NCBI GenBank assembly: GCA_008711295.1 | Contig: VUYV01000511.1 | Span: 202,205-266,204 of the forward strand | Length of the DNA stretch: 64,000 bases | Source: Anarhynchus alexandrinus | Lineage: Eukaryota; Chordata; Aves; Charadriiformes; Charadriidae | Reading direction: 5' to 3' | Shown: one piece after another, positions 1 through 64,000 of the stretch | How the letters are laid out: every line of letters begins with the position of its first letter | How positions within the stretch are numbered: the stretch's first letter is position 1 | Notes under the pieces: model-generated | Database searches by the model: none | Seen by the model: the letters and a program-made list of their open reading frames with translations, nothing else | Told to the model about the DNA's origin: nothing | Position numbers and translations under genes: made by a program

Positions 1-184
1 ACATAAAGGGAAGTATATTAAAGAGCCTAGATGTGCTTACTTGTTTGTTGATCTAATGAGTATGAACTGAAGTTAGATTCCTTTAGTTTTGTCAGTGCTT
101 ACTGTAAATTACTGAAAGATCAACTGTGGCTGAGAAAATAATATTTTTTTGTAAAGTGGTGCTTTTTTTTTTTTTTCCTTCTAG

Positions 185-240
185 CTTCTTTAGTCATCTC
201 AACTGGCAGAGGTTTTCAGCATTTCGCAGCAGCAGACCTC
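185..240 (+). CDS. GTF2A1L: GTF2A1L internal exon (56 nt)
   Basis: A pyrimidine-rich tract ends in CTAG at 181-184, and a GTATGT donor follows at 241. The exon begins with the last two bases of a split Ala codon and reads ASLVISTGRGFQHFAAADL. This aligns with human GTF2A1L ASLVIPAG...FTTAEL. It ends in phase 0, which fits the next exon. The exon is short and was found from its splice sites and residue match. Confidence 0.8.
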
Positions 241-3200
241 GTATGTAGCTGTGGTGACATTTTATTTCAATTTTGATTATTCTGAATTCTAAATGATTAA
301 ATTTGTCAGTTGTTAATAGGCTTAAGGGGAGGCAAGTATTAAATATTTTCCCTGTATAGATGCTTTAGGACAGCATTTAGGGACTGAAAAAGTCATGACA
401 ATTTAATCTGTCCAATACTCTAGTAGGGAAGGGAGCAGGAGTCCTGCTGAGAGCTGAAGAACAGCTGAAGAAACTCACAGTTGTTACTTCTAACCTCCCC
501 CCCCCCCGAAAACCATACAAAGAGAGCTGTAGCTCTACTGATTCTGTTTGAGCAGTGAAAAAAGATGGGGATCTACCAGTTGATTTTTGCAAGCAGTGCT
601 GCCAGAAATGTGTTGGAAGACATGGCTGCTTGTATTTAGCCCATAGGATGGAACCGTAGTGGAAATGCACATCTACTGATCCTTTTTTTCTTTTTTTTTA
701 ATTACGGGGTATTAAAATAATGTCTAGTTGGGAAATGTTAGCACTAGTGAAGCTGGGAGCAGCATTATCTGTGAGGTATAGAAATAATCCAGAAGAAAAT
801 TAGTGTTTTTAGAATTGACAGGTTCTGAACTCTGGGAATGGCAATATTAGTTTGGGGAGGGGCTATTAATTGTCAGATCTTGATGAATTTATTGAGTTCC
901 TCCGGAGCCTCAGGCTAACTAGCTTGCCAAGCTGAAATATAATATTGGGAAGATGTTTGTACAACATGCAAGTTTCCTAATTTAAAATTTGGATTTCCCT
1001 GGAACAGCTAATTTGAAAGGGAGCTGTATGTCCAACTCTTTGCTTTCCAGGAGAAAAAGAGAATGTGAAGTGACTTCATAGGCCTAGTCAAGGAGTTTAT
1101 GCTGTGTGGAGTATCGTAAGCTTAGGTAAAAGTGGCTCTGAGTGGGGAAAAATACTTTTCTGGACGGTGTGTACATTGAGGGGGGACAGGAAAGTGTTCT
1201 GTTAGCAGAAAGAGAATGGGATAACTGGAAAATAGGAAGCAGTTAGGACCAGTCATTATCCTGTCAATACAGAATATTCTTTATCTGTCTAAATCTCAAA
1301 AGTCTGAAGCAACTCTTCAGTAAAGATGATCACAAAAAGACCCTCATTCATGTTTTGTCTGGATGTGTTAGTGTGACATTTAGGGCCCTGGGAGATAAAT
1401 TATGCACTACTTCTTAATAAAGCTCTTGTGTCTCTAGGGTGCTTCACAAGCGGGTGCAACTGTTACTCTCCCTTCGGGTATTGCTTATCCTATACATGTA
1501 CCAGCTGGAGTGACGCTACAGACAGCAGCTGGTAAGACTAAAGAGGCGATGTAAAATGTTACACTGCACTGACTGTACACGGATATTGAAAGATGGTGCC
1601 AAGCACTGTAGATAAAACAAATGTGAAGTATAGATGGGTAGAGCCAGTTGTCCTCCTCTTCCTTTGTAGTTTGCGTTTGTAATTGCTGCATGGGGGAAGT
1701 AATTACATTGAGTAGTTAGTGTATCAGTTATGTACACTTGCAAGATCAGTTAACATGGGCTGCCAGGTGATGCCATTTTTATTTTGTGTTAAACTGCTCA
1801 CAAATGTGTTCCTTTGTCAGCCCAGACATAGGTATCCCCTCCTATATGAGGGACAATCTTTCATGTTTTGAAAAGGTAAAGACATTCTGGTGCTTCAGAA
1901 TCAAATTGATTTCTTATTCAAGTAAAATCCAACCATCCATTAACCTTTTTGCTCACACTCCTTTGCTGATAAAACTGCCTGTACTGCTTGTACAAAAATG
2001 TGCTTGTACTGCTTAGGGTGTGATGAGTGGAAGGCTTATTTCAGCCATAGATTGACTCTTTCCTCAAACAGCTGTTTTTTGATGAGAACTGATGTCACTA
2101 GATATCTATTTCAAGAATAATTCCTAAGGTTTTGAGACCTGTAGGCTGGTTTCAGTGACTCTGTGCGTAAGCATGTGTGTGGAGAAAGAATAATTAAATG
2201 AAATTGGGAACTTAGTGGTGGCATTGTAATTCTAACATTGATAATAATAACTTTAAGGATTCAGTATTTGGAGTAATTTTCATACAGTGACAAGATAGAT
2301 AAACTACGAGTCCCCCCCCCTTTTTTTCTTCTTTTTTATAAACTAAATTATTTGGTTTTTTTTTAGAGGGGATACCTAAAGGTCCTTAAAGGAGTGAACT
2401 GTCTCTGTAGATATGGAATAGTTTACTGTTTCATCTTGTATTCCTTAGTTTCTGAAGTGACATGGAAACAAATTCAGAACAGGATTTTCTTTCTTTCTTT
2501 TTCTTTTTTTTTTTAAATCCAGTATGTAATTAAATTATTGAACTTACTGCCACAGGGTATTGTGGAAGCTAAAACCAAAAAGAGGTATTAAACATGATGG
2601 TATGGATAGAAGCTCTGACTGACAAAGCCTTTGAACGCTTTATTTTCAAAGGCTGAAATTGTGGTTGGAGGAAGTACTGCTTTGTAAACATCTGGTTTCT
2701 CATAGTTTGCCTGAGTGTTTGCTGTTGGTTATTAGTGATAACAGGACAGTGGCCTGGATGAACCTGTAGCTTAACCTGCTGAAGCAGTTTTTAACTCTTC
2801 CCTTTGTAGGGCACCTTTATAAGATAAATGTGCCTGTTGTGGTTACACAGGCCCCTGGAGATGCAAGTATTCTACATCATCCTGATCAGCAGGTATTTCA
2901 GCCCCTTGGGCAGCCTTCAGTCCTGCAAGCCAACATTGCCAGTGTTGCACAGGTGAATGCATCTTCTGCCCAGGCAGCTGCTGAAACGTTGCGACCCCAG
3001 GAGACTGCTGTCCGACAGAGCATGGTATTTCAACCAAATGTTATGGAAAAAAACCATCTGGAGAACTCTGCCAATACTATGTTGATCCAGCAGCCTTCTG
3101 TGAGTCAGCAGCAACTTGCAACTAATGCAGTGTTGAATCAGTGTGCAGACTCAACAGAAAAACCCCAGCACAGCAATCTTCACACAGCTGTGTTTACTCC

Positions 3201-6200
3201 AGAATCCTCTGAAGGGTTTTCTCCTGCTGAATCCTTGGCAAACAACTCAAGCAGTGTACTGCTGGATGTGGAGGGACGGTTAGACATTGAGCCTCAGGGG
3301 TCAGTGCAACAGCAGGTGTCTGATGATATCAACCTGATTATCACAGGCAAAAGTTTGGATGATAATGCTGTTCTGAACGATCAGGACAGCATTGCTTTCT
3401 CTGAAAAGGTAAGAGCTTTTATTTCTCAGCTGGTGAAAATACATCCATTGGAGATGGTTGTTTGAAGTATCGTAAGAGATGTGATCAACCACATCTCTAA
3501 GTGACAAGTAGCACCTCTAAATTATAATAATAAAAATTATTTTTAAGTTCATTCTTGAGCTTGTTTTAAATAGTAGTAGCTGACTGCTTGTTTTTACATT
3601 AAGAATTTGTCACAAATATTGTTGAAATACTGGGATTGAAGAGAATGTAAATCTAAAATGCTAAAAGTGTAATGGATAGCTGGAATGTATTCTTAGACTT
3701 ACTGACTATTTTGGGAGGTAATAGTTTTCTTTTTTTTTGCGACTGAGCAGACATGAATGACCTTTTGAGAACTTCCATGTCATTCTGACACTGAATCTGC
3801 ACATGGATACTGGCCAGTTGTGGGCAAATTCCTTTTGCAATGTCAGCTGGGGTTAGTTTTAACTTGTAATGTGTGAAGAGCATTTAACTTGCATTGAGAA
3901 TGCATAAGTATGAAAAGTCAGACTTGATAAGTGAAAATCTGCTGGAAGGAAATGTATTTCCTTGGGAAAAAATCCTGAACAAACTAGAATTCTGCTAGAG
4001 CTGTGTGGAAAACTTGAATGATTTTAATTAACAGGCTACTTTCCTGACCTCATTTAATTTTTGTTTCAGAAATTATTTGCAGATGTTTTAAGTTCAGGCT
4101 GGCTTGCTGGCTTTGAGTTGTAACACTTGTATGTGATTGAGGCACACTTTAATAAATGCAAATTTAATGACAGTAATGACAAATGACTGTAAATAGAAGA
4201 GATGTTATATTGCTCATCTGAACTTTGATGGCAGGATGATGAAGACTGTCCATAGCAAGAATGGAAGGTCAAAACAAAGTGTTGGTTTTTTTGAACTAGA
4301 CAGTGTATATGGATGTAAGCTAAGTGCTACAATAAAGATTTAATGAGAAACTGAAGATGGTTGAAAGCTTAAAGCCCTTTTATGCTCCTGTGAACGATCT
4401 GTTTAGGAATTCTAGCACTTTTATGAACACTAACTTGAAGTACTGAAATATTTACTGTCTCTCTCAGTTTTTTATACCTTATTTAAACAAAGCATTTTGA
4501 TTGAGTTGAGGGAGAGGGATGAATTAATCTTGACTTTTGTTTAAAAAAAATGAAAAATCCTGTTTTTTGGCATGGGGGAGTAGCTTGTTTCCTTTTTTGT
4601 TGTGGTTTTTCTTTTGAGTTTTCTTTGCAATAGAAATTCTTAAGGCCCACTTGATTGTCTTTGTCTTAAGAAGTTGTTTGAGTACAATAGTGTTTAAAGA
4701 AAAGTTGAAGAAAATGTCTTTCTAGATTGCTGGGGAGTATTTGTCATGAATTCCATTTAAGGTTAGGTGTAAGAACAAGATTTGCAAATGTATTCAGGGT
4801 TTACAAGTAGGCCAGGACTTGAAACTCTCATTTTAGTGCCCCAATCTTTTTGCTTTATTAAACAAAAATCTCAGACTTTGTACTGAACACTGAAAACCAT
4901 GTGGTGTTAATTCACAAGCTGTCTCTGGTCTCTTTTATCCCTGTCAGATGGAACCTACTGAGCAGACGGAATCTAATTTACGATCAGAGAAGGAGATCTG
5001 CAGTGACATTGAAGGCATAATTCAGCTAGATGGTACTGGTGATGTTTCTCCTAAGGAAGAAATACCACATACAAAAGACAGGGAAGAGAATGAATTCATT
5101 GGCATTATTGAATCAGAGGATCTAAAAGTTCTGGAGGATGATGATGAGGAAGACGATGAAGAATGTGACAGTATTTCGAACACGGAGTCTAGCAGCAGTA
5201 GTGGTGATAATGAAGAGCCCCAAATAGATATAGTTGAGGAGGTAATCTACTTTTAACTTTTGTGAAACACATTACAATAGTGTATGTCTTGGCTGTTGAA
5301 TTGTTGGACCCAGAACAGTTCCTGGTAAGTTTAATGCAGAGAATGCATGGTTAAGTTGCATAGCTCTTGAGATAGGAGGTACTGCTAAGAAATTACTCGG
5401 GAGCTCATCATGAGGAGCGTGGACAAATGAAAGAGATGTTGAGAAGTCATATTTTTATTGGATGAATCAAAATACTTAATTACCAGAGTTAAAGTTCTAT
5501 GATAAAACCCTGGCCTCAGTGGAACGGAGTTCTGCCTTTTATTTAAGTAAGATTGGGATGCAAATCTAGGTTTCTCGTCCTTCTGAAGGACCACAGGGGA
5601 TTAGATAAAGAAGACATCAATGTGATACAAGTACATATGTTTCCTAGGAAAAGGCTTTTCTTAAAGATGTGCAATTTTGGATCCTAGACATTCAGAAGAG
5701 AATCAACTTATAGCATCTGGACTTCAAATAAATACCAGTTGATTAGTATTCGAGTTACTGGGGTCAGCTTTGTCAGTTAGCAGTCTTGCTTTTTGATCTG
5801 TGTTTTTGTTTAGGGTGTTTTTGTTTTTGAGAATATAAGCATCTTCATCTGCTTACAAGTAAGCTTTGTGCAACATGGTCTTCATAGCTTCTAGGTCTTG
5901 ATTTTTGCAATGGTAACCTTTATTGTTTTAGGTGTGTTTAATGTCAGGTATATTCAATGGTATTCTGAAAGATGAATAAAATACAATTTTAATCTCTAGG
6001 ACCCCTTAAATTCTGGTGATGATGTCAGTGAACAGGACACTCCAGACTTGTTTGACACCGACAATGTGATAGTTTGTCAGTATGACAAGGTACAGTGTGC
6101 AGTTTTATCTTTGTTCCTTAATAATTCTAAATAATATCTTCAGCAAATCCATGTCTGGTCTACTGTCAGTGCCTTTTAAAGAAAATTTAATGCTGTAATA

Positions 6201-8197
6201 ATTGTTAAAATTACAAGTTTAGCTGACAATAGTCTGAAGACTTACCTCCTGTTTTCTGAAATGGTTCTGAAACAGGTTCATCATGTCCTATTAAAAGAAA
6301 GGGGACCAAATCTTGCAAAACTAAGATTTGTAAAGCTGCAAAAGTTTATGCATTTTGTTACCTTTTAAATAATGTCAACAGCTCCATGGATGTATGTATG
6401 CATTTTCAGCCATGAATTAAAACCTTTGAAATGGTTAACAGAAAGAAGAATGTGTGCACTTTCTTTTACACTTTTTGTCTTTGAAGTGCTCACTGAGAGA
6501 TTTTTCTGTTGGGACTGAAAAATCAAAACAGTTGTTAAGGGCTATTTTGTCCTCCTTCAGTTTAATGTTTAAAATTCAACCTTGTTTTGACCTCTTGAAG
6601 ATCAAATTAAGTTCTTCTAACTCTGGTATGGTTTTGGATGCTTTTTTATGTCAGTAGTTGGAAAGCCAATAAAACAAAGTATTTTGAAACAAATATGGAA
6701 AACTTTGTCTATAGCTTGCTTAAGAAGGTGCCTTGGCTTTTATTTTTTCAAAAGTCACTAAGTAATAATTTTTTGTATGTTCAACTAGGCCTGCCTTAAT
6801 GGTGCCTGTGTTTTAGGAAACAGTGAGCTGCTAAGAAAATTTCTTTAGTAAAGTGTAACAGATTAAGTGTTTCTGAAACTAGTTATTTTAGAAAATGTAG
6901 TTATAGGGATGTGTGTAGAAAATGTGTCTGAAACTGAGCCACAGTGTCTATATTGTATTGAAAAGGTACGCAAAGTTTTGAAGCTTTGTAACTCAGTTTG
7001 ATGTTACAGATGCTATAGGTAGTGGATATCGTTATCTACAGCAAGTTTTGTCTGTAATAAGCTGAAAAATTCGTTGAAAATTTTTAAAAACTGATAGGAA
7101 GTTCAGCACTGGACATACCTATAGGAAATTTAAGATCAGATGTTATTAGAAATTAACAGTTAAAGAAGTTGGGGGGGAAGATGTTGGTAACTTTTCCCTC
7201 TCCTATATAGATTTAATAAAACGTGTAGGCCTAGTAGAAAGCAGATAGAAACAGTTATCCACTAAACTAACTTCTTACATATAAGAGAATGCTGTTGGCA
7301 AAATTACTGTCCTGTTTCTTTTGGGTTTTTTTCCTCCTTTTTCTTTCTGGACTTGAAAATAGACTGACGCTTAAAAGAATTTTAAAAGAAAAAACAAGGC
7401 TTGTAAACCAAATTGTGCTNAACTTGAAAATAGACTGACGCTTAAAATCCAAGGAATTTTCTAGAGATGCTTAAAATTCCTTCTTTTAGTATTAAACAAT
7501 AACTTCCTACAGGCCTTTTAAAAGAAACAGAATATGCAAATTCTTTCTTATTGTTTTGTAGGTCAGTATTTGCTTTTGAGCAAAGTTTTCCTGCTTTTAG
7601 CCTTATCCTAACATCTTTGTGCGCGCAATAATGCTTTGCAATGTGTATGGGAGAAGGAAACCACTGTATTTCAGTTAAGCCATGCTTGTTTGCAAGGTGC
7701 AGTATATTTTGGGACTGATACACTATTGAAATTGCTCCATTATTGTCTTGTTGTCCTGCCAGTGTTGAGCAGTCAGGCAGCTACCTTTGTGCCCCTTTTT
7801 TTGGGGGGGTGGGGTGGCTGGTGGGCAAGTGTGTGCTTGCTAAGATTCAGGAGGTTGTTGCCTTGATAGGGCAGGGAATTCATTATAAACAACTCAAATC
7901 TACTGCCTCTAGTGAATATTTATGGTGTGTTCAGTGGCAGTGTTTCACATGTTTTGGGCTATCATGATTTTAAAAGAAAAACAAGGCTTGTAAACCAAAT
8001 TGTGCTTAAAAACTTTATTTTTTCTAATGGATGGTCTAATATATATTTTTGGGGGGGGGCATTGATTTCTTCTTTTTTTTTTTCATCAGATACATCGAAG
8101 TAAGAACAAATGGAAGTTCTACTTAAAAGATGGAGTGATGTCCTTTGATGGTAAAGACCATGTTTTTGCAAAAGCCATTGGAGATGCAGAGTGGTGA
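185..8197 (+). CDS. GTF2A1L: GTF2A1L, TFIIA alpha/beta-like factor (3' six exons, 5' end outside window)
   Basis: This gene encodes a TFIIA large-subunit paralogue (ALF). In the nucleus it pairs with TFIIA-gamma and stabilises TBP on promoter DNA; in mammals expression is germ-cell biased. Joined exons are 185-240, 1438-1531, 2810-3408, 4948-5241, 6000-6089 and 8090-8197 (1241 nt), all with AG/GT borders and compatible phases. Recognisable stretches are YPIHVPAGVTLQT, QVFQPLGQPSV, an acidic EDDDEEDDEE run, DPLNSGDDVSEQD, and the C-terminal TFIIA-beta fold with VCQYDKIHRSKNKWKFYLKD and final AIGDAEW. The YPIHVPAGVTLQT segment belongs to GTF2A1L and not to GTF2A1, which also has Gln-rich runs absent here. 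The N-terminal helical domain is encoded before the window. The gene ends 6.3 kb from the LHCGR stop codon in convergent orientation. Confidence 0.95.
1438..1531 (+). CDS. GTF2A1L: GTF2A1L internal exon (94 nt)
   Basis: The acceptor is TCTCTAG at 1431-1437 and the donor is GTAAGA at 1532. The translation starts GASQAGATVTLPSG and then reads IAYPIHVPAGVTLQTAAG. The PIHVPAGVTLQT core is diagnostic for GTF2A1L. The exon ends in phase 1; the G completes a Gly codon with the next exon (G+GG). Confidence 0.93.
2810..3408 (+). CDS. GTF2A1L: GTF2A1L large linker exon (599 nt)
   Basis: The acceptor is TTTGTAG and the donor GTAAGA follows GAA AAG. It encodes GHLYKINVPVVVTQAPGDA, then QVFQPLGQPSVLQ, then a divergent Gln/Ser/Asn-rich linker ending in IAFSEK. 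The first 45 or so residues match the mammalian protein closely; the rest is the poorly conserved spacer between the N- and C-terminal folds. The reading frame stays open past the donor to 3465, but conservation stops at the splice site. Confidence 0.93.
4948..5241 (+). CDS. GTF2A1L: GTF2A1L exon with Taspase1-type site and acidic region (294 nt)
   Basis: The acceptor is CTGTCAG and the donor GTAATC follows GTT GAG GAG. It encodes 98 residues containing GIIQLDGTGDVSPKEE, then ENEFIGII, an acidic EDDDEEDDEE tract and a Ser-rich run leading to EEPQIDIVEE. The QLDGTGD motif at 5023-5043 fits the Taspase1 consensus Q-hydrophobic-D|G used to cut TFIIA alpha-beta precursors. The first codon is ATG but is internal; phase 0 joins it to the preceding exon. 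Confidence 0.93.
6000..6089 (+). CDS. GTF2A1L: GTF2A1L exon (90 nt), start of TFIIA-beta domain
   Basis: The acceptor is AATCTCTAG and the donor GTACAG follows GAC AAG. The 30 codons read DPLNSGDDVSEQDTPDLF and then DTDNVIVCQYDK, near-identical to the vertebrate TFIIA beta-barrel segment. Both ends are in phase 0. Confidence 0.96.
7351..8006. repeat. Duplicated contig ends around an assembly N, exposing a ~520-bp indel
   Basis: Segment A (7351-7376, 'acttgaaaatagactgacgc' plus ttaaaa) recurs at 7422-7447. Segment B (7380-7419, containing 'caaggcttgtaaaccaaatt') recurs at 7967-8006. The order is A-B-N-A-(~520 bp)-B. This is what results when a short allele (A joined to B) and a long allele (A, 520 bp, B) are strung in series across a gap. 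It lies wholly inside the last GTF2A1L intron and does not touch coding sequence. Confidence 0.75.
8090..8197 (+). CDS. GTF2A1L: GTF2A1L terminal coding exon (108 nt)
   Basis: A long T tract ends in CATCAG. The exon reads IHRSKNKWKFYLKDGVMSFD and then GKDHVFAKAIGDAEW followed by TGA at 8195-8197. These are the TBP/DNA-contacting beta-barrel strands, and AIGDAEW is the invariant TFIIA-beta C-terminus. The protein end is therefore complete. Confidence 0.97.
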   Translation: MHRSKNKWKFYLKDGVMSFDGKDHVFAKAIGDAEW

Positions 8198-9050
8198 AAC
8201 CTCACTGAAGTATGTACTTTAAGACTGTGCCATTATTCCTTTATGAACCTTCTGTGAAACAACTAGACTTTGTATTGTTTGCCATAAAAACCAAACCAAC
8301 AAAACTGTGATAAAAATATGCAAAATCAGTGCTGTTAATACATGTAAACTGAAACACTGTATTGTTAGCTACTCAACTGTCTTTGCTGTTCTTTTCTGAT
8401 TTATTTCATTACTTTTCTACTCAAGAAACTTCATTGGAATGAATAGCTTTAAAGACTGAAATGTTGAATCTGTGAGGAATTCAAGAAAGTCCTGGAATAC
8501 TAAGTGACTATATTTAAGTAAATTTCAGTTCTGCTGGTTTTCTTTCCACTTTTTAAAATAAGAGCTAAAGTATGACTTGGAATATAAAACTACACAGTTG
8601 TTGGTGATACGATATATTTCTTTTTGAAAGCTGCTGAGCAAAAAAGAAAAAGAGCAACATCTGTGCAAGTCTGAAATCTGTGGCGGTTTCAGCTGTGTAC
8701 TTACTTCTCCCCTTTCCTTCCTGCCTTGATTTTATTTTTTTGTTGTTCCTTTGTCGGTTTTTGACTTTGACTTAAAGGCAGGCACTTTAGATATAAGTCA
8801 GGAAATGTGGGTGGAAGACCCTTGAGCTCTCACTATAGGAGAATTATTATTGTTTATTCTAAACCTTCTATGTCTACTGAGATGCAATGAATAGTGTGAT
8901 TCAACATTAAAATGTGATTTATTTTCACTGTCAATGCAAAGTCATTTAAGTTTGCTTTTGTGCATATCCACTACGTCCTAGGAGTACAGACCAGTAAGCT
9001 GTGAATGATACAAATTGTGCATAATAATAAAATGTCATCTCATATACATT
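8198..9050 (+). other. GTF2A1L: GTF2A1L 3' UTR (approximate end)
   Basis: This is AT-rich non-coding sequence after the TGA. The end is inferred from an AATAAA signal at 9026-9031; the exact cleavage position is not known from sequence. No ORF of interest is present. Confidence 0.55.
9026..9031 (+). terminator. Candidate GTF2A1L polyadenylation signal
   Basis: This is an AATAAA hexamer inside 'ataataataaaatg', about 830 nt after the stop codon and followed by a T-rich stretch near 9060-9070. Cleavage would be expected 10-30 nt downstream. Earlier variant signals (ATTAAA near 8907) could also be used. Confidence 0.5.
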
Positions 9051-12000
9051 TCTAGCAGAGTTCTTTTGTGTTCCCTAAATATTAACTTTGCTTAGAGAAA
9101 TGTGTACAAGCCATGCATGTGACAGTAGCTCACCCTGCCATGAGAAGTGCATTCCCAGCGGTCCTCAATATTAGCTTTTTGTTTGTTCCTCTAGAAATAG
9201 AGGTCAGAAAGAAGTTCTGCGCCTGTAGGTCTGGGCCTTCACCCTTCGGAGCTGCAGCTTTCCCCTGGCTAGCTCCTGTTCCTTGTAGGGCAATATTGGA
9301 AACTAAATGGTAAATGCTCAGCCAGGCTGACTCAGAACAGGATATTCCTGCTGGAAGGGCAGTGCTACATACAAGGGCATGGCACGCCTTCCTCCCGGCT
9401 GCTTCTCTTACGTCTGCTGACGGAAGACATCATAAGACATTTTGGTTATCTGTACTCCCTGGGAGGACACAGAGACATTGAGAAGAGAAAGGAAATAAAG
9501 GGGAGAGTTGGAGAGAAGAAATATATAGAAGAAATGGGGGGGGGGGAAGCTAACCCTTGTTCATAGTGCTACAAACCCTTGTGCTGATGGCATAAACAAT
9601 AGAGATGCTTCCCTCAGGAGGTAGGTTTTTAACAACTATTGAGTTTCTTGCATGCTTTTTTTTTTTTGGACGTATCTGGTGCTGTCTGGTATCAATGACG
9701 GGACACTGAACTAGAAGGCCTGACCCGAGCATGGCATTTCTTTTGTGTTTTATAGATACTGTTGCTGGGATGTGAAGAATTGTGTATACAGAGACAGTTA
9801 AAATATTACAGTTTATGATTTCTTTTTTCCCATTCAGCTGACTTGAAGCTGCACTGATGCTACACTTCAGACCCATAAATGCACAGGAAATGCAGCTTTT
9901 ACTACATGATAGATGCTTTTAGATTTCAGCACTCTCTCACAGGCTCTGAGGTGTTCATGCTCCATAAATGTGTACATTATGAACTGTGGGACCATCTTCT
10001 GGCAGCACAGCGATGCTTCAGAAAAGACTGGAAGCAGAAGTAGCGCAGCACAGGAATCCATGGGACATGACTGGATATGCAGCATTCACTAAGCACCGTG
10101 TGGTCACTGAATGTTGCTTCTGAGAATAGGATCTGTTTTCGCTAGTCACTATAAAATGAAGTAGCTGAAGAGTACTTAATTTTTAGCTAGTTTTAAAGAT
10201 GGGCAGCTCTTTCCTCTTTGCTGCATCTTTCTACTTGTGGTGTTAAAGACTGCCTCTACATGAAGGTGAGGAGTCAGAGCTCTGAGCATCCTTATGACTG
10301 CCCAGCTCATCACAGAATCATAGAATGGTTTGGGTTGGAAGGGATTTTAAAGATCATCTAGTTCTGCTCCCCCTGCCATGGGCAGGGACACTTTCCACTA
10401 GACCAGGTTACTCGTGGTTACCAGGTTATCTCCTCCCCCTCCGTTCCTTTTCAGAACCTTGTTCCTCTGTGAATGGGTGCCAAGATGTGTGGGATAAAAG
10501 TACGAGAGTGGCAATCCCCCCACCTCCATGTCTTTTAAGCTTTACCAATTCATACTTATTGCATACCTTCTATGCATTACACTCATCTGCCTGTTTATTC
10601 CATTCTTGAAACACTTCTTGTACTTTGATCTTTTTGTAAGTTCTTTTTTATGACAGCTTGCTGTGACCTCTGTGCAGTCCAATTGTGATATTAATTATAT
10701 AGACTGCACGTCAAGAATTTGAAGTATTTTTTAACACTGGCTTCTTCTCAAACTTTTCGTAAGATTTACAGGTTCGACATTAGTGGTATTTTTAATCCCC
10801 TTTTGCTTTTCACAAATCACGTGTACTATAAGCAACTAAAATCTCAAGGCCTGTTTGCCTTCTTTCCTCCTGAAGCTTTGTTGACAATATACATAGCTGG
10901 CTGTTACTCCTGGTCAAAGCTGACCTGCATCAAAAGGGATGCTGAAGATGGTTTAGCTATGCCATCAAGCATCCCCTGGGTTTTCATTTAGTCTTGTTTT
11001 CTAACCCACCACCTTTTCAATATGAAGGAGCCTTAATGTGGGGTCCATTCAATGCCTTCCTGAGCTATCAAATATAGAAGCTTTTGAGATTAGCATAGGG
11101 TTTTGCTCTCGCTATCTCAACCCTTCCCATATTTGAGAAAATAGCTACTGAATTCATAACTGCAGATCTTCTGGCTCCCTCCAAACTACACTGCAGATAT
11201 TTCTTGTGAGTGCTTGCAGTGATTTTCCCAGTCCAGAGCTATGGATTGTCTATTTGGACTCATGCAGTAGGACTGACTTTCATTTTCTTACGTCCAAGCA
11301 TACAAGAATTGACCTACATTTTGTTTCCAGCATTCTTGAATGAATGTTGGCAAAGACTAACAGCTCTGGATAAGACATTTACAACTAAAAATATCTGAAG
11401 TCAGGAATTTTTATACTTGAAAAAAAATGATACTTATTAAAACGTAAGCTCAGTTAGCTAATTACTGTAGCTTCTGACTTGAGCAGTAATCAGATCAGAA
11501 TGCTTTTGATCTGAATAGTTTACCGTATTAATGCTTTTGATTGCTGCTACTTAGATAGGAAGAGGGGTGTAATACCAGTTATGGCCATAGAAGATACTTC
11601 AGTAAATGGCTGTCTAAAACTTTACACCAGAAAGAAGGTAAGTTTACCAAAGATAATGAGATAGAATAACAAGTGTAATTTGTATAAGAAGCTTTAGCAT
11701 GAATCTTTAATGAAGTCTTGCTTTTACTTATTTGCTGACTTCTGCGTGTAGAAAAAAATTGAAGTATACAAATTACTCTTGTTGTTTGTAGTTTTTTGGT
11801 TTGTGAATTTTATTTTCTTTTTAAACCAGCAGTTATTTTCTAAATGGTAGCTTTCACTCAACTTACAGCAGGTACAAAAAGAAAAATGCCCACAGCTCTC
11901 ATACCTCTGTTGTTACCTAAGCAGCATTGTAAGGCAGGCACTATCAGTTGCCGCTACTTCTAACTCATTTCTCTTGCATGTAGTTTCCTGATAATGTTAT

Positions 12001-14379
12001 GTGGTAGGTGGACTGGAAGGGTGTGCTTGCAAGCTCTTGTCCTGTTGAAACATAATGTAAGTAAATCAGTTATTGCCCACCAAGACATTGTTTTGCTACA
12101 TGTGCAGGACTCTTCTGTGTGCCATCCGAAGAAATGAGTCTCGAAAATAATTTTTGAGCTAAGTGACAGAGAAGCCTTAGGCCAGGTAGGTTTTTTGTTG
12201 TTTTTTTCTTTTTTTTTAACAAGTGTCTTTAGCTTCTATTATAGTTAAATATCCTATAGTAGTCTCACTTGCTCATCTGCTAAGCTCAGGAGCTGATGTG
12301 TATAAAGAAGTGCATCGTATTGAATTTTTACTGATTGCTAAACTGTAGAGTTTTAACAGTCTCCTGTTCTCGATCCTGCTTTGTTCTCCATGTGTGTGCA
12401 AACTGCTTCTGAGTACAGCTATGCTTACATACAGAGCTTTTATACTGACTGAAATCATGGCATTAAGCTGAAGGTAAGAGAGGGTCAGAGATGTTATTCC
12501 TAATTAACACAATTATAAGCTAATGATAAACCAGTCACTACTACAAAGAATCACTTTCATTAATGCAAAACAAATTTAATTTGCAGTGCAGTGTTCTAGC
12601 AATAAGAGGTGTGCTTTGGAACGCAGATTTTTACTCTATTGCTGTCACAGACTTGAAAGCAAAGGACTCAGTTGAGAAGGGAAATGTAAGAGGTTTAAAG
12701 TGATTGCAGTAATACCATCTTCTTATGTATCAGAGTCTGCACTTTCAGTGGCCATCAAGAACTGTTAGGCTGTGACTGTTCTGGAGTAAGCACAGATCTT
12801 ACACAGCTGCATTGCTCCGCTGACTGCAGGGTAAGTGTGTGTTATACTAGCTGAGGACCTGTCTTCAGATACCATGAGTATCATCTGCAGAATGTGATCT
12901 AAGATGCTAAAACTTTGACTACAAGCCCAAATAAAATGCATTTGCTTTACCTTCTGTGAACCATAACTGCCATGTGTAGGTGTTACGCTACCACATTGGT
13001 TTGACGAAAGTAAGCACTTGTGTGTTCCTCCCATCAAAGGCAATGTAACTGACCCATGAAGAATAAGCAGCCTAAGAGGAGGCTTATCCTAAGAGGATGC
13101 AGCTTTTGCATCTGTTTTTTCCCACAGGACTATAAACTTTCCAACAGCTCATGTTCAGAAGACCACGCAGTGCAGAACATGGTCTCCTTAGGATGTGCCT
13201 GGGGTGGACTCCCACAGGGATCCTGCCTGGCATTTGGTGCAATCTGCAGCTTGTCACCCAGTACAGATTCTTTGGCCCATATGGTGCAGGTAAGAGCTTA
13301 CACGTCTGAATCTCCACCTCCAATATAGTGTAGTGTTTGCTCACAGCAAGTGAACTGCGTAAGGGTGACAGCTTATTTTCTGTGGACAGTGTAAACACAC
13401 TGCAATAACAAAGGAATGCTCAATTCTCACTTAAATTAGGAACACAGGCACAAATCTAGATCCCCTTAGCATTAGGCAATGCGTGGTGAAAGAAAAGATA
13501 GATTTTTATGGGAAAACAGTCACTAGAAAGTAACTACTCTGCTTCATCAGCTGGAAATGGATTTGGACTGTGAGTGCTGAGGAGTCCCCAGTGCATCCGG
13601 AATGCCAGTGGCTTTGGTGATGCTGGAGAGTGGGCAGATGAAAATAATTCATGAGACTGTCCCCGGAGAGAAAACAAGGCAGCGCTTACTTGCCTGAGCA
13701 GGCAGCAGCTATCCTGCTGCTGAGAGGGAGCATTTACAGCTTATGTGATTTGTGTGTCTGCATGTATGATATACAAAATACAGTCCAGTGTGAAGCAGGT
13801 GGGGTTTTACAGCTATTGCATCTTTTGCAATTTCCAGATTGTACGTGGTTGCGTGTGGGTTAATTTTTTTTAAAGTAAATTACCTACTAGCTCAGACTGA
13901 GATCTAATGTAAACTGTGAAATTGCTAGTAACAAAAGTTCAGCAGGTCAACTTTTCTCCTTGGTCATGTCTTTACAACCTACCGCTTGAACACTGTTCTT
14001 TAACCGGGTGTAGGTGGCTGTGTAATTGGAAATTTCTGTTGATGAAATGAAGGGAGACATCTAGTTTAGTGTCCCCTTCTTTAACCCAACAATGCCAGCG
14101 TAGCTGATCGGAATGGAAAAAGAAGGCATGAAAGGTAGCAGACAGGCTTTAAATAGCCCAGGGAAGCAGATCTGGAGAAAAACGAGTCAGACTGCAGTCA
14201 CTGCAGTACCTGTTAACTTCAAGAGCACCTTGACTATTCCCGGGTTCCCCTGGCTCCCCCCAAAGAAGAGTTTTGCCTAATGGTCACCTTCCATGCCTAT
14301 CATTACAAAAGCAGAAAAGGGAAAATATCACTTTGCACATCAGAACAGTTACATTGCATAAGAACTATCAATTGGCATT
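9051..14379. other. Tail-to-tail intergenic interval between GTF2A1L and LHCGR
   Basis: About 5.3 kb lies between the two convergent genes. Apart from one CR1 fragment at 10311-10411 and short homopolymers (a G run near 9537-9546), no gene or RNA is recognised. Part of the right side may be a long LHCGR 3' UTR if distal polyadenylation signals are used. Confidence 0.6.
10311..10411 (-). mobile_element. CR1 LINE 3' end fragment
   Basis: The plus strand reads 'cacagaatcatagaatggtt', then tgggttggaaggg, then atcatctagttc and tgccatgggcagggacac. This is the reverse complement of the bird CR1 3' terminus. It is truncated after about 100 bp ('gaccaggtta'), as is usual for 5'-truncated CR1 copies. 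Confidence 0.9.
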
Positions 14380-14385
14380 TTTATT
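14380..14385 (-). terminator. Candidate LHCGR polyadenylation signal
   Basis: The plus strand TTTATT is AATAAA on the minus strand, about 95 nt after the LHCGR stop codon. Mammalian LHCGR transcripts use several distal sites, so this may be only the most proximal one. Confidence 0.4.
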
Positions 14386-14480
14386 TATGGTGAAATGTTC
14401 AAGATATTATGAAATAATCCCTAGTCACTAGAATAATTACAGCTGGCCTTGCAAAGTGCCGCATCTATTGGCTCTCTGGT

Positions 14481-15729
14481 TTAATTTTCGTTGCCAGACA
14501 TCTTGTCTCGTACTGCGGGATACGGCTTCTCTAACGCCGACAAGAGCAGCAGTGCTTGTGAGGCTTTGGTGGGGCCTGGGGCTGAGCTGCCGTTCTTGCA
14601 GTTGGAGGTATAAGCGGAGAAATAGTTCATCCTGTAAAGCTCTGCTCGGCTCTTGCAGCAACCAAGCTTGCTCATCAGCAGAAAGAAGTCCCTTCGAAAT
14701 GCTTTGGTGAAAATCGCGTAGAGAAATGGGTTTGCACAGGAGTTCACGGGGTAAAATAAAACCAGCAAGATCTTGGAGTTTGTCACTGTGATGAGAGGCA
14801 CTTTAAAGGCAGCGGATATGGCAAAAAAGGAGATGGGGGCCATGCAGGTAAAATCCGTGAAGATCAGTATCGCCATTCTCTTGGCGACCTTGGTATCTTT
14901 ATTGGCGGCTACCAGCTCTGGATTCTGAACAGCTATGTAGATCTTAATGTAGCAAGCACAAATGACAATGAAGGCAACAACGTTTAGCACTAAGATCAGC
15001 AGTATGTAGGCTTGGGAGAGACCCGTTTCAATATCCATGGGTAAACAAATGCTGACCTTCATGTAACTGCTGACCCCGAGGAGGGGCAGCACTGCTATTA
15101 AGATGGAGAATATCCAGCCACCGAGCATGATGGGCACGGCGTGCCTCAGTCGGAGCTTCCGGTCCAGCTGCATGGCGTAGGTGATCGTATGCCACCTTTC
15201 TATAGTGATCACCGTTAGCGTGTACACTGAGAGCTCGCTGGCAAACACGGTGAAAAAGCCGGCAGTACTGCAGCCGCTGCCTGTTTGCCAGTCTATCGCG
15301 TGGTTGTAGTACTGACCGCTTGTCTGGGCATCGACAGAAGCGATGAGCAGCAGATAAAGTCCCATGCAAAAATCGGCAAAGGAGAGGTTGCACATGAGGA
15401 AGCGAGGAACAGTGAGCTTGTAATGGCTAGTTATGAGAACGAGGAGTACAGTGAAATTGCCAGCAATGGCAAGGATGTTTATAAACCAGATCAGGACTCT
15501 GAGAAAGCCGTATCCCAGAATGTCTTCGCAGGGATTAAATGCGTCTGGTTCAGGAGTGCATGTGAGTATCTTCGGCTGACAAAAGTCATACTCAAAGTCA
15601 AAGCCAGTCATTTCGCTGTCATCGAAAATGTCTGAGTAGCTGTAAGGAGAGGTTTCTTCATCTGTTGTGAACAGGTACGTGTTCTTTTCTGCTGACCACA
15701 GTGATGTGTTGTAAGAGTCATCTCTGTAA
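14481..15729 (-). CDS. LHCGR: LHCGR exon 11: hinge end, seven-transmembrane domain and tail
   Basis: The acceptor (TTTTTTAATAG) precedes 15729, and the stop TAA is at 14483-14481. The exon gives one split codon and 415 residues. A sulfotyrosine-type hinge motif FDFEYDFC is followed by [19 protein letters not shown] and TM1 ([19 protein letters not shown]). Conserved features are [19 protein letters not shown] (TM2), the Cys pair GSGC and SICLP, ERWHT at the DRY position (TM3), [19 protein letters not shown] (TM6) and [16 protein letters not shown] (TM7, NPxxY-like). The GCCKSR cysteines after TM7 are likely palmitoylated. The N-terminal hinge part is about 30 residues longer than in human and has an NTS glycosylation site. 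The tail ends in SGNEN, unlike the mammalian end. Confidence 0.98.
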
Positions 15730-18700
15730 CTATTAAAAAAACCAACCCCCCACACATAGAAGTCAACTATTTGTTACATGCTGCTTGCACTCTTTTATAA
15801 AACACAACAGATAACAGTTGTTTTAAAACAGTTACCTCCTAGCTGTGTTTCTACAGGGTGTTTACAAATAATGAAGCCTTGTAAGGATGCCTTTTGTTTG
15901 GGTAGCAGCCGTGGGGAGCAGCAGAGTTCATAGTCGCATCCATGGGAATGCTTTCTTATACAACTTACTTATTTGTAAGTACTTCATTGCTTTGTAAGCG
16001 AGCCGTCTTTCTCATGCTGCCAGTAGACTGCAGTTCAAACTACAGTAACACTCAAATTGATGGATTATGGGTTTGATGCATATAGGTTTATCTGACAGTT
16101 ATAGAAGCCAAACTAAAGCAACCTAAGGATTTTAACTGTGCACCCTTACCTCCCTTATCAAACAAAGTCCTGAGACTATGTATGATGTGGGAAGTGCTGA
16201 GGAATTTGATGTTGTGAGGAGTAGAAGTGCATGGTTAACTAGATAATGTCAATGATTAGGAATATATTAAGTTTAGACTGGATTCAGTGCCTAATTATAA
16301 ATGTTTCTAGATGTTTAAAATACATCTCTCTAATGTCCAGGACATCATTAGTGTGGGGATAAGCCTACCAAAGAAGAAACATATTAAAAACAAGTACTGT
16401 CCCTTCTGATTCCCTGCCAGGACAGGTACCTATGACACAACTATCCAATCATCTCAACTGTGAGTGTTTGGTGGGCAAATACTCAGTCTGCAGTGCGAGA
16501 CTTGGAAAGCATCTCTATTGAGGACAGCTCTTCAGAAAACTGGTAGCTTTCAGGTAACTTAAATACATGCTTAAACTTTCACACCTACTGAAGCATGTAC
16601 ATTAAACTATTTTTCTGAGACAGGGTCTTAACTGGCAAATGAAGCTGAGCTGCTTTTCAGCTATTCCTCTTGGGCAAATAACTTCCCAGTCTTGTTATCC
16701 TAACTCTTCTCTCCTTAGATTAAAAACTGCCCAATATCTTGCTTTTACTTGCCTAGGTTAAACTGGAAGTGTAGGGAATATGTTTGACTCTATTTATTAA
16801 TAAAAAAAAGATTGTGATTTTCTGCAAGGCCATGTAAACATGCTGCCATGTGCAAGCTGGTTTTTTTCTTCTAATAAGAGCTCGGGATGTTCAGCTGATT
16901 TCTGCTGTGGTTACAAAACTTTTCAAATTCCATCCTTTCAGCCTGTGAATTATGACCTTTCTTCCATTTGCTAAATATAATGTCTGATCAGAGAATTGCT
17001 GGGATTGGGACTTACCAAAGCAAAAGGCTTCAGGAGCCAATAGTCTAGGCAGACTATTTAATGCACAGCAGGAGTGCAACAGATGCTAATCTGAAGCAGG
17101 GGGATTACTCTGTCGTAGGCACTGGTGATTTGTGTGATCGTATCCCTCACTGGGGTGTTACTTCACTTGCCTTTATAACGTGATCTAATGCACTGTGTGT
17201 ACCTCCTTGCCTCACCTTGCTTCTCCCCACAGCCACCCCTGATAGAGGCAATATATTCTCAGTCTTGTTGACTGCCTGGACTTTGCCGTTTTGTAGTCCT
17301 GAAGTGCTTCAGTTTTGCAGTTAGGAGTGGAGTGGACAGGACTGATGAAGCGAGGCGCTTGAAGGCGCTGCAGGCAGGCAGCAAATAAGAGGCGGTGACA
17401 AGAGAATCAAGGCAGCTGCTGCTTTACAAAAGGCCAAATAAAAACAAGTGGCAAATGAAGGAAGCCTCACCAACCAGCAATCGAGATAATGTCCAAGGAA
17501 GTCATTATCCCAATGAATCAATTGCATTTCAGCTGTACTTATCTGTTGGAATTTTGTGACCATAATCTTGTTTTTTCTAGACTTTACAATGCTTTCATCA
17601 GGGCTGATGAGAAGTCCCAAGGTCACCCATTTAGCTGTAGAGGGATGGATAGTAGCAAATTCTTAAACTTCTCCATTAAGTACTGGTTTGGAGGCTATGT
17701 CATCCAGCATGGCCAACACAATAGTTTTGATGTTAGCCTTTCTCATTGTCCCACTGAACACCGTCAAACAGAATCGTGATGATGTGGAATGACACAATTG
17801 GAAGAGGTAAACCAATTGCATGGGGTCATGAAAATTCGAACTCGGGGGCTCTGTTTCTGCCATGGAAAATTACTGATATACAGACTTCTAATTGTCTTTT
17901 CTATAGGCAAAAAAATGTTAATAGTGACAGCTCTTCTTTGAATTACACAAACAACTGCAATTATCTCAGGGCATGAAAAGTCTCCATGTAGGCCATTAAC
18001 TTTCTTAAATATTTAATCACTGTTTTGAAAGTCTTTCAAGAATTCATAAGAGTAGCTGGAGTGAGTAAAGCTCGTAAAATTAGGTTTTTCTTCCTTTCCT
18101 TTTGAACATCAAAATTGCAAATCTTGGTTTAATGGTAGTAAAATTAGCACTGTGCAAATTGTAAGGGTGACTGAATTGGCAGCAAAAGACATGCTGTTCT
18201 AGAAAAAATACATGAACAGCAAGAGGGGGAGGTCTGTATTTGCTACTTGCAGCATCTGTATGCAGAGGGGTACTTACAATATTTCATTAGTTGGTTTCCT
18301 CATGGTGCTTTCACACTCTTTGGAGAAGTTGTCAAAAATGGAAAGCAAGGAATTTTGTCTGAAAGAAGGATGAAAAGAAAGTTCAGTCTGGGTTTTGGCC
18401 AAATTCTCATCTTCTCTGCAAATGATCTTCACAGATGTGTTAAGGTAAGCTAGAGCTGGCCTCACAGCAGTGTGAACATTCATGTAGACCTCTGGAAGAG
18501 GAGAGGAGAAGGCTTCAAATACTGCGACAATAAGCAGTACCTCTTGATGTGGGGTATAAGGATGGTCTTTCAGCTCCATTTTTGTTTATGATGTATTTTT
18601 TTATAGTGAAATAAGTTGAGCTGGAATTAAAAGGTATATTTTGCCTCATGAAATATTGTATTGAAGTGGGCCAGGTTCTCCACCAGTATGAATGGTAGCA

Positions 18701-21700
18701 GTTGTTCTGGCTTTTAGAGAAGTTCACGTTAACAAATGCTGGGAATCTGGCAAGATACTCTTATTCTGAAAACTGTTTGGGATCTGGAGGTAGACTACAT
18801 GCTGGAAGTAAAGCAGTTTGAAAAGTACAAGTTGAAAGATGACAGATTTTGCCAAATATGTTTTTGAGGCTTTGAAAGTGTGGGCCAGGTACTCCTACTG
18901 GTGCGAATGGAAATGGCTTTATCTGACTTCATTGCTGTGACAGTAGAAAGAGCCATCGAAAACACGAAGCTTTTTTGTGTACTCTTAAGAGAATCAGACA
19001 CCTGGAAGCTTACAGAAAGTTTTGTGTATAATGACAGACATAAGATACCAATCCAAGCTCCTATGTGATGCTTATAAATAATGGGATTGCAACAGAAGTT
19101 GTTTTTTCTTGTAATTTTTTGAAGATGTGGTATAACCTGCTCCCCTCCCACCACTCAAGCCAGTGGAAGAAGGTCTAGAGAACTGAATGCTTCTTTCCAC
19201 CTCTCTTGCATGGCTCAGGGAGTGAGCACACCATAACTGTAAGCCAGAAATCTCAAGAATATTTGGTCTGAGGACTGAATTGGAGTTTGGTAGCAATGGA
19301 AACCTTTGACTGTAGGATCTTTTCTCTACTCTTGCAGAAGCAGGAACCAATGAGTAAAATGAGGTAGGCAGAGAAAGCGTAGCATCACCCCTAATTTTAC
19401 CCTAAAGCATTGGACTCTCTTCCTGCCTTTGCAATGCAGTCCTGATGTGATGGCATGCAAGCCACACAGATCAGGTTTCCCACAAATGACTGCTCCATCT
19501 TTTCTGTAGCCTTCATTTGAGACAGAGGAGAAGTGTGGCATCCTCACAGCTTCACCTAAAGTCATTTGGAGTTGCTTTGGCTGCCTAAAGCCAACTGAGA
19601 GTTGATTTCTTTGAAAGAAAAATGCTGAGAAATTGGCTCCAGTTGTCTCAGAGTGCCTGCCCCGAATTAGCAGATGCAAAACTTTCTCTGCACCATGGTT
19701 TCCAATTCTAGGGAGAAAAATACTGACTATTGTTATATGAAAGCACTGGAACTAAACTGAGTAACCTCTTTCTGTAGGCTCGTGTCAGGTCCTAATTTCG
19801 GCTTTTGAAAGCCTGCCTTTTCTACAAGGTCATCATATCACCTGCATTAAATAAGCTACATGGCTAAAGGCTACAGGGGGTTCTTTTTTTTTTTTTAAAA
19901 AAAAAAAAAGGACAATGTGCTATTGATGGAGGTAGATCTTCCACGTGCCAGTAGACTTTTTTTTTTTAATTGAGATACCAAGAAAAATATAAGCTTTAAG
20001 CAAACTTTAGAATAATGTTCCTGCTGGCAGAACCTGGGCACAGGATGAGATCCATTTCTGTTCAAAAATAAATGGAAATAACTTTCCTGGCTTTAGCTGA
20101 GATCTGTTGTTTCATGCAAGGCCTTGCTACGTACCACAGCTTCCTTATAAGCGGAATAAGGATAATCAAACCTCGTGAGCTGAATAGAGCAGAATTGCCA
20201 CTTTGGAGCTTCTGAAGTACTGCGATGCAATAATGTGCTATTTGGACTTACTTTTCTGTCCTTAGATTTCGAAAAGCACAGCAGTGGCTGGGATACGTTA
20301 GAACAGCTTCCAGAAGACTGCTGAATTTATCCAGCGGTGGCAGTCTCTTTAATGAGTAAGATGACGTTGCATTTAAGACTTGAATGGCCTCGAGCCCGTA
20401 ACTAGGCAGGGACTCCAGCGCCGTTGAAGAAATATCCCTGCAAAATAAAGAGAGCATTCTCTTTTCTTTCAAAATGTATAAAAATACCACCAAAGCACGA
20501 TGGTAGGTAACAGCGACTCAGTTTTTCACAAAGGTTTAAATCTGCAAAGCCACTTCAGCACCTGATACCCAGCTCAGAAACGTGGTCTGTGAAACTACAG
20601 AGCAGCAGGGTAAGAACATCCCTGTGGCCCAGGAGCCCCAGTGTGGCAAGAAGCTTGCTTTGTGCTGGAGAAATCAAAACCCACCACACCAGGGGTTGTG
20701 CTCTGACCTCTCCATTTGAAAGGCGCCGTGCATGGAGCAAGTGATGGATCTTTCGGTCAGGGAAAGGGAGAAAAAGCGGGTGAATATGACTCTCCAGCCA
20801 GTTTAACAGGTAGGACACCCTCCTGTCTCTCCTCTTGGCCAGGACTCTTTTAATTAATGGGTATTCATTAAAACACGTAAGAGTCCATCATTCTTGCCAA
20901 GACAACCTTAAGCAGTTTGTCTTAGAGTAACTTCAAAGGGGCTGTTTGTGTGAGGAAAGGCCACCAACACAACCAAGGATTTTCAGAGTGAGGCTATTAA
21001 AGAGGGGGGAAAAAGACTACAATTGTGAAAGTCATATTAGTAATGCCGTGTACTGTAAAGCACCAGTAAAAGCAACAAAATGGCACGTGAGGCACAGAGT
21101 GCTATTTACAGAGCCACCCATTGTGTTTTATTGCATGGAGTTACAGCCAGTGCAGCCCTCCAGTAAGTACTTGATTAATAAAGCATGAGGATGATAATAA
21201 TGTGTTTTATTCAGCACAGGCTTATACCGTGCAATCAGCTAGTTCACTTTTATAACGAAATTATAAATAATACCTTGTAAAAACAAAGTCATCCTACCAA
21301 AAGACAAGTTATTGGTAATGTCAGAATATAAGGCACAAGGGTAGGATCAGGAGGATCTGACACAAAAAAAGCAAAGGATGAAATATGTAAGGGGCAGAGG
21401 TCAATGCCAGTGCTAGAACTGGTTTTTTTTTTTTGTGTCATTGTTGTGGTGCACCATTTGTCATGGTGCAAACTGTGCCTTCCCCCCTGTAATTTCATGG
21501 CATCTCATCGATGTGTTTCCATTTTACAAGCAGAGGATAAAAGATCAAGTCTCCTTCCAGACTCAAAGCCCGTGTTTGCTGAGATGACGCAGCCCACGAA
21601 GCACAGTGCAGTTCCTGTGGGACTCCTATACACCCAGGTGACGGAGTGGTGGGTACTTACAGGAGTGGTGGGTAACATGCAGGGGAAAAACCCTGTGGCC

Positions 21701-24700
21701 CCTCTCAGGGCATCGTTGTGTATCCGCCTGAGGTTCTTATTGTCCTTCAGGATTCTGTGGAATCAAACATTAACTCTTTACATCTGTATTTTAGAATAAC
21801 CCTTTTTTGGTTTCTTCTGCCTGCCTATTTCCTCTCAATCCTCTCTCCCAGCACAGTGGCTGCTGTTGCAGTGTCTGGCTCATCATTCTCATGCGACCTT
21901 TCCCTCTGCTGATGCCATCAGACTATTATAATCTACACTTAATTCCGATCATTTCCAATTTCTTCTGATTTAAACCAGGACCAACCAGTCTGGTTCCTTC
22001 ACTGCAGTAACCCAAACTGGGCTGCCCGAAGCAAGAGGCTAATCCCAGAGTGTGTGAGAGTGATTTAAAAATGAGTGGCCATTTCCAAATGTAAAATGTA
22101 GGTTCCTCAGTTTGGGCTATGGTTTCAAGCTTTCCACTATTGCTGCTATGTTTAAGAATTTATTAAATCTTATTAAAAATGATGAGCTTTTCTCACCAAA
22201 ACTGCAGCGTTCTATGGGATGGTGTTTCAGGAAAAGCAGTAAGTGCTGTAGGATTAACAACGGAGTTGCAATGACACTGAAACGTGCAGTTTTCTAATGG
22301 GCATCAGGAAATGCAAGATACAGTTAAGTTAAGCTGAAGGAAGAGCCTTTGACTGCATTTGAACTATTATTTACTGCTTAAGAAAAACACTGAGGAGGGG
22401 AAACATACTCACAGTTGATTCAGCTTTGTCCCATTGAAGGCATGGCTGTGGATATCTTCAAATCCATTTTTATATAATTTGCTGGGGATTAAAAAAAAAA
22501 CATGCAGGGGAAAAAGATTTGGAAAAGACAAGATTATGTTCTGTACTACAGGTTTCAAATCTTAATGCTGCATTCATTTTAATGTCTAGAGAGTCTGGCT
22601 TACAAAGAACATAGGTAACTACTGCGTTACTTGCATTAACTCTAAAATTAAGATAAAATTGCAGCTTAAATTCCCTAAGCACCTTCCTGTTTAGCTGTTG
22701 AAGAGAACTTCTGCTTACTTACAGCTCTTTCTTCCTCCAAGGGGTTCACCTGTGCCTACCTTGGGCTGTGATGCAGAAACAAGACATGAGTCCAGGTAAG
22801 TTCCTGGCATGCAGACAACAACCTGGAGGCAGAAGACCTGGATTTTGTGGTGTCAGCACGTGTAAATGCAAGACTGCAAGGGCTAGAGAAGAGGAGAGCA
22901 ACTCTAAAGCCCAGAGGGTGCTGCTGGATTGCAGATCCTCTGCGGACAGACAAATCTTCCAGCAGCCTAAGAGACAGCTTTACGGAGAGGCAGGGGTGAG
23001 TCGTGCATCATCCAGCGGTCAGTGAGCGATCAGCTCCTCCAAAGTACTGCTGCCAGGCTCCGTTTGTGCTGTGGAAACCTTGCTGTCCCCTGTGCTGCAC
23101 AGGGACACTTGGTTCCACCCTGGGTTCTTGATTCCCCATCCTGGGGCCAGAAACCTAAGGCTGGGCTCTCTGCTCCACCTGAAGTCCAGCTCCTTTCCTG
23201 CATTAGGAGATCTAACCTATGGATCTGATTTCACTGAGAAAAATCCATTTGTCATATTAAGTTAACGTTTCCAATATAATTTCAATATAATCATTTGTAT
23301 ATAGTGATTTTTTTTCTTTAATATTAAGCCCTAATAGAAAATTTGGCTCAGTTTATAAATTACACAAAAGTTCTGTTGTTGCTTTTCCACTTGTTTTTGG
23401 TAGAGCAGAAACTGGGACTATAGAACCTGCTCCCAAGAAAAGCTGGAAGTGTGGGGAGTGCCTGGCTACATCTGATAGAAGGGGTCTATCCCAGCACAAT
23501 GCTGAAATCAGTGATTTGCTTAAAAAAAACCAAAGGTACGTAGGATTGATTCCCCATCCACATGAAACACTAACTGTTGGAAAGACTAAATTAGCTATTT
23601 GTAGTGGAAAGTATTACTGCAGGCTGACTTTACACCTTCATAGATTACTTGTGTTTCACCAGACCATGCTGTGACAACTGGAATTACTTCAGCTAATTAC
23701 AGTTAACCGCATGGGGTGGAGTTAACATGTAGCTCTACTATTAGACAGCTGCTGATAAAGTAATTCTTTTCTTCTTGCGGCGAGCTCCCTATCACAAAAG
23801 GGATGGCAGAAAAATGATCTTTGGCTGTTTCCTGACTGAGTTAGACTCTCCCCCATTTACTACACTTTAGGGTGACAGTAAAAATTTTAAGCATCTTTCT
23901 CCATCTCTTGTATGTTCATTTTCTTGCACCATTAACAGAATCATAATTTTGCCGAAGTTATTTTGAGAACTTGCTGGTAGGAAAGAGGCTCGTAAGATAA
24001 AATGATGCCCTAATCTAAGCAATTGCTCCTCTTTAACATTGCGTGGAGTAGTCTTCAATCACGTTTATGCTCGGTGCCTCTAACGGTTTCAGAAGGTACT
24101 GGTCAATACATAAAATCTGTGTCGAAATTACTGTCGTGCTGGCACATTAGCCTGATGAAGGGCCCGATTCAGTCAACTGCAGTACTTGCCCGTGTGCACA
24201 GCTCATTTGCGGCTGCAAATATGCATGGAGCTTTGTGCGGGGGCTTTAGTACGCACTTGTCTCAAGGCAAGGCTCCCCATCTGCCTTTTTAAAAAAAATC
24301 AGTCTGGTCAGCAAAGGTTGGCTTTACTGGCCTCCAGACTGGTGTTTGTGGCTATGACACAAAGTAGGTGGCCTGCTGCTGCCCTCTATTGCTCAGCTGG
24401 TCCTTCCTCGAGAGGCCTGAATTTCAGCCGCATCCTGCAGAGAGGCTCAGTCTGTCATTTTTTTTTTTATTTTTTTTTTTCCTATTTCAGCACTTCTTTG
24501 TGGAAGTTTTTGTGAGGACAAGGGTGCTGCAAAATCCATACATGGTTCTCGCTGTGCTGGCAGCTGATACCTCACTTTGGCTTTTTGCTGCTTTTTCTGT
24601 TCCTCGGGTGGGGCATCTCACTTAGCATCAAGTCCACCTGTCTCACAGGTGGCTGTAGGAATGAATCCACAGTTTGCTAAAAGGTGGGAATCGACGTAGG

Positions 24701-27700
24701 CTGGGTCAGGAGAAATCAGGGTAAGAACAAGCATTGGTACTTTGTACCAATTTCTTCTCTCCCTTCCTCTTCTTCAGAGGGACCCTGTGCAGCTGAAGCT
24801 CAGGAGTGTTAGATCTGTACTATCAGCCTGGTCAGCCCCTGAAAGCACTATTTCAACAAACTGCATCTCTGAGGGAAAGAGAAAGACTTTGGCCTCCAGC
24901 GCAGCTTTTGGAGTTTATGCCCTGTTGATGGTATTTTTAAAAACAACGTTGCATGAAAGATGAGGGTTTTGATTCCTCCTCCCATTTTTTTTCCTAAGCG
25001 AAGTTAGCTTTTGGATAAAACCCTGGTCTTCAGCTCGAAAAACACCCCTCTATTTCCGAAGTGTTCCAAATTTAAGTTGCAATACAGACATGTATTGTAG
25101 GGGGCTTAATTGCAAGATTTTTATAAAGTTGAGCTGCTGTCCTCAGCAGAAGTGTTATCCTCACAGAAGGAACCGGAGCTAGGACTATTTTACTTACAGT
25201 GTCAGCGATTCATTGTTCATCCCCTGGAAAGCATTTTGTGGTATAGTTGTCATACGCAAGTTATCGCAGAGCTCCCTTTGGGAGGAAAAAAAAAAAAGGT
25301 ACTTTTGTCAGTGATCCAGGAACAAGATGGGAAAGACTCACAGCTGGGTTAGGGTGGGTCTGTACTTACAAAATAAAATGAGCTTCTAATGAGAAGATCT
25401 GTGTCAGGTCTGGAAATTGTCTTATTCCAGTGTTACAAATGCTCCTAGAGAAAAGCATAATTCCTATTTGCAGGAGAAAAGATTACCAGAGGGGATGCAA
25501 CAAGAAGCCAACTTGGTAGGTACGAGTTTAATGATGTTTTTAAAGGTGAGTGACAAATACCATAATTTCTAACTAGGCTCCAATTGTGTTTTTAAGACCT
25601 GTAAAAATTAAGTTTTGTAGCATCCTCGAGCAGTGTCCTGTTCTCTCTACATTAAGCACAAGGAATAGATTTTAGTTACCCTTTTTGCATGGTATCTTGT
25701 CTAGCTGAAAGCTTTATTCTAGAAACAAGCACTTAGCAGAACTAATTTGCAGACTTCACTACTGTTTTGTCCATTACTGCCCTGCCCTGGGTTACTTTAT
25801 TTTCTTGCCTATTGAAAGACCTTGCTATTGGTTAACTGCCCATTAAAGCTATCGTAAATGATGTATGTACTTTTAGTGTACTGTAATGCATGAAAAACTT
25901 TTTTTTTCCTTATACTCTTCTTTGTAATTTGTCCACTCTTTTAGAGGAAAAAATAAAACCCAACAAAACAAACCCAACAGGCAAAAAGAAAAGAAACAGA
26001 ATGCTTTCTTACAAGTATTTTAGCCTTGGAAGGTTTCTGAATGCTCCGTCCTCGATGTGCAACAGATTTTTTGTGTTCAGGATTAATCTGTAATGAGGGA
26101 AAAGAACCTAGTATTATAATTGTTATACATTTGGGAGGGTCCTGAATTTTGCTAGTGATTGGCATTGTCAGAAAACAGTCAAGTGCAGAATATCGCAGAA
26201 GGCTCTCTCTCTGTTAACAAACTTCTTAAAAATATACCACGAGTGCATTTTGAAGCACTACTGGTAATAAAAATGGCCTGTAATTGTTAGGCAGCTGACA
26301 AAAGATAACAGCTCCTGAATTCTCGTGGTTCACAGAGCTGAGATGATCTGGTGTGGATATCCTGGTCACTGGTGGGAGTCGGCATTTTGCCATCGTCTGC
26401 TGGTTCTTTGGGATATGCGTTCTGGGCTCATGGTATGCCTAAAGCACTCAGCTTTTGCTTTACCGCATGGGCTCAGAGGCACGAGCATGCTACTGTCATG
26501 ATGGCTGTGCCTCCACCTGGTGGTCCTGGAGGTGAGGCTGAGCAAGGAGCTCTGTGCGTGTGTGTGGGTGCCTGGTCCTTGCCCTACAATCGGACCCCTT
26601 TGCATCACACCTTGTTTCCATCATATTACTGATGCTCTGCCTTGTCAGGAAAGGCAGTTCCTGACATGGTTTAACCTCTTAGTGCACCATGGTCTTTATT
26701 AGAGCAGTAGCTAGATGCCGACTTAGATCAGCATAAACTGGAAGATGGAGATAAGTATGTGAGAGGTGGGGGTCAGTCTCTTTTCCCAGGTAACAAGTGA
26801 TAGGATGAGAGGAAATGGCCTCAAGTTGTGCCAGGGGAGGTTTAGATTGTATATTAGGAAAAATTTCTTTACCAAAAAGGTTGTCAAGCATTGGAACAGG
26901 CTGCCCAGGAAAATGGTTGAGTCATCATCCCTGGACGTAAGGCGTGTAGATGTGGTGCTTAGGGATATGGTTTAGTGGTGGACTTGGCAGTGTTAGGTTT
27001 ATGGTTAGACTCTGATCTTAAGCGTCTTTTCCAACCTAAATGATTCTATGAAATACTGTTTGCTAGTGGATGCCCAAAAAATGGGACAGACCCTCTCAAT
27101 CAAGTAGCACTTTCTGCAGCTATACTATCTGGTAAACATGTGTGTTTGCATAAAAGCCCAATAGCCGTAGTCCAGCTCCCTCCTTATGCGTGATTTACAA
27201 AATTAAAAAGTTTTAGCATATGAAATTGCAACAAGAATTCAAATCAAGAATGCCATTGAACCCACCTACCCTGATCATCCATTGAAAATGGTCTTGAGTG
27301 CATCTGGGGACATCAAGCCCTTACAGTCTGAGGCCTGAAGAGCATTCAAGACTCAAACAGGTTTTCTTGCAAGCCTCCTGTAGCTCTTTAATGGTCTTGC
27401 TTAGCTTTTTGGTTTTGGCAAATGACAACCTATCCATAATCAAATCTGTTATTCTGTCCCTAAACCCGTCATTGAGTCTAGTGGAAGTTGGACCCAATCA
27501 GAGGTGGATAACTCTCTCTCTCTCTTTCTTGGTGAGCAAGTAACTGGCTTCAATGGAGTTCACATATAAGGAAAAAAAAAAACTTATTTGTCCTCACTCA
27601 GTTGCACCATTTTTAAGCCACTTGCTGATCATGCTGTGCAAAAAAGGCAGTAATGAGATATTGAATCAGATTTATAGTTTCCAATTTCACTAAATATTTC

Positions 27701-30700
27701 AGAGAGTTCTCCTAGTCATTGCTTTAACTCTCTCTTTCAGATGCCTGTGCTATGCAGGTCAAGTTTAAAATCAGTACATGTTCTGTTTGAGTAATATTTC
27801 AGCGCTCAAAAGAAGAGCTATGCATACTAAGCAGCTGTATTTAAATACTGTAGGACTTGAAAAACTGCATCTTCAAAAAGGAAGATTTTTCTCATCTGTT
27901 GTCGTCTTGAATTATTTCCCGGCTTAGAAAGCTCGACAGTGCCGGCAGAAGTAGAGACACAACTCCACTCCTGTCGTTGAGCTCACTGATAGCATTGGGA
28001 CTTTCTACGCATGGATGTCTTTGCATGATTTAGATCTCCAAGGCTAGACCTTACAGAGTGCTCGCTATTTTATATGGTTCTTCGGAGAGAAATGTTTCTC
28101 CTCATAGATCTAATCCAAAGCCAACCGAAGTAACAGAGAAAGATTTGGTCCAAGAATATTTCTCTGCAGACTGTTTACTCCTTGATGATCCTAAATCACA
28201 ACGTGGGTGCCTTTCTTTAACTGATGCTTACATTTCGGACAACGTGGGAAGGCTGTCAAATGCGCTCGCTTCTATTCTCTCCAGGGAGTCGGTCTGAGAG
28301 ATTTCACTATAATGAAAAAGGCAGACACAAAGCAATACATTAACGGAAAAGATACCAGAAATCAGCTTTCTACGTTGTATTTCCTCCTTTTATACACAGT
28401 TGTTCAACCTCCGTCCCCCCCCTACCCCCACAGTTCTTGTTTGTCAGCCGCTCTTGAGAGCGGTGGCCGGTAGGGTTTGACAGAGACCAGCCTTTTGCTG
28501 TCTTGGCAAAGAGGTATGCCAACCCTTTGGAATAAGTATCTCCATAACAGCCAATCTCCATTTTCTGAGTAAATTGTAGGTAAGGTAGCGACTAAGGGCC
28601 AGAACAAATGTAAACAGAGCGAGCCCAAGCCTGTGAGCCTTTTTCTCCTATCGTTAGTCCCACTTAGTGAGTTTATTTGCATGGGCAGAGGTGTAGATAA
28701 TGTTCACGGTGCTTCATACACTATTATTAAGTCAGGATGACGGTCATCTAATCCACAGATGCAGAAATACACAAATATGCATATAGTGCACTTTATGAAT
28801 AATTTTCAGATTTAAATGCCATTTTCATTACATGCATGCAAACTGAAAGGAAGTGGCTCTTTTTCATCATTACACCAACCAACATGACTTTTTGTAGGCA
28901 CTGTCAGATTTTGATATACTGATGCTCTTATTCCGCACATGTACTTAGGAATAACCAATGTTGAATATAGAGAGAAAAAAAAAGATCCGCTTATTTGATG
29001 CTTGTTAAATGCCTGCTAGGTTAAGATTAATGGGGCTACACAAAATTGACGCCTGAAAGTAATATAGTATATATTGATGCATATATAGGGGAAAGGTCTT
29101 CATAACAGTGTTTTCTCTTGACAGAACTGACTGGAAGGGCACACAAACTACATGCGAGATTATACACTGTCAGGAAAAGAATCTTTTCTAAGCAACTGGA
29201 ATGCATCTACAAAATCAGAGTCAGTATTGTCACAGTCCTGAGAGTTATCTTATTTCAATTATAATGACGAGAAAACAATTCCTATTGGTGTTGATATAAA
29301 ACCCCTGAAACCAGAACAAATCTTTTCTTCATTTGTAGTGGCAAAGGGGGATGCACACTAGAGATCTTATATTAAACATGTATGTATTTCTTACAGAAAT
29401 ATTCATGATTTTTTCCATAATCAGAATTCAGCGAGACTGTTATTTTGGTATTGCATAAATGAAAGATGGATCTAGAACAAGTGGCCTGCTGAGCGCCTGA
29501 TCCTCAGAGACTCACGGGCTGGGAGGGATCAGTGACTGCTCGTAGAACTTAAACTCTTTCAGGTCTGGGGTCTGAAACATGGTCCTTCCATGGGCTCCCT
29601 CCTGTCTGCTACTGCCTCTCTATTTACATATGTTTGAATGAGTTATGGCAGTAAGAATAATTTGTCATCTGATTTGCAGTTGGTGATGAGTTGCCAAATA
29701 GATGATTTAGAGATTTATAATTTAAAAAGATGCATTTTTCAAAGTAACACTAAATCTCAATAAAACTATGAAGTGTTCTATAGATTTACTTTCAGACAAA
29801 TACATCGATTTCTAAGCTGTTAATTTGGAGAGATACATTAAAAGGATGCAAGGAAATCAATTAAATTCTCTTTATGGAAAGGAAAATGTCAATGAACAAA
29901 AAAATTTCTGTGAAGAACAGTATATGCATACAGTTAGGAAAAGTTTAGCCTCAAGTCCTACAGGTAGGAGAAACTGTAGATTTAAGTTGGTCTCCCATCT
30001 GAAAATGATAAATCCTCATTAATCATTAAGATGCAAGAGAATGCAAGAATACAGCATCATTGGATTGTACTATAACACTTTATTGCAGTGGAATACATGC
30101 AGCAGAATTTAGCTTATTTTCTACTTGCTAGAGCTACAGGAACACATAAGTTTATAATTTGACCAAAACTGTTTAACCTATGGGCACTAGAAGCTAAATT
30201 AGCCCAGTTGAGTCTATTCAAGCACTGGCATTACCCTCATCCTTCAAGTCTTTGCCTTCAAGAATGCACCATGAAAGGGTTTCTTATTTCTCTTTTTGTT
30301 TCCTTGAAAATAAATTATGTAACATCTAATATATATATTAATATCAGGTGCACTATGTGTTTTTCATAGGTGAATCGAAGTATAAAAAGTGCACCTTGAA
30401 AAGAAAGTGGCATTACTTGTGCTGCTGCTTAGATTCTGGGGGTGGTCATTCCCCTGTTCTGCATTGCACTGGTGTGTCATCAGCTTCATCCTTTATAGAC
30501 CACTCAATGCAGATAAAATAAAAAAAATAATAAGTAATGGAGACTCAAGCCTGCTGTCTTTCAGCTGGAATAAAAACAGAAATAAGGGCAAGAGTGGCCA
30601 GATGAGCCTTATGACCGGAGTCCTTGATATAACAGGTACCGAGCCAAGGGGGGGAAGCAACACGGACCGGGTGTGCAAAATTACAGCACTTGTAAACCAA

Positions 30701-33700
30701 AAGATCCAAGAAAGGGTTCAGTCCTACTGATCCCCTGCCAAGCTTATCTCTCGGTGCAAAACGCCAAAGAAATATCTTATTTGGGTATTATGTAAATGCA
30801 TAATCGCAGAATGCCATAACTATCATTGCGGTGGTAATGTTTGGTGACAGAAATCTATCTCCTCTGCCAATCAAAATCTCCTCTCATCAGCTAATTAAGC
30901 TTTATCCAATTCTCTCTGACATGATTAATATTTCATTATGTGATCTGTTAAACAACTGTTATAAATCACACCTTTTCAAAGAATCTTTTATATGCTGCTT
31001 AAAAGAAATGCTACGTTTATCCTTCCCCAGTGGGTTTTTTTTTTTCACCAATAGTATGTTTTAGCAACACATTTTCACATTATTGTGAAAAGATGTTGTT
31101 TGGGATGGAGGTTTATGATAGAATGTCTGACAAGAAATTAAGGAAAAACCTATGGAAAATGTTGTCAACTTACATGATGAAGGCATCTCTAAGTCCTTCA
31201 AATGCGTGTGATGGGATTACTTTTACAGGGAGATGAGTGAACGATCTGAAAAAAGAAGAGAGGGAGGAAAGGAGTGTAAGGCATGGGCTTTCCTTGGTTA
31301 CAGATTGTACCATTACGGCAGGGAGAAAAACAATAAAGCATATTATTTGCCTGCGGTTCTCTGTACCTCTGGGCCCTGATCCGTTTACCATTGATCTCAG
31401 ATAAATGGAATTCAAAGGATATTTGGTCAGTTCCTCAACAGCGTAAATTTGAGACTAATCACCATCAAATCAATAATAATCATAACCTATTAAGTAAATT
31501 AATAGCCTGATGGAAGTCAGCTGCTGCATTCACAGTCAAAGGAAGCTATAGGCTATTTCAAGTTAGTTCCTCTTAAAAAGTGGCTTTCATGCAAAGCTTT
31601 CTCTATAAAACAGTATCTTTGCATTCGCTGGACCATGTTCTCCTCCCAGCAGTATCCCTGTAATATTGCAGTGTGGCACCCCGAATTCACTGGCAATGCT
31701 CTGGCTGCGTACAAGTGTAGAAGAAATCCAAATTAGGCCTGATAGGGTGGTGGTTTTTTTTTTTTTTACACAAATTGCATCGGTGTAGNGTGTAGAAGAA
31801 ATCCAAATCAGGCCTGAGAAGGTGGGTTTGGTTTTTTTTACACAAATTGCATCGGTGTAGTTAGTTGATTAAAAGCAAGTGTGTATTTTCCTTTTTAATT
31901 TTTTAGTTACTCTGACTGAGAAGTTAATAACGATGTGGGAGACAAATCTTCATTTTACCATTCTACTCCGCATCTGAATCACAGTACTTTTACCAGCCAA
32001 TGTATCTAGCCATGACCACACTCTCCCTGATAATGGCCATAGGAAAATATTTAACATATTTCAAGACGTTATCTTTGTGCAAGCAGATAATTGCTCCATT
32101 TTGCTTTATAATTAGAAATATCTAGTCAGAGACATTTGTTTCTCATCCTTAAACTCCTTCTCCCCCACCCCCCCCAAGGTTTTTTGACTGAAATGTTTCT
32201 GTGCTATTCATATAACCTACTTTTTTGCTTTGTTGTCATAATCCTTTATACGAAGGCAATTAAGAATGTTTATCAACTTTTATATATATAAACGTATTTT
32301 TTGTATATATACACACATGTCATGCCCACACAATATAATGGCAGGCTGTCACACATACGTATGTCTTGGGGTTACAAATCTAGATGTGCTAAGGAGCCTG
32401 GCAGCCAATTCCTAGCTATGTTCCAAATAGTCCGTATGATTTGGGGCAAATCATTTTGTTTCCTTGCACCTCGACTCCCTGTCAGTAAACTGGGAATAAT
32501 AATGCCTCCCTACCTAAGAGGGATGTTGTGAGGATATATATGTTTTTGATGCCACTGTGATTGGGTCATACCTGTCTCTAGATGAATGGTGGCGTGTTGT
32601 GTTGTGCGTGAGGTTTGGTTAAATCAGAAATCATAGAATAGTTTGGGTTGGAAGGGACCTTTAAAGGTCATCTAGTTCACATCTCCCCCTGCAATGAGCA
32701 GGGGCATCTTCAACTAGATCAGGTTGCTCAGAGCCCCGTCCAACCTGGCCTAGGAATGAAATGAAATGAAGTCATGTATCTTGAAAAATGTATTTGCCCC
32801 TGAGGGGACAGACAGGTAGGGATAACCTGCAGTAGGGCTTGATACTCTGAGCCAAAAAAGGGAGAGAACTTCAGGAAGAGGTAAAAAGTAGAAGCTGAGA
32901 AATTCCTGCTCTATAACCCTGGCAGCAGGAACCTCTCGTAACTGCACCATCAGCTGGGGCTGCCTGCAAAACAAAACATACCTTTTGGGAAACTCTTTGC
33001 AGAAAACATTATCATTTACAAAAGAAATAGAAATGTGACTGAAAGCGCAAAGAATAAAACCAGGTCTTGGCTTTTAATTCCATCAAAAGCACCTTCAGCC
33101 CAAGAGCCTCCTACCTCTCTGTGACATGCCAGTGAGCGGCGTGGTGGCTGTAAATTCCCACAGTGCGTGGCTTGGACTGACCCGCTCCCCCTGCCTGCAG
33201 AAGGCCTTTGGCAGCGGTGCTCCGAGCTCAGCCACCTCAGCTATGTGATTAAATTTAAGTAGGATGACCCAGCACTTTTAATATGTATTGTAGTTAAACT
33301 GCATGATGGCACTTAATCCGTTCTGTATTTCAACATCATTGGGTTTTGTTTTTTAATTCTCGTGAATTCACCTTGATAGCTGGAACTGTGAACTCATCTG
33401 CATTGACATTACCTCGTCCCATTAAGCATCTCACAAAATAGCAAGAACAAAGGAAAAAGGCAATTCATAATCAGCCTTCTCTCTTAATCCTCGAAATACT
33501 GGTGTAGCGCACATAGACACTTCCACATCGATAAAGACATCTTAAATTCACCCAAAAGGTAAATGTTCCCATCCCTATTCTTGCCCACTTTACCTTTGTG
33601 GTTTGTATCTCAAAACCTGCCTGTGTTAAAGGGAAACATGTCCATTTAGATGTCTCTTTCTATACTTACAACGTTTTGAAGAAGATCCTTTAGCTTGCTA

Positions 33701-36700
33701 AGCACAATCCAGCCTGTGTAGATGTATAAGCATTTAGGTTAACAGAGTTTTGAATTGCTTGTTGCAGGCTTAATTCTTTCCAAAGTGCTGAGTAAACCGA
33801 GGCCTTATCTCATGTGCTGAAGTCTCTGCTACTGAACATGACTGATGTCTTTGATAGCACACAACGAAACTCAAAGCAGGTACTGGCAGGAATTAAGTAT
33901 TGATTTCTTTCTGATAGCACTCAGATTGTGACACTCAGATGTGACCAGTTATTCATCTCTCAGAGCTGAGGAAGCTTTTGACAAAAAAAGGAAAGAACAA
34001 ACTGGGGTTTACAAAGCTACAAAGTTTTTAAACATCTAACTTGTCCATGCTGGTAGCCTGACTTCTGTAGTTCATGAAAGGAGGGATGTGTCCATCTTTA
34101 ATACAAGTTTCCAACACCAGTTTGAGAGTGTTGTTAGTTAAAGGATGAACTTCTGCACTTTTGAGACAAACTGTAATGTTTCTTTCATAGTTAATACACC
34201 ACAACTTGTACACCTGTACTCCCTCCTGCCGTTCAGCAGCTGACAATACTGCGGCTCCAGATAATTGTGGGACTTTTCATCCTCGGAGAAAGGATGGGCA
34301 GAAAGGAGTGGGGAACCAGCCAGCCCTTAGCATTTCTATAAATCATGCCAGGTTTTCAAGGTACGTCGTTCTAGGCAGTAAGGTTTGAAGTGGCCAGGCT
34401 AAATACCTGCAAGATGATCCAAGAACATCAAGAGAGGCAGGAACAACGCCTAGACTGACCAAATCCTGGCCTTGTCTGGTTGCTAAAATACTGTCCTTCT
34501 CTCTTCAGCTAGTGTTTGTTTCCTGTTTTTTTTTGTTGTTGTTGTTCTGAAATCATAAATTTAGAGTGGATTTTTCACAGGGATGGTTATCTTTCTGTTA
34601 TTAGGAATACCGGGGCCAGTAGGGACCATGAGAGCAAACCACTTTCTGTTTCCCCTGTGTAGATGGAGCAGTTAGAGCTCTTTAGAAAATGTTCATGGTC
34701 TATCCCAAGGATACAGTAGCATAAAACCACTATAGGCCTTCTTTTGCTTCTGGGATATAGCAGAGGCAACTTGACAACAATTTTTATCTGCCAAAAGATA
34801 AGCTTCTGCTCCTGCACTACCACATAGACTCAAGCTCCAAGGGAAGCTTTTGGGAGGTCTAGATGCCCAAAGACTGCAGGACCACCTGCAGTCCTGCTGA
34901 TGAGGAATTAAAGCCAAAACCCACTCACATTACTGGAGAAAATCTCTATATTAGAGAATTGGCCTTTTGCAAAAAGCGATTCGTTGAAATATTAAATAAA
35001 AAAAAAAAGAACACAGGTGCCACAGCAATAGGTATGAATGTACTACTGTTGCTGGGTTGGCTGTTATATTTTAGGGTCTCTATTTTATAGGATTACCCAT
35101 CTTTCTAACTTCAAAAAGGTGAACAATCAAGGTAGACCCTTGCTGAGAATGGCAAATGTTTTATTCTGCGGTGTCCTTGGATTTAAATCAGAAAAAAAGT
35201 GGGAATATTGATTTAAACTAAGACTGAAACCCCACCATTTTCCAAGGGGTTTCATCAGCTTCTGGGGGCAATATAAAGTGTTGGTATTGATTTTTAAAGC
35301 CCTGTATATCAGGCATTATCTACCTGAAATGCGAACTATGATGCTGGATTTATCACACAAGCAGCCAGAGTACTTTCCACTAGGTGATGATGGGTGATAC
35401 ATTACCTCTTATGAAAGATGCTTTGGCCCTGAACCTGAATTCCTCTGACAGTCCCAAAGAGCCAAATATGCCCACAGTGAAGACATGGTAGAAATGTCTA
35501 TTTGTTCAGGCTTTTGCTCCAAAGCTTTGGATTTGGTGGCTGATACTAATCACGAGCCCACTCACCCTACAGCAGAAGTCTTACATACAGGGGCACGCAC
35601 TCAGACACAGCAAAGCGGACCCCGCTATGAAATGAGATTTTTGAAGGGGCAGAAGCGTATTTGATATCCAGTGCCCATTACTGTGCAGGTGGAGTTGCGT
35701 GCCTATCAATTTAGGCTTTGCTAAAAAAACCCAGAAGTATGTATGAGACTTCACAAAAAGAAAAATAATGTTTTGTTTCAGAATACAACGGTGTATTGAA
35801 GATTGTTTTTCTGCTGAGACTAAGAAGACACATGGCTGCTATAGCCAAAATGGCATAGGAAGGTGTTGGATAATGAAATTTCTATAGTGTTTGTGTAATG
35901 TCCAAATTAAAACAAGGAGCCTAAGAAAAATATGGTCAATTCAGAACTGTATAAAACGCATCATTCTGCAACCTGTCGGAAGTCTAACCATTTTGAAAAC
36001 TCTTCCAGCAATAGTATGACCTGGCAAGAATAACTTGGGTACAGAAAAATGGCTGAAATTTCCCTACGGGATATATACTTGGGATGTAACAAATTATCAA
36101 AAGTACATTTGGAAGCACAGCTCATTACAGCATCAGGGTTTGAATTACTCAGGTATAGGTGGAGTTACACATTGGTGTTTATTTTCTTGACTGACCATAC
36201 GAGTAAGAAGGACTTCTCAGGTCTGGTCTGTGTTATAGTGGCACAATGTAAGGATGTGGGCACCCCAGGAACTGTGTCGGAACAACCTGGAGCAGCATTT
36301 TCTTCCCCCAAATTATGAGTGCACTTGCAAGCCCTACACCGCAATTCCCCTGGTGTAGACAGGTACAGATGTGACTATCAGGGGACAAAAGTAACTTTCT
36401 CTTGCTTTGTCTCTCATACACAGAGGTGTGCAGGGGGAGAAGAGAGCTAAAAGGATAATGTTGAGGTATGGAAAGACAGAAGAAGTCAGTAAAATGACAA
36501 AGCTGGAAAAGCGGTATGAGTAAGAGAGTAAGGGAGAGGGAGAAAAAGAGTGAGAATGGAAAACCACAGCTAAGTGGATAAGAAGACACTAGTATGAAAA
36601 TCAAAGGAAGAGGTGAAAAGAAAGCAAAAGAAGTTGAATAAGAACTAAAAAAATACTGAGACTACATGCACACTTGTAGGCTTAGAGACTACATTCATCA

Positions 36701-38874
36701 GTACAGCTTTGTAAGTGTATGATGAATGTACGCTTTCTGGTAAAAAAAAAACCCAAAATACAAAGAATTGGAAAATTAATAGTATAGTTTCAGGTTCAAT
36801 ATAAATCAGGTTGGATGTGGCTTGGAAGTAGAAGGAGCTGGACATGTCTGTGCAAATGCAGACTGAAAGACAAAGGGATTATTTTTTTTTTTTTACATCT
36901 GAGTGGAAATATTTTCTCTGTAGAGTATTGAGCAGAGTCTTGTTTGAACTCTTTTCTGACTATAAAGGTGGTGTCTACAGCCAGCCTAATAGCTGGGCTT
37001 TGTGAACAATCATAAAGATTAAATGTTATATTAAAGATTGAAGGGAAAAATTCTTCCCTTATTTTTGCCCATCATCCAGTCCTGTTGATCTGAGTGAAGC
37101 ATAACTGGCAGCAGCCATAAGCCCATTATCTGTCTTAACTTGATCACTGAGGTTGGGATGTGGTTTCTTCTTGAGGTGACAGATGGAAAAAGGAAAAATA
37201 AAAGAGTAAATGAAAAAAGAAAGGAAAGAAAATCACAGAAGTTTAGAGCTTTTGATAACCTCTCTGGGCTGTGATGTGCATCATCCTAATAAACATGCTA
37301 AATCCCTGCAAAAACTAACTTCCCCATTTGTTTCTGCTGCTGCAGTGATCCTCGATGTGAGCAATCCACTGCCTGCTCTGCGTGCGGTATGACCAATGAG
37401 GAAGAAACGTGCTTGTTGCAATAACTATGGAGAGTCTCTCCAGCATCCATGGGCTGTGCTTTCTCTGACACTAAGGTAACACAGGGAAATGGGGAGGAAA
37501 CAAATTCAGGACAGAGATTTTTCTAAAAACTGACGTTGGAGGAATGATTCACATGGCCCTAGATGAATACAAATTAGTATTTCTTGCTCCTATCTATCTA
37601 TTCTGGAGCTAGGGAGAAAGGAAAGAGGAGATCAGGGGTAGTATCATCCCTGGGGAATTTCAAGAGCATGTTAAATTTACAAACAAATCAGATGAAAATG
37701 GAAAACACAGGCTTTGTTACCAAAAGGCACATAATAAGAAAACCCCAGCTCAATTCATGCACAGATAACCAAGGGATCTGAGAAATGGCAACTATGCTGC
37801 CTGTTGTTCGTCTAACCCCATATTTTGACGCCATGATTGTTTAGATCAGTGCTGTAATTGAGGCTGTAAACAACACAACAACACTTGAATACCTACATAG
37901 ATCAAGTATTTGGTCTGGTCTACTAAAGCTAGCTTGGAGCATGGGGTGGGGGCCTGTGATTCCCTGTTGTTATCATTTAATCCTAATTCCCAGAGGAGCA
38001 TTAGGCAGAAAGATATGATGGACCACCCTACAGAGATCCCAACAGCTGTCAAAACTCACAGCAGCTTTTTTACTACCAGAGAGGGAAAAAAGATTAGCCA
38101 CTAACTTGTCAATGTGTTGGACCTTGAAAAGAAGGCAACGAGCACTGCTGGGAGGGTTTGGATGGTTTAATATTGGGAGCATTAAATTGCACAAGCTTTG
38201 GGACAAGAGGTTGTGAGAAGTCTGTCAGATTTGTGAAAGGAAAAAACAAACAAACCCCGGAACTGACAGAAGGTTTAAGACCAAATATCAACCTTTTAGT
38301 CAGGTTTCTTTACAGTTCACCATGCCACTGCAAAGCACCGTTTGTGGAATAGAAAAGGCCTCTTTTTGCCTCCTGCCATGGCGGGAGAATGCAGCAAGTT
38401 CGGACGGCTGTACCACTTCCCCCGTCATCGAGGCTGGTGGCATGAGGGTTTTGAGAGTGTAACACTTTGCCCATCGAGAAGACCTCCTGAAAGGGTGTGC
38501 GTCCTCTTCCCAAGGAGAACACCGCTGCTGCGGGGTCTTTGCCAGGCTTTCAGCGCCCGGGGCCACGCATGGCCAGTAAAACTTCAGCCCCAGGTCCACC
38601 ACCAAACCTTCTCACCTCGGCGGGATGAGAGAGCGATGCTCTGAAACTCCCGCCGCGGGATGAGCGAGGGATGCTCCGAAACTCCCGCATGAGCGAGGGA
38701 TGCTCCGAAACTCCCGCCGCGGGACGAGCGAGTGATGCTCCGCGCCGGGACGGGCACCGCTCCCTCCCGACCCGCTCCCTCCCCCCGCCCCCATCCTTAA
38801 GCCCCGCCGCGGCGCCCCGCGGTACTCACGCGCGGGCGGGCGCGGGGCGCGCCCCCGGCGGCGGCGGCGGGCAG
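14481..38874 (-). CDS. LHCGR: LHCGR, luteinizing hormone/choriogonadotropin receptor
   Basis: This is a leucine-rich-repeat GPCR of the gonadal plasma membrane. It binds LH and signals mainly through Gs and cAMP to drive steroidogenesis and ovulation. Exons 2-10 encode the LRR ectodomain and hinge; exon 11 encodes the hinge end, seven membrane helices and tail. Coding spans are 31174-31245, 28232-28306, 26013-26087, 25370-25444, 25198-25275, 22413-22481, 21677-21754 (provisional), 20252-20437, 18278-18358 and 14481-15729. Lengths 72, 75, 75, 75, 78, 69, 186 and 81 equal the mammalian exons, and every junction is phase 2. LHCGR-type residues ([18 protein letters not shown] segment, [25 protein letters not shown]) exclude TSHR and FSHR. 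Exon 8 has an altered 3' end. Exon 1 is incomplete because of an assembly N. The gene converges on GTF2A1L. Confidence 0.97.
18278..18358 (-). CDS. LHCGR: LHCGR exon 10 (81 nt, hinge)
   Basis: The acceptor is CTTCTTTCAG and the donor is GTAAGTACC. The exon reads [20 protein letters not shown] and then KPTNEI(F). The 81 nt equals the mammalian exon 10 that is skipped in some primates and patients. ENFSKQCEST is the human counterpart of [10 protein letters not shown], with the N-glycosylation sequon NFS kept. It joins exon 11 as TT|T. Confidence 0.96.
18666..18752. mobile_element. Degenerate palindromic MITE-like element (intron 10... intron 9 side)
   Basis: This lies in LHCGR intron 9. The left arm has 'gggccaggttctccaccagt'. 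The right arm 'aaatgctgggaatctggcaa' reverse-complements to 'ttgccagattcccagcattt', an imperfect match to the left arm. The size (~87 bp) is close to the clearer palindrome at 44855-44947. A second copy of the left-arm motif, 'gtgggccaggtactcctact', lies at 18878 without an obvious partner. Confidence 0.4.
19883..19910. repeat. Perfect 28-bp palindrome C-T13-A13-G
   Basis: Thirteen T are followed directly by thirteen A, closed by complementary C and G. It lies in LHCGR intron 9. It may be two abutting poly(A) tails in head-to-head orientation or simple-sequence slippage. Confidence 0.85.
20252..20437 (-). CDS. LHCGR: LHCGR exon 9 (186 nt, last LRRs and hinge start)
   Basis: The acceptor is TTTATTTTGCAG and the donor is GTAAGTCC. 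The exon reads [20 protein letters not shown] and then [18 protein letters not shown], then [22 protein letters not shown]. The 186 nt length and the [10 protein letters not shown] cysteine box match the family. The sequon NATS is present. Confidence 0.97.
21643..21680 (-). repeat. 19-bp-period tandem duplication across the exon 8 splice donor
   Basis: The plus-strand 13-mer ggagtggtgggta occurs at 21643-21655 and again at 21662-21674, exactly 19 bp apart. In the lower-coordinate copy the next bases are cttac (a GTAAG donor on the minus strand). In the other copy they are acatg, so the donor is not preserved there. Confidence 0.8.
21677..21754 (-). CDS. LHCGR: LHCGR exon 8 with disputed 3' end (78-nt in-frame model)
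   Basis: The acceptor is TTTGATTCCACAG, and the exon reads [20 protein letters not shown] and then G, matching human NVHLEKMHNGAFRGATG. The family exon is 75 nt, which would end at 21680, but no GT follows there. A weak donor GTTACC gives 78 nt (ends 21677), keeps frame and adds FFPCM before DISS. A strong donor GTAAGTACC gives 94 nt (ends 21661), shifts frame and meets TAG at the 12th codon of exon 9. The offset 94-75 equals the 19-bp period of a local duplication. The 78-nt model was chosen only because it keeps the reading frame. Confidence 0.65.
22413..22481 (-). CDS. LHCGR: LHCGR exon 7 (69 nt, LRR)
   Basis: The acceptor is AATCCCCAG and the donor is GTGAGTATG. The exon reads [20 protein letters not shown] and then NQL, against human [20 protein letters not shown]. 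The length equals the family exon. The sequon NGT is conserved. Confidence 0.96.
25198..25275 (-). CDS. LHCGR: LHCGR exon 6 (78 nt, LRR)
   Basis: The acceptor is CCTCCCAAAG after a long T tract, and the donor is GTAAGTAA. The exon reads [20 protein letters not shown] and then NESLTL, matching human [30 protein letters not shown] sequence. It is separated from exon 5 by only 94 bp. Confidence 0.96.
25370..25444 (-). CDS. LHCGR: LHCGR exon 5 (75 nt, LRR)
   Basis: The acceptor is TTCTCTAG and the donor is GTAAGTAC. The exon reads [20 protein letters not shown] and then AHFIL; human has [20 protein letters not shown]. The phase and length are as expected. Confidence 0.96.
26013..26087 (-). CDS. 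LHCGR: LHCGR exon 4 (75 nt, LRR)
   Basis: The acceptor is CCTCATTACAG and the donor is GTAAGAAAG. The exon reads [20 protein letters not shown] and then RLKYL; human has [25 protein letters not shown]. The phase and length are as expected. Confidence 0.96.
26755..27050 (+). mobile_element. CR1 LINE 3' fragment (~300 bp)
   Basis: It carries the CR1 ORF2 3' end: cttttcccaggtaacaagtg, ggatgagaggaaatggcctc, ttaggaaaaatttctttacc, ttggaacaggctgcccagg. It ends in 'aaatgattctatgaaa', the CR1 terminal repeat. It lies in LHCGR intron 3, antisense to the receptor gene. Confidence 0.9.
28232..28306 (-). CDS. LHCGR: LHCGR exon 3 (75 nt, LRR)
   Basis: The acceptor is TTCATTATAG and the donor is GTAAGCATC. 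The exon reads [20 protein letters not shown] and then TLSEM; human has [20 protein letters not shown]. The phase and length are as expected. Confidence 0.96.
31174..31245 (-). CDS. LHCGR: LHCGR exon 2 (72 nt, first LRR)
   Basis: The acceptor is TTCTTTTTTCAG and the donor is GTAAGTTG. The exon reads [20 protein letters not shown] and then AFI(I); human has [20 protein letters not shown]. It begins with one base of a split Ser/Thr-type codon, so exon 1 must end with two unpaired bases. Confidence 0.95.
31715..31860. repeat. Two ~72-bp direct copies abutting an assembly N
   Basis: Copy 1 (31715-31788) and copy 2 (31790-31860) both begin 'gtgtagaagaaatccaaat' and end 'caaattgcatcggtgtag', with N at 31789 between them. 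They differ at a few bases and in T-run length. This looks like overlapping contig ends that were not merged, inside LHCGR intron 1. Confidence 0.8.
32628..32753 (-). mobile_element. CR1 LINE 3' end fragment
   Basis: The plus strand reads 'aatcatagaatagtttgggt', tggaagggacctttaaagg, tcatctagttc, gagcaggggcatcttcaac and gagccccgtccaacctggcc. This is the reverse complement of a bird CR1 3' terminus, in LHCGR intron 1. A small 'atgaa' pentamer repeat follows it. Confidence 0.92.
35270..35560 (+). mobile_element. Ancient non-LTR retrotransposon 3' ORF remnant
   Basis: Near 35293 the frame reads [15 protein letters not shown], and near 35498 another frame reads [14 protein letters not shown]2/CR1-like LINE ORF2 ends typically carry 'xKALxGLxPxYL...' followed by 'RAFxxxAPxLWNxLP'. 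The two motifs are in the expected order and spacing but in different frames with stops between, so this is a decayed copy. Family placement is inference. Confidence 0.4.
38620..38748. repeat. Minisatellite of four ~31-39 bp units beside LHCGR exon 1
   Basis: The unit core is gggatgagcgagggatgctc followed by cgaaactcccgccgc. It recurs at about 38622, 38657, 38690 and 38720. Units differ by a few bases and one is shortened. It lies 80 bp inside intron 1, within the CpG-rich island. Confidence 0.85.
38830..38874 (-). CDS. LHCGR: LHCGR exon 1, 3' remnant (partial, next to an assembly N)
   Basis: On the minus strand a strong donor GTGAGTACC lies at 38829-38821. Reading back from it in the phase demanded by exon 2 gives [14 protein letters not shown] before A|SFTHLP. 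This weakly resembles the human exon 1 end (a CVPDGALRCPGP-like cysteine/proline segment). An N at 38875 and extreme GC content follow. No signal peptide, start codon or full CxxxC cluster is visible upstream in frame, so most of exon 1 is probably collapsed or missing in the assembly. Confidence 0.4.
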
Positions 38875-40817
38875 NCGCGGCGGGCGGCCCCGCCGGCTCC
38901 TCCCGCCCCCGGGGGCGGGATCGCCGCCCTCCGCCCCTCCGCCGCGGGGGAGCCGAGCCCGCACCTCGGCCGCCCGGGGTTTGGCGGAGGAGCAGGCGGC
39001 CTCGGCGAGCTGTTAGGCGGAGAAGTTGGATGCGAAGCCGACTTGGGGGCGGCGGAAACTTTCCTCGGAGTTTCGGGGGCTCTGCAAGCGGCTGCGGGTC
39101 CCCACGGTCCCCTGGGAGCAGCAGGGATGCTCTCCGTCCCCAGAGGGGTTACTTGGGCAGGTGGTGTCGGTGCAAAGCGCGTACCCAACTCTGCCTCAGA
39201 CCGCATTGCGTGCAGGCTGAGGAGAGGCTGAGAAGGTGGAGGTGTGGGGCCTGGAAACTCCCGTTTGGCTATCAACTGCTTCGGGAGTTTGTGTCTGGCG
39301 GAGAATGTATCGCAGTTCCCTTAATGGGGTAAATGCTTATTGTGCAGATATAGCAGCCTCGTTAGTGGATGGGAATGGTTGGGATACAAATGTCCCTGTC
39401 AAATGCTCTCTTATGGTTCCACGCACAGTTGCTGTATCGCTGATGAAGGATCGTAATTTGCCTGCTGGGTGACCAAAGAGGCATTTCAGGGTGCCTGACT
39501 TCTTACTTTGTGATCAATTATACCCTTAGTGCGGAAGAAGTAATCATGTTCTCAGGGCTACCTATCTTCACAAAGGTCCATTCATTTTGTAAGGGATTCT
39601 TTTCCATGTAACTATCATTATTGCTGTTCTTGTTATTATTATTTATTACTACAACTATAGTTAGAAATCAGGACCCTATTTATGGTGAGTGATGGAGCAA
39701 CCCACCAAAAAAGACAATTGCTCCCCGGAGCAGGATTTGTGAACTAAGTATAAGCGTATGGGTACATCATCAAAAGCTGCCTCTGTCTTCAAGTGTATCC
39801 AGGAAAAAGTCAGAGAGTAAAGGAAGGAATGACCCAGTACAACACAGGTTTTGCCTGAGGTGATTCTTCCAGTTGTAGATTTAAAATAGTGGAATCAAAT
39901 AGTAAAGCCTTTTACAGATTTGGACTAAAACGTGAGACAGGAATGAGGCGTGTGAGACGTGTGTGGTCCAGGGGCATCCCTGTATTCTTGTAGGGGGTTT
40001 GGAGATATCAAGCGCTAAGCAACTCCCGTGGTCTGGTGTTAACAGCATGGCATGTGTCCATCTGGATCGGAAACTGGAACCAAATCTTGTGCAGGAGGGT
40101 AGGGTGGCAAAGCCCTGCTTTATTGTCCCTCTGGAGAGAGCTGCCATCCGCTCAACCTTTTTCCTTCAGCGTCATCCATTCCATTTTAACTGATAGTGAT
40201 GTTAGCTCTTATTCTGACCTTGCAGTGGTTAGGAGGTGCACTCCATCATTTTATCCTGCTATGCTTGGCATACTCTTTTTCTCCACCACTACAGCAGCGT
40301 TATTCTGATGGATGGGCTACCTAATTCCAGCTAGCATGTGCCTTTACTGTGATCTGTGTCCCTCCCTGGTCCCCTCCCCCCATCACCTCTGAAATCAAGG
40401 AAAGTGGTGAGGTTGTGAGAGCGAGGGACCGACTGAACCATGCCAGCTGACAAATGCAGGATAACTTTGTGCCCTTGCGAGGACCTGCTCATGTGAAGTG
40501 CACGTTCCTTGAGGTCTGTCCGTATGGTACACCTTAGCAGGTGTCTGGGGTCCTGCAGCTTGGTTTCCTACATGAGGAACAATCAGTGAGGAAAAATCTG
40601 GGTATATTCTTGTGTTATTTACATGTGCTTATACACATTGATTTGGGAAGGAGACAGCCAGAAGGCAAGCAAGAAAGTTCCTTCTCGAGACTCCTCTCCT
40701 GCCAAGCTGCTGGTTCCTGAGGAGCAGTTCAGTTCCTGAATCGGCTGCGTGCAGACTTTACGTCAGGAAGCAAACTCCCTGCTGCCAGATAGCTCATCTG
40801 TCCACAGAGCTGCCTCT

Positions 40818-40933
40818 GCTCCCAAAGTCAGGCAAAACGCGTCTCTAAAAAAGAATTCATTTGACAAACCAGCNCCTCCCAAAGTCAGGCAAAACAGCGC
40901 ATCTCTAAAAAAGAATTCATTTGACAAACCAGC
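40818..40933. repeat. Two ~57-bp direct copies abutting an assembly N
   Basis: Copy 1 (40818-40873) and copy 2 (40875-40933) share ctcccaaagtcaggcaaaac and 'aagaattcatttgacaaacc', with N at 40874. They differ by small indels (acgcgtct against acagcgcatct). This looks like unmerged contig ends. Confidence 0.8.
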
Positions 40934-43359
40934 TTGGAAGTGCATGGGGAGCAGCACCGCCGAGTGACACCTGCTGTCACTCTTTGCCTGGCAAAGAGTC
41001 CTGCCCGCTTTATCTGCAGCATTTGGTGGTTTGCAGAATTTCGCTGATGCTCACATGCCTTCGAGGATATTATTAACGAGGGTGGTAGAGCAGCATGTGG
41101 TGTTTGGGGACTTGACTGCTCTTCTCAGTGCAGTGCCTGCCAGGAGTGCTGGAGCGGTGGCACTGCTGTGCCTGTGTCACACACAAGTGGCTGGTCACGC
41201 CTGGGGGCTGAGATACCTGCTGCAGGTGTCCTACTGCAGCCGCCTAGCTTGAAGCTGGTTTGGGTATGAGCTGCCGTCACATCTTTGCCATTTCTCTTTC
41301 CTTACCTACACTATTTTGTCCTCAAAGTAAAGTGCCAGTGGCCGTGAGGTGTTTTGTGACCTAAGGCTCACTGGAGGGTAGGTTTGTGCCCATAACAAAG
41401 TCTATCAGATCTCTGAGCCTTTCCTTCCCCCTTCCAGCAAGTTCATCAGAGGACAGGAGAGCATCACAATTAGCCATGTAATTATAAATCAGGTTTTTAT
41501 TTATGCATCCTTATGCTCTTGTGTGTACAGCGTATGTTTGCAGTATAACTGAAAAAAGCATTTAATAATCTGTAACATACATCCTTAATTGCATTCAGCC
41601 CATTGATCTGCATTCAGTCCACTAGTTCACCTAAGCTGTCACAGGGAGCTTGTACACGTTGTAGGGAGAATCAAATTTACCCCCCTGAAAGTGTACCTAT
41701 CCCTGAAACTCCCTCCCCAGAAACTATCATTGAGAGATGTTAGCTGTGTATATAAAAAGGTTTCCATGCTCTATTTTTTTTAACATACGTAAATTAGAAT
41801 TTTAAACAAAAAACTATTTCTGATAGACAGACACAGTCACTTGGAAGTCTTGCACATCTGGTTTTGAGTTAATATCTATCCAAAATGAAGCAGTAATTAT
41901 GCATAAGTATAGGCGTATATGCACATGGTCTTAAGCTAAATTCAGATATGCAGGAGTAACAGCTCATATATGGAGGAACCTTATACGTCTCTGGAACTAC
42001 ACATACAAATAGTTTTACACCTCCATTCATTCATGGCTATATAATCACAGTGAGTGGCACTGCACATATTTTACTGTTCAGGGAACCATCTTCATTCTGG
42101 CCGTACTTAAGCAGGAGCTTAACTTTGATGTGCTGAAGTTTGACTGAAGTCACAGGGAATTAAAGATACGCCTGATGTTATTCCTCTGCTCCAGCGCTGG
42201 CATACGCAGGGATCGCTTTACACGTGTTGGAGCGCTTTCCTGAATCCTTGCCTCAAGGCCGCCGTGCAGAAGCGTACGTGAGCCCTTCTGCAGGCAGAAA
42301 TTGCCGGAGCGATAACAGCCGCCAGGGCTGCAGCTGTAGGTTGTAGGTTTGTTCTGCAGGGGCGAAAAATGTAAACAGGAAAACCCCGTGGTCCTCGCTC
42401 CGTTGGATCTCCCCCTCATCTGAGACGTGGGGTTGGCGGAGCAAGGACTGAGAGATTGGGCTCAGAGGAGCTGGTGCAAGGTTTCTCGCTCTGACATCTA
42501 ACAGCAGGGCTGGAACCTGTCGGCCCACTTTGCTCCGGAGCAACCCATGACTCGGACTCGTGGTAGACCCAGTTTAGGCCAGTTATTCTAAATGATGATC
42601 TTCCCCTCTCTTTCTCCATTTGTTAACCTTAACATGCCTTTTTACAGTTCCTCGGAGAAGCAGTGCCAGCGGAATACTCATGTGTAGAAAAAATTGCTTT
42701 TGAGATACAGAACACAGCTAATTACGGTGTTACAATTAGCTGAATGCCCTTAACAGAGTCCGAGGGGGGAAATCATAGTGCAGCATCTGCTATACCATAT
42801 GCTTTTCTAGTTTCCCGAAGATAACAGCGGGCATGTACGCTGCCATGGATTGTGCTTTCTGCCTGAAGAGCAGAGCAGCCCACAGATGCTCCAGTATTTC
42901 TTCCACCCCAACTCCGCTCGAAATGTCTGATGCTGCATACATCTGTCACGATGAATTATGCTGTCTTGGCTTCAGACTCCTTCATGCAGACAGACTTATA
43001 ACGATGCAATGGTAATTCATACCCCGTTGTTCCCGAGTGCGTACTTCATCCTAAGGGTGGATGTGGTACCAGGAAGGGTGTGGAGGTAACAGGCAGTGTG
43101 GCATCGCAGGAACTTGTGCTCAGCTTTGAGGTGCTTCTCGTTGTTCACTGAATTACCAGATAAAACAGATGAACTGCTTCTTTCCGTGTGGTTTGGGGTT
43201 TTTTTTTCACTGTGGTATTGGAAAGCTGAAGTGCTCTTCGGTGTACTCTATAGTGAACTAAACCTAAAACGGCTCATTATTTTCTATCCTATAGCTTAAC
43301 TTTGCCTTGTCCAAAACATCCCAGAGTAGTTGTTGTAGTCCTGCTAATAAACTGCTCAA

Positions 43360-43700
43360 TGTGCTGAACTATGGTAATTACAGCTGAATTAGAGCTGACA
43401 ATGATTGAGCCAGCTTAGTCAAATACTGCTTCAAATTTAACACAAACCTTCTGCTCCGTTCTATTACTTTATTTTTTATCGCATTTTTAATGCTTCACTT
43501 TCTTTTGCCTTAACCGGGCCCAGAACTCCAAAAAGAAATGCATTTGTAAAGACATTATTGTAAAATATGTCACTATAGTCACAAAGCAGCAAGTAGTAAC
43601 TAACTTTGGACCGCATCCATCCTCCTAACTACTGATTAATGGGAGAGTTTGTTTATAGAAAGCGGGTCTCTGTTATTTAGCCAATTACTTAATTATCGAT
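43360..43700. promoter_or_regulatory. AT-rich candidate conserved regulatory element
   Basis: It contains clustered homeodomain-type cores: ggtaattacagctgaatta, actgattaatgg, 'ccaattacttaattatcgat'. It has no repeat signature or ORF. The call rests on motif density only. Confidence 0.2.
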
Positions 43701-44854
43701 TCGCTCTTCCCAGTTTGTCTGGCAGTCTTGCGCTATGGTCTGTGGCAGCTCCTGACAAAAAAAGAAATTATTAAACTTCTGGGGAGGGCTTTGGCCAGGG
43801 CATATAAACCTGTGATTTGCCTCCAGTGAAGCCTGGAGGAAGGATGCTGAGAGGGAAAGAAGCCCGTGGCTCCTCCGTGAGCAGTTGGAAGAGAGTCTGG
43901 CTCCGGTCGGCTGTTTGTACGAGCGTAACTCTGCCCCAGCGCTTTACTCTACGTGCTCTCAACGTAGCGCTGGAGCCGTCGGTTCTTCATGGCTGTGGTG
44001 TCATACGGTTAGTGCGTGTGTCTTTATGAGTTAGAGGACTGCGACCACCTTGTGAGCATTACACGTCCTTATGTGGAGGCTGTGAGCGCGATGGGGGGTC
44101 TCAGCGGTGGGACCAGAGCTGCCGTGGAGGGTCAAAGGAAATTAGGGGAGTGGAGGGAGTGGGGATTTTTTCTCACTTGGGCCATAGTATTAGTTGCCTG
44201 GCATGCATCAGTTAAGTCTTACTTATTTATAACTGTTCGTGAGCACACACTTGCAGGTTTTAAACGAGGCAGGTGGGGTTTCTTGTTTGCAAGAACGTCT
44301 GAGTGCCTGGAAGGGGCACTGAGCTGAAAAGGCAGGCTGGGAATTTATACATGTACATGTTAGACTGCAAAAGCCTAAAGCCTGGATAAGGTTTGAAGCG
44401 GAGGATGAGTTGCAAGCTTTATTCACTAGATGGCAAAACCCGTGGTCTTTGATCCAGTAATCCGTATGTCAGTTGGATCGTAAATGCAATAATTAAGTAC
44501 AGTGCAGTTTTTCAGTCCCTCTTCCGAAGACTCTCTTCCACGTTCTTACTTGTCTTTTGTCTGTTGTCTCAAAATGTCAAAAGAGGGTGGTACAGCCATT
44601 CGCAATCAAGTCTGAGGCTGATTCCTCTGTCACTTTTAGCATGTATTATGCACTGATTTAGAAACTATTTTAAAATACATTAAAGCCATCATGAGAAATG
44701 AAGGAAGCCCTGCACTTCTGAGTGCGTGTTTGATGCTTACCTCGTCGAATTGAGGAAGAAGGGATTATTAAAGACATAAAAGCTGTCTTTTTATCAGGAG
44801 CTTAAAAACACTCCAAGGGAAACAAAATCTGTTGTACTTAGCTGCTGTAATTTA

Positions 44855-44947
44855 AGAGCCAAATTCTGCTCTCGTTTATAACAGCATAAATTTGAATTTG
44901 ATTGAACTCTGGATTAACATTGCTGCAAATGAGATCAAAATGTGACT
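44855..44947. mobile_element. Palindromic MITE-like element with ~34-bp inverted arms
   Basis: The left arm begins gccaaattctgctctcgttt. The reverse complement of the right arm begins gtcacattttgatctcattt. About 23 of 34 positions match across the arms. The element is ~93 bp with a short AT-rich centre. Related arm sequences occur at 18666 and 53397, suggesting one old family. Confidence 0.55.
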
Positions 44948-47900
44948 TGAGAAGTTCATAAGGTAAGAAGTAGTTTTGCACCTCACCTTGTTCATTTGTC
45001 TATGTGTATGCTCTTACTGACTCTGTGCTTTGGCACGTCACCCTGGAAAAACAATATCTATGGCATATTTGATCTCTTTTTAATGGTCCTAGGCAGAATG
45101 GGTATTTTTGATTCTAACACTAGATGTGGCCAGACTGGTAAAATTCCACTGGGGTTTCTACACTTTGCCATTCCCATGATATTTGAATACTGCATGAAAA
45201 ATAATGGCACGCTGCCTAGGTCCTGAGATTTTGGTTCAAGTATTTCATGGACTTTCAGGTTCAAAAGGGCTGCAATTACATCTAGTTTCACTTGCAGGAG
45301 AGCTTGTGTGATTCCCACAATGCAGAGATGGATAGGAGAGAGTCTAAAAAGACTGCAGTAATTTCAATAATTAACGATTGGTTTAACAGTTAATATAAGA
45401 TCATTCTATAAAAATGATAGCACACAATCTGCTGATAAAAAAATTAGAGCTGCCCATACTATATTGATTAAAAAAATTCTATTTTTTTATAAACATTATG
45501 AAGCGGGTTGGAAAGCAGTTAATACATATTTTTCTGGGAGTTCCTTAAAGTAGAAGTTCTTGAGATAGAGAAATATATGTAGACTTATATGGGAAAATAA
45601 TTCCAAATCTTAGTGTTCGTTTCATAAAGGAACAGTGTTAGCCATCCTCAGCTTGTTCGCTTTCTTACCTCTTCCACTGACATCCAGTAGGGTTACATTA
45701 TTTCAAGGTCAGTATTTCCAAGGGTGATTCTCTCCAAGGGTGCAGGACGTTGTGTAATTGGCCATTGGTCAGAAAATGCTTTAATACTGATAAAGCGGGT
45801 AGGAATGTTTTCTGCTTGTCCTTATACGACTTACAAAGTGTACAGCTTGCTTTCCCCCAACTCAACGTCAAATTAATGGAGTTTGTCAGCTGTTTAGGTA
45901 ATGAGCTAGAGCAGACATTATGTTTTTGGAGGAGATGCGTGCATTGTGAGGCCAAAATCCAGAAAGATGAATGTTTTAAACCATCTTGACAACCAGAGCA
46001 TCTCCCTGAATATATGGTGCCTAGTAGCCTTAAAGAAAGATTATTTTGTAAAACCTTTTAATGATTACTGGCAGAAATACAGGAAAAATGAAAGACATTT
46101 TGATTTACGCCAGCATGAAGCGAGATTGGAATCAAGTTCTAAATGACAGGCACTGTCAGTTTATTTGTGGTTAACCTCATACTCCTCTTTTTTTTCTTTT
46201 TTTTCTTCAGAAGTGTTTCACTTGTGTGGATAAGGAGTTAGTGTAACGCTTAGGAACAGGCCTAGGAGGTAACTGACCCTAATTCTTCTATGTCTTAACT
46301 GGTTTCAGCTGTGACATGTTTTTGCAAAAGTCAATAGTACCAACTGCAGTTGACGAGCTGGAGCTGATACCAAACTTGTCTGCCTAGCTTTTACCTATCT
46401 GACCACTGCAGCAGCATCCCTCTCTGAAGTTTGGTCTGTAAGCTTCTTGTAAAGCTCATAGAAAGAATTAGGCACCTCCAAAAAAGTCATCCCAAATTAT
46501 GCAAACTGTATAAAGAGCCATCCGGAGCATGCCAGGGAGCTCTGGGCAGAGGCACGAATATGAAGCCCAGCTCACCCTGGAGCGGGGCTGCTGAAGGCAA
46601 ACAGCTGCATCCATTCAGGATCCAGAGCTGCAAATCCCTACATCTATTATTTGGGAGACATAAACCCTTGCAAGCTGGTTCGAGTTTTTTAAAGGGTTTC
46701 CACAGGAGGAAGAAGTGCTGCTGCCTGCAAGGGGAAGGAAGCCTGGGTTTGGCCCCTTTCCTGCTCTAAGGGGACTTGGATTTGTGCCTCCCACATTCCA
46801 GGTGAGTAGGGCAGCTTCTGGCTCGGGCTTGAGCACCTGTAAGCTGCTGCCTTGCAGAAAGGAAGGTAAGAGGTAATTTTTCTTCTGTGGCTTAGGTTGC
46901 TGTAACTTTTGGCTGCTCTTATTTTTCTCACTCAAGTTAGCTGAGGAATCTTTGCTGATGTGGTGTTATTGCCATTCCTTGTATTTGTTATTGCTAATAT
47001 CCTTCTAAGATGTGTGTTCACCCAGTTACATCTGGAAGGCTTCTCTGCAAGTTTTTTGTGTGTCTGAAATGGGAATTCCAGATATTGGTTGACTGAAGGA
47101 TGAAAAAAGTTTCTGCTTAAATCCCTGTACTATCTTCTTCAGCTGACTTCATTGTTTCCCTTAGTTTCTCAGGGTTTGCTTACTTGGAAGTCAGAACTGG
47201 TATGGACCCTCCTTCCTCTTGGTTAACACCAAATGAGAGCTTGATCACTTACTCCAGGGCTATGTTCTGTGTGAATGGTCCTCCCTTAATTAGCAGGGAG
47301 CTGGCGCGCTGGTTAGGGGCTGCGTGTGCATCTGAAGGGTTTTGATTTTTGACCCTGTGGAAGGCAATGGCAACACTTTCCTGGTACAAGCTTGCAATAG
47401 CTGCAAAAATGGTTACAACTCCTTAATTAGCTCTTTGTTGGCATCGGTACTATTCCCAAAATATTTGCGCTTACTAGATACCTGTTAGAAAGCTAGGGTA
47501 AACCGCTTGACGTTGGTGTTTGGAGGGGGTGGTGGCGAGTGCCGGGCTGGGAGGGCGGTGGGTGCCACTAGAGGGTGCTCGGGCCGTGGGAGTCACCACC
47601 CCACTCCCAGGCACAGCAGATGCCACACTGTCACAAGGCACTTGACTACTTATTTTCTCATCAGGCTCCGCTCCTATTTGTTCTTACACTAAGTTTAGCC
47701 TACTGTGCATGAAATGAAGTTTTTTCAGGCTCATCAGTCTTCTTTGAATACCAGCCAAAAGAGGCTAAAAGTGAGTCTGTAGATAATGGCTCATATCACC
47801 AAAGCCCACTGAAGTGGAGAAGGGCCACAGATGACATCTTGGTGCAGCATTTCTGGTTACTTATTTGTTTGTTTGGATTGGGACTCCTTGTCTACTTTTA

Positions 47901-50900
47901 TGTGTTAGTTTGGGATGTTCATGGTATCTCAGTTCCCATGTACAACCTCAGGTGTGCCTTCTCTGATGTGCCCCAGATCCTGTCCCTTGGCCTCCTCTGA
48001 GTGTAAGAAGTTACTGTTTCCCCCCCCAAAAAAGGCAATCCTTGGGTTTGTGCCAGCAAAGCTTGCTCCTCCCCTGGCCCTGCCAGCCCAAGATGCCCAG
48101 AAGAGCAAGTCTCTGAGGCCAGTGGGGTTCTTCCAGTATGCTCACTGTCTGGCGACCTGCAAGCGGGCACTGCTGCCCCACATCCCTGGCATCCATACGT
48201 GTTTTTTCTCACTATTTCCAGTCCTAGCACAGACTCTTTTCTTACTGTTTTCAGTGCTAGCTTCCTCTGCCTGTGCTCACCTACCTTCCTCTACCGTCAC
48301 ATGCAAGTTCAAGAAGCCAAAGGCAGCACCAGCTGTAGGTCTGATGCAGTCCTGCCATGCCTCTTGCTGGCTCACCCTTGCACAGAGAAGCGTGTGTGGG
48401 TGTGAAGAGGAATTGGAAAGAGCTCTGGCTTAGCCAGCCAGCAGTTGCTGCATGCCCAGATCCCACAGCAAGCGCCCTTTGGCTCAACTCTTCCCGTCTC
48501 CACCTCGTTCCTTTTTGGCTCAGAGTAAGTGTTGGACTGTACATGTGGTTGCCAGATAGGAGAGCGATTTGCAGATTAAAAAAAAATGAAGCAAAAGAAT
48601 ATGGAGGAGAGAAATATCAGAAAGACATTTCATGGATCTTCCCCTACTTTCCTTTTTCTCTTCACTTTCTCAGGTGTGTTATGCCCCTTCCCAAGGGCAG
48701 GCTGGCCACAAGATTGTTTTTTCTTTGCTGTCCTGAAGGGACTTCTTGGGGTGGTTGCTGGGTGTGGGACCAAGTGTGGGATGCTGGTTGCTTTAAGCCT
48801 ATGCTTTGGCTGCTTTGGGTTAAAATAAACAGGAACAGGGTGCACTGCTTGTGAGTTCATACGTAATTGCTGCAGCCCCGCAGATGAAACGCGTTCAACA
48901 CATCTCTTTTTTGTGAAAAATGTAGAGGTCAAGATAGTCCCTTTCCACACCTTTCCTCATTATTTTCAAGTTGTATATTGTTTAGTTGAGTAACTGAGAA
49001 ACTGGGGGGGAAGAGGGGAAAGTGAACATTCTCTTAAAAAAAAAAAAAAAAAGCTTTGATCTTTATTTGATAAATAAATAAATAATTGATCGAAAAACTC
49101 CTAAAAGAAGGAGAAAATATTTGATACTCCTTGTTTATCCATAAGCCTTTTTTACAGATTTGCATTCTGCTAAAGTAAGTAAGGGGCTTGAAACGAAAAT
49201 AAATGCAAATATTTTAATTTGTGATGAACTAAAGGAGAGGATTGATTTCAATTCTAAACTATTTTAGTTTATGAGTATTTCCTAGGAGAGGAGTACTGTA
49301 ACAACAAAAGTGATTGCCTTTTTTATTCATCCCTGATGTCCAGGACATCTTTCAGTTATTGAAATTGCATGGATGAAAAACAGGTTGAGTGCGCTCGTAG
49401 GACTGAAGTTAGTTGTGGGTATTAATCCCATTGAGTTTAAAGGGACGAATGGTACAAGTACACTTACTTGTGTGTCTGTGGATCTACAGAGTAATAGCTC
49501 CTGTCTTGCAGAGATGTGCTAAAGAAGTAAATGCTTGCTGAAGCTCCTCCATGAGATGGGTGTATCTCTCGTCTTCAATCCCTTGCTTCTCCCCAGATGA
49601 AGCAGTCAAATCCAACTTTTATAACCCTGTCCATTTCCCTAGGTTCAGTTACTCCACGTTCACGTAGCAGTGGCAAGCTGGAACTTGTCCCAGGGTGTAG
49701 ATTTTACTTCGGTATAATAACTGACGCAATTTAGATGTGCAAAAGAAACCTGTTTGAATTATGGGTGGTCAAGGAAACTTCCTTTTGAGCAGTTACTTTT
49801 TCAGAGAGTATTGGTTTAATCAACGGGCTTGGTGCCAACCCACATCTAACCAGATTGTCCTCATGCCAATGACATGCCAAAGTCAAGGCAGATGGCTTGT
49901 GAGGAACGGCTTGCAGGCTTGGGAATGGAAAACAACAGCAGGACGTTTTCACTGGTTTGGAAAGGCTCAGCCTTGCTTCAGAATTTGTGTTTTGGAAGAG
50001 AAGCACAAGCTGCTTTGGGAGAGGAAGATAGGTCTTGGGCTCTTCAGTCTACTCTGCCTAATGCCTTGGGATATCATGGGAGAGTTGCACCTCAGCACAG
50101 GGGACCCAAAAGTGGTGTTATTTCTTTCATTCCACATACCAAAGGTGCAAGGGGAAGACCCCTCTGTCATCTGTCAAAGGTGATGTGGACCTAACCTGAT
50201 CCATTTTCTGCAGGACCATTTCATGTGAGATCATCGTTAATGTAGATGACAAGTAATTACAGATGGCAGTATGGTCAAATCTGTGGGCTGACTGGAGAAA
50301 GTAACTCCTTATACGTCCAGTCATGGTCCGACTGTGGTGAGAGTTGAGAGGCACCTGAAAAATTGCCAAGCATACTTCATTCTCACTGAAATCAACAGGA
50401 GTTGGCAGCCCAAGATACAGGTTTATCTGAACTGGAAGAATTTTTTGAAGTCCCATGACAGTTATAGTACATCCAAGTGAAAATTGTGTTTAAATTCAAT
50501 ACCTACTTTCCTCTGTCCTTTCTCTGCCCGTCAACAGTAAACTTGTATAATAAGGTACAAACTCTGTGCTTAGGGCTGGTCTTTAGGTATGTTTAGCTTT
50601 TCAAAGATTGAGAAATGCTCAGGGCAGAAATGTCAAGGCATTGCATAAAATACAAATAACTAACTTGTACCATTCGCTGTCTCTGAATTATATTTGTGAT
50701 CTTGTCACCATTCAAATTAGTGGTTGCAGGACTGACAGTAAGAATCCCATTTGCACAGTTAGAACAGCAGGGTGTTCCTGAAAACAGATCTTCCAAATGT
50801 GGATCTACTGTTTCTACAATGCTATTGGGATAAATCCAACATCACCAGTGCCTAAATAGATGGAAAAAAACAATAGCGAACTTTTATGTAGTGCTTTTAC

Positions 50901-51639
50901 ATTTAGTACTTTTAGTACTTTCCAGTCCTTAAAGCATCATTCTTCATACGATAGTGTTATTGAAAATGAAGAGCTGAGGCATCTAGAAGCCAAGTCACTC
51001 AAAGGCATGTGGGGAGTTCAAGTTATGATGATCTAATCACTGCCCCCTCCTTCTTTTACAGGGGTAAATAGCAATTTCTGGGTGAGCTGGTACTTCGGGT
51101 GCTCAGCTCTCCACCTGCAGGCCCAGATATGATGTGACAAGGAGCACGTCAACAGCTGAGTCTGCTGTAGTTCATTCAGGTCTTCAGACTTGATTCATCT
51201 GGTTCTTATGTTCTCAACTTCCCCAGTTTGCTTTTTGGATTAAGAACCTGGTGTTTAGATAATCTCTAATTTCCTGCCCAGTAGGCCGGGTCCTTAAATC
51301 CCTACTCAACAACATCGGTATTTGTGTTTTTGCACAGGCAAAACATCCACTGATGCAAAGGAAGCATGTGCCCAAATAAATTTAAAGGAGCGGCCAACTC
51401 TGAATATTTGTCTGAAGTAGTAATTTCTTGCAAACTATCTTCTGTTTGTACATCTGCATATTCTGTAGTAGCAAAAAATGCATAACTGTAAGGAGTAATT
51501 CTGCACCTTAACATCCTCAGTTCCCTTAAGTGAGTCTCCTTCACGCTTTGAACTGAAATACTTCAGAATTAAGGCACAAGTGAGATCATGCCTATACATT
51601 ATGCTGTAGTGTTGCTACTCTCGCAGTAAGAAAAACTCA

Positions 51640-52340
51640 ACACACTGATCTCGTAAGACAATGTTTATCATGTATCTAAATTTAAATACATTTAAATCCA
51701 TTCTAAATTTTGCTAAGGGGGAGATTGTTATTTCTTTTGTCTCTCTGACTTATTTTTTTTTCTTTTGCTTTTAAATCTAATCTTAATGCAACACTTGCAA
51801 ATGAAGGCAAGAGTTTAACAGTTTTGTCTTTTTAGATTTTTTTTTTTGCATAGAGACCCCACAGTGTAACATGCCTTAATTAATGGAAAGCAAGAATGGA
51901 TTGCATAAACTCCCAACGAATATTGTCTTAGCAAATTAAATCTGATTTAATGCTTTAAGCCGAAGAAATATTTACATAGCTAATGAAACTGATTAACTTA
52001 GAATTAATTTGCAATGTTTAGTCATACGGCTTAAAACTAAAGTGGTGTTAGTAATGTGCTGATTATTATTAGTACTCAAGATAATCAGGCTTGCTAGATG
52101 ATTAAATGTAAATACATAGTAAAAAATTGGTTCAGGTTAATAAACAATTTCAAATAGGAGAATGCCCCATGATGATCAAGTGAAATCAAGGAGTGTTAAT
52201 TGTACAAGTAGAAGCTAAGCAGTGTGGGGAAAGCACAAGTTCCCTCTTGTCTGCTGAAAGCTGGTGAAAAGCTGCTTCTTTTTAACTTCCCTTTGATTTG
52301 CTAATGATTTCTTTGTGATCTGTGTTACACTTGTGCCTGG
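51640..52340. promoter_or_regulatory. AT-rich candidate conserved regulatory element
   Basis: This roughly 700-bp block is rich in TTAATTAA, GATTAA and TAAT cores: ccttaattaatgg, 'tctgatttaatgctttaagc', 'actgattaacttagaattaa', gctgattattattagtactc. It is free of recognisable repeats and ORFs. Its composition resembles vertebrate developmental enhancers; this is inference. Confidence 0.3.
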
Positions 52341-53396
52341 GAACAGTCAGTATGGGCCATGGACCCGGCGTACTCAAGAGCGGTACAAACAGATCTTGGT
52401 GAGCTCACGGAAGTGTGGATGGGAACTAATGGGTAGAGACATCATCAGGCAGGGATGAGGAGATCGTTTGTGGGTCAGCGCCTGTGTGCATGAACAGCAG
52501 GGACCTTGGTTGACCAGCAGCTCAACCGTAACTGCGACTACTTTTTTTTTTCTTTTCAGTTATGAAAGCCTTAAAGCAAAGTTTTGGGATGGGGTTGCGA
52601 GGAGGGCCGTGTAGTGACTTTTGGAGATGTATAGGAAACTCCCCTTTAAGATAGGGGCTCTATTGGAGAAAGCATGAAAGCGTGTGCTTAAAAATGAAGT
52701 GGTCGTGGTGCTAAGAGCTGGTATCACTCGCTTGTAAGGATGCAGAGCTTGCCAGCCAGTAACCTGAAAGAGGTAGTACATGAATAATCTTGGCGTAGGA
52801 AACAAAGGGCCTGGAAAGCAAAGACAAGTTGTTAGTGATTGATAGGCTAGAGAGGCACCTAACGAAGTACCTGTTCTTATCCCATTGTCAGGAGGCTCAA
52901 CCAGTCTCTAGAGTAACTGAGGACAGCTAAGGGATCACTCGCATTACACCATTTTGGGTTTTTTTTCATGGGATTTCTCTAAAGTTTGGAGTTGCTGTAG
53001 CTCTGTGGTGGCATTTGGGGCTCAGCCAGCGCATCCTGCCAGATGGTGCTGGGGATGGTGGGGCACAGCTACCTGTCCTAGCTCAACTTGGGGCCTCCCT
53101 GAGCCACATGTACCTTCCTGCCCTGGTCCGGCAGGCTGGCCTGGGTCTGTGGGCACGGGGTAAGGCGGGCAAAGGTGGAAAAAAGAATCTGGCCCTTAGG
53201 TGTCTGGGTGTCTGAGTTTAACCTCAACCAGTAAAGCTGACTTTTTGCCTCCAAATAAATAGGTTTCATGGCACGTAAGAAGGGTAAAATTCTGGCTGTA
53301 AATCTGACGTTTATGTTCTTAATTTATAGTGCCATTTATTGCATAAAATTACCTATTTAAACAGGGTAGGGTTTTGTGCTTTGAATTTTCATAGTG

Positions 53397-53517
53397 TGAG
53401 AGTCAGATCAGAGTTGACTAGACAATTTCTTCACTTGGTTACACTGATGCAAATACCAATTAAATGAATGTACAAATTTGTTTTCATACAGCTGTGAGCA
53501 GAATTTGACCCAGAGAA
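53397..53517. mobile_element. Possible degenerate palindromic MITE-like element
   Basis: The right end 'gctgtgagcagaatttgacc' reverse-complements to 'ggtcaaattctgctcacagc', close to the left arm at 44859. Internally 'ggttacactgatgcaaata' is present. The left arm (gagtcagatcagagttg) is poorly preserved. Confidence 0.3.
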
Positions 53518-54724
53518 TCATCATTGACTCCACATTGGCACACTCTAATGTTTTGTCTATGAATTAGGAAAAAAAAGTATAAATCAAATCAACTTTTTAT
53601 CTGTCAAGAAGAGGCCTGAGATTGTGTTGTCTGACGCCTTGTAAGTAGGAGTTGCTTTTCTGTGCGAGTTTTCTCAGACTGTTTCTCAGGATGGAGGGTC
53701 CACAGAGCTTATAAATGAGAAAGACAATGTTGGGGGAAGGCTGATGTCCTCTTCTGGGACTGATAAAGATGCTAGCTTTGGCCAGCTGACTGTTGGGGCC
53801 AGTGTGCTGGAGTCTACAGCTCATGCTGGTCAGACAGTGTACAAGATTGTGTGAACTTTCCTCATCCACTTGACTGTGAAGCCTGTAGTAAGCTTTACTT
53901 GCATGTCCAAAGAAAAAAACCAATGGTCATATGATCTTTTTTGCTTCAGAAAGTGAGGTGGAAACCTGCAGCAGAAGTGTAACACAAGTACCTGGTGATG
54001 CGGACACAGTAGTCATTTGCTCCCTCCATCTGTTTCTCTGCTGCTCAACTACTTGCTTCATGTACCATTCCATCTCCTCATTGTGTCTCCTTAATGCTTT
54101 ACTGGCTGAGCCTCATCTCCCCATGACTCGTGCCTTCCCGCTGTCTGAAGCTGTGTGTAGTGTGGATGTCTTTTTCTTTTGTTATCTCCTCCCTTCATAT
54201 CACTAGATTTTGGTTCAGATCACTTTGACCTAATTCTCTCCTTTGACTCCTTAACGCGGAGTTTTGCAATGCCTGTGGGTTATAATCCTATCTCTGTTAT
54301 GGCTGGTGAAGTCTCCTGATAGCCACGAGAAAAAGGCTAAATTTAACTAAACTCCAAGCAGCCATTTTTGCACAATACTGCAGTGCTCTGCCATTCCTTC
54401 TGATCTCTCGGGAGCCCATCCCTATAGGATGGCATCCCTATTTCTCCACGATTCAGTAGGATCCATGGCTGCCAGTAGGTAAACAGCATAAACATGGGTT
54501 TTTAAGACTCAACAGTGATGTTATACAGCTCTGTCATCTCTGTAACTTAGCAGGTGCTCCGGTCCCTTCTGTATCATATAGAAATGCTTCTTGCTCCGTA
54601 TATCATCCTTTGGAGGTGACAGTGTGATCTTTCCAGATAACGTGAATTCATGGGATGTTTCAGGAACTGATGTTTCTGTTTGCTGCTGGTTTTTATGTAA
54701 GTGAAAAGTGACTTGCAGCTGAAT

Positions 54725-54820
54725 AAGGACATGGTTTAGCGGTGGGCTTGTCAGCGTTAGGTTAATGATTGGACCAGGTGATCTTACAGGTCTTTTCCAA
54801 TCTGGGACGGGATTCTGTAA
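54725..54820 (+). mobile_element. CR1 LINE 3' end fragment
   Basis: It reads aaggacatggtttagcggtg, 'tcagcgttaggttaatgatt', ggaccaggtgatcttacagg, tcttttccaatctgggac. This matches the same CR1 3' segment seen at 26967-27050. It is 5'-truncated and lacks the terminal octamer repeat. Confidence 0.85.
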
Positions 54821-57800
54821 GGAGGAGGCGGCGGTGGTGCATCCTGGTGTGAAGGCAGATGACCCAGATTGCTTGGGCACATTGTGTGGCTCTGCCAGAC
54901 ACTTTGGTGTGGTCATCTTTGAATCTGTTATCTGAATTCTTCCTCTTTGTCAAATGAGAGTAATATCTTTTCCTTCATACCATCCGTTTCAGGATTTTTT
55001 GTTACATTTTTTTTAAAGTAACAAATGTGATGACGCCCTTGGCCTCCACTTCGATATTCTAGGTGCCACTGTGATAAAGTAGCATGACTTTTGTACGTCA
55101 TGTCACAAGTCCCACCAGCTTCTCTATGTCCAGGGGCTTTGCTGAGGGCTCTGGGGAGGGCTGGGGGGAAAGGGGTGCCAGGCAGGCACCTGTGAGCCCT
55201 GGGAAGGTACCACATGGGGTGACCCCCCTCCTGCAGCGGCAGGCTGTGGAAGGATATCATATTTGTAATATCGTCCAAATGCAATCACAACATATAACCC
55301 ATAAAACAGATGTAATTAACTCCCAAGGGATACTAAAGTTTTACTTGTTTCAGTAAAAATCAAGAGGAACCATAACGAAATCTGTTTAATTCAGGGCAGA
55401 ATCAAGCCCACTGCCAGGTTCAAGATATTGTCATATTCAGGATAACTGTATATACTGGTAAAATTATTGCAAAGAACCCCCTGCTTTGCCTCTGTTACTG
55501 CCTAAAAGATCTAACCTTACACTGTGTTTAATGCACAAAAACAATGTTTGTAACATGAGAGTTTCCTGCTTATAATGTAATAGTATTCTTGGTCAGCATC
55601 TCTTGATGCTTTACAACCAAGTTGTAAGTCTGTTTAAATGATTTATTATACCACAGCCTGGATAGTAAGCACAGGTAAACAGGTTCTCTGGGAAGATTTA
55701 AACTGGGAGGACAGTCACTGTAAAGCCTAACAGAAATTCATTGCACTTCACGGATGGAACAGATGGAAAAAAAAGTCTAACTACAAACAGGAGAGAAAGA
55801 GAATCCTAAATTATCAAGATGCAATGAAATCCTATTGCAGGGTGCCATACAAAGGTCTTGGGGGGAAAAAAAAATCAATTGATTGTTTAAAAGAACAGAT
55901 GAAAACTGGGCTTGGGTGACCAGCTATTTTAAAAAGCTTCCCAGAATACCTGTCCCCATCAGGCCAGCTTGGGAAGCCAGTGTGGCTACATCTGGGTGGA
56001 CAGTGAAAGGGAACTGACTGTAATGACATTTGTGTTGCCAAAACCTGACACACAACTGCAGACTGAGGAGTTCTTATAGTCCCAAGCAGTTTAAAATCAC
56101 ATGAATCTTTCCTGCAAATCACCCCACCATGAAAAAGAGTAAATGTCAGGATTTTTGAATATTTTTTTCCTATTCTTCAGCTTTTAGGGTTTGCTTTCTC
56201 GCTGCTCTCCCAACTCCTCTCTGTGCCCATGAGGATCAGAAGCTTATTTTGTAAATGAAGAGTTGAAAAACATATCAGCTATTGAAAGATTTGCCATTTA
56301 GTCAATCATGATGACAACACTAAATCGAAAAGTGAAAAGGAACAAAAAAAAAAAGTTCCTGGCAATGAACATGGACTAGGAAATGTAGAGCAAGTGGTAG
56401 TTTTCAGAGCTCTGATATGCCAACAAAGCACAGAAAAGCAGGGCCGAGCCAGCAGAGAGGCTCGGAGCTGGAGGGAAGGAGCATCTGTGAAATGGCTGTC
56501 AAACCCACAAGTTTTCAAAAGAAATTTTTGGAAGTCTGGAGAGAGTTACAGTCCGTAAAGCTTTGCCAGTTAATGCTGACTCAATATCTTAGTTGTACTC
56601 CTTAATTAGGAGTCCCTCTGCCTAATGAGGAGCTCTTCTTACAGACTGGCTAAACTGCAGCAGTGAACTTGCTCTTGGCGCAGGTTTATTGTGGTAGCCA
56701 GGAGTAACCCAGCGGTGTCAATGAAGTCTGTGTCTAAAATCAGTGCCGTATCTGACTCGGAGCTGTTGGCTTCATCCTCCGGTTTTGTTGCAAGCTAGAC
56801 TTTGGGGGACAGGGAAATGGAACAATATGGTTAACATAATAAGGTTAAAAAAAAACAACCCAACTTTGTCTTTAATCCTGGAGAATTTTTTTTTCCTATT
56901 TTGCCTATTAAGTACTGAAGCCACCCCAATAGTGTTGCTCTTGCAGGGAATGGCAATAGCCTGCCCAGATGCATTACGTTTAAAGGAGAAACTTTGCTTT
57001 ACAGGCAGAATTTAACAGTTACCTTCTAGCTTTGATTTTGCTCTGGGAACGTAGGAACTGAAATGCCACCTGCTATCAGTTTTCCCTCATCCTTTACACA
57101 AGCCCACATCGAGTCCTTCCTTTGTAATGGCTTGTCTCTAACTTTGTAGCCGCTTACGTAGGGAGGAGATGAGAGGCTGAAATCTTTTCTTGCTTTGTGA
57201 CCCCATCACTTGCCTAAAAAGAAAGAAAAATGGTTTGGTGTCTCTCTTTCATCCTTCTTGCAATACCCAGACAATAGATGGGCATGTTTTGTTCAATTCT
57301 GGATGGATTTTACCCACTGTGAAAATGTATATAATGCTTAAAGAGATCATGTAAACAACTATACTGACAGCTGTGTTAAATGGTGCCTGAATTCTAGCTG
57401 TCAGCTGGCTGGGTATTGATTTTGTGTAAATAAACAGAAGGCTTTTTCCAAAACCTGCCTGTCAGTTGGCTATAGCGCACAGTTCCCTCTGCTGCAGGGG
57501 TTGTTACGTGGACACCCATAGCACGTGCCACGTAGGATTTCAGACTAGATATTCCTATTGCGTTTGTTTTCTGTATTTATGTGAAGGTATATAACTGCTT
57601 CTATGTTTAGAGTGAGTTGTTTTACTTGGATGCTATGAGTGGGGCTCGGCCTCATCCATCTGTGCACCAGAACAGATCAGAAGTAGCTTTTACGTTAGCT
57701 AGCAGCATACCTGTGCTCAGAAAACAAGCGAAAAATAGCATGGCAACAACTTGGAAGCAGAAATGTTAGTAGCTATAATTTTACTCCCTGGTTTGCTTTT

Positions 57801-59479
57801 GGCTATTTGGCACACGTGCAGCTTTCTTGCAAGTCAAGTGTATTATCTTCAAAATGGGGACAGGCAGAGGTCTGCCTTAAAACTGGACTCCTTATACCCA
57901 AGCAATAAAAGACCTCCTAAGAAGCGTAGCTGTGGTTCACAGTAAAGTCTTTTTATGTTGCCAGATGTAGAGATCTTTGACGTGACTGACAGTTTTGATC
58001 TGTGTTTGCATGATATGTGCAAAAAAAGGCCTTGAGCACAGAATAGGTAACAATAAATAATAATTAAAAATTGCGGTCTATAGAGATTTGTAGTTTTCAG
58101 TTAAAATCAATTGTATTTTCATTTTGGATGTTTGTTTTTCGTAATGAAATAGATAGATTTATGGCCTCACTAGAGATCCATACACCAATAATGAACCCCC
58201 TGCTAATACCCACTACCTGAAACCCACGGCGCACCAAAACAGTGCATCATTTTGAAGTCTGCAGCGGGCACATGCATTTGCTTGGCTGTGCTTGCTTCTA
58301 AGGGAATATGCTGCAGGGACGAACGAGAAAGTTCTGGTTTCACTGCTGCAGGCAAATACGATTTGCAAAGGGCACAAAAATTAACTGGCAAAGCAGGCTG
58401 AGACTCTAGTTCTTTCCCTACAGAAAGGAGGAATGCAAAATTTCGTGCTTGTGTTTGTATGCTTTGGAGACGTGGAGGTTTTGTTTGCTAAAACTTAAGA
58501 AAGATAAGACAGTAGCTGGGACCTGATGTAGTTGGATCTTGTTTCTATGAAGCTGATGGATTTTCTTGAGGCAATAAAAGTTATGTTATCGTGCCCTTGT
58601 CATTTGTTTTTGGGAGTCCAGATCTTTGGCATTGTGGAGGTTAGATGGTTTTCAGTGAGGGAAGGTGGTTAATTACTGCAGTGACTGGTCAGCTCGGACT
58701 GTAAATTGTCAATAAAAGTGTTCCTGGCCTGCCGGGTGAGCAGGGTGCTTGCTGGGGGTGCCGGCTGCCTGTGCCAGCTTCATGGTGCCCCTAGCTCCTG
58801 CCCAAGGACTGCAGCCCATATTCCTCCTCCCTCACGTGGTGGGATGGAGGGTGGCAGGGCTATTTTCTTCCTGGATGGTGGTTTTGGTAAAGACACGGAG
58901 AGCATCTGTTTCCAAGCTGCTTTCTGCTTTACTTTCACTGTTACCTTCCCATTCACCACCGTTTTCTTCCAAGGGTAGCATACATGGAGCTCTGCTTTGC
59001 AAAAATGGTCTCATGCACAGGGCTTACGTATTTTTGTCCTTTTTCAGGTAGCTGAAGCAGGCTGGGGTAAGGTTTACTTACCAGTTGCAGCACAGAAAAC
59101 ATGTAGAATTCAATGCTGCAGGAATTGCCTGAAGTCAGGCTTAAGAAAAAGAATCAACCCTGAATATTCAATGCCCATAAGGTGATGTTCATTTCCACGT
59201 GCTGGAATTGGATTGGGAGAGTAACGGTTCATATTTCAACCCGTACAGTGATGTGCTTTGGCAGCAAGGCTAGGTGAGCAGAATACACGGTTGATGTATT
59301 ACATCAGGTTTATGCTTATTTCATGCCAGTGTCCCTTTGAGGATATCCAGAGCACAGTTCTTGCTACATCCTTTGTTATTGTGCGAGAAAACCTGGTCCC
59401 TTACAGGTGGTATTCGCTTTGCTTTTGAGCATTTTACCATTTCTACTGCTAAGGGCAGGATAGCAGATGAAAGAGCTCA

Positions 59480-59930
59480 GCAAACTCTATTTCTCATTGA
59501 TGTCTTTTCTAAGTAATCATAGCATTTCAGTTTGATGTACTGTATTTTTTTTTTTTCCTGAAAAGATTATAAACTAGAGAGCATATTGACTGGAAGAAAA
59601 TAGCTGCTAATCTTCTGAAACTAATGTTTAATCAGTGATGGAAAGAAAGTAACTAAAAAGCTTCATCTAGCTAATTAAATAAAGCTGGTTATTCTGCTGG
59701 AAACAGTTAATGAACCCTAAGTAATATAATTATTTTCAGAATATTAAAGCAGGAAAAAAGTGATTACTTCTTTAAGACTAAATAATTACAATGTATTCTT
59801 CACTATAAAAGGTTATAGATGCCAAAGACTAAATAACCACTACGCTTCTGATTCTCCATAAAAGGGTATTTTGCATGAGTTATTACATTTGATACCTAGC
59901 TTGTACTGAATTTTCTTCTTTAAGATAATC
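59480..59930. promoter_or_regulatory. AT-rich candidate conserved regulatory element
   Basis: It is dense in TAAT and AATTA cores (atctagctaattaaataaag, gtaatataattattttc, agactaaataattacaatg) with no repeat or ORF. The call rests on motif density only. Confidence 0.2.
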
Positions 59931-61079
59931 TCCAATGATCTCTAAGGGAATTTGCCTCCCTTGGTGCTTCTTATTATTCTCATTTTTAGGGACTTGCAGT
60001 ATTTGATTGCCCTTAAAATCAGCCGTGATTGTATTAACTGTGCAAGAAGGGATGAAGCGCAATGATTCTGATCACGGCAGTAACAGCTCTGAGCTGAGCC
60101 CTGCGCTCTGCTCCGCTGCTGAAACGCCGCGGGGGCAAAGGAGTGCGGCCTCATGGGCAGAAATCCTTCCTCCCAGCTGGAGTTCAGCTTGTCTCTGAAA
60201 TGTTTCCCATCTCTTCTATTTCGAGATTATGGACGAAGGGGTAATTTCTCTGCGAATGGTGGGCTGTAGCCTAATTACCCCTGCAGGTGCTGGGAGCCTC
60301 TATTTTGGGAGCAGAGTGGGCTTAACGCTGGGCACTTTGGAAAATCCTACCTGGCTCTGTCCTAATAATCACTGTAATTTTTTCCCTCTTAGCATCTGAA
60401 AGCTAGCACACGAGGTGGTTTAAAAAAAACCAAACCAACCCAAACCAGCAAAACCCCTGATCTGGGAGGGAAGCTCAAGCAGAGCTGCTATCCCAGCCAG
60501 CTCCGGATAAATGACTTTTATTTACGAGGCACATCCCGGGGGAAGGGGCAGTGCAGAACAGCCTGTCCTAGGAGGCATCCCTGAAGGAAAGCGTTACTGT
60601 GCCTGCTCTCGCTCATTTCTGTCCTCCTTTGCGATTTAAGAGCCACCTCTGCTCCCTGCCCAGAGGCAGGTAGGGCTCAGTCCCTGCACCACCCCAGTGA
60701 TGTGTTTCGTCACCTCGTAAGGCTCTTTGGTGAGGTGTGAAGGCTCTCCCTGCTCCTCCAGCTCCCCACTGTTCATCTCTGCAAGGGACAGGCTCAGTTT
60801 TGGGGGGGAAAAAAGCCCTGAAAAGCTATGTCTGTTGGGAGGGAAAGGGACTGGATTTCCACCTGCCTCCCTGATCCTGACTCAGCTCCCTTTCCTGTCC
60901 AAGGACATCAGATGGGAACCTCAAAGAGCAAAACACATCCTCTTGTTTTCGCTCCTTTCACTTATCTGAGTTATATTCAGCGCCCGATACCACACACCCT
61001 CTCTCCGAATAGTCCTTTAACTTTGCCAGGAGCACCCAGCCTAAATGCGGATCTGGCTCGTGTGATCATTGAAATAAAC

Positions 61080-61420
61080 ATCTCAGCCATTTAAAATTAT
61101 ATCTTACACTTGAGAGAGACATGCTGAGGACATAGAGAAACAATAGATTTAATTAGGCTTTTAAAATGTGACACATCTATTATATGTTCCATTACTGCTT
61201 TAAAAAAGTCTCTGTTTCTGTATAATAAATCTTGCTATAGTACTACCGTTTAATTAAGTGGGTGTCAGCACTGGGAACAATTAAAATAAGTTTATGCACT
61301 TTCAGGGAAACCCTATAGCAAGATGTGCAAAATAGCATACAATAAAAAGAAAAATGAAGCCCTTAGTGGATTTGAGCTGCTGCATATAAGAAATTTGATA
61401 AAAAGCATTTCAAGAAAGTA
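61080..61420. promoter_or_regulatory. AT-rich candidate conserved regulatory element
   Basis: It contains 'atagatttaattaggctttt', accgtttaattaagtgggtg and ggaacaattaaaataag, in low-GC unique-looking sequence. It resembles conserved non-coding elements, but no alignment is available. Confidence 0.25.
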
Positions 61421-61929
61421 GGCAATTTTACAGCGTAGCAAATACTCTGTTCTGCCTCAAAGGTACCAGCCCACGTGCCCTGGATTTTTGCCACTGGCAA
61501 AAGACCCTGGATGGATGTGTGCATTAATACTAATAAGTGAAATTCACCCCTGAAAAAAAAAAAGAAAGCCTTCTTTAAAGTCCCAAATAGGAGTGAATCT
61601 CACCTAGCAGGAAGTCTACATAAATAGGGGAAAAAAATCCGTCTGTCTTCCACAATTGTGAATAGTCTGTGAGCAGTCTCAATCCAGAGTCTCTCTGCTT
61701 GTGGGATTTAGTGTCTGAGATCTGAAGTCCAATTTGAGTTTAGGATATAGTTTGTGTAGTAACATATGTAAACAAACAGTGATGCTTTCTTAACTAGAAC
61801 ACGATATATACACTTTACTGCATATTAAAACCCATTTTGACATTGCATTCAACACAGGGTTTTTACTGTGTTTCCCCCAATCTGCCTCGGTATAAATAAG
61901 CAGCCTTGAAAGGAACATCAAAACTAAAT

Positions 61930-61989
61930 GGCATTGAATATAATGAAACGGCATTGAATATAATGAAACAACATAGAGTCTAATGAAGC
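61930..61989. repeat. 20-bp tandem repeat, three copies
   Basis: The unit 'ggcattgaatataatgaaac' is perfect at 61930-61949 and 61950-61969. A degenerate third copy, aacatagagtctaatgaagc, lies at 61970-61989. Confidence 0.9.
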
Positions 61990-64000
61990 AGAATTGCTAT
62001 GTAAACAGGGATGCTTTTATCTCATTGGAATTTTTATGTCCTTGCATGTCTCTCAGCTACATTTTTGTAACCTGATTCTAAGGAAATGTCTGATATCTCT
62101 TTATGATTGTTAACAGAGACCAGGACAGCGCTGTAACATGTGCTTAACTCAGTGGCGTGAAAGTAATATTGGGTTTTCTGGTTTAGAAGAAAAATATTCA
62201 TCGTCCTCACCTTATTACAGGGTGTTGGCTGTAAAACTTGCTAACCTTGAAATGCCAATAGGTGTCCTATCATCTTCTACTTTTTCATCGATAAGTGCTT
62301 TGGGCCCTTTTGGACAACAGCTCAAAACTTAGCCTTTCACATTAATGTGTTGCATCTCCTTGTATAGGAATTGGGTTGAGCAGAAGCGCGTGAATAAATG
62401 CTGCTATTTGGCAGTGTTGAATATGGAAGTATTTCTGATAGTACACTGATAGGCCCTTTCAAATTCTCCACAGCTCACTTGAACTTAAAGGAAATTAATG
62501 TTTGAGTTGTTTTTTTTTTCCTGAAATGTCGTTACTGGAAGCAACAGAAGGAAACCCTTGTGATATGTATTGTCCTAAACTGTCCTGTTCTGCTAATAGA
62601 GATTTCCCATACCTATGCATTTATAAAGGCTGAGGACTCAGACTTGGGTCTTGAAATGCATTCCTCAGCAGCCAGGTATTGCATCAGCTCTGCTTAAGAA
62701 ATACACATCGATTAGCTGGGCTTTCTATTCCTCTCCCACAGGTTATTGAGTCTGTAATCAGAAATTTAGGGGAATGGCTAGCTGGCCCAACTTCCAAATG
62801 TTGAAAAACCTCAAAGTAATGCAGCACGTAACTGAAATCACATAAAGTTTTGGGTATGAGGAATGAAGCTTCTGACACCTCATTTTCATTATGGAGATGG
62901 TAACAAGAATGGAAAATGTCACAAGAATAATTCACTTATGTTCGGTCTTTTGTACTATAATTATCTAGTCCTCCTTGCTTTGGGCTCCCCTTTTCCTACG
63001 TAACTTTTGGGACAAGGTGGGTTTGGCTTTTAATGGTCTAATAAATACAAGTAATAGCTTGTGATTTGTTTAATATTTTGAACTGAAAGGTCAAGGGTAG
63101 GAAGATTAAAAAGTCATTGGGGGAAATGCTCTCAGTAAAAGCCATCTCTTGCTGGAAGTAACACAGTTTCTTAAGTAAGCATAAAATCAGTTTAAGAAGG
63201 CTCCAAGCCCAAATTAAAGCAGAAAGGAGAATAATGTTAGTGCATAGATACCGGCAGCTACAGAAGGGTAAGTGAAATGAAAAACCAGGCAGGGAAATCA
63301 TACCCAGGATTTCCCATAGGGTCTCTGCAGCAGTGATTATGATTTTTGGGGGGTTTCTTTTGAGCACATGTGGAAAATCTGTCTGAAAGTCAGTGGGACT
63401 GAAGTAATGACCAAAGTGCTCTTAAGCCTACTCTTTCCAGTTTGGCTTTTGCTAATTAAATTGGAGCTTTTCATGACCTTTCCAGGTAAATGATTGCCCA
63501 TGCAGTAAGTAACTGGTGCCCTTTTTTTTGTGTATGGACCTTGCGAAAGGGAATTTGGCTCAGATAACCCTTTTCTGAGCAACTAACACAGTACAGCAAA
63601 GTTTGTCAAGCTTGCTGCAAAGTTAGCCCTCTGTGGAGGCAAGGCAGTAGTGTGTTTAAAGGCGTAGATAGTTGTGTGCGATGATGTGTGTGCGTGCTGA
63701 AGGTCTGTCATCAGGCACTGCTGTTTTCTCATCTGATGGCGACCATCTTGTTCCTACTGCACGTGGTACAGCCTACCAAAATGGGCTGAAGTCTGCACGG
63801 CCGACCACAAAGGTGTGCTGCTGAGATCATCCATCCCAACTTTAAAAGCGAATGCATTATGAGACTGACTTCTTCCCCCTCCTCTCATGCCTGTGCATGC
63901 GCTGTGTTTCCTCAGTCTGCACTTTCACACTTTAACGCTTCCCTCCCCCTCCTCAATGCCTGCACCCCGTGCAAGGAAATTACCGTATCACTAGCTCATC

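What the first reader, a model, noticed from the sequence alone, without database searches (positions are those of the whole stretch)
21643..21754. Duplicated splice donor at LHCGR exon 8 creates a strong frame-breaking site 19 nt downstream
A 13-bp word repeats with a 19-bp period at the exon 8/intron 8 border. The family exon is 75 nt, but at that point the minus strand reads CCCTG|CATGTT, with no GT. Exactly 19 nt further lies TCCT|GTAAGTACC, an excellent donor; using it gives a 94-nt exon, a frameshift and TAG at the 12th codon of exon 9. A weak GTTACC donor at 78 nt keeps frame and inserts one extra residue before DISS. If copy 1 is removed, the sequence becomes CCCTT|GTAAGTACC with an exon of exactly 75 nt. 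So a small duplication seems to have split the coding end from its donor. The species may splice at a weak site, produce mixed truncated isoforms (a soluble ectodomain fragment), or this may be an assembly error or allele.
Basis: partly seen in the sequence, partly recalled or inferred. Interest (0 to 1): 0.75.

Follow-up and report, generated by a model that had tools for sequence, protein, structure and literature searches.

The report
Patchwork lesion at LHCGR exon 8
In this bird genome the end of one exon of the luteinizing-hormone receptor gene is replaced by a short patchwork that looks copied from two neighbouring introns, which should break normal splicing; it is most likely a rare damaged allele or an assembly error, and raw reads are needed to tell.

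Summary
In detail: a 13-mer repeats at period 19, exon 8 has no GT at its 75-nt family boundary, a strong donor lies at 94 nt, a weak in-frame GT at 78 nt, and the 94-nt join meets TAG at the 12th codon of exon 9. The explanation changes. The donor core GTAAG is not duplicated. Of 61 top homologous proteins (60 bird, one turtle), 57 end exon 8 in GPDVL or GPDIL and 4 lack the exon. So the PDVL end is missing here, and removing one repeat copy would not restore it. The 30 nt before the strong donor begin with a 17-mer found exactly in intron 6, 825 bp away, and continue with the 13-mer from intron 8: 29 of 30 nt come from two same-strand neighbours. Best reading: a complex indel with a two-template insertion that shifted an intact donor by 19 nt. 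Predicted: frameshift with nonsense-mediated decay, or in-frame exon 8 skipping. I favour a real loss-of-function-type allele (0.5) over an assembly error (0.35), which stays serious because the assembly has false joins nearby and in a gene I take for TSHR. A fixed, functional splice innovation is unlikely.

The parts
21680..21754 (-). LHCGR exon 8 up to the family boundary (75 nt); reads ILKDNKNLRRIHNDALRGATG then FFP where birds have PDV
   Evidence: alignment to solved LHCGR chains
21661..21690 (-). 30-nt patchwork occupying the place of the last 11 coding nt (PDVL end) before the donor
   Evidence: GPDVL/GPDIL in 57 of 61 homologous proteins; 29 of 30 nt covered by two neighbouring exact matches
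21674..21690 (-). 17-mer TTTTTCCCCTGCATGTT, first piece of the patchwork
   Evidence: exact second copy at 22499-22515
22499..22515 (-). putative template of piece 1, in intron 6 just upstream of the exon 7 acceptor and beside a T tract
21662..21674 (-). 13-mer TACCCACCACTCC, second piece of the patchwork (overlaps piece 1 by one T)
21643..21655 (-). putative template of piece 2, positions +6 to +18 of intron 8
21655..21660 (-). strong donor GTAAGT, displaced 19 nt from the family position; using it makes a 94-nt frame-breaking exon
   Evidence: score 6.89, U1 -6.8 kcal/mol
21671..21676 (-). weak in-frame GT (GTTACC) after a 78-nt exon; would give GFFPCM-DISS
   Evidence: score -0.28, U1 +0.7 kcal/mol
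   Evidence: score -0.72, U1 -3.5 kcal/mol
20252..20437 (-). LHCGR exon 9 (186 nt), intact; carries the premature TAG when joined to the 94-nt exon 8
22413..22481 (-). LHCGR exon 7 (69 nt), intact; joins in frame to exon 9 if exon 8 is skipped
25198..31245 (-). LHCGR exons 2-6 (31245-31174, 28306-28232, 26087-26013, 25444-25370, 25275-25198), with open frames and normal donors; exon 1 was not located
14481..18358 (-). LHCGR exons 10 (18358-18278) and 11 (15729-14481), open to the gene's own stop

Best explanation
The end of LHCGR exon 8 carries a complex indel with a templated insertion. Shown: the conserved PDVL end is absent, and the 30 nt standing before the donor are covered, all but one base, by a 17-mer identical to intron 6 (825 bp upstream in the gene) and a 13-mer identical to the start of intron 8, both in direct orientation. 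Inferred: a break or stalled fork was repaired by copying in two steps from these neighbours (polymerase-theta end joining, or replication template switching), losing about 10-11 nt and adding about 29-30, so that the intact GTAAGT donor moved 19 nt. Inferred from donor strengths: the spliceosome mostly uses the displaced donor, which gives a frameshift, a stop 34-36 nt into exon 9 and nonsense-mediated decay. Some transcripts may skip exon 8, which keeps frame but removes 25 residues of one leucine-rich repeat. I judge it most likely a rare loss-of-function-type allele of the bird that was sequenced, since the other exons examined are intact.
For: Of proteins P0001-P0061 (60 bird, one turtle; some species occur more than once), 57 of 61 end the exon in GPDVL (54) or GPDIL (3); the other 4 are models that lack the exon. 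Five further avian rows of the 120 listed add 3 with GPDVL and 2 without the exon. The 17-mer occurs 6 times in the 1.19-Gb assembly, and 2 of the 6 are this pair. In 20 control loci of 10 kb, 0 of 10 complex direct matches of 15 nt or more lie 133-1000 bp apart; in the window 2 of 10 do, this one and one touching a single-N join. Two-piece cover of the 30-mer is 29/30; of 21,914 random 30-mers scored, the 7 complex ones reaching 29 all fall in one tandem array, L012. Exons 2-7 and 9-11 are open, and the donors of exons 2-7, 9 and 10 are normal. The donor score at 94 nt is 6.89 against -0.28 at 78 nt and -0.72 at 63 nt. Small deletions with templated inserts copied from close to the break are a described product of polymerase theta in C. 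elegans (PMC4490562, passages), and insertions built from several templates are modelled for human meiotic breaks (PMC7615360, passages).
Against: No reads, RNA or close relative's DNA could be examined. The assembly makes false joins: 3 of the 4 single Ns in the window sit between unmerged overlapping ends, and a segment of at least 417 bp is repeated at 100% identity with a single N between the copies in a gene I take for TSHR. There is no long microhomology at the switch points. A damaged allele of a fertility gene should be rare.
Confidence: 0.5

Rival explanations
1. Assembly or consensus error: the genome has an ordinary exon 8, and the patchwork was made when contigs were built, joined or gap-filled.
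For: False joins occur in this assembly: overlapping duplicated ends at the single Ns at 7420, 31789 and 40874 (3 of 4 in the window), an unmarked jump of about 520 bp inside the contig end at 7351-7419, and a segment of at least 417 bp, 100% identical, repeated 2084 bp apart with a single N between in a gene I take for TSHR. The assembly shows one copy of the region and every other exon located (2-7, 9-11) is intact. No protein fetched carries FFPCM or MLPTTP (137 proteins), and a search with the predicted truncated protein gave 17 hits, 16 named and none avian, one unnamed at 65% identity.
Against: No N lies within 21500-21900. The single N in control locus L009 follows a run of C and shows no duplicated ends by eye, so not every join is of this kind. 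The inserted pieces are 17 and 13 nt, shorter than the overlaps that assemblers usually accept (recalled, not tested). Short two-template inserts are typical of DNA repair.
Confidence: 0.35
2. Fixed species change that is tolerated: the species splices exon 8 at the 78-nt GT (GFFPCM in place of GPDVL), at the 63-nt GT, or routinely skips exon 8.
For: Frame is kept at 63 and 78 nt and by skipping. Models that skip exon 8 in frame are listed for Heliangelus (P0012), Prinia (P0035), Pitangus (P0057) and camel (P0107). The other exons located show no decay.
Against: The in-frame GTs score far below a perfect GTAAGT, which lies 16 nt from one of them. The exon end is GPDVL or GPDIL in all 57 of the 61 proteins that have the exon. 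In people 'Exon 8 and S616Y deletion', compound heterozygote, is listed with Leydig cell hypoplasia (PMC7565105, table passage).
Confidence: 0.08
3. Simple 19-bp tandem duplication of the donor region, as first proposed.
For: A 13-mer repeats at period 19 and the net displacement is 19 nt.
Against: The other six bases of the unit match at 0 of 6 places, GTAAG is not copied, the PDVL codons are missing, and the model leaves the 17-mer match to intron 6 unexplained.
Confidence: 0.04
4. Regulated soluble-receptor device: the displaced donor is kept to make a truncated ectodomain.
For: Truncated ectodomain isoforms of LHCGR are described, such as human exon 6A (PMC5377329, abstract and passages).
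Against: The stop lies 150 nt before the exon 9 junction with two more exons behind it, so decay is expected. The search with the truncated protein named nothing avian. The human 6A product showed no affinity for hCG (PMC5377329).
Confidence: 0.03

Closest known systems
Polymerase-theta-mediated end joining with templated inserts (PMC4490562, C. elegans; human germline indels, PMC7615360; passages seen)
   Same: Small loss (about 10 nt) plus an insert copied from sequence near the break, here from two templates in direct orientation
   Different: One template is 825 bp away; clear microhomology at the switch points is not seen; the ancestral DNA of this species is not available
Short-range template switch mutations in great apes (PMC7954356; abstract, part 1 of section 8 and section 11 read)
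   Same: Cluster of changes explained by copying from a nearby template; poly(dA:dT) tracts are enriched near those events, and the intron 6 template here adjoins a T tract
   Different: As I recall, the events modelled there are reverse-complement copies; here both pieces are direct copies
False duplications in draft bird assemblies (PMC9516828, passages seen)
   Same: Duplicated sequence on the same scaffold, with gaps between the copies, in exonic regions
   Different: No gap at this site, and the pieces are far shorter
Inactivating or splice-altering LHCGR variants in people (exon 8 entry in PMC7565105; exon 6A in PMC5377329; passages seen)
   Same: Altered ectodomain exons of the same gene, with truncation or loss of a repeat
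   Different: Different lesion; no phenotype or RNA is known here

Membership tests
LHCGR (lutropin receptor) gene | LRR exons in phase 2-2 plus a glycoprotein-hormone-receptor transmembrane exon, best match LHCGR | tested here: met
   Best hits are lutropin-choriogonadotropic hormone receptors at up to 96% identity; LHCGR chains 7fii and 7fig are the best solved matches; exon lengths and frames; exon 1 not located
Simple tandem duplication | Whole unit copied head to tail; removing one copy restores the ancestral sequence | tested here: not met
   Only 13 of 19 nt match and GTAAG is not copied; the family end GPDVL is absent
Templated-insertion indel (theta end joining or template switch) | Inserted bases match nearby sequence beyond chance | tested here: met
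   29 of 30 nt in two pieces; separation control 0 of 10; genome count 2 of 6
Templated-insertion indel (theta end joining or template switch) | Microhomology at the switch points | tested here: inconclusive
   One shared T between the pieces; none seen at the 5' end; the ancestral exon DNA is unknown
Templated-insertion indel (theta end joining or template switch) | Present in the organism's DNA, with an ancestral state in relatives | not testable with these tools
   No reads and no other bird's DNA; the ancestral state is known only as protein
Assembly false duplication | Gap between copies and haploid or lower read depth | tested here: inconclusive
   No N within 21500-21900; read depth not available

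The most novel reading that the evidence does not exclude
A wild bird lineage carries, at appreciable frequency or fixed, an LH receptor whose exon 8 end was rewritten by a two-template repair event, and fertility is kept by an altered junction (GFFPCM), routine exon 8 skipping, or a mixture with truncated receptor.
Probability: 0.08. Interest if true: 0.6.

Novelty: new member of a known kind. Interest (0 to 1): 0.3.

Why it matters
If real, it is an unusually legible repair scar in an essential reproductive receptor, with a direct prediction for splicing. It would be useful for studying LH signalling and carrier frequency in a wild bird. If it is an assembly error, it warns that this assembly's models for LHCGR (and for the gene I take for TSHR) should not be used to infer receptor evolution.

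Tried and rejected
Simple duplication: rejected (see rivals). Compensating acceptor for exon 9: the AG 23 nt upstream of the normal acceptor would restore frame with the 94-nt exon, but it lacks a pyrimidine tract by eye and was not scored; I do not favour it. GC donor at 74 nt (CCCT|GCATGT): breaks frame; rejected by inspection. Second LHCGR copy or intact allele elsewhere in the assembly: the 401-nt DNA search found only this place. The protein search scored 62 of 151 candidates and gave 35 matches; the LHCGR exons among them lie in C511 at the window. The next best matches, in C511 at 354-361 kb and in C100, I take for FSHR and TSHR (names inferred, not tested). A dispersed repeat family behind the 17-mer: the four other genome copies share no flanks that I can see beyond A/T runs. 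A shared lesion in other birds through a truncated protein: 17 hits, none named as avian. The pattern G-FFP was also found in one shark protein, P0137, but in an earlier repeat, not at exon 8. The protein database is clustered at 90%, so members hidden behind a representative (480 behind P0001) were not seen. Literature on LHCGR exon 8 splicing in birds: four searches, listings only (20 of 23 shown, 10 of 10, 4 of 4, 15 of 34), named nothing on this lesion; most subscription journals are not held. Donor scores use a position matrix recalled from the Shapiro-Senapathy type of table, not MaxEntScan. No structure prediction was run, because it would not separate allele from error.
Full report
What was checked. 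The window lies in a 1.19-Gb assembly of 1,076 contigs (contig C511, 202205-266204). On its minus strand it holds LHCGR exons 2 to 11 (72, 75, 75, 75, 78, 69, 75, 186, 81 and 1,249 nt, the last including the stop), which join into one open frame when exon 8 is ended at the family boundary of 75 nt. Exon 1 was not located.

The gene is otherwise sound. The protein is up to 96% identical to bird lutropin receptors, and LHCGR chains are its best solved relatives (7fii and 7fig, human as I recall). The donors of exons 2-7, 9 and 10 score 5.27 to 9.12 on a recalled donor matrix; the displaced exon 8 donor scores 6.89, and the in-frame GTs at 78 and 63 nt score -0.28 and -0.72.

The exon end is not just shifted, it is rewritten. 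Among the proteins P0001-P0061 (60 bird, one turtle, P0049; some species occur more than once), exon 8 ends in GPDVL in 54 and GPDIL in 3; the remaining 4 (P0012, P0035, P0055, P0057) are models without the exon. These are the first 61 of 120 listed rows out of 2,170 hits. Five more avian rows lie further down: 3 end in GPDVL and 2 lack the exon. The window reads GFFP and then runs into the repeat. So the codons for PDVL are missing, and a plain 19-bp duplication cannot be the whole story.

Where the new bases come from. The 30 nt from 21690 to 21661 begin with TTTTTCCCCTGCATGTT, which occurs exactly once more in the window, at 22515-22499 in intron 6. They continue with TACCCACCACTCC, which recurs in intron 8. 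The pieces overlap by one T, and only the last T before GTAAG is left over: 29 of 30 nt. Controls: in 20 other 10-kb loci of the assembly (10 from C511, 6 from C6, 4 from C91) there are 10 complex direct matches of 15 nt or more within 1 kb, and none is more than 132 bp apart. The window has 10, of which 2 are more than 132 bp apart: this one and one that touches a single-N join. Of 24,000 random 30-mers drawn from the window and those loci, 21,914 were scored (the rest had N nearby). Eight reach a two-piece cover of 29; the 7 complex ones come from one tandem array in L012, and the eighth, of low complexity, was not listed. The draw also hit this site one base off, at 28. In the whole genome the 17-mer is found 6 times. 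By my arithmetic the 4 other copies give a rate of about 3 in a million for a same-strand copy within 1 kb of a given place. A search with up to 3 mismatches expects 0.34 matches in the window by chance, and 4 of 100 shuffles had at least 2; exact matches are much rarer.

How it would act. The original-type donor GTAAGT is intact and 19 nt too far away. Its use gives a 94-nt exon, a shifted frame and TAG at codon 12 of exon 9, 150 nt before the next junction, which should trigger nonsense-mediated decay (established rule, not tested). Skipping exon 8 joins exon 7 to exon 9 in frame; models with that join exist for three birds (P0012, P0035, P0057) and a camel (P0107), but whether RNA supports those models was not checked. 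In people 'Exon 8 and S616Y deletion', compound heterozygote, is listed with Leydig cell hypoplasia (PMC7565105, table passage), so skipping is probably not harmless.

Allele or artefact. For an allele: the patchwork has the form that polymerase-theta joining or template switching leaves (PMC4490562, passages; PMC7615360, passages), the pieces are very short for an assembler's mistake (recalled), and there is no N at the site. For an artefact: the assembly is faulty at small scale. Three of the four single Ns in the window separate unmerged overlapping ends, one such end holds an unmarked jump of about 520 bp, and in the gene I take for TSHR a segment of at least 417 bp is repeated at 100% identity with a single N between the copies. 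The fourth single N in the window (38875) lies in GC-rich sequence with only weak matches, and the one in control locus L009 follows a run of C. False duplications are documented for earlier zebra finch and hummingbird assemblies (PMC9516828, passages). Without reads I put the real allele at 0.5 and the artefact at 0.35.

Limits. No other bird's DNA was available, so the ancestral exon end is known only as protein, and the direction of copying (intron 6 to exon 8) is inferred from the fact that exon 8 is the copy that departs from its family.

Noticed in passing
L040 (G000:C100:157200-159700): A segment of at least 417 bp holding an exon of the gene I take for TSHR is repeated at 100% identity 2084 bp apart with a single N between; probably a false duplication.
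   Followed up: partly
window 7351-7490, 31715-31860, 40819-40933: Single Ns at 7420, 31789 and 40874 separate unmerged overlapping contig ends; at 31789 and 40874 the two ends differ by substitutions or small indels.
   Followed up: yes
window 7351-7419: The contig end jumps about 520 bp without a mark: its first 26 nt match 7422-7447 and its last 41 nt match 7967-8006 with one gap. Deletion allele or chimeric contig end.
   Followed up: partly
window 61930-61969: Perfect 20-bp tandem duplication GGCATTGAATATAATGAAAC x2.
   Followed up: no
window 21528-21754 (minus): The frame of exon 8 stays open through the patchwork and into intron 8 to at least 227 nt from the exon start; chance or a possible extended exon.
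   Followed up: no
P0053, P0055 (Lathamus discolor models): Models that skip exon 9, or exons 8 and 9, joining to exon 10 in frame; exon skipping in the avian LHCGR ectodomain may be common.
   Followed up: no
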